Of a stretch of DNA of 64,000 nucleotides, positions 1 to 64,000 are shown piece by piece. This DNA comes from an uncultured Ignavibacteria bacterium (GTDB taxonomy: Bacteria > Bacteroidota > Ignavibacteria > Kapaibacteriales > Kapaibacteriaceae), in assembly GCA_903939735.1 (NCBI GenBank), contig CAJAIA010000023.1, forward strand, positions 1 to 64,000. Direction: 5' to 3'. The translations under genes were made by a program, and so were the position numbers. The notes under the pieces are model-generated. The model worked only from the letters and a program-made list of their open reading frames with translations, did no database searches and was not told where the DNA came from. Positions within the stretch are counted from its first letter, which is position 1, and the number at the start of each line of letters is the position of its first letter.

Positions 1-516
1 ATCCCAGAACACCTGATCACATCAGACACCAAGTATCACGTAAACCCAACGGGTGTGTTCGAGATTGGTGGACCACACGGTGACACGGGGCTTACAGGAC
101 GCAAGATCATTGTCGATACCTATGGCGGTCGTGCACCACACGGCGGCGGTGCGTTTTCAGGCAAGGATCCAACGAAGGTTGACCGTTCGGCTGCCTATGC
201 AGCACGCCACCTGGCTAAGAACATCGTTGCCGCTGGCATTGCTCGCGAGTGCACGATCCAGCTTGCCTACGCCATTGGCGTGGCCCAGCCGGTGTCGATC
301 AACGTGAACATGCACGGCACATCGGCCGTGAACGAGCGCGAACTGGAAGCCTTCATCTGGAAGGAGATCGATCTCACGCCAGCAGGCATCATTAAGCGCC
401 TCAATCTGCGTCGTCCGATCTACCGTCCGACGGCTGCTTACGGACATTTTGGACGTCATGAGTTCCCTTGGGAACATCTTGACCTCCGTGACGTGTTTAC
501 ACAGAACTTTGCCTGA
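1..516 (+). CDS. metK: S-adenosylmethionine synthetase, C-terminal part (5' end outside window)
   Basis: This enzyme makes S-adenosylmethionine from methionine and ATP in the cytoplasm. The frame is open from base 1, and 171 residues are visible before the TGA. The conserved segment [13 protein letters not shown] and the following [16 protein letters not shown] are the family's phosphate- and metal-binding loops. The end, with GHFGR and a final domain, is intact. The adenosylhomocysteinase gene follows 28 bases downstream on the same strand. That links synthesis of the methyl donor with clearance of its by-product, so the two are probably co-transcribed. The start, and any SAM-responsive leader, would lie left of the window. 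Identity is essentially certain. Confidence 0.97.
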
Positions 517-544
517 TCACTTTCTCACTCCCAATACACCTCGT

Positions 545-1984
545 ATGGCTACAACGACCGTCAAGAAGAAGAACAAGACCACAGCGTCGACGAACGGCGT
601 GCACACGAATGGCGTGAGCAAGAGCTCTGCGTCACCGAAGGCACTCAAAACGCCAACCCGCGTCGCCAAGGGTCAAATCGCTCACAAGGCCGGACAATAC
701 GCCGTGGCCAACATGGACCTCGCCGAGTGGGGTCGCAAGGAGATCCGTCTCGCCGAAGTTGAAATGCCAGGCTTGATGGCACTCCGTCAGGAGTTCAAGG
801 GCAAGAAGCCATTGAAGGGTGCACGCGTTGCGGGCTGTCTCCACATGACAATCCAAACAGCTGTGCTCATCGAGACACTTGTCGACCTCGGTGCTGAAGT
901 CACATGGTCGAGCTGCAACATCTTCTCTACGCAAGACCACGCCGCAGCTGCAATTGCAAAGGCCGGCATTCAGGTGTTTGCATGGAAGGGCATGAACGAA
1001 GAAGAATTCGACTGGTGCATCGAGCAAACGCTGTTCTTCGGCAAGGATCGCAAGCCGCTCAACATGATTCTCGACGACGGTGGCGATCTCACGAACATGG
1101 TGCTCGACAAGTACCCTGCGCTCGTTGAAGCCATCCGCGGTCTTTCGGAAGAAACAACCACCGGCGTACTCCGCCTCTATGAGCGCGTCAAGAATGGCAC
1201 GCTCCCACTCCCAGCGATCAACGTCAACGACTCTGTTACGAAGAGCAAGTTCGACAACAAGTACGGCTGCAAGGAATCACTTGTCGACGCGATTCGTCGT
1301 GCTACCGACGTGATGCTCGCAGGCAAGGTTGCTGTTGTAGCAGGATATGGCGACGTCGGTAAGGGCTCTGCAGCATCATTGGTTGGTGCAGGCGTTCGTG
1401 TGATTGTCACGGAAATCGATCCGATCTGCGCGCTGCAAGCTGCGATGGACGGATTCGAAGTGAAGAAGATGATCGACGCCGTGAAGGAAGCAGACATCGT
1501 GGTGACAGCAACAGGTAACTGCGACATCATTTCGGAGAAGCACTTCCGCGCGATGAAGGACAAGGCGATTGTCTGCAACATCGGTCACTTCGATAACGAA
1601 ATCGACATGGCGTGGCTCAACAAGAACTTCGGCAAGTCGAAGATCGAAATCAAGCCACAGGTCGATCTCTACACTGTCGGCAAGAAGGACATCATCGTTC
1701 TCGCTGAAGGACGTCTTGTGAATCTCGGTTGCGCAATGGGTCACCCATCATTCGTGATGTCGAACTCATTCACCAACCAAGTTCTCGCACAGCTTGAGTT
1801 GTGGAACAACTTCAAGTCATACAAGAACGAAGTCTACACGCTGCCGAAGAAGCTCGACGAAAAGGTTGCACGCCTCCATCTCAAGAAGATCGGCGTGGAA
1901 CTCGAAGTCCTCAACGACAAGCAAGCCAAGTATATCGGCGTCGAGGTCAAGGGGCCATACAAGCCGGACTACTACCGCTACTAA
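545..1984 (+). CDS. ahcY: Adenosylhomocysteinase (S-adenosylhomocysteine hydrolase)
   Basis: This enzyme hydrolyses S-adenosylhomocysteine to adenosine and homocysteine, with a tightly bound NAD. The NAD loop GYGDVGKG is near residue 267. The family C-terminus KPDYYRY is intact. Substrate-site segments such as [11 protein letters not shown] are present. I place the start at the ATG at 545, just after metK stops, giving 479 residues; an earlier in-frame ATG at 449 lies inside metK. The first 50 or so residues are a Lys/Thr/Ser-rich low-complexity extension before the usual start of the fold ([10 protein letters not shown]). This tail is longer than in most bacterial homologues and its role is unknown. 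A strong hairpin terminator follows the stop. Confidence 0.96.
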
Positions 1985-2003
1985 GCGAATACGCGAAATG
2001 AAC

Positions 2004-2035
2004 AAAAGGCGAGACTTACGAGTCTCGCCTTTTTT
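2004..2035. terminator. Rho-independent terminator between ahcY and the convergent GNAT gene
   Basis: An AGGCGAGACT arm, a four-base loop and its complement form a stem of ten or more pairs. It is flanked by A's on the left and a run of T's on the right. It sits 20 bases after the ahcY stop and overlaps the end of the opposing acetyltransferase gene, so it can act on both strands. Confidence 0.85.
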
Positions 2036-2525
2036 GTTTGCGCATAACGTAGTCGTTGAGCCAGTACTCGCGATACGGGACATCGACAGTATCGATGGTC
2101 TCGTAGCCGAGCTTCCGATAGAAGTCTACTGCAGAGTTATACCGGTTGACGTTAAGGATCAGTTCGTCTGCGCCGAGATCGAACACAAATTGTTCGACCC
2201 ATTCAAGCAGACGTCGACCTGCACCACTGCGCTGGTCGGTCGGCCTCACATAAAGTCTGTGCAGCTTGTACCGCTGAGGTTCATCTGGCGAGCAGCTGAC
2301 GTACGCGAAGCCAACTGCGGTGTTGCCTTGAAGCGCAAGAACGTAGGTGCCCTCGTTCTGCTCAATCTGTCGCGTGATGGCCGGGATACTCAGCAGATCC
2401 TCGAACATCGTCGCGATCTGCTCCTGCGAGACAATATCTCGGTACGTCGGCTCCCAGGTGGCAAGAGCCACGTCGTGAATCAGCGCGACATCATCGCTGG
2501 TGGCCAGCCGTAGGTGTGTTTCCAC
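2016..2525 (-). CDS. GNAT-family N-acetyltransferase
   Basis: This is a predicted cytoplasmic acetyl-CoA-dependent N-acetyltransferase whose substrate cannot be told. The GNAT order is visible: an N-terminal RLATSDDVALIHDV strand-helix, the LHRLYVRPTDQRSGAGRRLL block carrying the acetyl-CoA pyrophosphate loop, and the C-terminal NRYNSAVDFYRKLGYE motif. There is no ATG. A GTG at 2525 (169 residues) has a GAAGGG ribosome-binding sequence ten bases upstream. A GTG at 2543 would add six residues but has no such site. The gene stands alone and converges on ahcY, sharing its terminator. Confidence 0.85.
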   Translation of the reverse strand: METHLRLATSDDVALIHDVALATWEPTYRDIVSQEQIATMFEDLLSIPAITRQIEQNEGTYVLALQGNTAVGFAYVSCSPDEPQRYKLHRLYVRPTDQRSGAGRRLLEWVEQFVFDLGADELILNVNRYNSAVDFYRKLGYETIDTVDVPYREYWLNDYVMRKQKRRDS

Positions 2526-2625
2526 AATGTTTGGACCCTTCACAGAATGTCGGGAACTATCTCAGGTGCTTCTGCATTTCCTGAAGCAGTATGGGGACTG
2601 AACCTCTGGTTCTTCCCTACAATCC

Positions 2626-2655
2626 GACCCCAGGCGAGTGCAGACGCCTGGGGTC
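2626..2655. terminator. Hairpin downstream of gyrB
   Basis: An 11-bp perfect stem (arm GACCCCAGGCG) with an eight-base loop lies 26 bases past the gyrB stop. There is no clear U-run on the minus strand, so it may be a 3'-end-stabilising hairpin or a weak terminator. Confidence 0.55.
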
Positions 2656-2680
2656 TCTTGTTTACGACAACTGCTGGTTG

Positions 2681-5010
<2,330 letters not shown>

Positions 5011-5011
5011 G

Positions 5012-6217
5012 TTACGCGGCCTCCGCCGAAGGGAGGTGATGCGCCGACACGCCTGCGTCGATCGTGACGCAGCCATCAGCAACGCGCATCAGCTGCATCT
5101 CAAGACGTCCGCCTCGCACATGCATCAGCCTGTCCATCATCGACACAACATCATCACCATCGGTCGTCGTCACAAAACACTGCATGCCCATTGCAACGAT
5201 GCGCTCAAGTACGCGTGCGCAACGATCTCGATCGAGTTCGCTGAACACATCATCAAGCAACACCACAGGACGTTCCGAGCAATGCTCGTGCAACACATCA
5301 CACTCGGCGAGCTTCAATGCTACCAAGAGCGATTTATGCTGTCCCTGTGACGCTGTCTCACGCACCAAGCCACCGTTGATATGAAATGCAATCTCATCTT
5401 TTTGCGGACCAAACATCGTGCTCTCGCGGGCCATCTCACGCGCACGCAGTTGCGCCGCAAGCACGCGATACGCCTCAGCGACACGTTCGGTTGTTAGTTC
5501 CGCATCACGCGGCAGCGCGCCTTGCGAGCAAACATCAGGTTCGTAGGTGATATCGATCACTTCATGAACGCCCGACACCGCCTGGTACGCTTCGCGCACG
5601 CGTGGTGCCACATCAGCAAGCCAACGTTGACGACGCTCGACGAGCTCGGCACTCACCATCACAAACTGCTCCGTCCACACATCCAAACTTGTCTGCATCG
5701 CTGCGCCCATACCCGACTGTAACACAGCGTTACGTTGCTTCAGCAACCGACGGTGTTCATAGAGCAGCTCGGTATAGCGCTTGCTTGATTGCGCCATCAC
5801 GCCGTCGATAAAGGCACGACGTTCGGCCGGACCACCAAGTGTGATACTCTTGTGATCGGGCGAAAGCGCAACCACCGGAATCTCACCGATGATATCGCGT
5901 GGCGTCAGGTTCGATCCGTGCGCCGTTGCGATGCGCTTGCGCACGCCTGGCTGCACTGCTACCGATACGCGGTACGGCACGTCCATATCACGTACAGCGT
6001 CGACACTCGCAATACAGCGCTCTGCGCCACGACGGATCAACGCGTGATCCATCACAGGCACAAAGCTCTTCGCGAGCGAACACAAACTGATTGCTTCAAG
6101 CACCGATGTTTTTCCCGATCCATTCCGTCCGCTCAGCACATTTACGTCGCGCGCGCACAGCACATCACTGTACTCGTGATTGCGCACGTCGGTAAGAGAA
6201 ACAGAGCGGAGAACCAT
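5012..6217 (-). CDS. recF: DNA replication and repair protein RecF
   Basis: RecF is an SMC-like ATPase that helps load RecA at gaps in replicating DNA. The protein has 401 residues. Features are an N-terminal P-loop within SGRNGSGKTSVLEA (residues about 30-42), an ABC signature-like region ETASQGQHKSLLVALKLAE, and a Walker B/D-loop RPVVLLDDVFSELD. It lies eleven bases after the dnaN stop and one base before the DUF721 start, so all three are likely translated from one message. The C-terminal Ala/Glu tail is unremarkable. Confidence 0.96.
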   Translation of the reverse strand: MVLRSVSLTDVRNHEYSDVLCARDVNVLSGRNGSGKTSVLEAISLCSLAKSFVPVMDHALIRRGAERCIASVDAVRDMDVPYRVSVAVQPGVRKRIATAHGSNLTPRDIIGEIPVVALSPDHKSITLGGPAERRAFIDGVMAQSSKRYTELLYEHRRLLKQRNAVLQSGMGAAMQTSLDVWTEQFVMVSAELVERRQRWLADVAPRVREAYQAVSGVHEVIDITYEPDVCSQGALPRDAELTTERVAEAYRVLAAQLRAREMARESTMFGPQKDEIAFHINGGLVRETASQGQHKSLLVALKLAECDVLHEHCSERPVVLLDDVFSELDRDRCARVLERIVAMGMQCFVTTTDGDDVVSMMDRLMHVRGGRLEMQLMRVADGCVTIDAGVSAHHLPSAEAA

Positions 6218-6228
6218 CAGTGATTCCG

Positions 6229-7350
6229 TTAGATCTTCACAGGCATAACGAGCATCAAGAGCGAGTCGTTGCCTGCGCCCGGTGTGATCAGGACCGCACG
6301 AATTGGCGTCGAGAACGTCATCCGAACATTGAGGTCTGGATCATCATCGGCAGAAATATTCTTAATCGCCTCTTCGAGGAATCGGTAGTTGAAGCCTACC
6401 TCGAAGCTCTTGCCGGAGAATTCACATGGAATTGTTTCTGTACCCTTACCACCCGAGTCCTCGTCCTCGGAATGCACAGCTAGGACCGACTGCTCCATGG
6501 AGAAGCGCACGTGACGTGTGTTCGAATTTGCAAACAGCGACACACGCTTGATAGCGCTCAAGATTTCGCGCTGATTGATGATCAGCGACTTGTCATTGTC
6601 CGACGGAATAACGTTCTGATACGGCGGATACTTCTCGTCGATGATGCGCGTAGTGATAGTCATCGATCCGATCGTAAACCGCGCATGGGTGCGAGACACA
6701 GCCATCTCAACATCACTGTCGATGCGGCGAAGCAGATCTACAGCACGCGACGGGACGATTGCTTCCAGTCCTGACGGGAAGGATGTGCCCTCGGCAGCCT
6801 TTACGATCACACGACTCAGGCGGAAACCATCCGTTGCAACGGCCGTGACGTTGTCGCCGTTGAACTGAAAGAACACACCCGTCATGCTTGGACGGTACTC
6901 TTCAGTCGACACCGCGAATACTGTCTTGTTGGCCATGCGCGACATGTCTTCCTTCCGCAGCGATGCAACCTGCGCGTCCGGAAACGGCGGGATCGTTGGG
7001 AATTCAGCTGCATCCAGCGCCTTCATTTCGAAGGAGCCTGTTGGCGTGCGCACCGTTACCAGCTGCGAACGTTCATCAGCGTGCACTTCGATCGTACCTG
7101 CGTTGCCCAACTCCTTGACAAGGTCATGGAACTGACGTGCAGGGATCAAGAGCGCGCCATCAAGTTCACCCGCGACAGGAATGCGCAGGGAGATCGTGAT
7201 CTCTTGGTCGGTGGCCGTGAAGGTTAGGTCACTTCCGTCCAACGACGCGTGGATGTGTTCGAGAACTGGAATTGTGCTCTTTGCCGGAATTGCCGGGAGC
7301 ACTTTTTGCAATGCCTTCTGGAGGTCTGGAAGCGCAACGGTAAACTTCAT
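6229..7350 (-). CDS. dnaN: DNA polymerase III beta subunit (sliding clamp)
   Basis: The clamp encircles DNA and tethers the replicative polymerase. The protein is 373 residues, the usual length, with three clamp repeats. Recognisable segments are MKFTVALPDLQKALQKV at the start, TGSFEMKALDAAEFP in the first repeat, and the C-terminal LVMPVKI, close to the consensus end that lines the hydrophobic cleft. It heads the dnaN-recF-DUF721-gyrB operon. Unlike many bacteria, no dnaA lies upstream; psd is divergent instead. Confidence 0.97.
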   Translation of the reverse strand: MKFTVALPDLQKALQKVLPAIPAKSTIPVLEHIHASLDGSDLTFTATDQEITISLRIPVAGELDGALLIPARQFHDLVKELGNAGTIEVHADERSQLVTVRTPTGSFEMKALDAAEFPTIPPFPDAQVASLRKEDMSRMANKTVFAVSTEEYRPSMTGVFFQFNGDNVTAVATDGFRLSRVIVKAAEGTSFPSGLEAIVPSRAVDLLRRIDSDVEMAVSRTHARFTIGSMTITTRIIDEKYPPYQNVIPSDNDKSLIINQREILSAIKRVSLFANSNTRHVRFSMEQSVLAVHSEDEDSGGKGTETIPCEFSGKSFEVGFNYRFLEEAIKNISADDDPDLNVRMTFSTPIRAVLITPGAGNDSLLMLVMPVKI

Positions 7351-7386
7351 GCGAGGATTGCCAAATAAAGGGTCAGGAGGCGCGGA

Positions 7387-7409
7387 TTCACTACTTTTGA
7401 AGTAGCGAA
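7387..7409. promoter_or_regulatory. Imperfect palindrome in the dnaN/psd divergent spacer
   Basis: CTACTT-TTG-AAGTAG (7391-7405) is a perfect inverted repeat, and its flanks TTC/GAA extend the symmetry. It lies in the 115-base spacer between the divergent dnaN and psd genes. A dimeric regulator site is possible. A role is not shown by sequence alone. Confidence 0.3.
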
Positions 7410-7465
7410 TCTACGAACCATCGAATCCCCCACCAACCGTTGAACGTCCTGTTTCTTCCCTATTC

Positions 7466-8128
7466 ATGATCACTCCCTACGGTCGCGATAACGCTTTCCT
7501 GATGTTGGGCATTGGCGCTTGCTTGCTCCTCCTTGCATTAACCCCGATGCCAGTTGCTGTGCAGACGCTGAGTGTGCTGCTTGGGCTGCTCGTCATCGCC
7601 TTCACGTTGTGGTTCTTTCGCGACGCTGAGCGCCCCCTTCTCCCGGAAGCGGAAGCCAATGCGCACCTGATCATGGCGCCGTCCGACGGCAAAGTGGTCA
7701 ACGTTGACCCGGTTGAGCATAGTCCGGAGCTGGGCGGCCCCGCCGTACAGATCAGCATTTTCCTCTCGCCGGTGAATCTCCACGTTAATCGCTACCCGGC
7801 CAGCGGCACCATCGCCGAGGCACGGTACATCCCAGGTAAGTATCTGATGGCCTTTAATCCAAAGTCGAGCACCGAGAACGAGCGCTCGATCTTTGTTCTC
7901 GACACTCCTACGGGCCGTATCTCCTACCAGCAAATCACGGGTTTTCTGGCTCGCCGCATTGTGTACGATACCAAGACGGGCGACGTCGTGCGCGTCGGCG
8001 AGCGTTTCGGCATGATGAAGTTCGGCTCCCGGATGGACGTAACCGTGCCGGCCACAGCAGAGATCTGTGTGCGCCCCGGCGACGTTGTCCGCAGCTCACA
8101 CACCATCCTTGCCCGGTTGAAGGGGTAA
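7466..8128 (+). CDS. psd: Phosphatidylserine decarboxylase (short, archaeal/FCB-type)
   Basis: This enzyme converts phosphatidylserine to phosphatidylethanolamine at the inner membrane. The protein has 220 residues with two N-terminal membrane segments (about 10-50). It has APSDGKVV near residue 73 and SPVNLHVNRYP with the conserved His near 105. The self-cleavage site KFGSRMD has its Gly-Ser near 187-188; the Ser becomes the pyruvoyl cofactor. The length matches the short Psd class. The phosphatidylserine synthase gene follows ten bases later, giving the two consecutive steps of phosphatidylethanolamine synthesis. Confidence 0.94.
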   Translation: MITPYGRDNAFLMLGIGACLLLLALTPMPVAVQTLSVLLGLLVIAFTLWFFRDAERPLLPEAEANAHLIMAPSDGKVVNVDPVEHSPELGGPAVQISIFLSPVNLHVNRYPASGTIAEARYIPGKYLMAFNPKSSTENERSIFVLDTPTGRISYQQITGFLARRIVYDTKTGDVVRVGERFGMMKFGSRMDVTVPATAEICVRPGDVVRSSHTILARLKG

Positions 8129-8138
8129 GGGGCTCTCC

Positions 8139-8900
8139 ATGCGCGTTACTCGATCGGTCATTCCGAACCTTTTCACACTGGCGAACCTGTTCTGCGGGTT
8201 TGCAGCGATCGTCGCATGCTTCGAGGGGCATCTCGACCGGGCTGCATTGCTGATTGTGACGGCCGGCGTCTTCGACATGCTCGATGGCGTGGTGGCGCGC
8301 ATCACACGCAGTACGTCGGAGTTTGGCGTCGAGCTCGACTCCCTCTGCGATGCTGTGTCGTTTGGCGTGGCTCCATCGGCGATGCTCTATCAGGCAATGT
8401 TCCACGACTGGCATCAGTGGGGTCTACTCCTAGCCTCGTTGCCGGCCCTAGCCGGTGTGCTGCGTCTTGCCCGCTTTAACGTGCAGCTCACGAGCATGGA
8501 AGACAAGCTGTACTTCCGCGGCATGCCCATCCCTGCTGGTGCGTTCATGATCGTGTCGTTCCTCGCCTTGTGGCTTCCTTCGAATGAGCTTCCCGAGGCA
8601 TGGAAGCCTGGTGCGACCGCCGCAGTAACCGTGTTTGCCGCACTCGCGATGGTCAGTACAATCAAGTACGACAACCTCCCGCGCCCGTCGCTGAAGAGTC
8701 TTCGCCAGCGGCCGGTTGTCTTTTCCGTATTTTTCGTTGCTCTTGTCGCTTCGGTGATCACCGGCGGCAAGGCACTCTTCCCGTTTATGATCGTCTATCT
8801 CATCGGCGGCGCGATTCGACACCTCGTGGTGTTCCTCCGCGATCGTTCCGAGCAAGACGACTCGATCGAGGAAGATGATCCAGATCCTTTTACCATGTAA
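8139..8900 (+). CDS. pssA: CDP-diacylglycerol-serine O-phosphatidyltransferase
   Basis: This integral membrane enzyme joins serine to CDP-diacylglycerol to make phosphatidylserine. The protein has 253 residues. The CDP-alcohol phosphotransferase signature DG-x2-AR-x8-G-x3-D-x3-D is complete (DGVVAR ... GVELDSLCD, about residues 48-70). Several hydrophobic helices follow, and the tail is acidic. Its product is the substrate of the preceding Psd. purS starts five bases after the stop, so lipid and purine genes probably share a transcript. Confidence 0.95.
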   Translation: MRVTRSVIPNLFTLANLFCGFAAIVACFEGHLDRAALLIVTAGVFDMLDGVVARITRSTSEFGVELDSLCDAVSFGVAPSAMLYQAMFHDWHQWGLLLASLPALAGVLRLARFNVQLTSMEDKLYFRGMPIPAGAFMIVSFLALWLPSNELPEAWKPGATAAVTVFAALAMVSTIKYDNLPRPSLKSLRQRPVVFSVFFVALVASVITGGKALFPFMIVYLIGGAIRHLVVFLRDRSEQDDSIEEDDPDPFTM

Positions 8901-8904
8901 GCTC

Positions 8905-9177
8905 ATGAAGACCTACACCGCATCGATTATCGTTTCATTGCGCCGCGCCATCCTCGACGTACAAGGCAAGGCTGTTGAGAATGCTCTTCACTCCCTGCAC
9001 ATGCAAGGCATGGCGAACGTGCGCATCGGCAAGCACATCGAACTCGACGTGCTCGCGCCAGATATTGACACGGCTCGCGCGACGGTGGAAGAGGCTTGCG
9101 CAAAGCTTCTTGCTAATCCTGTGATGGAAGACGTGCATATCGACATCGCCGAAAAGGCTGCAGGAGCATCGGCATGA
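8905..9177 (+). CDS. purS: Phosphoribosylformylglycinamidine synthase, PurS subunit
   Basis: This is the small structural subunit of the three-part FGAM synthase (PurS, PurQ, PurL) of purine synthesis. It bridges the glutaminase and the synthetase. The protein has 90 residues. Typical features are the ILDVQGKAVENAL helix, a VRIGKHIELDV strand, and the CAKLLANPVMEDV end. The ATG at 8905 follows the pssA stop; a frame starting at 8875 would overlap pssA. Its stop overlaps the purQ start by four bases (ATGA), which indicates translational coupling. Confidence 0.94.
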   Translation: MKTYTASIIVSLRRAILDVQGKAVENALHSLHMQGMANVRIGKHIELDVLAPDIDTARATVEEACAKLLANPVMEDVHIDIAEKAAGASA

Positions 9178-9869
9178 AGATCGGTGTCGTCACCTTCCCT
9201 GGTTCGAACTGTAATGCCGACGCAGAGTTTGGCGCAACGATTACGGGCAACACAGCCGTACGGTTGTGGCACAAGGATACGTCGCTACCGAGCGGACTTG
9301 ATGCAGTGATCTTGCCGGGAGGATTCTCCTATGGCGACTATCTCCGAACTGGCGCTATCGCACGGTTCTCGCCCATCATGCAGTCGGTGATCGCATTTGC
9401 GAACGACGGTGGAATCGTGTTCGGAATCTGCAATGGATTTCAGATTCTGTGTGAGTCGGGTCTGCTCCCTGGCGCACTCATCCGCAACGAAGGCCTGTCA
9501 TTCGTGTGCAAAGACGTGCACCTGCGCGTCGAACGCACCAATTCGCCGTTCACAGGCGCACTGACGGCTGGCAGCGTGCTGCGCATCCCGATCGCGCACG
9601 GTGAAGGACGTTTCACAGCACCGGCCGACGTGATCAATGAAATCGAAGGCAACAACCAAGTGCTCTATCGGTATGCTACATCGGATGGTTCGATCGCCGC
9701 GGCGGCGAATCCAAACGGCAGCATCAACAACATCGCAGGGATTACCAACGCACGTGGCAACGTCATGGGTATGATGCCGCATCCGGAACGCGCATGCGAT
9801 CCGCTGCTGGGCTCAACCGACGGCGTCAGTGTGTTTGCAAGCCTTGCTCTCGAACTTTCTTCACGTTGA
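9174..9869 (+). CDS. purQ: Phosphoribosylformylglycinamidine synthase, PurQ (glutaminase) subunit
   Basis: This class-I glutamine amidotransferase releases ammonia for FGAM synthesis. The protein has 231 residues. The nucleophile elbow FGICNGFQILCE has its Cys near residue 86. The remaining His/Glu pair is in the MMPHPERACDP end, and an oxyanion segment PGGFSYGDYLRTGAIA is clear. It overlaps purS by four bases. PurL is not in the window, so the complex is completed from another locus. Confidence 0.96.
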   Translation: MKIGVVTFPGSNCNADAEFGATITGNTAVRLWHKDTSLPSGLDAVILPGGFSYGDYLRTGAIARFSPIMQSVIAFANDGGIVFGICNGFQILCESGLLPGALIRNEGLSFVCKDVHLRVERTNSPFTGALTAGSVLRIPIAHGEGRFTAPADVINEIEGNNQVLYRYATSDGSIAAAANPNGSINNIAGITNARGNVMGMMPHPERACDPLLGSTDGVSVFASLALELSSR

Positions 9870-9887
9870 TCCATCACGGAGGTCAGC

Positions 9888-10076
9888 ATGCCAAACCTTG
9901 GAACAACCGAGATCATCATCATCGCTCTCGTTATCGTTCTTCTCTTCGGTGCTAAGAAGATTCCGGATCTTATGCGCGGCCTCGGCTCGGGCGTAAAGGA
10001 ATTCAAGGATGCTGCCGCGGGTAAGGGCGACGATGCATCGGAGAAGCGCACACCAAACGGCGACGGCTCGAACTAA
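9888..10076 (+). CDS. tatA: Twin-arginine translocase TatA/E-type protein (first of two)
   Basis: TatA subunits form the pore for folded proteins exported with twin-arginine signals. The 62-residue protein has one N-terminal membrane helix and then the hinge [20 protein letters not shown], the hallmark FG-x-KKxP. A charged tail follows. A GGAGG ribosome site is at 9878-9882. It is followed one base later by a second TatA-like gene. No tatC is in the window. Confidence 0.92.
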
Positions 10077-10077
10077 G

Positions 10078-10404
10078 ATGTTTGACGTCGGTGGTGGTGA
10101 GCTGCTGCTCATCTTGCTTGTCGTAATTCTGATGTTCGGTCCAAAGAAGATCCCTGAGATGGCGCAACAGGTAGGGAAAGGCATTCGCCAATTCCGCAAA
10201 GCGCAGGAGGATCTCAAGCAGCAGATACGCGATATCTCCGCCGAAATTTCGGTGGAGCCGACGCAGCATGCGACGCCCCCTTCACCGAGCTACACCCCAG
10301 CCACTGAGATTGTTGCTGCACAGCCACCATCACGCGTGGTTGACACAGATACACAGCAGGCCGACGACGACCAACCCTCACAGGACGCATCACAACCGAC
10401 ATGA
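10078..10404 (+). CDS. Twin-arginine translocase TatA/B-like protein (second copy)
   Basis: The 108-residue protein begins MFDVGGGELLLILLVVILMFGPKK..., an N-terminal membrane helix plus the FGPKKIPEMAQQVGKGI hinge. An amphipathic helix and a long Pro/Thr/Gln-rich acidic tail follow. The tail makes it longer than the upstream TatA. It could fill the TatB role, which needs a longer cytoplasmic part, but sequence cannot separate TatA from TatB here. I chose the ATG at 10078, immediately after the first copy stops; an upstream in-frame ATG at 10009 lies inside that gene. Its stop overlaps gatA by four bases. Confidence 0.88.
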   Translation: MFDVGGGELLLILLVVILMFGPKKIPEMAQQVGKGIRQFRKAQEDLKQQIRDISAEISVEPTQHATPPSPSYTPATEIVAAQPPSRVVDTDTQQADDDQPSQDASQPT

Positions 10405-11786
10405 CGTTTACCGACACACGCACCGCATTCGCATCAGGCACTTCATCCGTCAACGATTCAGTTGACGGATTCCTTTCGCGTATTGCCGCGCAGTCGGAAC
10501 TCAACGCCTTCCTCGCAGTTGATACCGACGGTGCGCAACGTCAGGCACTCGAATCCGACGAACGCTACGCATCTGGTCTGCAACGTCCACTCGAAGGCAT
10601 GGTGATCGCTGTCAAAGACAACATTCATGTCAAGGGGCTTCCAACAACGTGCGCATCGCGCATGCTCGAGGGATTCCAGCCTCTGTTCAATGCAACGGTG
10701 ATTGAGCGGCTTATCGACGCAGGTGCGATTTGTATCGGTAAGACGAACATGGATGAATTCGCAATGGGCTCATCCAACGAAACCTCTGCCTTCGGTCCGG
10801 TCCACCACCACCTCGATCATGCACGCGTACCTGGCGGCTCGTCGGGCGGCTCGGCTGTTGCCGCGGCAAGTGGGATGTGTCATGTTTCTCTCGGCTCAGA
10901 TACGGGAGGTTCGATTCGCCAACCTGCTGCATTCTGCGGAACCTTCGGCTTGAAGCCAACCTACGGACGCATGTCGCGCTACGGACTGGTTGCCTTTGCT
11001 TCGTCGCTGGATCAGATCGGACTTTTCTCGACGTCGATCGACGATATGCAGGATGTGTTTTCGGTGATCAGTGGCCACGACCCGATGGACTCAACATCGA
11101 CACAGGGTGCGCCTTGGTCGGTCGGTGAACGTCCGTTGCGCATCGGAGCAATGCCGATGTCACAGCTCACCGGCTGTGATCAACAAATGATCGACGCATA
11201 CAGCGCATATCGTGACGCACTCGCAGCACTAGGTGCGGAGGTGGTTGATATCACTGTACCACACAGTGAAACGTGGATCCCAACGTACTTCATTCTCGCC
11301 ACGGCAGAAGCGTCGAGTAATCTTGCGCGCTTCGACGGCGTGCGCTTCGGATTGCGTGTTGACGCGGAGCATGGCGACATCACAACCGCTTCGCGTACCG
11401 CAGGATTTGGAGCCGAAGTGCAGCGACGCATCATGCTCGGCACGTATGTCCTCTCGAGTGGTTACCACGACGCATACTACACCAAGGCACAGCAGGCGCG
11501 TCGTCGCATCAGCGACGCATATACCGACATCTTTGGTCGGGTAGATCTTCTTGCGATGCCAACCACACCGACAACTGCGTTTGAACGTGGCGCAAAGAAG
11601 GATCCCGTGAGCATGTGGCTCAGTGATTACTTCACGGTTTCGGCCAACATCGCGGGCATTCCTGCGATCAGCCTGCCATTCGGCAGCGACGCAGCCGGAC
11701 TCCCCATCGGGATGCAGCTGCAGGGTCCGATGTGGAGCGATGAACTCTTGATGGCCACTGCTGGACGTCTCGCGCGGACAGCCTAA
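10401..11786 (+). CDS. gatA: Aspartyl/glutamyl-tRNA amidotransferase subunit A
   Basis: GatA is the amidase of GatCAB, which converts mischarged Glu-tRNA(Gln) (or Asp-tRNA(Asn)) to the amide form. The protein has 461 residues. It carries the amidase signature: catalytic Lys in GMVIAVKDNIHV (about residue 70), the Gly/Ser-rich GGSSGGSAVAAASG, and the nucleophilic Ser in SDTGGSIRQPAAF. It starts within an ATGA overlap with the second Tat gene. gatB and gatC are not here. Presence of GatA suggests that at least one of glutaminyl- or asparaginyl-tRNA is made indirectly. Confidence 0.95.
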   Translation: MTFTDTRTAFASGTSSVNDSVDGFLSRIAAQSELNAFLAVDTDGAQRQALESDERYASGLQRPLEGMVIAVKDNIHVKGLPTTCASRMLEGFQPLFNATVIERLIDAGAICIGKTNMDEFAMGSSNETSAFGPVHHHLDHARVPGGSSGGSAVAAASGMCHVSLGSDTGGSIRQPAAFCGTFGLKPTYGRMSRYGLVAFASSLDQIGLFSTSIDDMQDVFSVISGHDPMDSTSTQGAPWSVGERPLRIGAMPMSQLTGCDQQMIDAYSAYRDALAALGAEVVDITVPHSETWIPTYFILATAEASSNLARFDGVRFGLRVDAEHGDITTASRTAGFGAEVQRRIMLGTYVLSSGYHDAYYTKAQQARRRISDAYTDIFGRVDLLAMPTTPTTAFERGAKKDPVSMWLSDYFTVSANIAGIPAISLPFGSDAAGLPIGMQLQGPMWSDELLMATAGRLARTA

Positions 11787-11796
11787 GCGCAGAGTG

Positions 11797-12207
11797 CTAT
11801 TCGTGTCCGACGAACGTAATCGGCACCTGAATCGCCTCCGAAATACTCAGCTTTACCGGACATGTCGTTACCGCATTGGTAAGGATCCGTAGTCCCTCAC
11901 CATCCATCGGCTTCGGCAATCGAATCTCCACCGACAGCCTGCCAATGCGGCGTAGAGGGTCGGCGACCATCTCCTTCTTCACCGTCAGGCGCGTCCCCTC
12001 GAGCTCCCAACCATGCTTGGTTGCAGCCAATCCCACGTAGGTTAGCATACACGATCCCAGCGCCGTCGCCAGAAGATCGGTCGGCGAGAAACTCTCGCCG
12101 CGCCCATGATTATCGACAGGCGCATCAGTAACAAGCGTCGTGCCTGACGGACCGTGCGTTGCGGCACATCGGAGTTGGCCTTCGTAGACAAGTGTCATCT
12201 CAACCAT
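11797..12207 (-). CDS. OsmC/Ohr-family peroxidase-like protein
   Basis: OsmC-type proteins reduce organic peroxides using two cysteines. The 136-residue protein has both: one in [15 protein letters not shown] (near residue 52) and one in [15 protein letters not shown] (near 116). The start ATG at 12207 has a GGGAGG site five bases upstream. It is a single gene converging on gatA and divergent from sucD. The family also includes members of unclear substrate, so the exact thiol chemistry is inferred. Confidence 0.88.
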
Positions 12208-12274
12208 CGAATCCTCCCGTTATAGTCGGTTTTGTCCGTATTTTTGGAGTCTATCCCACAAAGGACAACTCACT

Positions 12275-13192
12275 ATGAGCGTTTTGGTCAACAAGAATTC
12301 CAAGGTCATCGTCCAAGGCATTACCGGCGGCGAAGGAACCTTCCACACATCGCAGATGCTTGCCTACGGTACAAATGTCGTTGGTGGCGTAACACCTGGC
12401 AAGGGTGGCACAATGTACGCCGGGAAGGGCGACGATGCATTCACGCATTCCGTACCAGTGTTCAACACTGTTGCAGATGCTAAGGCCGCAACTGGCTGTG
12501 ATGTATCGATCATCTTCGTGCCGGCTCCAATGGCTGCCGATGCAATCCTCGAAGCAATCGCTTCGGATATCAAGGTGGTTGTCTGCATCACAGAGGGTAT
12601 CCCTGTGAAGGACATGATCCCGGTCCAAGCTGCACTCGAAAACTCGGATGTCCGCCTGATCGGTCCAAACTGCCCTGGCATCATCACTCCAGGCGAATGC
12701 AAGATCGGCATCATGCCAGGCTTCATTTTCACTGGCGGTGGTCCGGTTGGACTTGTGTCGCGCTCTGGAACACTCACGTACGAAGCAGTTCGCCAACTCT
12801 CTGACGTCGGTCTTGGTCAAACAACCTGCATCGGTATCGGTGGCGACCCAATCATTGGTACACGCTTCATCGATGCGATCAAGCTGTTCAATGAGGACCC
12901 AGCAACAGAAGCCATCGTCATGATCGGCGAAATCGGTGGTAACGCCGAAGAAGAAGCTGCGGAGTACATCAAGGAACACGTAAAGAAGCCAGTCGTAGGC
13001 TTCATCGCTGGTCAGACAGCACCTCCGGGACGCCGCATGGGTCACGCAGGCGCGATCATCTCCGGTGGTAAGGGCACAGCGGCTGACAAGATGGCAACGA
13101 TGCGCGCTTGCGGCATCACTGTTGTTGAGTCGCCAGCTACGATCGGCATCACGATGAAGAACCTTCTCGACAGCACAGCTGCGAAGAAGTAA
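12275..13192 (+). CDS. sucD: Succinyl-CoA synthetase (ADP/GDP-forming), alpha subunit
   Basis: The alpha subunit binds CoA and carries the phosphohistidine of succinyl-CoA synthetase in the TCA cycle. The protein has 305 residues. The N-terminal CoA-binding Rossmann segment [14 protein letters not shown], the [20 protein letters not shown] block, and the active-site His in [17 protein letters not shown] (about residue 257) are all intact. The beta subunit gene sucC is not adjacent. ndk follows after 43 bases; both handle nucleoside diphosphates and may be co-expressed. Confidence 0.96.
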
Positions 13193-13235
13193 ACCTCAAC
13201 TCGAACATTGTTTAACGAACGAACACACTACTACC

Positions 13236-13664
13236 ATGGCAATCGAACGCACACTCTGCATTATCAAGCCTGACGGCGTCCGCAATCAAAACATCGGCAA
13301 CATCGTTGCGATGATCCAAGCTGCGGGCTTCCGCGTACTTGGCATGAAGCTCACACGCATCTCCCCTGCTGTTGCAGGTGAGTTCTATGGCGTGCACAAG
13401 GAACGTCCGTTCTACGGCGAACTGGTCAACTTCATGTCAAGCGGCGCAATCGTGCCGATTGCACTCGAGAAGGAAAACGCAATCGCTGACTGGCGCGCCC
13501 TGATTGGCTCGACAGACCCAGCCGAAGCAGCTGAAGGCACAATCCGTAAGAAGTACGCAACAAGCAAGGGCGAGAATGCCGTTCACGGTTCCGACTCGGT
13601 TGAAAACGGCGTTAACGAAGTGGCGTTCTTCTTCGCTGAGAGCGAACTGATCAACAACGCCTGA
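13236..13664 (+). CDS. ndk: Nucleoside diphosphate kinase
   Basis: Ndk transfers the gamma-phosphate from ATP to other nucleoside diphosphates through a phosphohistidine. The 142-residue length is normal. Motifs are [12 protein letters not shown] at the N-terminus and the catalytic His in [12 protein letters not shown] (about residue 116). A strong terminator lies 38 bases after the stop, closing the sucD-ndk unit. Confidence 0.96.
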
Positions 13665-13701
13665 TAACACGAATTCACCTCTTGCGACGTTGGTGATGTA
13701 C

Positions 13702-13726
13702 GACGAGGGCGGCTTCCGCCCTCGTC
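13702..13726 (+). terminator. Rho-independent terminator after ndk
   Basis: An 11-bp perfect GC-rich stem (arm GACGAGGGCGG) with a three-base loop is followed by TTGTTTC. Its position also argues that the next gene starts downstream of it. Confidence 0.85.
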
Positions 13727-13767
13727 TTGTTTCTGGCTGTTTTGTGGTAGATTCCTACGGTTTTTCC

Positions 13768-14739
13768 ATGCGCACGAACATGACACACAGAAGCCTTTTC
13801 TTGAGCACACTCATCGCATTGTGCTTGGTGCCCCTTGCTTCGCACGCACAAGAATCCGCGGTACCGCAGCGGCGTGAATACCGCCTGCAAGCACTCTACC
13901 GCGCGGGCATCGCACAGAACTATGAAGTGATTGAACAAACCACTGTCGAACGCGTTCACAGTGATTCATCCCGTAAGACCTACGAGCGTACGGCTACGTA
14001 TCAAGTAACAGTTCGCTGTATTGAGTCGCTCGACGGAATCGCAAAGCTTGTCGTGAACATCGACTCTCTGGTGTACCGCTTCAAATCAGCTGGCGTCGAG
14101 ATCAATTATGACTCGCAGAAGGACATCACGCCGAAGAATTTTGCTGATCTGAACAACTATGCTGGACCATTGAACCGCACGTATGAACTCACGGTGAGTC
14201 CGTACGGCGAAGTCACGAAGCTCTCTGGCGAACAAATCGACTTCTGGCGCGATTATCTGCAACAGAATGCTGCAGACCTCGACTCAGTAGTCTACACGAT
14301 TTGGATGCAGTCACTCGATCGCGAAAATCTCTTGCAGTACGGCGATCTTCAGAAGCGTGTGATTCCAGGAACACGCAAGGGTGTCGACTCCACATGGCGC
14401 CACGCCTTCACATCACGCATTGATGGCGTTGTGTACGAAGGCAACGTCACGTCGCGTCTTGCAAGCTTCACTGGTGGTCTCTACAGCATCATCACAAAGG
14501 ATACGCTCAAGGCTCGTGCTCAGCAGCCGATCCACGTCTACGGCATTCCATACGTGAGCAATGTGCGTGACGGTGGCGCGGTGATCGACAATGAAGTTCT
14601 GCTGACCGCAAACGGTACGATCAACGAGGTCAAGCATGTTTCGAAGAGCTGGTTCCGTGGCGTGGTAAAGACTGAACTGTTCACGCACAACGTCACAACA
14701 ACGACGATGTGGAAACTCACGGGTCAGTATCAATGGTGA
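13768..14739 (+). CDS. Exported protein of unknown function (first of a coupled pair)
   Basis: The 323-residue protein starts with a signal peptide (hydrophobic FLSTLIALCLVPLASHA, cleavage before QES). The rest is beta-rich with phrases such as YRLQALYRAGIAQNYE, TYELTVSPYGEVTKLSG and KTYERTATYQVTV. The layout (repeated 'conversion' strands, then a SPYGEVTKLSG-like turn) resembles bacterial exported DUF6263-type proteins; that is a resemblance, not an assignment. The start at 13768 is chosen because the ndk terminator ends at 13726 and the signal peptide begins here. Its stop overlaps the next gene's ATG (ATGGTGA), so the pair is translationally coupled. Confidence 0.75.
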   Translation: MRTNMTHRSLFLSTLIALCLVPLASHAQESAVPQRREYRLQALYRAGIAQNYEVIEQTTVERVHSDSSRKTYERTATYQVTVRCIESLDGIAKLVVNIDSLVYRFKSAGVEINYDSQKDITPKNFADLNNYAGPLNRTYELTVSPYGEVTKLSGEQIDFWRDYLQQNAADLDSVVYTIWMQSLDRENLLQYGDLQKRVIPGTRKGVDSTWRHAFTSRIDGVVYEGNVTSRLASFTGGLYSIITKDTLKARAQQPIHVYGIPYVSNVRDGGAVIDNEVLLTANGTINEVKHVSKSWFRGVVKTELFTHNVTTTTMWKLTGQYQW

Positions 14740-15785
14740 GAGCCGTCGCTCGGGGAGCCCTTGTTTCCATCGTCGCACTCGCGATGTGGTCGTGCTCCCC
14801 CGATGATACACCGCGTGACGCCGACACTGCTCCATCTGCTGCGGCTGTTACTGCCGCTGATACCGCACAAGCGGAGTCGCTCCCGCTTCGTGACATTACG
14901 CTGGATACGTTTGCCGTACGCTACCGCAAAGGCGATGTCTTGCGCTATCGCGTAACGCAGTCCTCCGAAGCCACACAGGATTCAACGATTGCGCAGCAGC
15001 GCAGCTCGCACGTGTATACCAAGACCGTTCGGGAAGTTCATCCCGATGGGACGTTTACCGTGGCAATGCGCTTCGATTCAATACGCGTCAACTTCACAGC
15101 ACGCAACCGTTCAACTGGCGCGGCAATGTTGAGCAAGTCCTACTCGTCGTCGGATTCGGCACAACGCGCAAGTCCGGAGTTCATCCAGTACAACGCGCTG
15201 CTCGGAGAAGACGTCGATCTCGTGATCGATCATCGTGGCGGCATCGTCCGCGTGGGCAATGTGTCGAAGATCGTTAATCAGCTGCTAAAGAGTCTCGGTC
15301 AGAACCCTCCGCCGTCGGCGTCGGCACAGCTCACCGCACAGGTGCAGAGCGCTATCTATGGGGCGTTTCACGGACAAGAGATCATCCCGTTTCCAGCGGG
15401 CCGACTTGATTCGACAGGACGCTGGACGAACGCAATGACAACGCCGATTGCCGAACTCTTCACCGTTGCGACGAAGGCCACATACCAAGTAACTGCAGTC
15501 AAGAAGATCCGCACGCATCGCATTGCGACTATTGATGCGCAGGTGACGGGCTCAATGAATGTGCGCCCCCTGCCGCGCGAAGCTGGCATTGCGGTTACGA
15601 TCGACAAGTCGGCAATCACCGGATCCTCCGACGCATTGCTTGATGTCGATGGTGGTTACACGATTTCAAAAAAGAACACAATCTCGATGAATGTTACAGC
15701 CACTGTTCGCGGGGGTCCGCGCAGTGAGCGTCAAACTGTCTCGATGTCGCAAACAATGCGATACGAGATCGAACTCCTTCCGTAG
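14733..15785 (+). CDS. Probable lipoprotein of unknown function (second of a coupled pair)
   Basis: The 350-residue protein has a hydrophobic N-terminus ending in a Cys (LAMWSCSPDD), an atypical lipobox, and then an Ala/Asp/Thr-rich linker. The body (KGDVLRYRVTQSSEATQDS, LVIDHRGGIVRVGNVSKI) has the same general plan as the preceding gene: an exported beta-rich domain with a 'D-x-R/G-G' turn in mid-protein. The two may therefore be distant paralogues. The ATG at 14733 overlaps the previous stop. The following sensor-like gene starts six bases after it. A cell-envelope location is likely; function is not recognised. Confidence 0.7.
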   Translation: MVRAVARGALVSIVALAMWSCSPDDTPRDADTAPSAAAVTAADTAQAESLPLRDITLDTFAVRYRKGDVLRYRVTQSSEATQDSTIAQQRSSHVYTKTVREVHPDGTFTVAMRFDSIRVNFTARNRSTGAAMLSKSYSSSDSAQRASPEFIQYNALLGEDVDLVIDHRGGIVRVGNVSKIVNQLLKSLGQNPPPSASAQLTAQVQSAIYGAFHGQEIIPFPAGRLDSTGRWTNAMTTPIAELFTVATKATYQVTAVKKIRTHRIATIDAQVTGSMNVRPLPREAGIAVTIDKSAITGSSDALLDVDGGYTISKKNTISMNVTATVRGGPRSERQTVSMSQTMRYEIELLP

Positions 15786-15790
15786 AGCGT

Positions 15791-18301
15791 ATGCCGAAGC
15801 AAAAGGTTGATCTTCGAACTGTCTTTCAACCCAGCGACTCAATCATCTTCTTGGTGATGGCCGTTGGATTGTTCATTGCGATCTATCTCGACGAGATGGC
15901 GGTGCGCCTGATTGGCATCTGCATTTCGATCCTGGGTGGCGTTGCGTTGTTCATGATTGTATCTCCTCGTCTTACCGACCTGCAGATCATTGCTCCAATT
16001 CGTCCGTCGCAAACGCCGGACCTAGGCTCGCGCATTGTAACAGACGGGAAGAAGACATCGCAGACGTTCGATCCCGATGCCTATCGCAACTCCTTCGGTC
16101 TTGTTGAAGGGGGCGAAACAACCTACGTTGATGAGAAGCAGATTGATTTGTTTGAGGGGCATACAGACCTCGTTCAACGCCCAGCCATCGACCCTCCTGC
16201 TCCAGTGGTTCGCCCGGTGCAAGATCAAGCGCCGAAGGCTCCACAGTTCATCGAGCACACCGACGCTGAGTCGAGCATTCGCATCCTTGGCACAAAGAAG
16301 TCGAAGCCGTCTGCCGCACCGAAACTTGTAAGCGAGCTGCGCCAGGAACACCGCAAGAATGCTGAGCTGAATCCACCTGTGCCGTTGGAAGAATCAACGT
16401 TCTCATCAACGACGGCAACAATTACGGGTCCGGTTACCGACGAGATTCATCTCTCGGAAGACGTTGTTGTTCGCCCACGATCAAAGTCACGTCCGATACC
16501 TGCTCCAGAACCCGAAGTGGTCGAACAGACCGAGGAGCCAGCTGCTATCACAATCGATGCGAACACCGAAGAAGACATGGGTTCGGAGCTGATAGCATCC
16601 GAGCCGTCGCACGACGATGTGGTCGCTGAGGAAGTGCCTGATGCTGCGGCACCTGAGGCAGTTGAGGTAATCGAAGTAGCTGAAGTAGCTGAAGCCTCCG
16701 AAGCAGTCGAGGTGGTCGACGCGCCTGTGCGTACAGGCGACGATATCTCCGATCTCGTAAGCGAGACATCGAAGCCGCGCGAAACATCACGTCGTTCTCC
16801 CGCGGTTTCATTGGCAACATTTGTCAATGACGACGAAGAAGATCTCACATCGCAAGAACCGCGTCGTGAGTTCGACTTCCTGCTCAACCGCGTGTTGATG
16901 GTGATCCGGTCGGCAACGAACGCCCGCACGGCAGCCTTCCTGTGGGTGAATAGTGAGCGTCAGCAACTTGTGGTTGAAGCAAAGATCACGGAAGCTGAAA
17001 GCGAGTTCACGCAGGAGCGAAAGATTCCAATGGGTGCCGACGCGGTGAGTCAGATCGCACGTGAGGGTCGCCCAGAGATCATCACGCAGATCAGCTCTAC
17101 GGCTGAGCTCGACCTTCTCCCGTACTACGTGAAGTCTGCACAGACAATCTCATTCATCGGCGTACCGGTGTACTACGGTGGTAACGTCGTCGGCATTCTC
17201 TGCGCGGATTCAAAGATCGAAGATGCATACTCCGATATCACGGTTGGCTTCTTCGGACAGTTTACGAAGCTGATTTCGGGCTTGGTCTCGTCGTACACAA
17301 CGCGCTACGATCTGATGCAGGCGTCAAGCGTCGTTGAAGCGACACGTCAGTTCCGTGAGCACATGGGTGGCACACCGACGAACGGACAGCAGATTGTGCG
17401 TGCGCTGTTTGCAACGCTGATCCAGCACATGGACATCAGCCGCATTGGCGTGGTCACGTTCAATCGTGAAGTTGGCGCATGGACACTCACAGATGCACGC
17501 TCTGCTCTGGATGACGGGTATCGTCAGAACGTCGGCGTATCTGTTGATCTTACAACGACCGCTGTCGGCGAAGCAATTCAGAATGCAACAGCAGTCGTTC
17601 GTTCGGCCGACGACGAAGGCATGCGCGTGTTGGCAAATGAACCATCGCTTGAGGTTGGTCAGTTCGTTGCCGTACCACTCTCGACAGCATCGGAATCCTA
17701 CGGCGCGCTCTTTATCGAAAACGTTGTAGCTCCTCTCGCACAACAGGAAGTTGCGCTTGCCGCAGCCATGGCTGAACAAGCTGGTGCATTGTTTGATCAG
17801 CTCCGCAAGGAAGAGGATCTCCGCACAGCTGCGCTGCTGGATCACGGCACTGGCGTCCTGAATCAACAAGGCTTCGAGATGCGCGTCCGCGAGGAGTTCG
17901 CACGTGCCGTCGACTATAACATCCCGCTCACGCTGTGCATTGTGAATCTCGATCCATCACGCGCTTCTGCTGAGCAGCGCGAACATGCCATCCTGCACGT
18001 TCTGCGTATGATGAAGCAGCAGCTTCGCGAGTACGACATCCTTGCTCGCCTTGATGCCGACCACCTCGCACTTGGTCTGGTTGGCTACAAGTCACAGGAA
18101 GCGCACAACTGGACGGAGACGATGCGTCGAGACATTGCCAGCACACCTGTCGATGTTGATGGCAAGCGTATGTCCTTCACCGTATCGATCGGCCTTGCAC
18201 AGGCGGAACCACGTGAGACGTGGGATGATTTGATCGCGCATTCACATGCTGCGTTAGATGTGAGCCGTCGATCAGGAAATCGCGTTACTGTCTTCGCGTA
18301 A
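15791..18301 (+). CDS. Membrane-anchored GAF protein with degenerate GGDEF domain
   Basis: The protein has 836 residues. It has two membrane segments at the N-terminus (about 14-58), a long Glu/Ala/Val-rich acidic linker (about 60-345), two GAF-like regions (about 350-500 and 530-670), and a C-terminal domain of diguanylate-cyclase fold. That domain is recognised by LLDHGTGVLNQQGFEMRV, then RLDADHLALGLVG near residue 753, then the typical end SFTVSIGLAQ. In an active cyclase the RLDADH position would read R-x-G-G-D-E-F. Here both glycines and the Glu are lost, so catalysis is unlikely. A role as a receptor or scaffold responding to a ligand at the GAF domains is inference. Confidence 0.82.
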   Translation: MPKQKVDLRTVFQPSDSIIFLVMAVGLFIAIYLDEMAVRLIGICISILGGVALFMIVSPRLTDLQIIAPIRPSQTPDLGSRIVTDGKKTSQTFDPDAYRNSFGLVEGGETTYVDEKQIDLFEGHTDLVQRPAIDPPAPVVRPVQDQAPKAPQFIEHTDAESSIRILGTKKSKPSAAPKLVSELRQEHRKNAELNPPVPLEESTFSSTTATITGPVTDEIHLSEDVVVRPRSKSRPIPAPEPEVVEQTEEPAAITIDANTEEDMGSELIASEPSHDDVVAEEVPDAAAPEAVEVIEVAEVAEASEAVEVVDAPVRTGDDISDLVSETSKPRETSRRSPAVSLATFVNDDEEDLTSQEPRREFDFLLNRVLMVIRSATNARTAAFLWVNSERQQLVVEAKITEAESEFTQERKIPMGADAVSQIAREGRPEIITQISSTAELDLLPYYVKSAQTISFIGVPVYYGGNVVGILCADSKIEDAYSDITVGFFGQFTKLISGLVSSYTTRYDLMQASSVVEATRQFREHMGGTPTNGQQIVRALFATLIQHMDISRIGVVTFNREVGAWTLTDARSALDDGYRQNVGVSVDLTTTAVGEAIQNATAVVRSADDEGMRVLANEPSLEVGQFVAVPLSTASESYGALFIENVVAPLAQQEVALAAAMAEQAGALFDQLRKEEDLRTAALLDHGTGVLNQQGFEMRVREEFARAVDYNIPLTLCIVNLDPSRASAEQREHAILHVLRMMKQQLREYDILARLDADHLALGLVGYKSQEAHNWTETMRRDIASTPVDVDGKRMSFTVSIGLAQAEPRETWDDLIAHSHAALDVSRRSGNRVTVFA

Positions 18302-18317
18302 TCGCGAGCCCCTTACA

Positions 18318-19199
18318 TCAGTCGTTGTCGGGTCCGGCCGTAGAAAAGCGGACGATCACCGGACAATGATCGCTGACGGCATCAGCCATTTGCGGCTGCA
18401 GAAACGCTCGCGTGTTTTCCATGCGCTCCGAGCCCTTCATCACGCGTTGATGTGCCGACGACGACACAACGACATGATCAATCGTTGTCCAGTTGTCGTT
18501 CTTGCAGCTCTTCAGTGCGCCGGTGAGAAACTGCATCGACTGGCTTTCAAGCAGCGGCGTGAGCGTCGCATTCTGGCGACGGGACGTGAAGTCGTTAAAG
18601 TCGCCGACGATGATGACGTCGCGTTCTTTTCCTGCGGCGATCACCGAATCCGACCAGCGCTTCAACAATGCCACCTGCTCTGTACGTATCTGTCGCGATT
18701 CGTCGCGTAGTTGGTTTGTGCTGTCGTGACGTGATGTGCTCTTGAGATGCACAACCATCATCACCCAGTCGAACGAGCCCTTTGTGCAGCGCACAATATA
18801 GCCGGGGCGTAAGCCTCGGCGTCCAAGCGTTAATGCATCATAGGTACCGAGCTGTTGCACGTCAACGTCGTTACGCACGATGAGTCCAACGTTCTGCTTG
18901 ATACCGGCATCTGTCAGGTAGCCCTTGTATCCATCGAGGTACCGTGTCACGCGGCGGAGGGCAGCGTCGTTCTCAACCTCCTGCACTCCAAGCACATCAG
19001 CGCCGGTTCGCGAAATCACATCGGCAATCAGTAAACACTCCTGATCGGTGCGCGGCTTCGTGTCCGACGCACCATCGCCCAGCCATTCGATATTGAATGT
19101 TCCGATCGTCACCGTTGTGTCAGGTGCGCCCTGCGGCGTCTGGCATGCAACAATTAGCGTGCACAACCACGCACCAGCAATCAATCGGATGTTCTTCAT
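18318..19199 (-). CDS. Endonuclease/exonuclease/phosphatase-family lipoprotein
   Basis: The 293-residue protein has a lipoprotein signal peptide with lipobox LIVAC (Cys at residue 19). The EEP fold follows: TIGTFNIEWLGDG with its metal-binding Asn and Glu, LGVQEVEN, VGDFNDF, and the terminal SDHCPVIVRF with the catalytic Asp-His. It is probably a nuclease or phosphodiesterase held on the periplasmic or outer surface. The substrate is unknown. Its start overlaps the stop of the proline dehydrogenase gene by one base (TAATG). Confidence 0.88.
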   Translation of the reverse strand: MKNIRLIAGAWLCTLIVACQTPQGAPDTTVTIGTFNIEWLGDGASDTKPRTDQECLLIADVISRTGADVLGVQEVENDAALRRVTRYLDGYKGYLTDAGIKQNVGLIVRNDVDVQQLGTYDALTLGRRGLRPGYIVRCTKGSFDWVMMVVHLKSTSRHDSTNQLRDESRQIRTEQVALLKRWSDSVIAAGKERDVIIVGDFNDFTSRRQNATLTPLLESQSMQFLTGALKSCKNDNWTTIDHVVVSSSAHQRVMKGSERMENTRAFLQPQMADAVSDHCPVIVRFSTAGPDND

Positions 19200-20101
19200 T
19201 ATCGTCCTGTGAGTACAGCCTTGGCGATGTATCCGGCAACCTTTGGATTTTCCTTTAGTCGGCGCGTTGAATAACCATACCAGTCTTCGCCGAACGGCAC
19301 ATAGATCCGAACACCATGACCATTCTTGAGCAGTGCATCACGGCGGTCTTCACGAACGCCGAGCAGCATCTGAAACTCGTAGCGCGAGGCATCACATCCA
19401 CGCTCGCGAACTTGGCGTTCAGCGTCGACGATCAATTCTTCATCGTGCGTTGCGATGTGTGTGCGACCTTCTGCGGAGAGCAGGATGCCAAGCAGCTTCT
19501 TGTAGTTGGCGCGTACTTCATCCGGATCTTGAAACGCGTGCTCAGCAGACTCAACGTAGATCCCCTTGCAGAGACGAACTGATGGAGCAAACTCCAGCAG
19601 CGAGCGAATATCAGCTTCTGAGCGGCGGAGGTAGGCTTGAATCACAACCCCGACATTCGATTTTCCTTCGCGGCGGAGGCGGCGATAGAACTCGAGCGTA
19701 ACGTCGGTATACGGCGTGTTCTCCATGTCCATGCGCACGAAGATTCCATGCGTCGCTGCCATGTCAACCAACGACACCAGGTTCTGATAGGCAAACTCAT
19801 GGTCGATGTCGAGTCCGAGCGAGGTGAGCTTCACACTCAGGTACGCCGACAACCCATGTTGATGAATCGCACCGATCACAGATGCTTGCGTTGCGGTCTC
19901 GTGCAATGCGCGTTCCCGCGACTCCACAAACTCGCCAAGCACGTCGATTGTCGACGTTGCACCCTTCGCCATCAATTCCTTTGTCACGCGTACAGCATCA
20001 ACGAGTTGTGGCCCAGCGATGTATCGCTGAGCCACGATTCGAACAATGCTCTTCGGGATGACTGGAAGACTGGCAACAACGAGGCTATTGAACAGACTCA
20101 C
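19199..20101 (-). CDS. Proline dehydrogenase (monofunctional, FAD-dependent)
   Basis: This enzyme oxidises proline to pyrroline-5-carboxylate and passes electrons to the respiratory chain. The 300-residue length fits monofunctional ProDH. Matching segments are VRMDMENTPYTD, GVVIQAYLRRSEADI, LCKGIYVESAEHAF, THIATHDEEL, and the substrate-binding C-terminal YSTRRLKENP. The start is a GTG at 20101, with GAAGGAAG upstream. The dehydrogenase for the next step is not adjacent. The coupled EEP lipoprotein is an odd partner. Confidence 0.92.
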   Translation of the reverse strand: MSLFNSLVVASLPVIPKSIVRIVAQRYIAGPQLVDAVRVTKELMAKGATSTIDVLGEFVESRERALHETATQASVIGAIHQHGLSAYLSVKLTSLGLDIDHEFAYQNLVSLVDMAATHGIFVRMDMENTPYTDVTLEFYRRLRREGKSNVGVVIQAYLRRSEADIRSLLEFAPSVRLCKGIYVESAEHAFQDPDEVRANYKKLLGILLSAEGRTHIATHDEELIVDAERQVRERGCDASRYEFQMLLGVREDRRDALLKNGHGVRIYVPFGEDWYGYSTRRLKENPKVAGYIAKAVLTGR

Positions 20102-20125
20102 GTCGTCACTTCCTTCAGTAAATGA

Positions 20126-22684
20126 TTACCGTACAATCGCCAATGGAGCTACGATCATGCGTGATCCCATTCGCACGCCAATCTGGTACGAACCAGCAGC
20201 GACAGATGTGAGTGGGATCTCGAGTGTCGTAACGCCTTGTTGCAATGCAATGTTGGTGCGGAGTACAAGCTCACGGCCATCTGTCGCAATCAGCACAACC
20301 GATGCATCACTTGATGCCGTAGCCGCTGATACATCGAGACGCACTGTGGTTGTCGCAGGATTTGGTGATACACGTTGGAGCACGAATCCTGCCGTCGCAG
20401 CATCCTCTTGTACAGATACTGGCGCATCGCATGAATCCAAGCGGAGTGCGTTGCGCGTGGCGAGAACTTCTTCCGACTGCGCGTCAATAACGCGGAGCTG
20501 CACCGTGATGCCCGCTTGCACGTTGTTCATGTTTACGTTGCGGCTGAAGATCTGCCACAGCACCGTTTCGACCGTTGACTGTTGCGTAGCCGTGCGCCAG
20601 TTAGCACCAGCGTCTGTCGAATACTGAATACGAATCGATGGGATGAAGTCAGCACTCCAGCGATACTGATTCGGCTGATTCTTACAGATCGATCCATTTT
20701 CAGCAGGAATCTCGAGAGCAAAACGGCGAGCACCGATCGCGAATGGTTGGCTTGTCGATGGTACGTTCGGCGCACTCAGCGCGCTAACCTTGATCCGTGC
20801 GTTTTCTGTTGTCACTGGCGGCACCGTCCATGCGAACGATGTTGCTGATGACGACTCTTGAAGAACTTCCCACGCAGTTCCGTCAGGTGAGAATTCCACC
20901 TTCACATTTCCAACGCCCTGACCCTTCGTCCAGCGAATCGTGTAGGACGATCCTTGGCCGAGGCGCTCGCCACCCTTTGGTGCATCGAGCGTAACAGGAA
21001 TGCTGATACGATAGCTGGCAAGAGATGTGTCGTTGACTGCTGGGTTCGATGCATCCTCTGCGCGTACCCAGAATGTGGTAACACCGAGTGCAGGAATGCT
21101 CCAGAGATACTGACGATCTGCAGCGTTCACATTCGGTGCAAATGTTGTCCATGGACCGCTAGCGGTCGGACTCCACGCGAGGTTGAGAGCGGAGACGCGG
21201 GCCGAGGCCCAGCGAATCGTCATCTTCTCACCAAGGCTGTACGCATCTGTTCCGCGTGGCTCTGTGATCGTCACTGTCGGCTTTGTTACGAACGGTGCGC
21301 ACGAGCTTGCTGCAATCCATCCGCGCATGCGCTCTGCTACACGTGTACCAAACGTCAGAGGTGTACGGCTACCATTTGCAAGGTGACAGTAGCTCATGAT
21401 CGTGCCAGGTACAACGCGGCGCAAGGACGGTGTGCTGTAGCAACCATCGGTTCCGTCGATGCTCAACTGACACGTGTCAACAGGCGGACTCCAGAAGCAG
21501 TTATGCGTGTGGAATGCACCAATGTTGTGTCCCATTTCGTGTGCTGCAACAAACACGTCCCACACAAATGCGTTCGAACGGTTTGGATCACCCGGAATTT
21601 CATTTGCGTTCAAGTACACCGTCGAAACGCCATAACCACCGCGATGCTTCTTGTTGCAAAGACCATTGAGGTATGCGATACCACCAACGAACGATCCACC
21701 AACTGGGCGAATGAGTGCGTAGAGGTGCGCAACTGTGCGATCGACGTTATTCATGCGACGTGACCAGTCCAACGAAAACTCACTCAGGAGTTCGCCTGGG
21801 TCACGGCCATCGTAGAAGTAGCCAGATGGTTCGTCAGTGGTGTACTTCTCGAAGTATCCCATGTAGAGCATAGCGTCGAGCTCTTGCTCGTACACCTGCG
21901 CCATAGCGGCAACAACCTTGATGAAGTACTGAGCAACCTCTTCGTCTGTATCGCCACGACGCTTCATGACGCTGTCGATATCTTCACGGAGCACAACGGC
22001 GATCTTGAATTCGCGGAGATAATCGTTTTGTGCGCCTTCAGCAGCCTTCGCCTTTGCGGGAATCGACATCTGCTGCGCGGCCTTGTCCATGTCGACTGGA
22101 AGCTGCTCGTTACCGCACACGAAGCGCGACAGCGGATCAACCCCAAACATCACAGCTTCATCAGCAATCGTGTGGAGCGTTGCATCTGCTTGGCGACCAA
22201 GCGAGTAGTCGCGACCGATCACCGTACGCTGTCCACTGGCTGATTGCACAAAGCCAGTCACGTTTCCATCGCTGTAGTGGATCGACACCTTCGTCGAAGG
22301 ATCGCCGTTGACCGTACCGCGGTAGGAGATCACCGGACGCACCTTCATGGCAACCTTGCCCTGCTTGGTGTGCGTGTAAAACTCGGTATTGGCATCAACA
22401 ACGCCACGTGTACGCTCGAGTACCAACGTTGCATTCTCGTTCCACACCAATGGGAAGTTGGTGAGGGTGATGCGCTGTTCCGCGAGGTCGAAAATCGACC
22501 GTGCAACGGCGTGCTGCATCATCACCGGACGAGCAAATCCCGTCTGTTGGACACTTGTTTGGGTTTTCAGTGTGACCGGGACGAACATTTGGCGTGCGTC
22601 GACGGTGCGCTGTGCTGAAAGTGGGGTTGCAATGATCCCTGAGATCATTACGAACACCATGGAAATGAACAGGTTACGTGTCAT
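20126..22684 (-). CDS. Secreted zinc metalloprotease with T9SS sorting domain
   Basis: The 852-residue protein has a signal peptide (about residues 1-24, ending LSAQ) and a propeptide-like N-terminal region to about 210. The metzincin zinc site HEMGHNIGAFH is at 382-392 and the Met-turn IMSYCH is near 429, as in reprolysin-like (M12B) proteases. Two or three Ig/Ser-Thr-rich-type beta domains follow (SYTIRWTKGQGVGNVK and similar). The last 90 residues, from VSPNPATTTVRLDV, form a T9SS type-A sorting domain, so it should be exported across the outer membrane and anchored or released. I chose the ATG at 22684; twelve upstream residues do not suit a signal peptide. Confidence 0.9.
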   Translation of the reverse strand: MTRNLFISMVFVMISGIIATPLSAQRTVDARQMFVPVTLKTQTSVQQTGFARPVMMQHAVARSIFDLAEQRITLTNFPLVWNENATLVLERTRGVVDANTEFYTHTKQGKVAMKVRPVISYRGTVNGDPSTKVSIHYSDGNVTGFVQSASGQRTVIGRDYSLGRQADATLHTIADEAVMFGVDPLSRFVCGNEQLPVDMDKAAQQMSIPAKAKAAEGAQNDYLREFKIAVVLREDIDSVMKRRGDTDEEVAQYFIKVVAAMAQVYEQELDAMLYMGYFEKYTTDEPSGYFYDGRDPGELLSEFSLDWSRRMNNVDRTVAHLYALIRPVGGSFVGGIAYLNGLCNKKHRGGYGVSTVYLNANEIPGDPNRSNAFVWDVFVAAHEMGHNIGAFHTHNCFWSPPVDTCQLSIDGTDGCYSTPSLRRVVPGTIMSYCHLANGSRTPLTFGTRVAERMRGWIAASSCAPFVTKPTVTITEPRGTDAYSLGEKMTIRWASARVSALNLAWSPTASGPWTTFAPNVNAADRQYLWSIPALGVTTFWVRAEDASNPAVNDTSLASYRISIPVTLDAPKGGERLGQGSSYTIRWTKGQGVGNVKVEFSPDGTAWEVLQESSSATSFAWTVPPVTTENARIKVSALSAPNVPSTSQPFAIGARRFALEIPAENGSICKNQPNQYRWSADFIPSIRIQYSTDAGANWRTATQQSTVETVLWQIFSRNVNMNNVQAGITVQLRVIDAQSEEVLATRNALRLDSCDAPVSVQEDAATAGFVLQRVSPNPATTTVRLDVSAATASSDASVVLIATDGRELVLRTNIALQQGVTTLEIPLTSVAAGSYQIGVRMGSRMIVAPLAIVR

Positions 22685-22743
22685 GGGCCACTCGGTGTGA
22701 AACGGACGGTAAAGATACACAATGGACGTGACGCAGGAGTTCC

Positions 22744-23370
22744 CTAGACCGGGAGCGAGGTGCGCTCACGGAGCACGGCAAGGATGTCGTGGTGAATGAC
22801 GGCACGATCACGTGCTCCGTCAATAACAACCATCCGTGTGGGCTCATTCTGGGCGATAGCGAGGTAGCCTTCACGAACACGCTCGAAGAACTCTCGTCCC
22901 GCACGTTCCATTCGATCTGGCTCGCCGGCTCCCGTGTCGAAGTGCATGCGCTGTTGCGCTTGCTCAAAGGCCACATCGATGAAGAACGTCACGCTAGGCA
23001 TGACCCCACGAGTGGCGATTCGGTTACAGGTAGTTACGTTCTCCATGTCCAGCATGCGGCCATAGCCTTGATACGCCGTGGTGCTATCCACATACCGGTC
23101 GCAAAGGATAAGCGTCCCTTGCTCGAGTGCTGGCTCTATGACTTTCTCAACGAGCTGCGTGCGCGCTGCACTAAACAGCAGGAGCTCTGCTGTTGATGTG
23201 ATCGTCTGCTTGTTGCTGAGAAGGATCTCTCGGATCGATTCCGACAGGAGGGTTGCGCCAGGCTCACGGATCGTAACCACCGTCGATCCAGCCTGCTCAA
23301 GGACGTCACGGAGCAACACCAGTTGGGTGCTCTTTCCGCTTCCATCGATGCCCTCGAACGAGATAAACAT
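22744..23370 (-). CDS. tmk: Thymidylate kinase
   Basis: Tmk phosphorylates dTMP to dTDP. The 208-residue protein has the P-loop FEGIDGSGKSTQ (residues 4-15), the TREPG-like IREPGAT loop, the DRY segment LCDRYVDSTTAYQG, and a LID-like region (GAGEPDRMERAGREFFERV). The start overlaps the stop of the tadA-rsmI gene by one base (TAATG). Confidence 0.96.
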   Translation of the reverse strand: MFISFEGIDGSGKSTQLVLLRDVLEQAGSTVVTIREPGATLLSESIREILLSNKQTITSTAELLLFSAARTQLVEKVIEPALEQGTLILCDRYVDSTTAYQGYGRMLDMENVTTCNRIATRGVMPSVTFFIDVAFEQAQQRMHFDTGAGEPDRMERAGREFFERVREGYLAIAQNEPTRMVVIDGARDRAVIHHDILAVLRERTSLPV

Positions 23371-24566
23371 TACTCAGCCCCCTGCGTTGCCTGCGATACC
23401 ATTACGACAATCTCACCCTTGACGCCTCCGCGTGCACGAAGCATGGTCGAAACCTCACCTGCAGTTCCACGAATGTACTCTTCGTGCAGTTTCGAAAGTT
23501 CGCGCGCCACGACGACGCGCCGTTCGGATCCGCCGTAGAGCGCAATATCGTCGATGAGCTCGAGCAAGCGATACGGAGATTCATACATCACGACGGTGCC
23601 GTGATAGGCAAGGTGCGTTTGCAGAAACTGTGCTCGCCCCTTCTTCTGCGGCGGAAAACCGACAAAGCAGAACACGTCTGTCGGCAGACCCGATGCGGCG
23701 ATGGCCGTGGTAAGTGCCGATGCGCCGGGGAGCGCCACAACACGACACCCCGCTTCGATACACGCCTGCACGGCTCGATATCCGGGGTCGCTGATGCCAG
23801 GCATACCAGCATCGCTCACAAGCGCCACGCGCTGCCCTTGCGATACGCGGTACGCGATTTCCGATGCGCGTTCGCGCTCGTTGTGCTCGTGGTAACTCAG
23901 CAGGGTCTTGCGCGGCACATCATACTTCTTGAGCAGGGGGCTTGTATGGCGTGTATCCTCGCAGACAATTACGTCGGCCTCGCGCAGCGTCTTCACCGAG
24001 CGCAGCGTCATGTCTTCCAGGTTTCCAATCGGTGTTGGCACAAGCCACAACACCCCGGAGGGATGCGGCGCTGGCGCTGGTTGCTCAGACTGAACATCAT
24101 CACGTTCTCGTTGACGCGCAAAGAAGTCGCGCAATACGGCTGCACATTCATCCTCACAGATGCCCGTGCGAATAGTGGCCTGGTGATTCATTCGAGGATC
24201 ATCGAGCAACTCGAAGACGCTACGGCATGCGCCTGTTTTGGGATCAGCAGCGCCATAGACGACGGTTGGAATGCGTGCTAGGAGGATCGCACCAGCACAC
24301 ATCGAACATGGTTCGAGCGTGACGTAAAGCGTGCATTCGTCGAGGAACTTCTCTCCGATGGTACGCACAGCCTGCTCTATCGCGACTACTTCCGCGTGAC
24401 GCGTGGGGTCGCCCATGCGTTGAATCTCGTTCGCACCACGACCAACGATCTCGTCACCCCGTACGATGACGCATCCAACAGGAACATCGCCCAATCGACC
24501 CGCTTCTTCAGCGAGCACGAGGGCTTCCTGCATGAACTGTATGTGCTTGCGCGCGACTTCCGACAC
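23370..24566 (-). CDS. Fused tRNA adenosine deaminase (TadA) and 16S rRNA C1402 methyltransferase (RsmI)
   Basis: Two normally separate RNA-modifying enzymes are in one frame of 398 residues. Residues about 1-150 are TadA: HAE at 57-59 and PCSMC at 86-90 are the zinc/catalytic site that makes inosine at the wobble position of tRNA-Arg. After a Glu/Pro/Ala linker (about 152-171) comes RsmI, which methylates the 2'-OH of C1402 in 16S rRNA. It begins GVLWLVPTPIGNLEDM and contains CEDTRHT, LVSDAGMPGISDPG and LPGASALTTAIAASG. I chose the GTG at 24566, which follows the porD stop by one base and has AGGG eight bases upstream; an ATG at 24533 is the alternative. Both halves look intact. Confidence 0.9.
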   Translation of the reverse strand: MSEVARKHIQFMQEALVLAEEAGRLGDVPVGCVIVRGDEIVGRGANEIQRMGDPTRHAEVVAIEQAVRTIGEKFLDECTLYVTLEPCSMCAGAILLARIPTVVYGAADPKTGACRSVFELLDDPRMNHQATIRTGICEDECAAVLRDFFARQRERDDVQSEQPAPAPHPSGVLWLVPTPIGNLEDMTLRSVKTLREADVIVCEDTRHTSPLLKKYDVPRKTLLSYHEHNERERASEIAYRVSQGQRVALVSDAGMPGISDPGYRAVQACIEAGCRVVALPGASALTTAIAASGLPTDVFCFVGFPPQKKGRAQFLQTHLAYHGTVVMYESPYRLLELIDDIALYGGSERRVVVARELSKLHEEYIRGTAGEVSTMLRARGGVKGEIVVMVSQATQGAE

Positions 24567-24567
24567 G

Positions 24568-25479
24568 TTACTTACCCTGACGAGCTTCCTCGTACTGCTG
24601 CGTCTTGCCCGGATCGAGGAAGCGAAGATCGGCCCACACCTGTGGGGTAGCAATTCCACGGAAGATGTCGGCAATCTCGCCTGCCTTGGCATCGAAGAAG
24701 GCCTGGAGCACAACGCTTCGGTTGGAGATTTTTGTACGCTTGAAGGTTGCCATGTCATTGAGCACTTGCGTCAGTGCTGTTCGCCCTTCGTCCTTGTTCT
24801 CTGCGTAGATGTCAACGGCTTCGTGATAGTCGAAGAACAAACGGCGAAGCGCTTGATAGCGCATGTCGTTGAGTTCGGTTACCAATGACATCCGCGTGAA
24901 CTGTCCGGGCTGATAGACGGTGCTGAATTGGCTTACGCCTTGGGCATTACCGGTCTGCGCAATTGAAAGAGCTGCCTTATACATGTCCGTGCCGCCAAGA
25001 TCATCATACGTATCCATGTCGAGTCCGACGGCCAACATCATGTAGAAGTCGAGAACACTCGTAAAGTGATCGTAGCGCAATGGCTGGTATACCAGCGTTG
25101 GACTATTCGACCATTCGAAGGACCAGTCCTGATCGAAGATGCGGAGCATTCCGCCGCCGGTTCCAGGCGTATTGTTCACGAGGCGCTTCGATACAATCGA
25201 CAAGCGCGCTGTATAGCGATTTGCGTTGCGACCACTGATGTAGATCATCACGTCAACGGGGATACGCGGACCTTCCCAATCCACGCCAGTGTAGCGGTTC
25301 GACAGCAGGTAATTCTTCACGGTTTCAGCCATGAGCATCACATCCTGCCGCTGATCCAGCGTGAGCGTCTGCATGTCAACCTGCACGGTTGGCTCGAGCT
25401 CTTGTGCGTTCGCCGTCACGCACGGTGCAGAAAATCCCACAATCAGGGAAAGCACGAGGACAAGGATCTGGTTCTTCAT
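24568..25479 (-). CDS. porD: PorD-like (DUF4835) T9SS-associated protein
   Basis: The 303-residue protein has a signal peptide (MKNQILVLVLSLIVGFSA..., cleaved after NAQ). The DUF4835/PorD pattern is recognisable in order: YTARLSIVSKR, RIFDQDWSFEW, FTSVLDFYMMLAVGLDMDTYDDLGG, then RRLFFDYHEAVDIY and LQAFFDAKAGEIADIFRG. PorD was linked genetically to type IX secretion in Porphyromonas. It is periplasmic or membrane-associated with no known enzymatic activity. The ATG at 25479 fits the signal peptide. On the opposite strand an ATG at 25478 shares the same CATG, so the neighbouring exported genes diverge directly from this point. Confidence 0.85.
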   Translation of the reverse strand: MKNQILVLVLSLIVGFSAPCVTANAQELEPTVQVDMQTLTLDQRQDVMLMAETVKNYLLSNRYTGVDWEGPRIPVDVMIYISGRNANRYTARLSIVSKRLVNNTPGTGGGMLRIFDQDWSFEWSNSPTLVYQPLRYDHFTSVLDFYMMLAVGLDMDTYDDLGGTDMYKAALSIAQTGNAQGVSQFSTVYQPGQFTRMSLVTELNDMRYQALRRLFFDYHEAVDIYAENKDEGRTALTQVLNDMATFKRTKISNRSVVLQAFFDAKAGEIADIFRGIATPQVWADLRFLDPGKTQQYEEARQGK

Positions 25480-25531
25480 GAGATGTACCATACAATTACA
25501 GTGGTGGACGAATCTACGGAGCATCGCTGTG

Positions 25532-26260
25532 ATGGCGACGATGTTCCTGGTTGCATTTCGACTCTGCGCGCAAACGAGCGCAAGTGGATGCGGCATTCTC
25601 AACGAGTACGACGCCGCTGAGGCCCCCGCAGTGCCTGTGAGATCGGACGTCTACGTGCGTGCCCGTCCGGCACCGTTGGCACTTCCAGAACTGTCGTCTC
25701 TCCGCGTCGGTCTTGGGCTCCGCGACTACCATGCTGGCGCATGGCTTGATGGACGTGGTGGACCGGGGTGGACGGAGTTGATGCTGGGCGCACGGATCCG
25801 GTGGACCGTAGACTCGACGTTCGCGGTTGGTATCGCGCCACGCGTCCGCTCGCAGTGGTTCAGCGGGTTCACGTCCCGACATACGGCAACATGGGACGTC
25901 CACGCTGTGGCGGATTTCGGTTCGCTTCACATGGGCATTGCACTACGCGATATCCCCCTCCACACCCAGACATCACGTCCGTTCCTTCATACAAGCGCAA
26001 TGCTGGACATCGCAAACACGCGCGTTGCTTTTGACCTTGGCATGAACGCATCCGATGATCTTTGGGTGGGCCTCACTGCCGAGCTGCCCGTTACCGCCTC
26101 AATGCGTCTTACTGCATCCGTGCGAACACTTCCAACGTCGATGCACGCAGCACTCCAGATGCCAATCGATACCACGCAGTCGATTGCAGTGTCCTGCAGA
26201 TATCAGCAAGATCTTGGCATCACTCCAGAGCTCGTATGGATTTGGTGCTTTGGCGCGTAA
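25532..26260 (+). CDS. Exported outer-membrane-type protein, function unknown
   Basis: The protein has 242 residues from the ATG at 25532, which has GGAG ten bases upstream. A hydrophobic N-terminus ends RLCAQ. The body has alternating strands rich in aromatic ends (LRVGLGLRDYHAGAW, FAVGIAPRVRSQWFSG, MRLTASVRTLPTSM) and finishes LVWIWCFGA, suggesting a small beta-barrel. An earlier ATG at 25478 would give a better charged n-region for the signal peptide, but it shares its CATG with the porD start. I cannot decide between them. The last 25 bases overlap the start of the next gene, so the pair is coupled. Confidence 0.65.
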   Translation: MATMFLVAFRLCAQTSASGCGILNEYDAAEAPAVPVRSDVYVRARPAPLALPELSSLRVGLGLRDYHAGAWLDGRGGPGWTELMLGARIRWTVDSTFAVGIAPRVRSQWFSGFTSRHTATWDVHAVADFGSLHMGIALRDIPLHTQTSRPFLHTSAMLDIANTRVAFDLGMNASDDLWVGLTAELPVTASMRLTASVRTLPTSMHAALQMPIDTTQSIAVSCRYQQDLGITPELVWIWCFGA

Positions 26261-28011
26261 TCATCTTGTTGGTCGCAATCCATTGGAGCATTGCATGCTC
26301 TGCGCAGGACGATGATCTCGACGGACAGCATCTGGCTCCAACCTTGGATGCACTGGAGCGTTTTCGGGAAGATCCCTTGTGTCTGCGTTGCACAGCACCA
26401 TCAACACTCACCCAGATTCCCGGCATCTCGCAACGAACGGCCTCGCGCATCATCGCAGCATGCAGGTCTCCGCGCATCACAACAATCGATCATCTTGCAG
26501 ATAGCATCTGCGCATCACCTGAACAGTTTCTTATGCTCACGGCATGCACGACTCTGACGTGCACATGCCAGATGTTTCTTCGTGCGCTACGAACGCGCGT
26601 TCGCTTGCGATCGACCGACACACTGCATCATTCGGTGCGGGTCGATGCTACCTATGCCTTTGGCACGGCAGGCGCTGTTACGAGTCGCGTGAACGATCTC
26701 TCGGCTGCGTCGGCATGGATCACCGCTTCACTTCCGGAGGTTGACATCAGCATTGGCGATATCGCTCTGGTGTCGGGCACGGGCCTCCTTCTCGGTACGG
26801 CACGCACATTACAACGACGCGGTGTGGACGTGATCCCGCCGTCGTCACCGATGATCGCAACACGCCCCTGGCCATCTACGGCATTCGACAATGCACCACG
26901 CGGTGCCGTCGCACTCTGGACAAGTTCATCACTGCCGATCGCAATCGGTGGTTCGATGTGGTACGATCGGTCAGCACCTATGAGAACCATCAATGCTGCA
27001 GTGCATGTTGGTGTGCAGACGCGTGATATTGCCGCACAGGTCACGATGGTTCGGTCGGTCAACGGCTCCCTTCCCAGTGAAGCTCTATCGCTCACACTCA
27101 CGCATGAAGGCCCAGCTGTGCGCACACTGGGCGAGGTGCGCATGCGCCCCGGCGCACTCGAGGGAATACACGCATTCATCGGCACATCGTTCGATCGTCT
27201 GGATGTCGTCGGCGCACTCTGGATGTATGCTCCGGATGTTCTCCTTGATTTCGGAACATCCGCCCTCGGCAGTTCGCAACCACGGAACCAGCGCGGCATC
27301 CATGTGGCTGCGCATCAGCGCTTTGCGTCGCGCTTCTCGCTGGCTGCGTCGCTCACAATGAGCGAGCGTATCACGCGCACATATCTCGATCCCCTTCCAC
27401 CACGATCAACGGAATTACGCTGCGATCTTGAGGTACTTCTCGCACGAGCTACTCTTCTTCGTCTTCGCGCAGTCCATCGTCGATCAGTCGAGAGTGTCGC
27501 ATCATCCGATGGACGTATCATGGCGGTTCATACATATCCGTCCGTACGACTCGACTGTGAGCACGCTGCATCTCGTGTAACAACCATTCGCGCGCGCATC
27601 GATATCCGCAGTGCTTCATCGGCAACCGACGCACCTGTCTATGGTACGCTGATGTCGTTGATGGTACGCACACAGATCGCAGGCAGCATTACCGCAAGCG
27701 CTCAGGTCGTTCAGTGGCGCGCAGCGTCGTATGATGTTGCATCACGCGTTTCAACACTCGGCGTCCCGGGCACATTCGACATGCTGGTAGCAACTGACGC
27801 AGGCATGGCAGTGCATCTGCAAGCGCGTGTTGCGCTCCCTTGGGACGTGTACCTGACGGCACATGCGCGCCACGAACGGCGCGCGGCTACCATAACTGCG
27901 CAATGGACGCTTCAAGCTGAATGGCGATGGCGGAATCCGCTGGAGGGATCAGCTCAGTCGGAGAAGCGACCGATACGCGTCGGCCTCATGAATGAAGTGT
28001 TCAGCGATTGA
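26236..28011 (+). CDS. Exported helix-hairpin-helix protein with predicted beta-barrel body
   Basis: The protein has 591 residues from the ATG at 26236, beginning with a signal peptide (MDLVLWRVIILLVAIHWSIACSAQ). Around residues 45-115 is a ComEA-like helix-hairpin-helix region (LTQIPGISQRTASRIIAACRS, then a Cys-rich TACTTLTCTC). The remaining 470 residues are alternating hydrophobic strands typical of an outer-membrane barrel. HhH motifs bind the DNA backbone; in ComEA they capture incoming DNA. A role in DNA uptake is inference. Similar exported HhH-barrel proteins occur in Bacteroidota without assigned function. The 3' end overlaps the convergent hydrolase gene by 63 bases. Confidence 0.75.
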   Translation: MDLVLWRVIILLVAIHWSIACSAQDDDLDGQHLAPTLDALERFREDPLCLRCTAPSTLTQIPGISQRTASRIIAACRSPRITTIDHLADSICASPEQFLMLTACTTLTCTCQMFLRALRTRVRLRSTDTLHHSVRVDATYAFGTAGAVTSRVNDLSAASAWITASLPEVDISIGDIALVSGTGLLLGTARTLQRRGVDVIPPSSPMIATRPWPSTAFDNAPRGAVALWTSSSLPIAIGGSMWYDRSAPMRTINAAVHVGVQTRDIAAQVTMVRSVNGSLPSEALSLTLTHEGPAVRTLGEVRMRPGALEGIHAFIGTSFDRLDVVGALWMYAPDVLLDFGTSALGSSQPRNQRGIHVAAHQRFASRFSLAASLTMSERITRTYLDPLPPRSTELRCDLEVLLARATLLRLRAVHRRSVESVASSDGRIMAVHTYPSVRLDCEHAASRVTTIRARIDIRSASSATDAPVYGTLMSLMVRTQIAGSITASAQVVQWRAASYDVASRVSTLGVPGTFDMLVATDAGMAVHLQARVALPWDVYLTAHARHERRAATITAQWTLQAEWRWRNPLEGSAQSEKRPIRVGLMNEVFSD

Positions 28012-28677
28012 CAACGACATTGGCATGTCGTGCGGCATACGCTCGGGATGCCACTGCACACCAAGAAGAAACGGCTTTCCTCCAAGCGTTGCATCGCCCC
28101 ATTCAAACGCTTCAATGGTACCATCAGCAGAACGAGCCGACACTGTAAAGAGCTGGGCGATTCGATCTACAGCTTGATGATGTGCTGAGTTCACCGTTGA
28201 GTCCATCACGCCACAGATATGCTTGAGAATCGAACCCGACTCAACATGCAGTTCGTGATTCGCATCAACGCCATCAATTGATCCGTGCTGTTCCGACGAT
28301 GGACGTTGCGATGGCACGTCTGCGACGAGTGTGCCACCATAGGCTACGTTCAACACCTGTGCACCACGACAGATACCAAGTGTTGGCAGACGAAGCTCGC
28401 GTGCTTGTTCCACCAGAGCAAACTCACGTTGATCGCGATCATGATCGATTGCGTGGCAGAGCGCTGTAAGCTCCGGCTGTTCGTAGCGCAGCGGATCGAC
28501 GTCAGCACCCCCAGAGAGAATCAGTCCGTCACACGCAGACAACGCAGCGACAGCTTCGTCGCTTGCGAGCGTCGATAAGTCTACCACACGGATCGTTGGA
28601 TCAACTGCATGGAGCCATGTTGCATAGTTGGCATAGCTCGGACTTCCCGAGGCCTTTGAAATACCGATCGTGATCAT
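27949..28677 (-). CDS. Class-I glutamine amidotransferase-like hydrolase (peptidase C26, gamma-glutamyl-GABA hydrolase type)
   Basis: The 242-residue protein has the C26 layout. DGLILSGGADVDPLRY marks the family, the nucleophile elbow is GICRGAQVLN (Cys near residue 101), and the His/Glu pair is in VQWHPERM (near 209). Such enzymes hydrolyse gamma-glutamyl amides such as gamma-glutamyl-GABA. It is the last gene of the lpxB-DUF374-lpxK-hydrolase run, overlapping lpxK by four bases. No polyamine or GABA genes accompany it, so the substrate is open. Confidence 0.88.
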   Translation of the reverse strand: MITIGISKASGSPSYANYATWLHAVDPTIRVVDLSTLASDEAVAALSACDGLILSGGADVDPLRYEQPELTALCHAIDHDRDQREFALVEQARELRLPTLGICRGAQVLNVAYGGTLVADVPSQRPSSEQHGSIDGVDANHELHVESGSILKHICGVMDSTVNSAHHQAVDRIAQLFTVSARSADGTIEAFEWGDATLGGKPFLLGVQWHPERMPHDMPMSLSIAEHFIHEADAYRSLLRLS

Positions 28678-29657
28678 CGTACACCTGCAAGTAGCGCGTC
28701 TTCAACGCGATTGTCCGAAATGTCAGCATGGATCGCAAGGACATACCACGCCGGGTGCGGCGTAGACGTATCATCACGTGCGATAAGTTTACAAAGGTCC
28801 TTCTCCGTTGTTACGAGTCGTGCGCTGTGGCGTCGCGCCGTCTCGACACAACGAAGGATGTCGTCGTGTGTATAGTGGTGATGATCTGGGAACGTGCAGA
28901 CCTCACGAATGCTGTATCCAAGTGAGCGAGCAGTTTCGACAACACGCTCTGGCTGCGCAATACCTGCGACGATCACGATCGACTCATCGATCGACAAATG
29001 GTGTGTTGGATCGTTCCACAAGCACACACCATGCTGGACGATCCTGCATGGCGCGACAATCGTATCGAACCGTGTATGCGGGCGACATTCTTCTGCGGTA
29101 ACATCGCCCATCGTGAGCACAATGTCTGCGCGGTGGAGTGATGGAAGCGGCTCACGTAAACGTCCTGCCGGTATGAGCGACCCATCAATCGTCGCACGAT
29201 CAACAAGTACCACGTCAATAGCGCGCGCCAGTGCACGATGCTGGAATCCATCATCAACAATGATCACATCGCATGGTATCGTACGAGCAACATACTCGGC
29301 TGCTACCGACTTCTGTTCGTGCACCACAACAGGCACACCACACTTCTGAGCATGCAGAAACGCTTCATCTCCAGCGTCATCAACAGAGCACAGGATGTGT
29401 TGTCCGTCGTGCACGACGCACAAACCACGCGACCGTCTGCGGTAGCCCCGCGCGACAATTGCCGGACGTAATCCGTGGCGTTGATAGATGCGCACGAGTT
29501 CGTGGACGACTGGTGTCTTTCCTGTACCACCAACCGATAGATTACCAACGCTCACAACTGGTATCGCTGTGCGCGTGATTGCACGACGTCCCGCGTCGTA
29601 CGCAGCATTGCGTGCGGCAACAATCGATCCGAAGAGCCGAGCGACAAGACCTAGCAT
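28674..29657 (-). CDS. lpxK: Tetraacyldisaccharide 4'-kinase
   Basis: LpxK phosphorylates the lipid A disaccharide at the inner membrane. The 327-residue protein has an N-terminal hydrophobic helix, the P-loop VSVGNLSVGGTGKTPVV (about 33-50), and the VDDGFQHRALARAIDVVLVD segment with the catalytic Asp/His region. It overlaps the DUF374 acyltransferase gene by seven bases and the hydrolase by four, so it sits in the middle of a tightly packed operon. Confidence 0.95.
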   Translation of the reverse strand: MLGLVARLFGSIVAARNAAYDAGRRAITRTAIPVVSVGNLSVGGTGKTPVVHELVRIYQRHGLRPAIVARGYRRRSRGLCVVHDGQHILCSVDDAGDEAFLHAQKCGVPVVVHEQKSVAAEYVARTIPCDVIIVDDGFQHRALARAIDVVLVDRATIDGSLIPAGRLREPLPSLHRADIVLTMGDVTAEECRPHTRFDTIVAPCRIVQHGVCLWNDPTHHLSIDESIVIVAGIAQPERVVETARSLGYSIREVCTFPDHHHYTHDDILRCVETARRHSARLVTTEKDLCKLIARDDTSTPHPAWYVLAIHADISDNRVEDALLAGVR

Positions 29658-30241
29658 TGGATAGAGCCGAGGCGGTGCAACTGCTGTGTAACATCATCAA
29701 TGACGACGCCGACCTCTTCCCGCGTCGCATGCGGAGGTATCTCGATTGGCGTTGATATGTGCAACGTGATGTGACTAAGTGGTAGTGGAAGTTGGAATCG
29801 GTCCCACGAACGGTGAAACACCTTCACACGTGTTGCTCGCATCCGCACCAGAATGAGCGGCACACCAGCACGATGTGCGGCAACGATTGCTCCAGCCTTT
29901 GCAACGTGTGCCGGACCTCGAGGACCATCGGGCGTGATCAGCGACACGTTATCACGTGCTTTGTCTACGATCACCTTCAGCGCTTCACGTCCACCGCGCG
30001 ACGACGACCCCGATACCACCGAATATCCCCAGTCGCGAAGTATTCGCTGGAGCAAGGCACCATCTGTGCTTGGACTCACCAGTACAACCGGACGGAGTGC
30101 ACGGAATGTAGACAACACAGGGAGCATCTCGCCATGCCAGAACGCCACAACACAGGGTCCTGTCGGAAGTCGACCTTCAATTGAAACGTTCCATGTGCGT
30201 GCTAGTACACGAAGCAACAGTGACGCTATCCATGCTTTCAT
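29651..30241 (-). CDS. DUF374-type lysophospholipid/lipid A-like acyltransferase
   Basis: The 196-residue protein starts with a hydrophobic helix. It has the DUF374 blocks VVAFWHGEMLPV (His as probable catalytic base), SSSRGGREALKVIVD, and TPDGPRGPAHVAKAGAIVAAHRAGVPL. These proteins are related to phospholipid acyltransferases. Lying between lpxB and lpxK with overlaps on both sides, it probably acts on lipid A or a neighbouring glycolipid. No waaA (Kdo transferase) is in this operon. Which acyl position it serves cannot be read from sequence. Confidence 0.86.
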   Translation of the reverse strand: MKAWIASLLLRVLARTWNVSIEGRLPTGPCVVAFWHGEMLPVLSTFRALRPVVLVSPSTDGALLQRILRDWGYSVVSGSSSRGGREALKVIVDKARDNVSLITPDGPRGPAHVAKAGAIVAAHRAGVPLILVRMRATRVKVFHRSWDRFQLPLPLSHITLHISTPIEIPPHATREEVGVVIDDVTQQLHRLGSIQC

Positions 30242-31362
30242 CTGCGTAGTGCCTCCACAATCAATGCTGCAGTGCGCTTGCTCGCCCCCTCGCCCGAGAG
30301 CATCTCTCGCACATCAGACATCGCCGTGACAAGTTCCGTGCGACGCGCTGAATCATCGAGCAGTGTTTCAATCTCGTCTGCGATGCGTGTCGACGTTGCA
30401 TCATGTTGGATATACTCGTGTACGACATTACGCTTGAGGAGAAGATTCATCATCGTTACCGAGGTCACCGTTACCAAGCGTTTGCTGATGGCGTAACTCA
30501 ACGGCGATGTACGATAGAACGTTGCGAACGGGAGTCCGCGGAACGCCGCTTCAAGCGTTGACGTACCTGCCTTGATGATCCCAGCAGATGCAGTCTGCAT
30601 CGCTGCGTGTGCATCATCGACGACATCAACGTTACGTTGAACAAGGGGCTCGAGTGCTCGCAGATCAATGTTGCGTGCTCGCGCGACAACGAATGACACG
30701 TCGGAGCGATGCGCACGCACACGGTCGACAACGTCAGCAAGAAGTCCAGTGTGATGATGCAGCTCTTGCGCGCGTGAGCCCGGCATGAGGAGAACCTGAC
30801 CAGGCACACGACCTTGCGTATCGACCGGAATCTCTTCGGCAAGCGGATGCCCAACATACTCGGCGCGGATACCATGGCGCTGAAAGAACTCTACTTCAAA
30901 CGGAAACACCACAAAGAGCCGATCCACAGCAGCAGCAAGTTTTGTGGCGCGACGCTCGCCCCATGCCCAGAGTTGCGGGGCGATGTACCAAAACACCGGC
31001 ACGCGGTTCGTTTTTCGTGCACGGACGCGCGCGGCGAGACGCATGTTGAAGCCCGGGTAATCAACCGGGATAAATGCGACTGGACGTGTACGAGCAATGG
31101 CATCATCGCAGCGGTTCAAGAGCGATCGGAAGAATCGGTATCGCTTGGCGACCTCCCAGAAGCCTGTGACAGCTAGATCGCGGATGTGAGCCAGTGATCG
31201 AAGCCCTTGGAGCTCCATCTCGGGTCCGCCAAAGCCCTCGAACACCACCGTCGGAATATGCGTACGAATCGCGGCCATCAGACGCGCCGCATGGGCATCG
31301 CCCGACGGGTCACCGGCGGTGATAAAGATGTGTACGGGCTGAAGTGGGTCGGAAGGAAGCAT
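30238..31362 (-). CDS. lpxB: Lipid-A-disaccharide synthase
   Basis: LpxB joins UDP-2,3-diacylglucosamine and lipid X to make the lipid A disaccharide. The 374-residue protein shows the GT-B pattern of the family: FITAGDPSGDAHAARLMAAI at the start, GFGGPEMELQG, PQLWAWGERRATKLA, LLMPGSRAQELHHH, and the ASGT-equivalent AGIIKAGTSTLEAAF. It heads the minus-strand lipid A operon. The spacer to the divergent T9SS protein gene (31363-31427) must hold both promoters. Confidence 0.96.
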   Translation of the reverse strand: MLPSDPLQPVHIFITAGDPSGDAHAARLMAAIRTHIPTVVFEGFGGPEMELQGLRSLAHIRDLAVTGFWEVAKRYRFFRSLLNRCDDAIARTRPVAFIPVDYPGFNMRLAARVRARKTNRVPVFWYIAPQLWAWGERRATKLAAAVDRLFVVFPFEVEFFQRHGIRAEYVGHPLAEEIPVDTQGRVPGQVLLMPGSRAQELHHHTGLLADVVDRVRAHRSDVSFVVARARNIDLRALEPLVQRNVDVVDDAHAAMQTASAGIIKAGTSTLEAAFRGLPFATFYRTSPLSYAISKRLVTVTSVTMMNLLLKRNVVHEYIQHDATSTRIADEIETLLDDSARRTELVTAMSDVREMLSGEGASKRTAALIVEALRR

Positions 31363-31427
31363 GGCACGGAAAATGATGTCTGCAAACTCGGTATATTCGA
31401 GCCACTGACAAACTCTGGATAGATACT

Positions 31428-32117
31428 ATGATGCGCGCACTTCTCCTTCTTGCCTTCGTTTCAATCCTTGGAACCGGCCTTACGGCTGGTACAACGGTAC
31501 GAATTCTGCCAACACCACGGCAGGCAAATGTCGACGGAATGCCTGGTGCAAGCATCAAGCGGATGCCGCTTGGTGGCGAGTTCCTGCTCACCGTGAACAA
31601 GGGTGAGGATGTGAGCTTCTATCAACTCCAGTGGTTCAAGAATGGTGTCGCAATTCCGGGTCAGACCGGACAAGAGCTGCGCTACACACATGCCTCTGGC
31701 GACATGGCGGGTGTCTACACCGTCACCATGGCCAATCCATGTGCGAAGGTTGAATCATCACCAATCCACGTCATCGTCGAGCGACGCAAGTTCCAAGTCA
31801 ACACCACTGTTGGTGAGCCACGCGTTATTGCCGGAGTCGATGGCACGTCGTCATTCGAACTCAGCGACGTAGCTCCGAATCCTGTCCAAGATCGTGCAAA
31901 GATCACCTTCGTCACACGCGAGCCTTCGCTTGTAACGATCCGCGTGCACGATGTCACTGGCGCCGTGGTAGCTACACTTGTCAACGACGAACTCCCTGCT
32001 GGCGAGCACTCAGCAACAATCATCACACGCGAGTACGACATGAGCTCGTCGCTCTACTACGTTGTGATGTCGGCTCAGGGATTCACAGACACAAAGCCTC
32101 TGCTCATCGCGAAGTAA
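31428..32117 (+). CDS. Small T9SS-sorted protein with an Ig-like domain
   Basis: The 229-residue protein has a signal peptide (MMRALLLLAFVSILGTGLTAG) and one Ig-like domain (about 40-125; FYQLQWFKNGVAIPGQTGQ ... GVYTVTMANPC). From about residue 140 a T9SS type-A sorting domain follows: LSDVAPNPVQDRAKITF, VRVHD-like VTIRVHDVTGAV, SSSLYYVVMSAQG. It is probably a cell-surface protein. No enzyme motif is present. The DUF3298-like lipoprotein gene begins six bases after the stop. Confidence 0.88.
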   Translation: MMRALLLLAFVSILGTGLTAGTTVRILPTPRQANVDGMPGASIKRMPLGGEFLLTVNKGEDVSFYQLQWFKNGVAIPGQTGQELRYTHASGDMAGVYTVTMANPCAKVESSPIHVIVERRKFQVNTTVGEPRVIAGVDGTSSFELSDVAPNPVQDRAKITFVTREPSLVTIRVHDVTGAVVATLVNDELPAGEHSATIITREYDMSSSLYYVVMSAQGFTDTKPLLIAK

Positions 32118-32123
32118 CTAGCG

Positions 32124-32927
32124 ATGCTCCGCGAGCTTCACCATAGCGCTCTCGTCATCATTGCGCTAGCAGTGGTGGCAGGATGCAACTCGCACGAAGC
32201 TACAACTCCTCTCGATCGAACACTCACATTCCGTGATAGTACACTCACGGTAATGGCAGACACGTGTACGGATTCGTCGTGCATAGTGGAAGACTGTGGC
32301 GGCATCAGCATTGATCGCGTGATCGTCCAAGGCGACTCAGCCGTTGCATCGCGCATCAACACTGTGCTTGCATCGACGTACCTTGCTGCGCTGGGCGGAC
32401 CCAACCCCGACGCTCCGCAGTTCGCATCGATCGGTGAAGCTGTCTCGATGTTTCTTTCCCAGCAAGCCGCGTTCCGCAAGGAAATGCCTGAATCAGCCAG
32501 TGGTGATTGGACATTCATGGCGCGTGATTCAGTTGTTCGCTTGGATAGTATCGTCTGCGTTCGCCAATTGGCGTACAGCTTCACGGGTGGAGCACACGGC
32601 AACACTGTCGTAGCAATGCCAGCATTTCGCGCCGCGACCGGCGAGCGCGTCACCTGGCGTGATCTCACAACCGACACCAATGCATTCATCGCAGCTGCAG
32701 AACGTGCGTTCCGTCGCACCACGCAGATGTCAACGCGTGACACATATGCGAAGGCCGGCTTCTGGTTTGAGAACGAGCGGTTTACGCTTCCGAATGTGAT
32801 CGGCATCACGCCGACAGGCTACGTGCTGATGTACAATCAGTATGAGGTTGCGCCATACTCGTATGGCGTGATCGAGGTGCGGCTCCCGTTCGATTCCCTG
32901 ACTACCACACAACCGTCGTCGAAGTAA
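32124..32927 (+). CDS. DUF3298-like (RsiV-type) lipoprotein
   Basis: The 267-residue protein has lipobox LAVVAGC (Cys near residue 21). Its segment QLAYSFTGGAHGNTVVAMPAF followed by GERVTWRDLTTD matches the DUF3298 fold found in RsiV and in many Bacteroidota lipoproteins. The C-terminal VAPYSYGVIEVRLPF is also typical of the family. In RsiV this domain binds lysozyme; whether that holds here is unknown. The final 26 bases overlap the convergent lipase-like gene. Confidence 0.8.
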   Translation: MLRELHHSALVIIALAVVAGCNSHEATTPLDRTLTFRDSTLTVMADTCTDSSCIVEDCGGISIDRVIVQGDSAVASRINTVLASTYLAALGGPNPDAPQFASIGEAVSMFLSQQAAFRKEMPESASGDWTFMARDSVVRLDSIVCVRQLAYSFTGGAHGNTVVAMPAFRAATGERVTWRDLTTDTNAFIAAAERAFRRTTQMSTRDTYAKAGFWFENERFTLPNVIGITPTGYVLMYNQYEVAPYSYGVIEVRLPFDSLTTTQPSSK

Positions 32928-34242
32928 CGTAGCCAAACGAGTTCGTCACGGCAACGCCAAACGTATACGTTTGCTTCGCTTCGACGTCAATCCCCTGCAA
33001 CGGCACAACGTAGCGCGCAACCAGCTGATCGTGATCACGCACCATTGTGGAGCTACCACGTGGAGCAACAAACCGCAGCGGCTGACTGCCCTTGAGATCT
33101 ATCGTTACGGAACATTGCAGCGGGATATGATCTGCTACATCGACGAGCATGACTGGTGCACCGTTACGAACACATACGCGTGCCGCAACAATCGATGCTC
33201 GCTCATCAAGGCTCGCGCGCTGTACGTCGCTATTGCGAGCAAGGTGCGATACATGCAACGTGCTGATGTTCACCACGCGCGACGTACGACGGCGTGACGG
33301 ATCAGCCTTGAAGTACGCAACGTTCATCATGTCCTGACTGCGCGTACTCACGATACCATCACCATCATCGAAGAGATCCGATACCGAACCGCCGAAGAAG
33401 GATAATACCTTGCGGAGGACTTCCTGCAGGGCCTGGGGATCAAGCTTCTTGACGCCATCAACAACATCGACATCGCCGATCACGCTCACGTATTCAACGT
33501 CGAGCGGATGTGCTCGTTTATTCAGTGTCGCAAGAAACACGCCATCATCCTCCGGACGTCGGAGATCGCGCACTGCGGGAGCATCGAATGGTACGTCGCC
33601 CTCCACCGCTGTGAGCGTCGCGAGCGCTGCTTTGCATGGTTGCGCAAGCACAACGTTCTGCTCATCGACGCAGCGCTTGAGTGACGTCTTCCAGTTCCAC
33701 ACACGTGCGTACGGCGATCCATCGTGTGGCGTACCAATCGTGATCAACCGTTTCACGTGATGATCACGCACATGATCAACCAGATACGAACGCGCGGCAA
33801 GTCCGCCCATGCTGTAGCCAATCAGTATCACACGATTGGCGCCCGTCACAGCACGTACGTAGTCGATGCACGCATCAAGCTCAGTGGTCCATGCACGCAC
33901 CGAATCAACAGGATTACGGAATTGCACCGTGTAAAAATCAGCATCACCACTTCCGGCGAGTGACCGCTGCAGTCCGCCACGTGCGTTCACCTTCAGATCG
34001 CCCCCATAGCGAAGTCCGAGGTCCTTCTTGAAGTACGTCGTCGCTTCACCATGCCACACATCGGCCTTCTGACCGAGTCCGTGCAACAGGAGAATAGGAT
34101 ATGGCACCTTCATCGACGATGTCGTGCTCGATTCAGGGAATGCAGGCAATCCAACAAGCTTGCGTGGCACTGATGCGCACGACGCGATCATGATGCACAG
34201 AAGTGTGAGCGCAGATAGTCGCAGCATCGAGAGGTTACGCAT
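32902..34242 (-). CDS. Lipase/esterase-family lipoprotein (alpha/beta hydrolase)
   Basis: The 446-residue protein has a lipoprotein signal (LTLLCIMIASCASVP). YPILLLHGLGQKADVWHG is an oxyanion-hole HG segment. The nucleophile elbow LIGYSMGGLAARSYLV has its Ser near residue 145, followed by ITIGTPHDGSP, as in triacylglycerol lipases and phospholipases. The C-terminal 90 residues form an extra beta domain. I chose the ATG at 34242, which overlaps the CNNM stop by eight bases; the ATG at 34227 is an alternative. Longer frames run into the CNNM gene. The substrate is probably lipid or ester, but this is unproven. Confidence 0.85.
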   Translation of the reverse strand: MRNLSMLRLSALTLLCIMIASCASVPRKLVGLPAFPESSTTSSMKVPYPILLLHGLGQKADVWHGEATTYFKKDLGLRYGGDLKVNARGGLQRSLAGSGDADFYTVQFRNPVDSVRAWTTELDACIDYVRAVTGANRVILIGYSMGGLAARSYLVDHVRDHHVKRLITIGTPHDGSPYARVWNWKTSLKRCVDEQNVVLAQPCKAALATLTAVEGDVPFDAPAVRDLRRPEDDGVFLATLNKRAHPLDVEYVSVIGDVDVVDGVKKLDPQALQEVLRKVLSFFGGSVSDLFDDGDGIVSTRSQDMMNVAYFKADPSRRRTSRVVNISTLHVSHLARNSDVQRASLDERASIVAARVCVRNGAPVMLVDVADHIPLQCSVTIDLKGSQPLRFVAPRGSSTMVRDHDQLVARYVVPLQGIDVEAKQTYTFGVAVTNSFGYVTSTTVVW

Positions 34243-35530
34243 CGCTTCGACGAACCAAACGCACACGCTCAACGCGACGTGGCGTGCTCGATAGCACCGT
34301 GCAATCGTAGACATCCAGCACAACAACATCATTGGTACTTGGGATGCGTCCTGCAACGTGCGTGATCAATCCGCCGATTGTCTCGTAGTCATCGCGCTCT
34401 GGGAGTGAGTACGGCAAGAGTTCATTTGCTTCATCGATGCGGATGGACGCATCCAGTTCATACGAGCCCGGCGTTTGTTCCTGCACCAGTGGCGCTTCTT
34501 CGTCGTACTCGTCTTGAATGTTACCCACCAGCTCTTCGAGAATGTCCTCGAGTGTGAGCAAACCAGCGGTACCGCCAAACTCGTCAAGCACAACAGCAAG
34601 GTGTACCTTGTCGCGCTGGAGATCACGCAACAAACGCTTGATCTTCACATCCTCTTGCACCATGTAGGGGGCATGCAGAATATCCTGCAGGATGATCAGC
34701 TCTTTGTGATGCATGAGCGTGAGCAAGTCCTTTGCATAGATAATGCCGATGATGTTGTCGATCGAGCCGATGTAGACCGGCAGACGTGAGTAACCTTCGT
34801 TCATCACGAAGTCAACAAGGTCTTCTACGGGAAGCGTGCCATCGACGCCCACGACCTTCGAGCGAGGCACCATCACCTGCGATGCCATCGTCTCGGTGAA
34901 CTCGAAGACGTTCTCAATGAGTTCACGCTCGGAGATTTCCAACGCGCCCTGCTTCGAGCTCTCGGCAATCAGGTAGCGGATCTCTTCTGGGGAGTGCACT
35001 TCGTGCTCTGGCGCTGGTTCGATACCAACAGCACGCAGCATCATGTTCGACATTGCGTTGAGGCTGACGATAATCGGACGGAACACGAGATAGAACGCAC
35101 GCATCGGTATAGCAACGGCTAGCGTTACAGCTTCGGAACGGCGAATAGCGAGTGACTTCGGCGCCATCTCGCCAACCACGATGTGGAGCACCGTGATAAT
35201 GGAGAAGGCGATGACAATCGAAATCGTGTGAAGTACCGCCGGATCGAGCGTGACCCCGAGTCCGTGTGCCAGATCAAGCACAATCGACGAAACAACACTC
35301 TCACCGATCCAACCAAGTCCAAGAGAGGCGAGCGTAATTCCAAGCTGTGACGCGCTGAGATAGGCGTCGAGATTTCCAAGAATGCTGCGAGCTATCCCAG
35401 CGAGCATACTGCCTTCGCGTGCACGAAGCTCTATCTGTGAGATACGTACTTTAACGATAGCGAACTCAGCAGCAACGAAAAATCCGTTGAGCACAACGAA
35501 GAACAGCGTAAGAGCAATGTTCCAAACCAT
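34235..35530 (-). CDS. CNNM/CorC (HlyC)-family membrane protein with CBS domains
   Basis: The 431-residue protein has an N-terminal DUF21/CNNM membrane domain (about 1-190; FFVVLNGFFVAAEFAIVKVR and ASLGLGWIGES). A CBS pair follows (about 205-335; MVPRSKVVGVDGTLPVEDL, IIGIIYAKDLL). A CorC_HlyC domain closes it (about 345-425; DYETIGGLITHVAGRIP). Such proteins are linked to magnesium or cobalt efflux. Its 5' end and upstream bases are partly duplicated 2 kb away next to recO (37522-37575), so an insertion has remodelled its promoter region. Confidence 0.93.
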   Translation of the reverse strand: MVWNIALTLFFVVLNGFFVAAEFAIVKVRISQIELRAREGSMLAGIARSILGNLDAYLSASQLGITLASLGLGWIGESVVSSIVLDLAHGLGVTLDPAVLHTISIVIAFSIITVLHIVVGEMAPKSLAIRRSEAVTLAVAIPMRAFYLVFRPIIVSLNAMSNMMLRAVGIEPAPEHEVHSPEEIRYLIAESSKQGALEISERELIENVFEFTETMASQVMVPRSKVVGVDGTLPVEDLVDFVMNEGYSRLPVYIGSIDNIIGIIYAKDLLTLMHHKELIILQDILHAPYMVQEDVKIKRLLRDLQRDKVHLAVVLDEFGGTAGLLTLEDILEELVGNIQDEYDEEAPLVQEQTPGSYELDASIRIDEANELLPYSLPERDDYETIGGLITHVAGRIPSTNDVVVLDVYDCTVLSSTPRRVERVRLVRRSDA

Positions 35531-35542
35531 GGTTCAATATAC
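35489..35542. repeat. Flanking direct repeat, copy 1 (5' end of the CNNM gene)
   Basis: 54 bases match 37522-37575 at 48 positions, in the same orientation. The copy covers the first 14 codons of the CNNM gene and 12 bases upstream. Together the two copies bracket the AT-rich patch. Confidence 0.85.
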
Positions 35543-35838
35543 GCGCTTGATCATACATGCTTCGCATCCGTACGGGCAAGTGCACCTATCAGGGCTGATA
35601 CTGCCATCAATAGTTCACCTGGTAACAGATACAAGGAATGGCGATGGCAGGGAGAGCAACGATATTCCGCGTAGTAGAAGCGTGGAAGTGCAGTGGGATC
35701 GGGCAACAGAAATATGCCGAGGAGATCGGCATGGGCTGCAGTACGCTGAAGTAATGGAGCAGGAAGTACAGGCAGCAGCATACGAGCACTGCGTTGCTCG
35801 GCTAGGATGCAACCTGTTGTTGCTCGGGTGGATACGGA
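35531..35838. other. Stretch without a convincing gene at the left end of the AT-rich patch
   Basis: About 300 bases lie upstream of the CNNM gene. A 76-codon minus-strand frame (35551-35781) has a Cys-x2-Cys and a hydrophobic end, but no ribosome site and no recognisable family. I see no RNA gene or clear promoter. Confidence 0.5.
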
Positions 35839-36192
35839 TTAGACCCGATTCTTCAATGCAACAACATCCTTTACAACTACAATAGCAATCGACCCAATCA
35901 CAACCACGTGTACAAACATGGAGACTAAATCGATATTTGGTACCCTTGTCGTGGCAACAAGTGCACTCCAAACAATGGAGGCAAACAGAGTTGTGCAAAC
36001 GACAGGCTTAATCCACGTTGTGTGGATATCGATCGAGTACATGCGTAGCAGTGAAATTAATGCGAGGTTGATTCCGGTCAAGCTTTGCTGTACTGTTGAA
36101 GACATCCCAAAATCAACGAAAAGGAGAATTGGGATCAACAAGTAGAGCATTGCCACAATTACTCTTGTCGGTGAGTTTAGAGTTCGGAACAT
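35839..36192 (-). CDS. Small integral membrane protein of unknown function
   Basis: The 117-residue protein is largely hydrophobic, with three or four membrane segments (VIVAMLYLLIPILLFVDFG; LTGINLALISLL; VVCTTLFASIVWSALVA; MFVHVVVIGSIAIVVVKDV). The ATG at 36192 has a weak AAAGAG nine bases upstream. It begins 23 bases after the lipoprotein reading frame stops, so the two were likely co-transcribed. Codon use is AT-richer than in neighbouring genes. A partner role for the glycine-rich lipoprotein (for example protection or anchoring) is speculation. Confidence 0.6.
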   Translation of the reverse strand: MFRTLNSPTRVIVAMLYLLIPILLFVDFGMSSTVQQSLTGINLALISLLRMYSIDIHTTWIKPVVCTTLFASIVWSALVATTRVPNIDLVSMFVHVVVIGSIAIVVVKDVVALKNRV

Positions 36193-36214
36193 TACAGACT
36201 CTTTAAAAAACAAC

Positions 36215-37119
36215 TTACCACCAACCAAGTATTAATGAGACGGCTCCCGAAGCAGAGACTCCTGCTTTTACACCAGCCCAAGCACCACCTGCAACCCCGA
36301 CTCCACCCGTTCCACCTGTAATAGAACCAAAGACGGCGCATCCAACAACGACATCCGTACAAACTTCAGCAATTGTCTTGATTCCCTTCTTTGTTTGATC
36401 ACTGACTGAAACATGTCCGTCATTGCCCTTCGAGGAATTCCAAGGATTACCTGTCCCGCTTCCTCGCATTTCGTGGTATTCAGAGGCCCAGTAGTTACCG
36501 GAATGTTTAAATATTGCGATTGCGCAACGTGCTGCCATATCACCAGACCCCCAAGAATCTGCTAAGATGTCACATTCAATTGCTGCGATGGAATCTAGAA
36601 GTCGATCAACAGTCCAGGATGTATCACTAGTCGCCCCTTTTGCGACAGCCACCATTCTTTTTATATAGTCTACGCTCTTTTGTGAGCACGCTGCATAAGG
36701 TGTCAGTGTGTCAAAAATCTGGTGTGCCCGTGCTGTTAAGGAATCCATATTATGAATTCGAGCAAACATACCATTGAGTACAGTGTTGCCAATTAGATCT
36801 GTGTTGGCACTAGGCCTGCCAGGCCAATAATCATCAAAAACACTGTCGTACCAGTAGCTTGACATCGCAAGCGAGCTGTCAATAAACGACTGGTCAACCC
36901 AATTACCCTGCGAAAGCGGTATCCATGTCAAATTTGTACGATAGTAATCAAGTCCAAGATTATGTGCTATGCCAACCCACTCGTACGGATTGATGGATTG
37001 ATGGATTGAATAGACACATCCTTTGGATTATAGTTTAACGATGAAGTAGGGTTGCTATCCGTACACGATATAGCAATCATACCAACTGAAATGAGGCTAA
37101 CAACCAAGAACTTTGACAT
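36215..37119 (-). pseudogene. Lipoprotein gene frameshifted inside an 8-bp tandem repeat
   Basis: The gene begins at an ATG at 37119 with AGAGG seven bases upstream. It encodes a signal-like N-terminus ending IAISCTDSNP, but after 50 codons reaches a TAG at 36967. The second frame, from about 37026 to 36215, has no ATG yet continues the protein (NPYEWVGIAHNLGLDYY, then a Cys-poor helical body, then a Gly-rich hydrophobic end with GGTGGVGVAGGAW). The switch lies in the GGATTGAT repeat (36987-37009). Deleting one 8-bp unit joins the frames as SIQSINPYEWVG, giving about 298 residues. The N-P-Y-E-x-V-G-I-x-H-N phrase is common in Bacteroidota lipoproteins of unknown role. It could be a pseudogene, a phase-variable gene, or a sequencing error. 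Confidence 0.75.
36987..37009. repeat. 8-bp tandem repeat (GGATTGAT), nearly three copies
   Basis: Two full units and seven bases of a third lie inside the lipoprotein coding sequence. As 8 is not a multiple of 3, each gain or loss of a unit shifts the frame; the present number puts the downstream part out of frame. Confidence 0.9.
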
Positions 37120-37195
37120 AAATGAACCTCTCATCAGATACTTCTAAATGTTATGGGTGATACATTCTGTGATTGCTTGATTTAGGCGGCCATTT

Positions 37196-37468
37196 TCATA
37201 ACACCGTCTGGTATACGATGCCGTGAAGAATACTGGCGGCGTGAACGAATCCATTGATCCTCCGCCATGTGTTCTCAGCCTGTTTCGCGCGCATGAACAT
37301 CATTCTAACTACGGCCTCTCGCGAGCCGTTGCCGTTGGTCTGCTCTCTTCGTCGACTGATCGTCGCGAACATTGATTCGACCACGTTCATCGACTGTATG
37401 AACTCCCAGTTTGCGGCCATACATAACGACACGGGGTAAACATACACACAATCAAACGATTTCCACAT
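37196..37468 (-). pseudogene. Remnant of an IS256/Mutator-type transposase (C-terminal part)
   Basis: A 90-codon frame carries the C-terminal signature of IS256-family transposases: AANWEFIQSMNVVESMFATI corresponds to the family's '(H)W-(K)-x-I-x-(T/S)-x-N-x-(I/V)-E-S-x-F-A-T' block. RRREQTNGNGSREAVVRMMF and AENTWRRINGF follow, matching the usual 'R-T-K-G-x-(G/S)-S-(R)' and 'W-R-R-(L/I)-(N/D)-G'. The DDE catalytic domain that should lie upstream is missing. I found no terminal inverted repeats. Confidence 0.75.
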
Positions 37469-37521
37469 TGGTTATGCGGACAGCAAAGCGGGCGCTGTTT
37501 AGGACGCGAAACTGGAACAAA

Positions 37522-37575
37522 GAGCACAACGAAGAACAGCGTGAGTGCAATGTTCCAAATCATAACTCAATATAC
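37522..37575. repeat. Flanking direct repeat, copy 2 (beside recO)
   Basis: This matches 35489-35542 at 48 of 54 positions. It keeps a start codon and 14 codons of a CNNM-like N-terminus. Two of the three coding differences are synonymous. About a dozen further bases beyond the repeat also match after a 14-base gap. Confidence 0.85.
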
Positions 37576-37580
37576 ATGCT

Positions 37581-38282
37581 TCATCGCAGTGCCGTTGCCA
37601 CAGCACTTACGACGCGTGTATCCAGGTGGTGAGAAAAGTAGAGCGATAAGACGCTTTCGATTTCGAGTTCGTCTGCGTGCGTCACTGTACAGGCATCTCC
37701 GCCTGCACAGGTACGGAGCGTTTCATAGGCAGAGAGTGAACATCGCAGACCATCTTCGCCGTCACGTCGCACCACGCCATCGGTGAGACCGATGCGCACA
37801 ACTGCACCAATGGGTGGTTCACCCAGCGGCAGACCAAACCCCATCACGTTAGCCAAGGCACAACGGAATCCGACCGACACGCTATACGCCGTCGAAGGGT
37901 CTTCGTCGTTGAGGCGATGCAGTGCAGTTGCGAGCAGATCGAATACGCGTGCGTCGGACTGTTCCTGCGCCTGGGTTTTCATCACCATTTCACACATCAG
38001 CAGACCCGAGCGGAGCAATTCAAGGTCCGACCCTAGACGTCGTAATGGGTGCACGAGTTCGGCCTTCGCCACGGTGTGCAACTCCTTCATCGGACGGTGA
38101 TACACCGTGCAGCGGATGTGAGAGAGCGGTTCCATGGCCGACCCAAACGCTGACTTGGTGGTGCGGGCCCCCTTCGCTACGACACCCACCTTGCCAAGCT
38201 CGCGCGTGTACAGGGTAACGATCCGGGAGCTATCCCCGTGGCGTCGGGCGTGGAGTACGATGGCCTCTGTGGTGAGAATCAC
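37581..38282 (-). CDS. recO: DNA repair protein RecO
   Basis: RecO works with RecR and RecF to load RecA onto SSB-covered gaps. The 233-residue protein starts with the OB-fold typical of the family (TEAIVLHARRHGDSSRIVTLYTRELGKVGVVAKGAR) followed by an all-helical domain. The start is a GTG at 38282. It stops a few bases from the right-hand copy of the direct repeat, so it marks one edge of the insertion. recF is in the same window but far away. Confidence 0.93.
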   Translation of the reverse strand: MILTTEAIVLHARRHGDSSRIVTLYTRELGKVGVVAKGARTTKSAFGSAMEPLSHIRCTVYHRPMKELHTVAKAELVHPLRRLGSDLELLRSGLLMCEMVMKTQAQEQSDARVFDLLATALHRLNDEDPSTAYSVSVGFRCALANVMGFGLPLGEPPIGAVVRIGLTDGVVRRDGEDGLRCSLSAYETLRTCAGGDACTVTHADELEIESVLSLYFSHHLDTRVVSAVATALR

Positions 38283-38367
38283 ACGGGAAGTTACGCATTC
38301 CCTCTTCTCTCTTTTGGAACGGTGTGTTCTTGCAGGTTTCCTTCCGCCCCGTATATTTGCAGTCTAT

Positions 38368-38441
38368 TCCGCAGTAGCTCAGCTGGTTAGAGCATCTGAC
38401 TGTTAATCAGAGGGTCCGGGGTTCAAGTCCCTGCTGCGGAG
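38368..38441 (+). tRNA. tRNA-Asn (anticodon GUU)
   Basis: A 74-base cloverleaf has acceptor arms TCCGCAG/CTGCGGA, D-arm GCTCAGCTGGTTAGAGC, anticodon stem TCTGA/TCAGA with GTT at 38402-38404, and the T-arm sequence GGTTCAAGTCC. The discriminator is G and no CCA is encoded. It stands alone between recO and an outer-membrane protein gene, with a terminator hairpin just after it. Confidence 0.97.
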
Positions 38442-38452
38442 CAGAAACGAAC

Positions 38453-38485
38453 AACGCCCGTCATGCTTTTCGCAGGACGGGCGTT
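38453..38485. terminator. Terminator hairpin after tRNA-Asn
   Basis: A ten-pair stem (arm AACGCCCGTC) with a 13-base loop is followed by TCGTTGTTT on the plus strand. It also lies just past the end of the convergent outer-membrane protein gene, so it may end both transcripts. Confidence 0.75.
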
Positions 38486-38510
38486 CGTTGTTTCGACGAG
38501 TACGTGCGAC

Positions 38511-39251
38511 TTAGAGATGGATTCCAAACACGTAGCTGAGTCCGAGTGAGAGCGACGCAACGCGCGGGTTGAGAGTCTCGTCGTAGCTCGTTCCTTCGTA
38601 CGCACCCAGATAGTTGCGTCCGTTTGTGAACAGCGCGTTGAGTGTGTATCCTGCCATGATATTCAGATTGAGGATTCCTGTAGAGCTTGTGACAAGTGGA
38701 ATGCTTCCACCGATGCGAAACTCGAGCATCGTAGCGAGATACTTCGAAGGATCATATCCTTCAGCAGTTGGATTGTCAGGAACAACGACATTCATTCCGC
38801 CGACCTGCGAAAGCGTACCAGTGACAGCACGCTTCTCACCAGAGAGCGACTCAGCCGATGCTGACGATGGAAGTCCGATGTTGACACCGAGCACTACGCC
38901 GTAGAGGTTGAGGTGCGGGAAGACGTTGACAAACTGATACTTCTCGCGAAGTGTGTTATCGTCGGTAGCATTGGATTCTTGCTTCGACTCATACGAATAG
39001 GTCGCCAGACCTACATCAAGACCAACTCGCAACCACGATGCACCAGGAATTGGTGCAAGGATCTGTGCGCCGAGATCTGGCGGTACGTTGAAGGCCGGAC
39101 CGGTCTTAGTGCCTTCCGCCGCCGATGTTTTGATCGACCCTTTGGCCGCCAGGTAGGGTCCTACGTAGAACGTATATGCCGAAGACTCCTCCTGGGCGCG
39201 GACCTGCGTAAAGCACGCAAGCGCACAGAGGGTAAGTATGAGAGAACGCAT
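38511..39251 (-). CDS. Outer-membrane beta-barrel protein, function unknown
   Basis: The protein has 246 residues from the ATG at 39251. A clear signal peptide (MRSLILTLCALACFTQVRAQ) is followed by alternating strands (AYTFYVGPYLAAKGSI, LRVGLDVGLATYSYES, FPHLNLYGVVLGVNIGL). A final strand LSLGLSYVFGIHL ends in a hydrophobic residue, close to the usual barrel end. The size suggests an eight- to ten-stranded porin-like or structural barrel. Its family is not recognised. The prolyl oligopeptidase gene ends 35 bases upstream on the same strand. Confidence 0.78.
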   Translation of the reverse strand: MRSLILTLCALACFTQVRAQEESSAYTFYVGPYLAAKGSIKTSAAEGTKTGPAFNVPPDLGAQILAPIPGASWLRVGLDVGLATYSYESKQESNATDDNTLREKYQFVNVFPHLNLYGVVLGVNIGLPSSASAESLSGEKRAVTGTLSQVGGMNVVVPDNPTAEGYDPSKYLATMLEFRIGGSIPLVTSSTGILNLNIMAGYTLNALFTNGRNYLGAYEGTSYDETLNPRVASLSLGLSYVFGIHL

Positions 39252-39285
39252 AAGCACTTTCGTAGAAATGTGAAGTGTGGTGAGT

Positions 39286-41388
39286 CTACTTGCCAGACAA
39301 GATAGGGAGCGTTGGAGTGAATCCCATTTCATTCCACATAAAGCTGTACTTGTCGACGACGCCCTCAAGCTGCTTGGTACGGTTGACGTCGCCGTGACCC
39401 GACTTAAGCTTTACACGAAGGAGCACTGGACGTTCCGGGCTTGCCAAATGTTGCATCATCGCCGCATACTTGAAGCTATGCGCAGGCACAACACGATCGT
39501 CATGATCTGCCGTCATCACCATGGTCGATGGATACACAACACCACTGCGAAGATTGTGATACGGTGAGTATGCATAGAGTGCAGCAAACTCATCCTTGTT
39601 CGCGATATCACCGTAATCTGATTGCCAGTTCCATCCAATCGTGAAGCGATGGAATCGGAGCATGTCCATCACCCCAACTTCCGGTAATGCAACACGAAAC
39701 AGATCGGGACGTTGATTGATCACAGCACCTACGAGCAAACCGCCATTCGAACGTCCGTTGAGCGCAAGCAACTTCGGCGTCGTCACACCGTTGTCAACCA
39801 ACCACTGCGCACATGCGATGGCATCATCAAACACGTGTTGCTTCTGCGTGCGCGTTCCTGCCCGATGCCATTGCTCGCCATACTCGCCCCCTCCTCGCAG
39901 ATTGGCAATCGCAATTGCACAACCTTGCTCGAGCCATGGGATGTACGACGGATTGAACGATGGGTTGATTGAGATGTTGAAGCCGCCATACCCATAGAGC
40001 ATTGTTGGCACGGGGCCTGCAATTCCCCGCTTGGTGAGAATCGTCATCGGGATGCGCGCACCGTCGGTGCTTTGCACAAACACCTGACGTGACTCGAATG
40101 CTGAAGGATCGAATTCCACCGTGATTTGCTTCCAGAGCGAACTCCGACGTTGTGGAATGCTGTATGTGTAGATCGTTGTTGGATACAAGTGGGATGTGAA
40201 CGTGTAGAATACGGTTGTGTCGGTGGGCTGACCCGAGAAGCCCCCTACCGTTCCCGCTGCGGGCAATCGTAGCGAGTCAACTAAACGTCCTTCAAGCGTT
40301 GACACGAGCACCTGATGTTGCACATCCTTCATCCATGTCAGGAACATACGTCCACCACCAAAGGCAACATCATCGAGCACAACATCGCGCTCAGGAATAA
40401 TGGTCTCCATGCGCGCCACACCGAGCGGATCGACAACACGCACAACACGTCCGTTCGGAGATTCATGTGTAGCGGTTCCCAGCAGCGCACCCTTGTGGTC
40501 GTAGCTCGGATAGAAGCTCGCATCGTCGCGATCGTAGATGACCTTCCATGGTGCGCCTGCATCATCAACCGGGCGAATTGCAATGTTGTTGCCATTCGAA
40601 CTTCCACGACGAATCGTGCGGATGAGGTATGATGAGTTCTCGAGCACATAGCACCCAACGAACTGCTCCGTCGCTGATGGATCTTCATAGATCACGTTAT
40701 CTGCCGCTTGTGCTGTGCCAAGCTTATGATACATCACCGCTTGGTGTGAGTTCTTCTTGACAAGTGACTTCTCTGATGTATTCGCGTCGCGATACATCGA
40801 ATAGAAGAATCCATCGCGATGCCAGTTCACACCGGAGTTCTTGACCTTCTTGATGACGTCTGGAAGAATGCGCATCGATGCGATTTCCATCACGTAGATA
40901 TCGCGCCAGTCCGATCCACCTTCAGTCTTGCCGTAGGCCATGTATGTGCCGTCAGGACTTTCCTCGGCAAAGGCAAGCGCAACGGTACCATCCTTGCTGA
41001 ATGCATTCGGATCGATCAGTACGCGCGGCTGTGCTTCACCATCTCGTTGCACATACAGCACAGAGTGATTCTGACGTCCATCGTTGCGATAGAAGAACGT
41101 AAGATCACCGCGGCGCCACGGCTTCGACACACGCTCATAGTTGTTCACGCGATCGAGTCTGTCGAGCAACGCTGCGCGATACGGCACACGCTCAAGGTAT
41201 GCTTCCGCAACGGCCGCCTGCTTCGCAACCCAAGCTTCCACCTCGGGGTCGCGATCATTCTCAAGCCAACGGTACGGGTCAGCGATCGCATTGCCGTGAA
41301 TCGTATCAATGTGGTTCACACGACGCGTCGCAGGATAATGTGCGCCATCGTGCTGAAAAAGGGCGAGTACGAACAAAAGTGCAAGCAT
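39286..41388 (-). CDS. Prolyl oligopeptidase (S9A), exported
   Basis: This serine peptidase cuts short peptides after proline. The 700-residue protein has a hydrophobic N-terminus and then the family start YPATRRVNHIDTIHGNAIADPYRWLEN. A seven-bladed propeller follows (about 70-420), then a hydrolase domain with nucleophile LNGRSNGGLLVGA (Ser near 547), Asp in TADHDDRVVP (near 631) and His in KSGHGD (near 666). The ATG at 41388 gives a short signal-like segment. No Shine-Dalgarno is visible, and a TTG further up is possible. A periplasmic location is inferred. Confidence 0.92.
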   Translation of the reverse strand: MLALLFVLALFQHDGAHYPATRRVNHIDTIHGNAIADPYRWLENDRDPEVEAWVAKQAAVAEAYLERVPYRAALLDRLDRVNNYERVSKPWRRGDLTFFYRNDGRQNHSVLYVQRDGEAQPRVLIDPNAFSKDGTVALAFAEESPDGTYMAYGKTEGGSDWRDIYVMEIASMRILPDVIKKVKNSGVNWHRDGFFYSMYRDANTSEKSLVKKNSHQAVMYHKLGTAQAADNVIYEDPSATEQFVGCYVLENSSYLIRTIRRGSSNGNNIAIRPVDDAGAPWKVIYDRDDASFYPSYDHKGALLGTATHESPNGRVVRVVDPLGVARMETIIPERDVVLDDVAFGGGRMFLTWMKDVQHQVLVSTLEGRLVDSLRLPAAGTVGGFSGQPTDTTVFYTFTSHLYPTTIYTYSIPQRRSSLWKQITVEFDPSAFESRQVFVQSTDGARIPMTILTKRGIAGPVPTMLYGYGGFNISINPSFNPSYIPWLEQGCAIAIANLRGGGEYGEQWHRAGTRTQKQHVFDDAIACAQWLVDNGVTTPKLLALNGRSNGGLLVGAVINQRPDLFRVALPEVGVMDMLRFHRFTIGWNWQSDYGDIANKDEFAALYAYSPYHNLRSGVVYPSTMVMTADHDDRVVPAHSFKYAAMMQHLASPERPVLLRVKLKSGHGDVNRTKQLEGVVDKYSFMWNEMGFTPTLPILSGK

Positions 41389-41429
41389 GTGCGAAGCTAC
41401 AGTGAGCGTGGAACATATCACAAACAAGA

Positions 41430-41459
41430 AAGGGTGGTGATGTTTCCATCGCCACCCTT
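41430..41459 (-). terminator. Terminator hairpin after pnp
   Basis: A 13-pair stem (one G-U) with a short TTTC loop lies 19 bases past the pnp stop. On the minus strand it is followed by CTTGTTTG. It ends the rimP-pnp operon. Confidence 0.7.
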
Positions 41460-41477
41460 ATGAATGTCAGTTGCTGA

Positions 41478-43907
41478 TTAATCGACGAAGAAATCACCAC
41501 CGCCGCCACCTTGTGGTTCATCACGTGGTGGACGCTCTTCGCGTGGTGCATCATTGTGTGGACGATCATCATCACGTCGGTGCTCTGGACGTGGTCCGCG
41601 ATCTCCGCCACCGCGTGGTCCGCGATCACGATCACCACCACCACGACCATAGCGATCGCCACCGCGATCACCACCACGGCCGCCGCGATCACCGCCACCA
41701 CGACCATAACGATCACCACCACCACGACCTCCACGGTCGCCACCGCGATCACCATCGCGTGGTGGACGTGGACGATCTTCGTATGGTTCCATACCTTCTG
41801 GCAGTGGAAGAAGTGCCTTGCGGGACAAGCGAACCTTGCCGTCTGACTGCACTTCGATCACCTTGACCTCGATGACCTCGCCAACCTTCAGCACGTCTGA
41901 AACGTTCTCTACGCGACGGTGATCGATTTGCGAAATGTGCAAGAGGCCTTCCTTCTTCGGGCGGAGTTCGATGAATGCACCAAGGCCTTCACGGATTTCC
42001 TTGACCTTGCCCTTGAAGATCGTATCGATTTCAATCGGACGTGTGATGTCGCGAATCTTAGCAATCGCTGCGTCGGCACTTTCTTGGTTGACAGCTGCGA
42101 TTGTGATTGTACCATCGTCGTCGATGTTGATTTCAGCGCCAGTTTCCTTGACGATCGAGCGAATCATTTCGCCGCCTGGTCCAATCACCGCACCGATCAT
42201 TTCGACAGGGATCGTGATTGTTGTGAGCTTCGGAGCGAACGGCGACAGATCAGCATTCGGTGCCGACATGTGTTGATTCATGATGCCGAGAATGTGGAGA
42301 CGTCCATCACGTGCTTGCGCAAGCGCAGTACGCATGATGTCAACCGACAGACCTTCGATCTTGATATCCATCTGGCATGCCGTGATACCCTTATCGGTAC
42401 CCGTCACCTTGAAGTCCATGTCGCCAAGGAAGTCTTCATCACCGAGGATGTCGCTCAATACCGCTACACGATCGCCTTCCATGATCAAGCCCATTGCGAT
42501 ACCAGCAACAGCTGCCTTCAACGGCACACCGGCGTGGAAGAGCGCGAGCGAGCCAGCACAGACAGTGGCCATCGACGACGAACCGTTCGACTCAAGAATG
42601 TCCGATACAACACGGATGGTGTATGGGAACTCCGTCTCACTTGGGATAAACGGCGCGAGTGAACGCTCCGCAAGATCTCCGTGTCCTGTTTCACGACGGC
42701 TCGTCATGCCGAATCGGCCTGTCTCGCCTGTCGAGAATGGTGGGAAGTTGTAATGCAACATGTAACGAAGGTCGTACGTTGGCAGCAAGCCATCGATAAG
42801 CTGCTTGTCCTTCTTTGTACCGAGTGTAATCGTTGTAAGCGACTGTGTTTCACCGCGGGTAAAGAGTGCTGATCCGTGCGGACGTGGGAGCACGCCGGTT
42901 TCAACTGTGATCGGACGGATCTGTGTTGTTGTACGACCATCAAGACGGCGACCTTCGCTCAAGATCATCTCACGCATCTCGCGTGCTTCGATCTTCTTCA
43001 CGATGCCCGACAGCATCTTGTCGACCTTGACATCAGCATACGCTTCAGGGTTGGCCGCAACAACTGCTTGCGCAGCAGCAGTAGCAAGCGTCTTCACCTC
43101 TGTGCGGAACGCGCTGCGCTGCTCCTTGCTCGACTCAACGCGAATCTGCTTGCGGATTGGATCAACAATCGCATTCTCGATTGCTTGCACGAGCTCAGCA
43201 GGTGGTTCGTTGGATGGCGTTTCGCGCTTCTTGATGGTGAGCATCGACATCAGCTCGCGCTGAAGAGCATTGATCTCACGCACCCAGTTGTGTGCGAATT
43301 CCATCGCTGCTACGAAGTCAGCTTCACTGATTTCCTTGCTCGATCCTTCGACCATCACGATCGAAGAGTCCGAACCAGCTACTACAATTTCAAGATCTGA
43401 AGCTTCGATCTGCTGGTGCGTCGGATTGATGATGAATTCACCATCAATACGTCCAACACGAACTTCCGAGATTGGCCCCTTGAACGGAATATCGCTGATC
43501 ATCAGTGCAGCGGATGCACCAATCACTGCCAGCATGTCCGGCTCGTTCTCCATGTCGTACGAATACACTGTGGCAATCACCTGTGTATCGTTGCGCCATT
43601 CCTTTGGGAAGAGTGGTCGAAGGGGGCGATCCATCAATCGCGATGAGAGGATTTCCTTCGTTGACGGACGTGCTTCGCGACGGAAGAAGCCACCCGGGAT
43701 CTTGCCCGACGATGCCTGCTTTTCGCGATACTCACACGTGAGTGGAAGGAAGTCGATGTCTGGCTTTGGCTCAGCCGAAGCATTTGCTGCAACCAGCACC
43801 ATTGTGTCGCCGAAGCGAACCATTACCGAACCGGCTGAGAGCTTGGCAAAGCGGCCTGTCTCGATCGACAGTTCTTTGCCGTTGATGGTCTTTTTGACCG
43901 TATGCAT
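41478..43907 (-). CDS. pnp: Polynucleotide phosphorylase with RGG-rich C-terminal tail
   Basis: PNPase degrades RNA 3'-to-5' with phosphate. The 809-residue protein has two RNase PH domains (the second with EGRRLDGRTTTQIRPI and ILESNGSSSMATVCAGSLAL), KH (GAVIGPGGEMIRSIVKETGA) and S1 (KVKEIREGLGAFIELRPKKEGLLHIS, each seen in pieces). After the S1 domain, about 100 residues (700-809) are Arg/Gly/Asp repeats of the type GGDRGGRGGDRYGRGG, ending with GGGGGDFFVD. Most PNPases stop soon after S1. AGGG lies six bases before the ATG. It is the last gene of the rimP operon. Confidence 0.96.
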   Translation of the reverse strand: MHTVKKTINGKELSIETGRFAKLSAGSVMVRFGDTMVLVAANASAEPKPDIDFLPLTCEYREKQASSGKIPGGFFRREARPSTKEILSSRLMDRPLRPLFPKEWRNDTQVIATVYSYDMENEPDMLAVIGASAALMISDIPFKGPISEVRVGRIDGEFIINPTHQQIEASDLEIVVAGSDSSIVMVEGSSKEISEADFVAAMEFAHNWVREINALQRELMSMLTIKKRETPSNEPPAELVQAIENAIVDPIRKQIRVESSKEQRSAFRTEVKTLATAAAQAVVAANPEAYADVKVDKMLSGIVKKIEAREMREMILSEGRRLDGRTTTQIRPITVETGVLPRPHGSALFTRGETQSLTTITLGTKKDKQLIDGLLPTYDLRYMLHYNFPPFSTGETGRFGMTSRRETGHGDLAERSLAPFIPSETEFPYTIRVVSDILESNGSSSMATVCAGSLALFHAGVPLKAAVAGIAMGLIMEGDRVAVLSDILGDEDFLGDMDFKVTGTDKGITACQMDIKIEGLSVDIMRTALAQARDGRLHILGIMNQHMSAPNADLSPFAPKLTTITIPVEMIGAVIGPGGEMIRSIVKETGAEINIDDDGTITIAAVNQESADAAIAKIRDITRPIEIDTIFKGKVKEIREGLGAFIELRPKKEGLLHISQIDHRRVENVSDVLKVGEVIEVKVIEVQSDGKVRLSRKALLPLPEGMEPYEDRPRPPRDGDRGGDRGGRGGGDRYGRGGGDRGGRGGDRGGDRYGRGGGDRDRGPRGGGDRGPRPEHRRDDDRPHNDAPREERPPRDEPQGGGGGDFFVD

Positions 43908-44078
43908 GGGAAACCCTGCAATGTGTGAAACAAGGGCATCATGCCCAATTCACTTCGGTCAGCAGCGAACACCGTGATCTACTATCACTCCTTGGCGCAG
44001 TACACTGAGATATACTCCGACAAAGAGTGCCACGATGTTGGCATGATGCATAGTTGCCAACCGAAGCCAGGAAACGAA

Positions 44079-44102
44079 CGACGGCGCCCGAAGGCGCCGT
44101 CG
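44079..44102 (-). terminator. Hairpin in the rpsO-pnp spacer
   Basis: A perfect ten-pair GC-rich stem (arm CGACGGCGCC) with a four-base loop is followed on the minus strand by TTCGTTTCC. It lies 14 bases after the rpsO stop. It may act as a partial terminator or RNA-processing site lowering pnp expression, as known for rpsO-pnp elsewhere. Confidence 0.7.
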
Positions 44103-44115
44103 ACCGTTGAAATAC

Positions 44116-44382
44116 TTACTTGCGAAGTCCGAGTGCTGCAATGATTTCGCGGTAGCGATGAATCTCGTTCTTCTGCAGGTACGACAAGAGATTCTTACGC
44201 TTTGCTACGAGCATAATCAGACCACGACGTGAGTGGTGATCCTTCTTATGTGTTGCGCAGTGTTGCGACAATGCTGCGATGTGCGCTGTCAGGAGTGCGA
44301 TCTGCACTTCTGGCTTGCCAGTGTTTGCGGCCGTTCCGCCATGCTTGGCGATGATTTCGGCCTTTTGTTCTTTCGTGATCAT
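44116..44382 (-). CDS. rpsO: 30S ribosomal protein S15
   Basis: The 88-residue protein has normal length. It binds 16S rRNA early in assembly. Typical segments are [39 protein letters not shown] and the ending [12 protein letters not shown]. Its ATG overlaps the ribF stop by four bases. A 208-base spacer with a hairpin separates it from pnp. Confidence 0.97.
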
Positions 44383-45335
44383 GATGTCCTCCGATGAAGG
44401 AATTGTTGTTGATACAAACGTGTGTCGTTTCTGTCGATCTCAATCTGCGCCAGCAGTTCATCCACGGATTCGTACTTGATCTCATCTCGCAGTCGTGCGT
44501 GAAACACAACTTCAAGAGTTCGACCATACAGGTCTGTGTCGATATCGAGGTAATTCACCTCGAGTGTCGGCACAACATCGTTCGTGAACATCGGGCGAAC
44601 GCCAACGCTGGCCATGCCAACGACAACGCTTCCATCGATCACAGACGACACAACGTAGATGCCATTCGCCGGAAGGAGTTTATGCTCCGGCACCTGGATG
44701 TTCGCCGTCGGGATACCGAGTGTTCGTCCTCGTTTATCTCCGTGGCCAACCACACCGCGCACGGCATAGGGTCTGCCGAGGAAGCGATGTGCTTCATCCA
44801 CGCCACCTGTCTTTAATGCGTTCCGCACTTTCGTGCTACTTACGACCACGCCTGCGCATTCAAGCGGAGGAATGGGAACAACATCAAAGTCGAGTTCGTG
44901 TCCGAGCTGTTGCAACAGCTCTTCATTACCGCCACGGTTCTTCCCGAAGGAATGATCGTGACCAATGAAGAAATGTTGTACACCAATTTCATGTACGATG
45001 ACTGTCCGGACAAACGTATCTGCTGGTATCGCAGCAAACTCACGGTTAAAGGGCACTACAACAACCATGTCGATTCCGAGCTGTGCGAAGAGTTCGCAAC
45101 GTTCATCTATCGTGGTCAGCAGTTGCACAGGTTCGCGATCCGGACGTGCAAGCACGATCTGAGGATGCGGATCAAACGTCACAACAACTGTCCGCTCATC
45201 ATGTTCGCGTGCTGTTGCGATCATGCGCTCGACGATACCGCGATGTCCGCAGTGCACGCCGTCGAATGTTCCCACGGTGAGTGCCGTCTTTCGATGAAAC
45301 ACCATAGGGTCTTGTCCGTACCGCACGACGTTCAT
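44379..45335 (-). CDS. ribF: Bifunctional riboflavin kinase / FAD synthetase
   Basis: RibF makes FMN and FAD. The 318-residue protein has an N-terminal nucleotidyltransferase domain ([33 protein letters not shown], the flavin/ATP-binding loop) and a C-terminal kinase domain ([30 protein letters not shown]). It overlaps truB by four bases and rpsO by four bases, inside the rimP-pnp operon. This is a common position for ribF. Confidence 0.96.
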
Positions 45336-46069
45336 ACAGCACCTCCTTGTGGGAGCACGGCGAGCACCTCGCTCACCGTAAGCGCCTCATCGATGGAGAA
45401 GCCACCGCTGCGAGTACGACGGAGCTTGGTAACATATGCGCCACACCCAAGAACTTCTCCGCAGTCGCGAGCGATTGAACGAATGTATGTTCCCTTCGAG
45501 CACGAAATCGTGCAGCGCACGTAGGGCCAAGCGACTTCGATGTTTGTAATCGGATCGACACGAACCGTTCGTGTCTTCGGAGTAAACTCTTTGCCCTCGC
45601 GTGCCAGGTCGTATTGACGTCGGCCTTGATGACGAACGGCGCTATAATCCGGCGGCGTTTGTGCGATGGTTCCTTCGAACGTTCGCAACGCCGTGATGAT
45701 CTGTTCTTCTGAGCGAGGGGTGACATCATCGGATTCGGTGATCTCTCCACCACGATCGTCCGTTGTCGAACGCGCGCCGAATTGGAATTCCACATCATAG
45801 GTTTTGTCGTCGTCCTGAAGGAAGGCGATATCCTTTGTGGCCTTACCGAAACAGATCACGAGCAAACCTGTTGCAAGTGGATCCAATGTTCCGGCATGTC
45901 CGACGCGTTTAACGCGTGTTCGATTGCGAAGCTTTGCCACGCAGTCGAACGAGGTCCAGTCTTCTTCTTTGTCAATGAGCGCGATCGCACCGTCCGTTAG
46001 AGCTGCTTCCAGCCATTGGTCGATTGATCCCAGTGATGAAGGTGTCAACCGTGGTCGATCATTCACCAT
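45332..46069 (-). CDS. truB: tRNA pseudouridine(55) synthase
   Basis: TruB makes pseudouridine 55 in the T-loop of tRNAs. The protein has 245 residues from the ATG at 46069. The catalytic Asp is in VGHAGTLDPLATGLLVI. Nearby are the KTYDVEFQFGARSTTDD segment and CSKGTYIRSIARDCGE. An earlier ATG at 46096 would add nine residues and increase the overlap with rbfA from 11 to 38 bases; neither has a strong ribosome site. It lacks a long PUA extension, as in short TruB types. Confidence 0.95.
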   Translation of the reverse strand: MVNDRPRLTPSSLGSIDQWLEAALTDGAIALIDKEEDWTSFDCVAKLRNRTRVKRVGHAGTLDPLATGLLVICFGKATKDIAFLQDDDKTYDVEFQFGARSTTDDRGGEITESDDVTPRSEEQIITALRTFEGTIAQTPPDYSAVRHQGRRQYDLAREGKEFTPKTRTVRVDPITNIEVAWPYVRCTISCSKGTYIRSIARDCGEVLGCGAYVTKLRRTRSGGFSIDEALTVSEVLAVLPQGGAV

Positions 46070-46439
46070 CACTATCACCGTGTTCCCAGCTACCATCCTT
46101 CGGCTTCACACTGTCCAGAATCGCTTCAATGCGATTAGCTCGGTCGAGTGAATCATCGATATAGAACTTGAGTTGCGGAACAAATCGCAGTCGTACGGCC
46201 TTCGACACAGCGTGCCGCAAGCGTCCAGCTTCATGCTCCTCAATATGATCGAGGACTTCTGCTGGTGTACGTTTGCCACCAAAAACGCTGAGATACACCC
46301 GGGCCAATTGAAGATCCGCCGAGAGGCGTATCTCGGTCACCGTGATGAACCCAGCTCCGATCTCTTCCGAGACCGATCTTAGTGGTGTAGCCAGAGCTTT
46401 CTGGATTTCACCTGCAACGCGTTCTGTACGGATGGACAC
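46059..46439 (-). CDS. rbfA: 30S ribosome-binding factor A
   Basis: RbfA helps mature the 5' end of 16S rRNA and the 30S subunit. The 126-residue protein begins with a GTG at 46439 (MSIRTERVAGEIQKALATPL). It has the KH-like core TVTEIRLSADLQLARVYLSVFG and the RFVPQLKFYIDDSLDRANRIEA helix typical of the family, seen in parts. It begins three bases after the infB stop and overlaps truB. Confidence 0.94.
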   Translation of the reverse strand: MSIRTERVAGEIQKALATPLRSVSEEIGAGFITVTEIRLSADLQLARVYLSVFGGKRTPAEVLDHIEEHEAGRLRHAVSKAVRLRFVPQLKFYIDDSLDRANRIEAILDSVKPKDGSWEHGDSDGE

Positions 46440-46442
46440 GGC

Positions 46443-49400
46443 TTACGACAACTTTCGTTTGACTTCTGTTGTCTTGTACCCTTCGATGATATCGCCCATC
46501 TCAAGATCGTTGTAGCTCTGCAGACCGATACCGCATTCGTATCCGGCATCGACTTCACGTACATCGTCCTTGCTACGCTTGAGCGATGCCAACGTACCCT
46601 TGTAGATCTCGAATCCATCGCGAAGCACACGAACCTTGTCGTTACGCGTGATCTTTCCGGTTTGCACATAGCAACCAGCGATCGTACCGAGCTTGCTGAT
46701 CTTAAAGATCGCACGCACCTCAACAGAAGAAGTAATCTCCTCCTTGATGTCTGGCGTAAGCATACCTTCGAGAGCAAGCTGAACTTCGTTGATACAGTCG
46801 TAGATAATCGAGTACAGACGTACATCGACGTTCTCGGCTTCGGCAATCTTGCGAGCTGCTGGTGATGTGTTGACTTGGAAACCAACGATCACGGCGTCGG
46901 ATGCCGACGCGAGCATGACGTCGCTTTCCGTAATTGCACCAACGGCCTTGTAGATGATGCGAACCTTGACCTCGCTCGTCGAGAGCTTCTGCAGCGAGTC
47001 GGAGAGAGCTTCTACCGAACCGCTCACGTCTGCACGGACGATAAGGCGAAGTTCCTTGACACCACCCTGCTGGATCTGTGCAGAGATATCGTCGAGCGTC
47101 ATGTGGCGCATACCGCGGAACTGCTGTTCGCGGCGAAGCTGCTGACGTCGTGTTGCGACATCGCGTGCTTCTGCATCGGTCTCCATTTCCATGAGAATGT
47201 CGCCGGCGTTTGGCAAGCCATCGAAGCCGGTAACCTGTGCAGGCATGGACGGTCCAGCAGATTCCATGCGGTGTCCGCGCTCGTCGAACATCGCACGCAC
47301 GCGGCCAGCGAACTGTCCGCACACAAAGATGTCGCCAACGTTGAGCGTACCCTTTTGCACGATCACAGTAACAACGTTACCGCGACCCTTGTCGACGTGC
47401 GCTTCGATAACGGCAGCGCGCGCAACGCGATCTGGATTTGCCTTCAGTTCGAGGAGGTCTGCTTCGAGAAGGATCTTCTCGAGAAGCTGCGGAACGTTCG
47501 TTCCCTGCTTTGCAGAAATCTCTGCAACCTGGAACTTGCCACCCCAGTCTTCGACCAACACGCCGTGATCAGCAAGTTGTTGGCGAATGCGGTCGGCATT
47601 TGCTTCCGGACGGTCAATCTTGTTGATCGCAACAACGATCGGCACATTCGCAGCTTGCGCGTGCGAGATAGCTTCGATCGTTTGAGGCATCACGCTATCG
47701 TCGGCGGCAACAACCAGCACAACGATGTCTGTAACCTGAGCACCACGAGCACGCATAGCTGTAAAGGCTTCGTGACCAGGTGTATCGAGGAATGTGATCT
47801 TCCGACCTGATGGAGATTCCACGCGATACGCTCCGATGTGCTGTGTGATACCACCGGCCTCACCAGCCACAACGTTTGCATTACGGATGTAGTCGAGCAA
47901 CGATGTCTTACCGTGGTCAACGTGACCCATGATAGTAACAATCGGCGACCGTGGCTGAAGCGTCTCCGGTGCATCGACATCGTCTTGCACTTCCTGCTCA
48001 GCTTGGTCATCAAGAAACTCAACTTCGAATCCGTAGTCAGACGCGATCAGTGTGATCGTGTCCTTGTCGAGACGTTGGTTGATGGATACCATCAAACCAA
48101 GGCTCATACACTTCATGATGATGTCCGATGCCGTTACGCGCATCAGGTTCGCAAGGTCGGCCGTCGTCACAAACTCCGACAAGCGAAGGATCGTACCCTC
48201 ACGTGCGAGTTCCTCTTGACGAATAGCCTCTTTCTCCTCACGTTCCATGCGCTTACGCTGACGGAGCTTTGCACGTCCACCCGTTGGGTTGAGTTCCATG
48301 CCGCTCAACGTCTGCCGGATTGCGCGTGTGACGTCGGAATCCGACACCTGCGTACGCATTCCCTTTGCACCGGTCTTCTTTTTCTTCTTGTCGTCCTTCT
48401 TCGCACCACCTGCCGGAGCGTTTGGTCCGAATGATGGACCGTCGTTACGACGAGCAGGGCCACCACCGGCAAATCCGCCGCCAGTACCGCCGCCTTGACC
48501 AGGACCACGTCCGCGAGCTGCCAATGCGTCGCCGATAGCGCCGCGCTGGCCCCCTTCACGTCCACCGCCGCCGGCAGGACGATCCTGACGCTTCGGACGC
48601 GGTGGTGCTTTTGGTGCAAGGTCGATCTTGCCAATAACCGTGAGGCCGCGCAGCTGCGCATTGCCCGACGGGTTGTATTCTACTTCAATCACGCCCTTAC
48701 GACGGCGCTTGCCCTTCTTCTCATCACTCTCTGCCGAAGCTTCGTCCGACGCAGGTTGTGCGTCTGTCGGTGCTGATGTAGCAGGAGTTTCAGGGGCAGC
48801 CACAGCCTGTGGAGCTTCCGGTGCAGATACTGCCTCCGGAGCTGCCGGTGCTTCAGCAACAACTTCAACGGCTGGAGCAACAGGCTCAGGTGTCGGGGCA
48901 ACCTCGGCAACAGGTGCTGTTGGAGCTACGGGCGCGGCGGATGTCACCTTGCCACTCTTGAGAGCCTTTTTCGTCTGCTCAAGCATCTTCGCAGCAGCTT
49001 CTTCCTTAGCCTTGATCGCAGCGATGTCAATGACTTGTCCAACAGACGGTCCACTAACAACAGGCTGTTCGACATCAGCTGGTGGAGGCACAGGTGCCTC
49101 TACGTGCTCAACGACGGGCGCCTGTACAGGTTCCGCAATGGAGGCTTCTGCCTCTGCAACGTGCACATCAACGTGTGCATCGGTTGGTCGCTCCAGTCGC
49201 TCCTCGATCTCACGCTCGCGCTCGTGCGCTTCAGCGATCGTATCGATTGATACAGCACTGCCCTGCTCGAGATGTGTCTTGCGTACCTGGTGTTGACGCT
49301 GAACCTTCTCGCGCTGCTTTTGCGCTGTTTTGAGCTCCTTGGCAAACTTCTCGATTACGAGATCAGTCTGCTCATCGGTGAGCACTGTCGTGGCCTTGTT

Positions 49401-49505
49401 TTCGAGCTTATGACCCTTCGATGCAAGGTATTCCACGATTGCGTCACGACCGATGTTGATCTGACTTGCAACCTTGAAGAGCTTATTTCCGGCGGAACCT
49501 GCCAT
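46443..49505 (-). CDS. infB: Translation initiation factor IF-2
   Basis: IF-2 is the GTPase that places fMet-tRNA on the 30S subunit. The 1020-residue protein begins with an IF2N-like segment. A long low-complexity region follows (about 90-400), rich in Pro/Ala/Val/Glu and then Gly/Arg. The G-domain has G1 in GHVDHGKTSLLDYIR (near 530), DTPGHEAF, and NKIDRPEA. The final C1/C2 domains bind fMet-tRNA. AAGGA lies close before the ATG. nusA ends eleven bases upstream. Confidence 0.97.
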   Translation of the reverse strand: MAGSAGNKLFKVASQINIGRDAIVEYLASKGHKLENKATTVLTDEQTDLVIEKFAKELKTAQKQREKVQRQHQVRKTHLEQGSAVSIDTIAEAHEREREIEERLERPTDAHVDVHVAEAEASIAEPVQAPVVEHVEAPVPPPADVEQPVVSGPSVGQVIDIAAIKAKEEAAAKMLEQTKKALKSGKVTSAAPVAPTAPVAEVAPTPEPVAPAVEVVAEAPAAPEAVSAPEAPQAVAAPETPATSAPTDAQPASDEASAESDEKKGKRRRKGVIEVEYNPSGNAQLRGLTVIGKIDLAPKAPPRPKRQDRPAGGGGREGGQRGAIGDALAARGRGPGQGGGTGGGFAGGGPARRNDGPSFGPNAPAGGAKKDDKKKKKTGAKGMRTQVSDSDVTRAIRQTLSGMELNPTGGRAKLRQRKRMEREEKEAIRQEELAREGTILRLSEFVTTADLANLMRVTASDIIMKCMSLGLMVSINQRLDKDTITLIASDYGFEVEFLDDQAEQEVQDDVDAPETLQPRSPIVTIMGHVDHGKTSLLDYIRNANVVAGEAGGITQHIGAYRVESPSGRKITFLDTPGHEAFTAMRARGAQVTDIVVLVVAADDSVMPQTIEAISHAQAANVPIVVAINKIDRPEANADRIRQQLADHGVLVEDWGGKFQVAEISAKQGTNVPQLLEKILLEADLLELKANPDRVARAAVIEAHVDKGRGNVVTVIVQKGTLNVGDIFVCGQFAGRVRAMFDERGHRMESAGPSMPAQVTGFDGLPNAGDILMEMETDAEARDVATRRQQLRREQQFRGMRHMTLDDISAQIQQGGVKELRLIVRADVSGSVEALSDSLQKLSTSEVKVRIIYKAVGAITESDVMLASASDAVIVGFQVNTSPAARKIAEAENVDVRLYSIIYDCINEVQLALEGMLTPDIKEEITSSVEVRAIFKISKLGTIAGCYVQTGKITRNDKVRVLRDGFEIYKGTLASLKRSKDDVREVDAGYECGIGLQSYNDLEMGDIIEGYKTTEVKRKLS

Positions 49506-49516
49506 ACGTCCTTCGA

Positions 49517-50986
49517 TTAATCCTCTACCTGTTCGTCGCCGCCAGTTGAAGCTTCTTCTGCTGCTTCACCTGCTTCTTCGGCGAGTTCTTGTTCGTACAC
49601 CTCTGGTGTATCCTCGGCGTACGATTCTGCGATGTCATCGCTCTGACCGTCTGTTGACTCACCACTCTCGAGAGCAACTGCTGCTTCTTCGAGTGCAATG
49701 AGGTACGACTGGTCTTCGCGTTCTTCGAATTCCTCCATCATGATCGTACGAATACGAACGATCTTTTCCTTCGGGATAATGCGCAAGAGCACCGTTGGGT
49801 CGGCTTCGAGAAACTCGCGTGCAGTTTCGATGCTCGCACGGACAAGTTGTTCGAAGATGTCGCGACCAATCTCATCACGGAACTCAACGAGTTCGATGTC
49901 TTCAGCACCTTCCTTGACCAGCGACAACGAGTAGCCGGTGAGCTTCGATGCGAGACGCACGTTCTGTCCCTGCTTACCAATAGCCAGCGATACCTGATCG
50001 TCGGGCACCACAACAGTCGCTTGACGACCGTCGTCGGAGATCTGTACGTCGCGAACCTTCGCAGGCGAAAGTGCACGAGCAATGAACAAGCGTGCATCAT
50101 CGGTAAACTCGATGATGTCGATGTTCTCGTTGCCGAGTTCACGTACGATCGAGTGGATACGAATACCCTTCATACCTACGCATGCGCCGACTGGATCAAC
50201 GCGCTCATCGAACGATGTTACAGCGACCTTCGCACGCTCACCCGGTTCACGGGCAATGGCACGAATCTCGATGATGCCGTCATAGATCTCAGGAATCTCT
50301 TGTTCAAACAAGCGCGCCATGAATGAATCATCGGCACGGGAGAGAATAAGATCCGGGAGTCCCGTTGCACCACCAGAGCGGCGCACTTCCTTGAGGATCG
50401 CCTTGACTTGCTGATTCTTCTTGAGACGCTCTGTCGGGATCTGCTCTTCACGTGGAAGACGCATCTCAACCTTGTTGTGCATCACGAGGATGTTGTTCGG
50501 ACGAACCTGATAGATTTCGCCGATGATTACCTCGCCAACACGCTTGGCGTACTCTTCGTAAATATTATCCTTCTCAACATCGCGAATCCGCTGATTGAGA
50601 TTCTGAATTGCCTGCGCAATCAGGCGACGTCCGAACGAGTCGGCAATGTTCTCAAGCGTGATTTCTTCGATGTGCTCGTCGCCGATTTCCGGTTCATCGC
50701 CCGTGACTTCGCGGACTTCTTCAGCGGAAATCTGTGTTTCTGGGTTTTCGACTTCTTCAACGATCTCACGCATGAGATAGATTTCGATGTCGCCCTTCTC
50801 CATGTTCACGATGATGTCGAAGTTGGCTTCGAGACCATACTTCTTCTTCACCATCGCTGACAATGTTTCTTCAACGATGCCCTGGAGGAGGTCGCGATCA
50901 ATACTCTTCTCACGAGCCATCTCATTGAAGGCTTCGATGATCAGCTTCTTGTTGTCGACTTGTTGTTTGACCTTGCGGCGTGCCAT
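49517..50986 (-). CDS. nusA: Transcription termination/antitermination factor NusA
   Basis: NusA binds RNA polymerase and nascent RNA and affects pausing. The 489-residue protein has an N-terminal polymerase-binding domain, an S1 domain (VGEVIIGEIYQVRPNNILV), and KH domains (VGACVGMKGIRIHSIVREL; SLAIGKQGQNVRLASKLTGY). The C-terminal tail of 60 residues is highly acidic. AGGA seven bases before the ATG is a good ribosome site. It follows rimP by nine bases. Confidence 0.96.
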   Translation of the reverse strand: MARRKVKQQVDNKKLIIEAFNEMAREKSIDRDLLQGIVEETLSAMVKKKYGLEANFDIIVNMEKGDIEIYLMREIVEEVENPETQISAEEVREVTGDEPEIGDEHIEEITLENIADSFGRRLIAQAIQNLNQRIRDVEKDNIYEEYAKRVGEVIIGEIYQVRPNNILVMHNKVEMRLPREEQIPTERLKKNQQVKAILKEVRRSGGATGLPDLILSRADDSFMARLFEQEIPEIYDGIIEIRAIAREPGERAKVAVTSFDERVDPVGACVGMKGIRIHSIVRELGNENIDIIEFTDDARLFIARALSPAKVRDVQISDDGRQATVVVPDDQVSLAIGKQGQNVRLASKLTGYSLSLVKEGAEDIELVEFRDEIGRDIFEQLVRASIETAREFLEADPTVLLRIIPKEKIVRIRTIMMEEFEEREDQSYLIALEEAAVALESGESTDGQSDDIAESYAEDTPEVYEQELAEEAGEAAEEASTGGDEQVED

Positions 50987-50995
50987 GATGTCGTC

Positions 50996-51460
50996 CTAGA
51001 ACGTTATCACCACCCGAGCCTCTGCGATGTCACCCGCGTGAAGCGATACCGGCGGCTTGGATTCTTTTTTTTGTTGCGTTGGCTGAACGTCGAGGCCCTG
51101 ATCATCCGCACGCAGAAGCGTACCCTGAATCACCGTTCCATCGGTGTGCACCACGCGCACCGTTCGACCAACATGTTTCGTCAGTTGCCATAAAAACTTC
51201 ACCGGTGTCTCGGCTCCCGGTGAAGACACATCGACCGCCCGAAGGCGGCCGGCGAATTCGTCGTTCTCCAACCGCTCATCAAGTCCGCGGCTGACCGCCC
51301 GACAGTGCTCGTGTGTTATTCCCGCCGGAGCATCCAGCATGATATCTACCACAAGCTGCCGTGCCTGACCACGAACTACAACGTCGACGAGGACGACCCC
51401 GACCTCGGCACATACGTCCTCGATCATTGTCCGGATCCGATCCGGAAGGGTCTCCTTCAT
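50996..51460 (-). CDS. rimP: Ribosome maturation factor RimP
   Basis: RimP assists 30S subunit assembly. The 154-residue protein has the two-domain pattern LRVEIMLD-like VVDIMLDAPAGITHEHCRAVSRGL and VDVSSPGAETPV followed by a Sm-like fold. I chose the ATG at 51460 because GGAG sits four bases before it; a further eight residues upstream lack a site. It opens the rimP-nusA-infB-rbfA-truB-ribF-rpsO-pnp operon. Confidence 0.93.
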   Translation of the reverse strand: MKETLPDRIRTMIEDVCAEVGVVLVDVVVRGQARQLVVDIMLDAPAGITHEHCRAVSRGLDERLENDEFAGRLRAVDVSSPGAETPVKFLWQLTKHVGRTVRVVHTDGTVIQGTLLRADDQGLDVQPTQQKKESKPPVSLHAGDIAEARVVITF

Positions 51461-51500
51461 AGTTCTCCGTTCTATCGTCGTCAATCACTAGAAACGAAAA

Positions 51501-51518
51501 GTGGGCTCGTGAGCCCAC
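51501..51518 (-). terminator. Terminator after the glutaryl-CoA dehydrogenase gene
   Basis: The stem GTGGGCTC/GAGCCCAC with a GT loop is followed on the minus strand by TTTTCGTTTC. It separates the upstream dehydrogenase gene from the rimP operon. Confidence 0.8.
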
Positions 51519-51581
51519 ACTTTCGATCGAATGCGAATATAAGCAACTTTTCCACAGGGACGTACCCTATGGGTGGCGAAA

Positions 51582-52748
51582 TCATGGGGCAAAGGCACCC
51601 AATCCGGTGATGTCTTGGCCGATAATGAGGGTGTGCATTTCGTGCGTTCCCTCGTAGGTTTTCACCGACTCAAGATTGGCTGCATGGCGCATTACTGGAT
51701 ATTCGTCCAAAATGCCGTTGGCACCATGGATTTCACGACTCATACGGGCAATCGTGAGGGCCATTTCGCAGTTATTCCGCTTTGCCAGCGACACATGTTG
51801 CGGACGTAAGGTGTTCTGCTCCTTGATCTTACCGAGACGCCAGCAGAGAAGCTGCGCCTTGGTGATCTCGTTCAGCATCCATACGAGCTTGTCCTGCGTG
51901 AGCTGGAAGCCAGCAATCGGCTTGCCGAATGCAATGCGACTCTTTGCGTAGTTCAGCGATGAGTCGTAGCACGCCATGGCTGCGCCAACAACACCCCAGG
52001 CGATGCCGTAACGGGCCTGTGTGAGGCACGACAGGGGGCCACGGAGGCCTTCCACACCAGGAAGAATGTTCTCCTCAGGCAAAAACACGTCCTGGAACAC
52101 AAGCTCCGACGTGACCGAGGCGCGCAGCGAGTGCTTACCCTTCATTTCAGGCGCGGTGAAGCCCTTCATGCCCTTTTCAACCAGGAAACCACGCACAACA
52201 CCGTCCAACTTGGCCCAGACGACAGCTACGTCGGCCAACGTTCCGTTGGTGATCCACATCTTGGCGCCGTTGAGGATGAATCCTCCGTCGACCTTCTTTG
52301 CGTTGGTAGACATCGATGCTGGGTTCGATCCGGCATCAGGCTCGGTAAGACCGAAACAGCCGATAGCGTCGCCGGCAGCGAGCCTTGGCAACCACTTCCT
52401 CTTCTGCTCTTCTGAACCGTACGTGTAGATTGGATACATCACAAGTGAGCTCTGCACCGAGGCAAACGAACGGATACCGGAGTCGCCACGCTCAAGCTCT
52501 TGCATCGCAATACCGTAGCAGGTGTAGTTGAGGCCAGCACAACCGTATTCCTGCGGGAGGGTGATACCGAACAGACCGAGATCTGCCATCTTCTTCACCA
52601 AATGCAGCGGGAATGTGCCCTCACGCGCATTGTGCTCGATAATCGGCAGGATTTCGTTGTCGACGAAGTCGCGCACTGTTTGGCGAACGAGCTTTTCCTC
52701 GTCCGACAGAAGCTCGTCAAGCTGGTAGTAGTCAGGATGCTGGAACAT
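51582..52748 (-). CDS. gcdH: Acyl-CoA dehydrogenase, glutaryl-CoA dehydrogenase type
   Basis: This FAD enzyme oxidises and decarboxylates glutaryl-CoA to crotonyl-CoA in lysine and tryptophan breakdown. The protein has 388 residues from the ATG at 52748. IGCFGLTEPDAGSNPASM, WITNGTLADVAVVWAK and the C-terminal KTYEGTHEMHTLIIGQDITG closely follow the glutaryl-CoA dehydrogenase pattern; the Glu in YEGTHE is the expected catalytic base. Other short-chain acyl-CoA substrates are possible. It is a single-gene unit with its own terminator. Confidence 0.88.
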   Translation of the reverse strand: MFQHPDYYQLDELLSDEEKLVRQTVRDFVDNEILPIIEHNAREGTFPLHLVKKMADLGLFGITLPQEYGCAGLNYTCYGIAMQELERGDSGIRSFASVQSSLVMYPIYTYGSEEQKRKWLPRLAAGDAIGCFGLTEPDAGSNPASMSTNAKKVDGGFILNGAKMWITNGTLADVAVVWAKLDGVVRGFLVEKGMKGFTAPEMKGKHSLRASVTSELVFQDVFLPEENILPGVEGLRGPLSCLTQARYGIAWGVVGAAMACYDSSLNYAKSRIAFGKPIAGFQLTQDKLVWMLNEITKAQLLCWRLGKIKEQNTLRPQHVSLAKRNNCEMALTIARMSREIHGANGILDEYPVMRHAANLESVKTYEGTHEMHTLIIGQDITGLGAFAP

Positions 52749-52851
52749 GGTCTGCAATGGTGTTGATGATCGGAGCAGAGCTCCAAAAAAATGCACGGCA
52801 AAGTTACGGTAAATGCTCTACAGCAGACATCTCTGATGTAGCTTCGTCGCC

Positions 52852-53394
52852 ATGAATCACACGCTCATAACGCAGCCGAACGCTGGAGAATTCCCGGAAT
52901 ACTATGCAGGGTACATCACCCGTTATCTGGACCGTCCAGATGCCCTGCCGGTAGATGAGGCCTTGCTGACACAAGCGGCAGACCTTTCCGCGATGCTGGG
53001 TGGCCTCTCCCAAGAACAATCGGGGTTTCGCTATGCCGAGGGCAAGTGGAGCATTCGCGAGGTGGTGGGACATCTCATCGACTGCGAGCGGATCTTCGCG
53101 CTTCGCGCCCTGTGTATCGCCCGCGGCGAACACCAACCGCTCCCAGGATTCGATGAAAACGCGTACGTCGCCAACGCGGGCTTCGATGCGCGGTCGATGG
53201 AATCCCTCCTTGAAGAATTCGCAAGCGTTCGCGCCGCAACCATCTCTCTTGTTTCGTCGCTGTCAGAGGCGGATCTGCTGCGGCGAGGTATCGCCAACAA
53301 CGGAACATTCACGCCGCGCGCAATTGTATGGATCCTTGTCGGACACGTTGCACACCACGTGGCGGTGCTGCGCGAACGATATCACGTAGCATGA
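52852..53394 (+). CDS. DinB-superfamily protein
   Basis: The 180-residue protein has the DinB four-helix bundle pattern: YAEGKWSIREVVGHLIDCER (first His), and GHVAHHVAVLRERY near the end (two further metal-binding His). Members include bacillithiol- or mycothiol-dependent transferases and many proteins of unknown function. It is divergent from the acyl-CoA dehydrogenase gene and followed by a small terminator. No neighbour suggests a thiol cofactor, so its reaction is not assigned. Confidence 0.86.
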   Translation: MNHTLITQPNAGEFPEYYAGYITRYLDRPDALPVDEALLTQAADLSAMLGGLSQEQSGFRYAEGKWSIREVVGHLIDCERIFALRALCIARGEHQPLPGFDENAYVANAGFDARSMESLLEEFASVRAATISLVSSLSEADLLRRGIANNGTFTPRAIVWILVGHVAHHVAVLRERYHVA

Positions 53395-53420
53395 ACGCTG
53401 TGGCTACATAGTTTTGTGCA

Positions 53421-53439
53421 GCCTCAAATCTGTTGAGGC
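53421..53439 (+). terminator. Probable terminator after the DinB-like gene
   Basis: The stem GCCTCAA/TTGAGGC with a five-base loop is followed by ATTTCTGTTT. It precedes the kup start by 30 bases. Confidence 0.55.
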
Positions 53440-53468
53440 ATTTCTGTTTCACGTCCGAAAGGTCCGCA

Positions 53469-55373
53469 ATGGACCAAAGCACTTCGTCGGGGCATGCGGC
53501 ACCGAGCTCGTCACGACTTCTTGCACTCACGATCGGCGCTGTTGGTGTTGTCTACGGCGACATCGGTACAAGCCCCCTTTACTCCCTCAAGGAGTGCTTC
53601 TCACCACACTACGGTCTCACACCAGGCGCACCCGAAGTTCTCGGCATCCTCTCGCTGATCTTCTGGTCGCTCACCTTGATCATTAGCATCAAGTACCTGC
53701 TCATCATTACACGGTTTGCCAACGAAGGCGAAGGTGGCATTCTCGCGCTGATGGAATTGGTGAGTCAACGCAAGGGCTCCTACAAGAAGATTGGTGCAAT
53801 CGTTGCAATGGGATTGTTCGGCTCGGCACTGCTCTATGGCGATGGCATCATCACGCCGGCGATTTCGGTTCTCTCTGCCGTTGAAGGACTTGAGGTTGCT
53901 GTGCCTGGACAGCTTGGTGCGTTTATCGTTCCAATAACAATTGCAATTCTTATCGGACTCTTTAGCATTCAACGCTATGGCACCACTGGTGTCGGACGTG
54001 TGTTTGGTCCGTTCATGGTTGCATGGTTTGCGATCCTTGGTGCTCTGGGCGTGTACAACGCGATACAAACACCAGCGGTGTTCGAAGCCATCAATCCTAT
54101 GTACGCCGTCAACTTCTTCATGCAACATGGATTCATGGGCTTTGCCGTGCTCGGCAGCGTGTTCCTCGTTGTCACGGGTGGCGAAGCGCTCTATGCAGAC
54201 ATGGGTCACTTCGGTCGCACGCCGATCATGCGCGGCTGGTTCTATGTTGCGTACCCTGGGTTGATCCTCCAGTACTTTGGTCAGGGGGCGCTCCTTCTCC
54301 GTGAAGGTCACATCGCAACGACCGTTGAGAATCCGTTCTTCCACATGGTTCCGTCATGGGGCGTTATTCCGTTGGTGATTTGCGCAACGATGGCAACCAT
54401 CATTGCGTCGCAGGCAGTGATTTCGGGCGCATTCTCGCTTACATGGCAAGCACTGCAGCTGGGCTTCCTTCCACGCCTGAAGGTGCAACACACGTCGAGT
54501 GAAGAGCGCGGACAGATCTATCTGCCAACGGTCAACTGGGTGCTGTTTGTGAGCTGCGTGTTCTTGGTTCTGCAGTTCCGCACGTCTGGAAATCTCGCTG
54601 CAGCCTACGGTATTGCAGTGACGTCAACAATGGTGATTACAACCGTACTTGCATGGTTTGCGATGCGCCGTTTGTTCAAATGGAACTTCGCCGTGTCGCT
54701 AAGTCTGACGGCCCTCTTCATGCTGATCGACGGTTCGTTCTTCGCAGCTAACTGCTTGAAGTTCTTTCAAGGGGGCTATGTACCTGTAGCAATGGCTGCA
54801 GCAACGTTCCTCGTTATGGTAACGTGGCACAAGGGTCGAACAATTCTTGGCAGCGTCATCGAGAAACGCAGCCGTCCGCTCATCAATGTCATTCACGAAG
54901 AAATCGAACGTTGCGCAACGGTGCCAGGATCTGCGTTGTACATGACTGGGTACAAGGGCATTGCTCCTCCGGCTTTGGTCAGCAACCTGAAGTACAATCG
55001 ATCACGCCACGAGACGGTTATTCTTCTCACCGTTGTGATCGAGCCAGCCGCACGTGTACCACTATCATCACGAATAGATCGCAAACCAATGGAGAACAAC
55101 GTATTCCAGGTTGTTCTGCATTATGGCTTCATGGATCAGCTGAACCTGATGCAAGATCTGATGCTGCTGCCGGAGTACGATATTCCTGTCGATGTAACAG
55201 ACGCAATCTTTGTGCTCGGACACGAGACACTTACCGTGCAGGACGGCAAGGGCATGGCACGTTGGCGCAAAGAGTTGTTCGTGTTCCTGCATCGCAACTC
55301 ACGCACACCATCAAGCTACTTCGGCATTCCGGTTAAGCGCACGCTTGAGGTTGGATCGCACGTGGCGATCTAA
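53469..55373 (+). CDS. kup: KUP-family potassium uptake transporter
   Basis: This is a proton-coupled potassium importer in the inner membrane. The protein has 634 residues from the ATG at 53469. The family start LTIGAVGVVYGDIGTSPLYSL is clear. About twelve membrane segments follow to residue 430, including GDGIITPAISVLSAVEGL and GGEALYADMGHFG. A cytoplasmic C-terminal domain of 190 residues ends it. The extra 12 codons to an upstream start would cover the terminator. It converges with an outer-membrane protein gene. Confidence 0.96.
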   Translation: MDQSTSSGHAAPSSSRLLALTIGAVGVVYGDIGTSPLYSLKECFSPHYGLTPGAPEVLGILSLIFWSLTLIISIKYLLIITRFANEGEGGILALMELVSQRKGSYKKIGAIVAMGLFGSALLYGDGIITPAISVLSAVEGLEVAVPGQLGAFIVPITIAILIGLFSIQRYGTTGVGRVFGPFMVAWFAILGALGVYNAIQTPAVFEAINPMYAVNFFMQHGFMGFAVLGSVFLVVTGGEALYADMGHFGRTPIMRGWFYVAYPGLILQYFGQGALLLREGHIATTVENPFFHMVPSWGVIPLVICATMATIIASQAVISGAFSLTWQALQLGFLPRLKVQHTSSEERGQIYLPTVNWVLFVSCVFLVLQFRTSGNLAAAYGIAVTSTMVITTVLAWFAMRRLFKWNFAVSLSLTALFMLIDGSFFAANCLKFFQGGYVPVAMAAATFLVMVTWHKGRTILGSVIEKRSRPLINVIHEEIERCATVPGSALYMTGYKGIAPPALVSNLKYNRSRHETVILLTVVIEPAARVPLSSRIDRKPMENNVFQVVLHYGFMDQLNLMQDLMLLPEYDIPVDVTDAIFVLGHETLTVQDGKGMARWRKELFVFLHRNSRTPSSYFGIPVKRTLEVGSHVAI

Positions 55374-55378
55374 CGGTC

Positions 55379-56092
55379 TTACAACTGAAACCCGACGCCG
55401 AGGCGCACACCACGTCCAACGAGCCATCCGATGTCTTGGTTCTCGAGCGTTGTGGGTTGACGCACGACGTATGAAACATCAATGAGGATGCGGCTTGCAT
55501 CCACAGGCAGCACCATGCGCGCTCCTACGATAGCGCCAAATCCAAGCTGTGCATCATACGTGCCACTGACAGTTACTGGCCGTTGGCCAAGCTGTTCCTT
55601 CGGGAACTCGCTGTAGTCATCCGTCTGCTTCACACTGAAGAGTCGGTCGGCATATACACCAAGTTGCAGCTGAATTGCAGAACCTGTTGAGTCGAGTTCT
55701 GCTACTTGGAATGCAAGCGATGCACCCAGTTCAATCGCTGTTGAACTCATCGTCGTAACTACGCGCGGTCCACCAGCCCCCGGCTCAACAACGTTGAGCA
55801 TACCGGGCGGACGTCCCAGACCAAGCGGTTCGGTGAGCGTAGTTTTCGCGCCACCGGATTCGGCACGGTAGAACCCGTGCACGTTGATCTCCGCACCAGA
55901 TGAAATCGCACGCGAGTAGAGAGCGCCGAAGGCTATACGCGATGGAGCGCCATAGGCAGACACACTGGTGCCTACACTGGTGCTAATGCCATACGTGAAA
56001 TACGGTCCGATGTACGACTGTGCTGAAAGCGACAACGTCGCTACAACGAAGAACGCTGTAGCGACGCTGATGATGCGAGTTGTAGTGTTCAT
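55379..56092 (-). CDS. Outer-membrane beta-barrel protein, function unknown
   Basis: The 237-residue protein has a signal peptide (VATAFFVVATLSLSAQ). Strands such as IGPYFTYGISTSVGTSVSAYG, IAFGALYSRAISSG and IQLQLGVYADRLFSV follow, and a final strand GVRLGVGFQL ends in the usual barrel terminus. It resembles small outer-membrane barrels of the FCB group in layout. No specific family is recognised. It lies nine bases after the HtrA stop, so may be co-transcribed with the protease. Confidence 0.8.
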   Translation of the reverse strand: MNTTTRIISVATAFFVVATLSLSAQSYIGPYFTYGISTSVGTSVSAYGAPSRIAFGALYSRAISSGAEINVHGFYRAESGGAKTTLTEPLGLGRPPGMLNVVEPGAGGPRVVTTMSSTAIELGASLAFQVAELDSTGSAIQLQLGVYADRLFSVKQTDDYSEFPKEQLGQRPVTVSGTYDAQLGFGAIVGARMVLPVDASRILIDVSYVVRQPTTLENQDIGWLVGRGVRLGVGFQL

Positions 56093-56100
56093 ACGGAAAG

Positions 56101-57648
56101 TTACGACTCAGGAACGATCACCGAGATGGCCTGCTTTGCACCCTCTTGTTCTTTCACGATGAAAAGTATCCCGTCGCCAGGCTTTTTCATGCTGAGGATT
56201 TTCTGCAGCTGCGACGGCGACGATATCGTTTTACCATCGGCCTTGAGGATCACAGTGCCTTGACGCATGCCACGACGCGCAACTGCTCCACTGCGCTCAA
56301 CCTTCGACACATACACGCCGTCCGACGTTCCAAACTTCTCTGGCAGTTCGCCTGTGAGCGGATTGGCTGTGAACCCAAGATCCTTAAAGCTGATCGGTTC
56401 CGCCGATGAGGATGCCTGATTGTCGCCGGCACGACCTGCATTATCAGCAACGTCCTTCGCGCCATCGAGGGCTTTGAGGCGAACACTCTTCGTGATCGCT
56501 TTGCCATCACGCCAGATCTTGAGATTTACACTGTTGCCTGCTCGACGCAGCACGATCTCGTTTTGAAGATCATTCGATGTCTTGACAGCACGTCCGTCAA
56601 CTTCGAGAATGACGTCGCCCACATCAATGCCCGCTGCTTCGGCTGCTCCGCCTTTAACCACACTGTTCACGTTGACACCGCTTACCGATGGCAGACCAAC
56701 AGCCTTCGCAGATGCTTCATCAACACTCGTGATTTCAACACCGATGTAGCCACGCTGAATCTTTCCGTCGTCGATCAGATCGAGCGCAACACTCTTGACC
56801 ATGTCAATCGGAATTGCAAAGCCATAGCCGTTATAGAATCCCGTATTCGATGCGATTGCTGTGTTGATACCAACCAAGCTGCCGTTTAGGTTGAAGAGGC
56901 CTCCACCGGAATTGCCCGGGTTGATTGCTGCATCTGTTTGAATGAAGTTCTCCACGGCATAGCGATTGCGCTTCGACATGCGGCCATTGGTGCCAACAAT
57001 ACCGATGCCACGGCCAATTGCTGAAACAATACCACTGGTCACTGTTGACTTCAATCCGAGCGGACTACCAACAGCGACTACCCATTCACCGACGCGGATC
57101 TGCTCACGTTGCGCAAAGTGCGCAGGCGTGAACGTGCCATCGATCTTCAGCACGGCCAAGTCCGTCAACGAATCACGTCCGACCAGACGTGCCTTATACT
57201 CTTTCTGGTCCTGCGTCGTAACGATGATGCCACCCTCTTTCGCACGTTCAACAACGTGGTTGTTCGTGACCACGTAGCCATCGTTTGAAATCACAACGCC
57301 ACTTCCACCAGCTTCACCTTCGTCAAGATCTTCCGGCGCTTCTTCGCCCTCCGGACCAAAGAATCGGAAGAAGTCATTGGGAAGTCGCTGCATTGATGGA
57401 CGTCGATTCTCGGTCGTGACGGTAATCGAAACAACAGACTTCGTCACAGCACCTGCAACGGCAACGAACTGATCGTTCAACTGCGCGACGCTAGCAGGCG
57501 CCTGCACGGGCGCTTGGCGCGCACCGAGATCAAGATCGCCGGCAAACAACTCTTCGATTGCATTCGTACTGAACGATGTGATGAGCACGACTCCCATCAC
57601 GATACCAACACCAATTAGTGCCACTGCGGCAAACAAGGAACGCTTCAT
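56101..57648 (-). CDS. HtrA/Do-family periplasmic serine protease with two PDZ domains
   Basis: This enzyme degrades or refolds damaged envelope proteins. The protein has 515 residues from the ATG at 57648, where CCGGAG lies nine bases upstream. It begins with one membrane segment. The trypsin-like domain has His in VVTNNHVVERA (near 129), Asp in DSLTDLAVLKID (near 162) and Ser in NPGNSGGGLFNLNG (near 245). Two PDZ domains follow (GYIGVEITSV; and a C-terminal EKFGTSDGVYVSKVERSG). An acidic stretch (PEGEEAPEDLDEGEAGGSG) is inserted early in the protease domain. Confidence 0.94.
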   Translation of the reverse strand: MKRSLFAAVALIGVGIVMGVVLITSFSTNAIEELFAGDLDLGARQAPVQAPASVAQLNDQFVAVAGAVTKSVVSITVTTENRRPSMQRLPNDFFRFFGPEGEEAPEDLDEGEAGGSGVVISNDGYVVTNNHVVERAKEGGIIVTTQDQKEYKARLVGRDSLTDLAVLKIDGTFTPAHFAQREQIRVGEWVVAVGSPLGLKSTVTSGIVSAIGRGIGIVGTNGRMSKRNRYAVENFIQTDAAINPGNSGGGLFNLNGSLVGINTAIASNTGFYNGYGFAIPIDMVKSVALDLIDDGKIQRGYIGVEITSVDEASAKAVGLPSVSGVNVNSVVKGGAAEAAGIDVGDVILEVDGRAVKTSNDLQNEIVLRRAGNSVNLKIWRDGKAITKSVRLKALDGAKDVADNAGRAGDNQASSSAEPISFKDLGFTANPLTGELPEKFGTSDGVYVSKVERSGAVARRGMRQGTVILKADGKTISSPSQLQKILSMKKPGDGILFIVKEQEGAKQAISVIVPES

Positions 57649-57700
57649 GTAGGTCAACTCCGGAATAATGTCAAGGGAGACTGACGAACAAAAAAAATCT

Positions 57701-59263
57701 TTAGTGGGCGTCCAGGACAAATCTTACGGGACGTTGGAAGGTTTCCTCAAGGAGCTCTTTGCGGCGCTCTGCGCCCCATAGCTCGATATCGGCAAGTCCA
57801 CTTGGCACAACGAGATAAACGTCCACGCCGTTGCCCGATACCTGAACCCGCACCCTCTGAACAAGCTGCTGTTGCCGACGGTCGAGTCCCTCGGCCACGC
57901 GAAGAATAGATGCGAGAACCCGCACCACTTGCTGTTCGTCGATCGTCAGTGCCATAAAGCTGGCGTGCTTCTTTTTGGGATGACTCTTCCGGTGATAGCG
58001 GGCTATCGTTGCAATGATCTCGGTTTCATCATTGGTGAACCCTGGCATTGCGGAGTTGCGGATGATGTACTCACTATGCTTGTGATGTTGATCAGCACCA
58101 ATGTGGTACCCGACGTCATGCAATAATGCTGCAGCCTCAAGCAACTCGAGTTCGCGATCTCCATAACCGTGCAGCATCCGTAATCCGTCAAAGAGTCGAA
58201 TCGCGAGGTTCTTCACGTGAACGGCATGTGGACGTCGCACGTGGTAGAGGTCACAAACGTGATCGACGCTCTGATACCGTAGATGCGCAAGATGATGGAA
58301 TCGACGAATATCATCATCCTTCTGCACCGTATCGAATACAATCCCCTCGCGGAGTGCATACGAGGAGATCGTGAGCTCGTCGGCTCCGAGACCTCGCATG
58401 GCCTGTTCGAGAATGATCGCACCCGCAACAATCACATCGCCACGCTTCGACTCCATACCCGGAATACTCTGGCGCGCATCAATAGTTGGGGTTGCAAGTA
58501 TCGTGTCGATCGTCTCTTGAACATCACGCATTGCATACGTCATGCCATTGAGCGTCTCCGGCATTCGTGCGTGAATGCGAAGATGCGTGATGGCAGCAAT
58601 GGCCATGATCGTTCCCGAACACCCGACAAAGGTGTCGAAGCCCTGCGTGCGCATCGTTTGGAACATCGAGGCCCACTCACCACGCACAGCAATGCGACAC
58701 TCCTCGATTCGCGCTGGAGTGACAATTCCATCCGGAAAGAACCGCTTTGTGTATCGAAGGTGTCCGAGCTTCGCCGAGTGCACCACTTCAGCCTCACCTT
58801 GATAACCGATGATGGTCTCGGTAGATCCCCCACCGATGTCGATGACGCAACAGCGCTGATTCACGATGGGCAGTGCATGAATTGCACCTACGTAGATCAG
58901 ACGTGCTTCCTCGGTTCCAGGAACAACCTCGATAGCGATACCAGCTTCACGTTGCACGCGTTCAACGAACTCATCCTTGTTCAGGGCTTCTCGCACAGCA
59001 CTGGTTGCGATTGCACGCACGACTGCATTGTGCTGGTCGGCAAGCTTCGCAAAACGTCGCATCGCAGCAACGCCTCGGTCCATCGCATCGACGGCAAGGC
59101 GCTTCATATCCCCCGCGCCAGAGCCAAGACGCACCGTCTCCTTATCCCGAGCATGAATCTCGAGCACTCCTCGAGCACTCACCGTCGCAATCACCATGTG
59201 GAACGAATTCGTTCCTACATCGATGGCAGCAATTGGACGTTGCACATTGCGTTCGTCTGTCAT
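57701..59263 (-). CDS. Ppx/GppA-family phosphatase with HD domain
   Basis: This family hydrolyses polyphosphate or pppGpp. The protein has 520 residues from the ATG at 59263, with GGAGG six bases upstream. An ASKHA fold begins PIAAIDVGTNSFHMVIATV, with CVIDIGGGSTETIIGY as the second phosphate loop. The C-terminal HD hydrolase-like domain has LLHDVGYHIGADQHHKHS. The HD extension makes it the long form. Whether polyphosphate or the alarmone is the substrate cannot be decided from sequence. Confidence 0.92.
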   Translation of the reverse strand: MTDERNVQRPIAAIDVGTNSFHMVIATVSARGVLEIHARDKETVRLGSGAGDMKRLAVDAMDRGVAAMRRFAKLADQHNAVVRAIATSAVREALNKDEFVERVQREAGIAIEVVPGTEEARLIYVGAIHALPIVNQRCCVIDIGGGSTETIIGYQGEAEVVHSAKLGHLRYTKRFFPDGIVTPARIEECRIAVRGEWASMFQTMRTQGFDTFVGCSGTIMAIAAITHLRIHARMPETLNGMTYAMRDVQETIDTILATPTIDARQSIPGMESKRGDVIVAGAIILEQAMRGLGADELTISSYALREGIVFDTVQKDDDIRRFHHLAHLRYQSVDHVCDLYHVRRPHAVHVKNLAIRLFDGLRMLHGYGDRELELLEAAALLHDVGYHIGADQHHKHSEYIIRNSAMPGFTNDETEIIATIARYHRKSHPKKKHASFMALTIDEQQVVRVLASILRVAEGLDRRQQQLVQRVRVQVSGNGVDVYLVVPSGLADIELWGAERRKELLEETFQRPVRFVLDAH

Positions 59264-59304
59264 GAATGGCCTCCGTAGCAAACATACCATCTGTATCTTG
59301 CTCA

Positions 59305-59427
59305 ATGCTTCAACGCCCCTTTATCATTCTCGGCCTCATTGTAATGGGCCTTATCGTGTTCAGCGGTTTTGGCCTCGGCTTTGTGCGGCGTATGCGAGGC
59401 AAGGGGCCTGAGCAGAGTAAGAAGTAG
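59305..59427 (+). CDS. 40-residue single-pass membrane protein (small ORF)
   Basis: The ATG at 59305 opens 40 codons: MLQRPFIILGLIVMGLIVFS, then a Gly/Phe-rich half of the helix, then the very basic end VRRMRGKGPEQSKK. A single membrane helix with a positively charged tail is a common plan for small bacterial membrane proteins. It is divergent from the Ppx/GppA gene and followed by a hairpin at 59463-59486. No family is recognised. It could be chance, but start, helix, tail and terminator are all in order. Confidence 0.5.
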   Translation: MLQRPFIILGLIVMGLIVFSGFGLGFVRRMRGKGPEQSKK

Positions 59428-59462
59428 CCTCGGTGGTGTACTAACACACACCCAGAACCGAC

Positions 59463-59486
59463 AAAGGCCACCCGAGGGTGGCCTTT
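59463..59486. terminator. Bidirectional terminator hairpin
   Basis: A ten-pair stem (AAAGGCCACC/GGTGGCCTTT) with a four-base loop lies between the 40-codon gene (plus) and the large surface-protein gene (minus). Short T-runs are present on both sides. Confidence 0.7.
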
Positions 59487-59512
59487 GCGGCGTTCTGTTC
59501 ACGATCGTGGCC

Positions 59513-62500
59513 TTAATGAGCCACGGTCACAGGAAGTGTGATCGTGCCTGTACGGCCAGTGATCGTCACATAGTACATACCTGATGTGAGCGAGCTGGTG
59601 TTGAGTCGGAACTCATACACACCGCCTGCTTGCGCCTGATTCGCGAGGAGTGTTGATGCGAGCGAACCTGTTGCATCTGCAACGCGGATCGAGACAACAT
59701 CATCACCTGCAAGCTCATAGCGAATCGAACATGCATCAGATGAAGGATTAGGGAATACACGGCCGGCAAACGCAGGAGCAACGTTATTATCGTTGACGCT
59801 TACTGGATTTTGTGCCTTGTATTCGCGGTTAACGGGATCATACTCTGTCCACTCAAGATCCCAGCGTTCGAGTCCAATTGCACCGCGGAATTCAACGCGC
59901 TCGAAGAAGGCATCGGAACCCTTGCCTGTGAATGCTGCACCTGTGAGAACAGGCGCACCAGTCTTTGGCGATGGATCGAACTCGACATTCGAGACGAATG
60001 CATTGCTGAGCATTGCTACCGACGGAGATGACTTGTCGACAATGTTGTTGAACGTTGGCGATGCAAGCCATGTATTGTCGAACCCTGCAGGCGGCGTTGC
60101 GCCACCAGAGAGGCCAGCAAGCGTCAGCGTTGCATTCTTCACACCGTACCATGAGTTGTTGCGGATCTCAAGGCTATCGCCCTTTGCAGCAATCATTGTT
60201 GGGAGCTGCGCGAACTCGAATCCACGTGGCCATCCGACAAAGACAGAGTTGAGGATGCTCTGACGTGAGTTACGACGTACTTGAGCAGCTGCACCGTAGC
60301 GAGCGTTGAATTGATTCGCTCCACCACCTGTTGTCCATGATGTGTCCTGAAGTGGACCGATCGCAGTGATGTTCGAGAAGACTGCCGATGTGAATGGCTG
60401 ATTGTACGATGCGTTCGCATCGTTATCAGACTCGAATGCTTGTGATGTTGAGACGTCAGCTACAGTGCGGAAACGCTGAACGATACCGAACTGCACACTA
60501 CCGCTGAAACCGTTGTCTGTATCAAAGTCATCATCAAGAATGCCGTAGGAGATCAGACGCTTTGCGTTGACCGTGCCACCGAACCACTCAAAGCCATCAT
60601 CATTGCCGTACGATACTTGAATGTTGTTGAGCACTGTCTTGCGACCAACGCCACCCATTGTGAGCGAGTTGAGCTCGTTGTTCGGTGCTACAGCGATACC
60701 AGCAAACTCGATACGGACATACTGAAGCGAGCCGCTTGAGTCGTCGTCATTCTGTCCACCAAACCAACCACGTCCACCCGGTGTAGATTCAGCAATACCA
60801 CCTTCAATTGCAGCTTGACCACCTGGATGGTTTGTGCGTGCCTTACCGCAGATCACGATGCCACCCCAGTCGCCACGTGCACGCTGACCTGGCAGTGCGC
60901 TCGATGTGAACACGATAGGAAGCTTGCGTGTACCGTTCGCGATGATCTTGCCACCCTTGTTGATACAGAGCACGGAGTTCTGTCCGACCGTATCGCCGAG
61001 GATGATTGTTCCTGCTTCGATTTCAAGGACGCCGCCGTCGTTGACGTAGACGTAACCATCAAGACCGTAGATCTTGGTGTTCGAAAGCTTCACGCGACCC
61101 GTGATTTCGCCACGGAGCACGGAGTCTGCACGAACAGGTGCTGGTGCAACAATCTTGATTGGATTGTCATTGATATCTGTCTTCGTTGTGTCGCTGAGCA
61201 ACACCATGCGTACGTAGCCTGTTTCTGTCTGATCGCTCGGACGGAAGACAACACCGCCAGCGAATGCGCCACGGCGAGTTGCCGAGTCAAGAACATTCGA
61301 TAGTCCTGGAAGTACAGTCCACGGTCCTGTTTGGCTCTTACCAAACTCGAAGCGCCAGCGCTGACGGAATGTGCCCGTTGTGTCCCAGCGGAGATCCACC
61401 GACTGACCAACGCGGATTTCACGAACGTTCGAGCCCGGCTCGATAAGACGAACTGTCGGCTCAACAACTACTGGTGCTGTGATCGCGAATGGAGCGTCAG
61501 TTACGTCGAACTTCGTCGGATCGCTTACGAGCGTCATCTTGATGTAGCCGGTCTGCGTCACCACGTTTGGTGCTGTGAATCCATTTGCAAGCTTGCCACG
61601 TGTTGCACCAGCGTCAACGACGTTCTCGGCACCAGCGATTGGTGACCATGGTCCTTGTGCCGATGTAGCGAACTCGAACTTGTAACGATTGCCAGCAGCA
61701 CTCGTCGTGTCCCACTCGATGTTGACCTTTGTGCCTTGGAGGTACGATTCACCAGCAGCTGCACCTGGCTTTGTGATGCGCACAAGAACCGCAGCACGAT
61801 ACTCAGTGTTTACTGGGTCGTAGTTCGCCCAACCTTCATCCCATGCTTCACCCGTTGCTGGGAACGCACCGCGATAGGACACTTGCTCAAAGAAGCCATC
61901 GTTGATTGGATACAGCACGCCGCCGTTGTTGAACTGTGCTGTTGTGAGGTATGGCGCAAGAGTTGTCGGACGTGCGTTGAACGTTGCATCTGTTGACCAT
62001 GCGTTTGCAAGGAATGCGTTCCTCGGATTCGAACGGTCTGCTCCATTGCTGAAGTCCTGCTTTGAAATCCAGTTTGCATCCATGCCAGCTGGCGCAGTAC
62101 CACCGGCAAGATTAAGCCATGATCCCTTTACACCGAACCAGTTTGACGTGCGGACTGCAAGCGAATCAGTGAATGCAGCGGCCATGGTTGGGGCTTGTGC
62201 GATTTCGATACCGCGTGGCCATCCAACAACAACAGTGTTGAATACGCTCAAGCGTGAGTTGCGGCGAATCTGCATCGCAGCACCGTAACGGCTGTTGTAC
62301 TGATTCGCACCACTACCTGTTGTCCATGACGTGTCTTCGATTGGACCGATGAGTGTGAGATTTGAAAATGTCGCCGATGTGAGCGGACGATTAAACGAGC
62401 TGTTCGCATCGTTATCTGTCTCGATAGCTTGCGATGTTGATACGTCAGCAACGGTGCGGAAACGCTTTACGAGACCGAACTGGAGCTTGCCGCTGTATCC

Positions 62501-63526
62501 GTTGTCAGCATCAAAGTCGTCGTCCAGAATGCCGTACGAGATGAAGTACTTGCCATTCACTGTGCCACCGAACCACTCGAAGCCGTCGTCATTACCATAC
62601 GACACTTGAATGTGGTGCATAACAGTCTTACGTCCGACGCTACCCATCGTAAGGGAGTTGAGCTCGTTGTTCGGTGCTACAGCGATGCCAGCGAATTCGA
62701 TACGTACATACTGAAGCGAACCGCTTGAGTCATCGTCATCCTGTCCGCCGAACCAACCACGTCCACCCGGTGTAGATTCTGCGATACCGCCTTCAATGGC
62801 TGCCTGACCACCTGGATGGTTTGTGCGAGCACGACCGCAGATTACGATGCCACCCCAGTCGCCACGTGCACGCTGGCCAGGAGCTGCTGATGATGTGAAG
62901 ACGATCGGCTGCTGCTTAGTACCGTTAGCGACAAGCTTGCCGCCACGGTTCACACAGAGAACCGAATTCTGTCCGACAGTATCGCCGACAATGATTGTGC
63001 CTGGTTCTACTTCCAGCACGGCACCATCGTTAACGTATACGTAGCCATCGAGACCGTAGATCTTGGTGTTGCGGAGTGTTACACGACCAGTAATCTCACC
63101 GCGAAGCACCGAATCAGGCTTCACCACCGACGGTGATTCGATCGTGAAGGGGTTGTCCGTGATATCGAACACGTTATTTGAGTCAGAGATCAGCTCCATG
63201 CGGATGTAGCCGCTTGTTGTACCCTGAGCCGGTACGCGCCATCCACCACTCGCAGATGGTACAGATTGACCACGCGATGTCGCCGAGTCGAGAACGTTGC
63301 CACGTCCAGCAAGCGTCGTCCAAGGTCCTGCAGGCGACGTACCGTACTTGAAACGCCAGCGCGCACGGAACGTGCCCGCTGTGTCCCAACGAAGCTCTTG
63401 CGTTGAGCCCGGACGGAATGACTCACCGCCATTCGGAAATGTGAGACGGCATGATGATGGGTTCTGTGCTGAGGCCACAGAAACCATGATCGTGAGTGCA
63501 ACGAGGAGAAGACTCAATGTCTTCAT
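59513..63526 (-). CDS. Very large T9SS-sorted surface protein with internal duplication
   Basis: The protein has 1337 residues from the ATG at 63526, with a signal peptide (MKTLSLLLVALTIMVSVASA). It has three Ig/Ser-Thr-rich-type beta domains (about 22-135, 640-725, 730-815; 'L-R-W-D-T-T-G-T-F-R' phrases). Two long bodies, about 140-640 and 803-1240, are alignable with a constant offset of 663 codons. Each contains GRVxLxNTKIYGLDGYVYVN, DWGGIVICG, NHPGGQAAIEGGIAESTPGG and a GNDDGFEWFGGTVN segment. The last 95 residues (VFPNPSSDACSIRYEL to the end) are a T9SS type-A domain. The bodies suggest a parallel beta-helix. It lies directly downstream of a TonB-dependent receptor, so binding of a surface substrate is a reasonable inference. 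Confidence 0.85.
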   Translation of the reverse strand: MKTLSLLLVALTIMVSVASAQNPSSCRLTFPNGGESFRPGSTQELRWDTAGTFRARWRFKYGTSPAGPWTTLAGRGNVLDSATSRGQSVPSASGGWRVPAQGTTSGYIRMELISDSNNVFDITDNPFTIESPSVVKPDSVLRGEITGRVTLRNTKIYGLDGYVYVNDGAVLEVEPGTIIVGDTVGQNSVLCVNRGGKLVANGTKQQPIVFTSSAAPGQRARGDWGGIVICGRARTNHPGGQAAIEGGIAESTPGGRGWFGGQDDDDSSGSLQYVRIEFAGIAVAPNNELNSLTMGSVGRKTVMHHIQVSYGNDDGFEWFGGTVNGKYFISYGILDDDFDADNGYSGKLQFGLVKRFRTVADVSTSQAIETDNDANSSFNRPLTSATFSNLTLIGPIEDTSWTTGSGANQYNSRYGAAMQIRRNSRLSVFNTVVVGWPRGIEIAQAPTMAAAFTDSLAVRTSNWFGVKGSWLNLAGGTAPAGMDANWISKQDFSNGADRSNPRNAFLANAWSTDATFNARPTTLAPYLTTAQFNNGGVLYPINDGFFEQVSYRGAFPATGEAWDEGWANYDPVNTEYRAAVLVRITKPGAAAGESYLQGTKVNIEWDTTSAAGNRYKFEFATSAQGPWSPIAGAENVVDAGATRGKLANGFTAPNVVTQTGYIKMTLVSDPTKFDVTDAPFAITAPVVVEPTVRLIEPGSNVREIRVGQSVDLRWDTTGTFRQRWRFEFGKSQTGPWTVLPGLSNVLDSATRRGAFAGGVVFRPSDQTETGYVRMVLLSDTTKTDINDNPIKIVAPAPVRADSVLRGEITGRVKLSNTKIYGLDGYVYVNDGGVLEIEAGTIILGDTVGQNSVLCINKGGKIIANGTRKLPIVFTSSALPGQRARGDWGGIVICGKARTNHPGGQAAIEGGIAESTPGGRGWFGGQNDDDSSGSLQYVRIEFAGIAVAPNNELNSLTMGGVGRKTVLNNIQVSYGNDDGFEWFGGTVNAKRLISYGILDDDFDTDNGFSGSVQFGIVQRFRTVADVSTSQAFESDNDANASYNQPFTSAVFSNITAIGPLQDTSWTTGGGANQFNARYGAAAQVRRNSRQSILNSVFVGWPRGFEFAQLPTMIAAKGDSLEIRNNSWYGVKNATLTLAGLSGGATPPAGFDNTWLASPTFNNIVDKSSPSVAMLSNAFVSNVEFDPSPKTGAPVLTGAAFTGKGSDAFFERVEFRGAIGLERWDLEWTEYDPVNREYKAQNPVSVNDNNVAPAFAGRVFPNPSSDACSIRYELAGDDVVSIRVADATGSLASTLLANQAQAGGVYEFRLNTSSLTSGMYYVTITGRTGTITLPVTVAH
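60180..61110 (-). repeat. Internal duplication, second body (C-terminal copy)
   Basis: This aligns with 62169-63099 at a constant offset of 1989 bases, with no length change between the anchors I checked. Long stretches are nearly identical in DNA (for example the run encoding GGQAAIEGGIAESTPGG). Confidence 0.8.
62169..63099 (-). repeat. Internal duplication, first body (N-terminal copy)
   Basis: This is the partner of 60180-61110. The repeat probably extends beyond both limits at lower identity. The limits given are those where alignment is easy by eye. Confidence 0.8.
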
Positions 63527-63557
63527 GACTACCCCTAGAGAAATGACGAAACAGTCG

Positions 63558-64000
63558 TTACTGGAATCGGTATCCGACGCCGAACGTGAAGGTCCGGCCA
63601 CGAATGTTTGATTGAATGTTGATACCACCCTGTTCCCAGTACAATGGCTGGTTGAGGATGTCGCGCACAGCGAACTTGAGTTCAAGCGCACTGCTCAGCG
63701 TTTGTGTAAAGCTCAGGTCAAGCACATGGCGAGGCATCTCGTACACATGTGGATCATCAAACTGATAGGCACCGCGCTGACCAACCTTGATAATGCGAGC
63801 ACCATACGTGTTGTAGCCGAGGTTGATGGTCGAGCCAGACGCGAAGTTTGTGTAGAACAGACCAATGTTGATCGTGTATGGACTCTGACCCCACATGGCG
63901 CGCTCGTCTACAACACCACCTTGATTCACACTGATGCTCGATGTAATGAGTGCAGCATTGAGCGAGAGTGTGAACGGCTTGAGGAAGTCAGCAACAAAAC
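63558..64000 (-). CDS. TonB-dependent receptor, C-terminal barrel part (5' end outside window)
   Basis: The frame is open to base 64000 and stops at 63558; 147 residues are visible. Strands typical of the receptor barrel are present (FLKPFTLSLNAALITSSISV, YTINIGLFYTNFASGSTINLGYN, VLDLSFTQTLSSALELKFAVRDILNQP). The last strand, RTFTFGVGYRF followed by a final Gln, has the aromatic near-terminal residue needed for outer-membrane insertion. The LDLSFTQ ... DILN pattern is that of Bacteroidota SusC/CarboxypepD_reg-like receptors. It precedes the large T9SS protein by 31 bases on the same strand. Confidence 0.88.
   Translation of the reverse strand, partial: FVADFLKPFTLSLNAALITSSISVNQGGVVDERAMWGQSPYTINIGLFYTNFASGSTINLGYNTYGARIIKVGQRGAYQFDDPHVYEMPRHVLDLSFTQTLSSALELKFAVRDILNQPLYWEQGGINIQSNIRGRTFTFGVGYRFQ

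Follow-up and report, generated by a model that had tools for sequence, protein, structure and literature searches.

The window analyzed here, a stretch of 64,000 nucleotides, raises the question of whether two RNA-modification enzymes, TadA and RsmI, are made there as a single protein, and, if they are, where this protein came from and what the joining may do. The open reading frame listing of the window has a single minus-strand frame running from 24566 to 23370 that encodes 398 aa, a complete TadA followed by RsmI; the first-pass annotation had read the two enzymes in one frame at this very place. The likely start of this tadA-rsmI fusion gene (23370–24566, minus strand) is the GTG at 24566–24564 and its stop the TAA at 23372–23370. 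A 462-aa open reading frame from 24758 was rejected: it extends the frame mechanically back into the gene upstream and finds no support in relatives. The likely GTG is 1 nt past the stop codon of a gene for a PorD-like type IX secretion protein (24568–25602, minus strand; NF052317, 156.1 bits, below its cut-off of 170), and the fusion stop overlaps, as TAATG, the ATG of tmk, which encodes dTMP kinase (22744–23370, minus strand; TIGR00041, 177.7 bits), so that the fusion gene lies within a tight gene string. This string mixes a PorD-like secretion gene with RNA modification and tmk.

By profile, motif, and PDB matches, both halves are intact TadA and RsmI domains. The TadA domain (tRNA adenosine-34 deaminase; 24093–24551, minus strand; residues 8–160 of the protein, P0001) passed the equivalog cut-off of NCBIfam NF008113 (153.9 vs. 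150 bits), and the RsmI domain (16S rRNA cytidine-1402 2′-O-methyltransferase; 23385–24053, minus strand; residues 174–396) passed that of TIGR00096 (220.4 vs. 167.9 bits); Pfam also assigns the deaminase and TP_methylase folds to the two halves. The fusion is found in 23 of 23 genomes of the family, and across these 23 proteins H59, E61, P88, C89, and C92, which make up the HAE and PCxxC zinc and catalytic motifs of TadA, are invariant, while the RsmI motifs PIGN, CEDTR, SDAGMPxISDPG, and LPG are invariant or nearly so. The identity of both domains and the intactness of their catalytic residues, as first annotated, are thus borne out. The closest PDB matches of the TadA half are the E. coli (1z3a, E = 2.3e-39) and Staphylococcus aureus (2b3j, E = 1.1e-38) enzymes, with which it shares the full domain, the zinc ligands, and the catalytic Glu, but it differs in continuing at the C-terminal end into another enzyme; to our knowledge, TadA proteins are otherwise single-domain. 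The RsmI half matches 5hw4 (E = 4.4e-55) and 9pzg (E = 6.4e-56), and unlike these it has TadA fused at its N terminus. It stops at about profile position 223–233 of 275–287, and so lacks the short extension that E. coli-type enzymes have at the C terminus. Asp254 of the SDAG motif, the AdoMet-pocket Asp, is invariant in the 23 fusions and, judging from the motif, is probably equivalent to Asp100 of E. coli RsmI, which is vital for AdoMet binding (PMC5053481).

The two domains are joined by a linker of about 17 residues (24054–24104, minus strand; approximately P0001 157–173) that contains no stop. The joining stretch, DDVQSEQPAPAPHPSG, contains Glu, Pro, and Ala, in agreement with the Glu/Pro/Ala linker of the first-pass annotation. 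The linker is unconserved in sequence, with a mean majority-residue frequency of 0.28 vs. 0.76 and 0.72 in the domains, and it measures between 16 and 52 aa across the 23 fusions. An AlphaFold2 model built from the 23 fusions has two folded regions, with pLDDT < 50 at residues 159–171 and a pTM of 0.52. The linker is therefore predicted to be disordered, and the pTM gives the TadA and RsmI domains no defined relative placement.

We searched the genome that holds the window (2.47 Mb in 45 contigs, estimated to be 100% complete) for separate copies of either gene, which the first-pass annotation had named as evidence that would speak against the fusion, and found none. In the profile search the fusion is the sole protein of the TP-methylase family (PF00590). 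PF00383 has four matches, namely the fusion, RibD, a cytidine deaminase of the tetrameric type, and a nucleoside deaminase whose score on the TadA model is just 46.9 bits (cut-off 150); the fusion is the only TadA in this genome. The TadA substrate, tRNA-Arg(ACG), is present (G000:C3:28098-28171, by Rfam and ARAGORN). There are 39 recognizable tRNAs, a list that is slightly incomplete in that a few tRNAs usual within rRNA operons are absent from it; the other Arg anticodons in it are CCG, TCT, and CCT, and none of the 39 is an Arg tRNA with a GCG or TCG anticodon. Reading of CGU, CGC, and CGA should therefore depend on inosine produced by the fusion protein. This shows that the substrate exists, the editing itself being putative.

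We consider it likely that the gene encodes a genuine bifunctional protein that arose once from a gene pair, in which a passive tether holds two independent domains and output is fixed at 1:1. The N-terminal TadA domain would deaminate A34 of tRNA-Arg(ACG) to inosine, the C-terminal RsmI domain would 2′-O-methylate C1402 of 16S rRNA on the 30S subunit, and the flexible linker would let each act on its own. A passive tether is favored over a conserved channel or interface because the linker is unconserved, variable in length, and predicted to be disordered, and because the domains have no defined placement. For the same reasons a shared route of substrate delivery, proposed in the first-pass annotation, finds no support; moreover, the substrates differ, being the anticodon loop of tRNA-Arg(ACG) for TadA and the assembled 30S subunit for RsmI. 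Among the points against this account, TadA is a dimer, and so is RsmI, and one polypeptide must satisfy both. RsmI has been reported to form a homodimer and to have the assembled 30S subunit for its real substrate (PMC5053481).

Could the joining instead have been favored by selection for guidance or regulation of one domain by its partner, for instance through TadA-bound tRNA or RsmI-bound 30S, so that tRNA editing is tied to subunit maturation? The fusion has been kept without reversal in 23 genomes of seven genera, and its fixation throughout a family could reflect a degree of selected coupling. Certain positions also distinguish the fusions from separate homologues: residues 34, 113, 117, and 121 in TadA are fixed or nearly so in the fusions and rare elsewhere, as are residues 235, 257, 271, 289, and 354 in RsmI, which are fixed. 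Thr113, Arg117, and Glu121 lie in the loop KTGACRSVFE (approximately 24204–24236, minus strand), where separate relatives mostly have Ala, Gly, and Asn, and which we take to be the substrate-contacting loop of E. coli TadA, the region mutated in base editors; this placement is a lead. However, such positions are confounded by shared ancestry, and common descent alone could yield them. Given that the linker is unconserved in both sequence and length, that the domains have no confident placement relative to each other, and that the two substrates are unrelated, selected coupling appears unlikely. A bolder form of the idea, in which the making of wobble inosine is physically tied by the fusion to late 30S maturation, for instance because TadA is parked on subunits as they mature or because mixed dimers form an assembly that regulates both, we regard as quite improbable; if it were true, ribosome output and the capacity to decode CGN codons would be set together.

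The DNA frame might also be fused while the cell contains two proteins, through internal initiation or cleavage of the linker. A disordered linker, as predicted here, would be cleavable, and the window does have GTG and TTG codons where the RsmI domain begins. The fusions share no conserved start codon at that position, however: in the genomes L013 and L014 the stretch between 40 codons upstream and 12 codons downstream of the domain start contains none, and the nearest ones in L021, L023, and L024 lie 27–35 codons upstream, inside TadA. We therefore think it improbable that the protein is made or kept as two pieces, and infer that it stays uncleaved. The suggestion in the first-pass annotation that fusion could fix the ratio of the two enzymes holds up, since the two domains share one polypeptide and the fusions have no conserved internal start for RsmI alone; with a single mRNA and a single polypeptide, output would be fixed at 1:1.

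The origin of the fusion is visible in related lineages. We compared 98 of 100 genomes from the other families of the same order (Kapaibacteriales), and in 86 of the 98 tadA lies upstream of rsmI with both genes on one strand of one contig, with a spacing within about 140 bp in 78 of these 86; in the remaining genomes the two genes are on different contigs (n = 10) or there is no tadA above threshold (n = 2). These separate pairs have the same genes, order, and strand as the fusion, but they differ in having a stop between the genes, and in most of them (77 of 86) rsmI is out of the tadA frame. At all 23 junctions that lacked ambiguous bases and were read closely, the tadA frame contains a stop, and in genus g37 and in G069 the tadA TAA is followed directly by the rsmI ATG. 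Apparent in-frame cases (G101, G105, G038, and five joined matches) were rejected because a stop separates the genes in all that were read (G103 excluded). The arrangement seems particular to the order: no tadA was found within about 1.5 kb on each side of 32 rsmI loci from the same phylum outside the order (31 places, one having been counted twice, and one locus being an RsmI paralogue), or within up to 6 kb of 72 loci of other organisms.

Because neighboring families carry the same two genes with a stop in between, a sequencing or assembly error that erased such a stop, a possibility raised in the first-pass annotation, has to be weighed, but it is refuted to near certainty by family-wide conservation, as the fusion lies in one open frame with no junction stop in 23 of 23 independently assembled Kapaibacteriaceae genomes searched, covering seven genera and protein identities to the window's protein of 53–97%. 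A TAG within the match in G018 was considered as a junction stop and rejected, being the natural end of the gene. The nearest fusion, 97% identical, is on L043 (CAMCXP010000013.1), a contig that bears the title Melioribacter roseus; other close relatives are labeled Candidatus Kapaibacterium, so L043 probably belongs to a mislabeled metagenome bin.

The protein tree is consistent with one fusion event. In the tree of concatenated domains the 23 fusions fall on one side of a branch, with one change (SH-aLRT = 92), and the tree of RsmI only gives the same result (one change, SH-aLRT = 98); the tree of TadA only is less resolved and has two changes, with weakly supported branches that are compatible with one origin. 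Across 258 genomes sampled evenly from the phylum there was no independent fusion among the matches listed; among these matches, TadA frames large enough to hold RsmI occur only in family members and in G150. The latter (469 aa) was rejected as an independent fusion since its RsmI is elsewhere on the contig. The frame that contains this TadA match (G150:C1:4092456-4092893) may be a fusion of TadA with something else or a long frame by chance. The simplest history, as far as the sequences allow it to be traced, is that the gene pair formed within the order and that the ancestral pair then lost its intervening stop once, at the base of the family; a frame shift would also have been needed if the two ancestral genes were in different frames, which is the case in most outgroups.

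A literature search of limited coverage returned no description of a TadA-RsmI fusion, and the publications it returned that name both proteins together with "fusion" or "operon" are, by title and abstract, reviews or surveys. The fusion puts two well-known enzymes into a domain architecture that is new and is stable within one clade; so far it adds an evolutionary detail and no new mechanism. It resembles RlmKL (YcbY) of enterobacteria, which has two rRNA methyltransferases in one protein, in that two RNA-modification enzymes that are separate elsewhere have been fused; it differs in that both halves of RlmKL act on 23S rRNA, whereas TadA-RsmI would act on a tRNA and on 16S rRNA. Because the unfused pair is still visible in sister families, this stable inheritance of a tRNA-modifying enzyme fused to an rRNA-modifying one is a clean natural example of the passage from operon to fused protein. 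In E. coli, TadA is essential and RsmI is dispensable. If TadA is essential in the window's genome too, then RsmI has been locked to an essential protein, TadA being present there only as the fusion. Should the domains be shown to influence each other, tRNA wobble editing would be linked to small-subunit maturation.

A second, diverged RsmI-like methyltransferase is present in three family members (G003:C7:61750, L032; G004:C21:245046, L031; G021:C7:77302, L030), with 33–39% identity and open frames of 615–685 aa. The order of G271 likewise has a second RsmI-like copy (about 39%).
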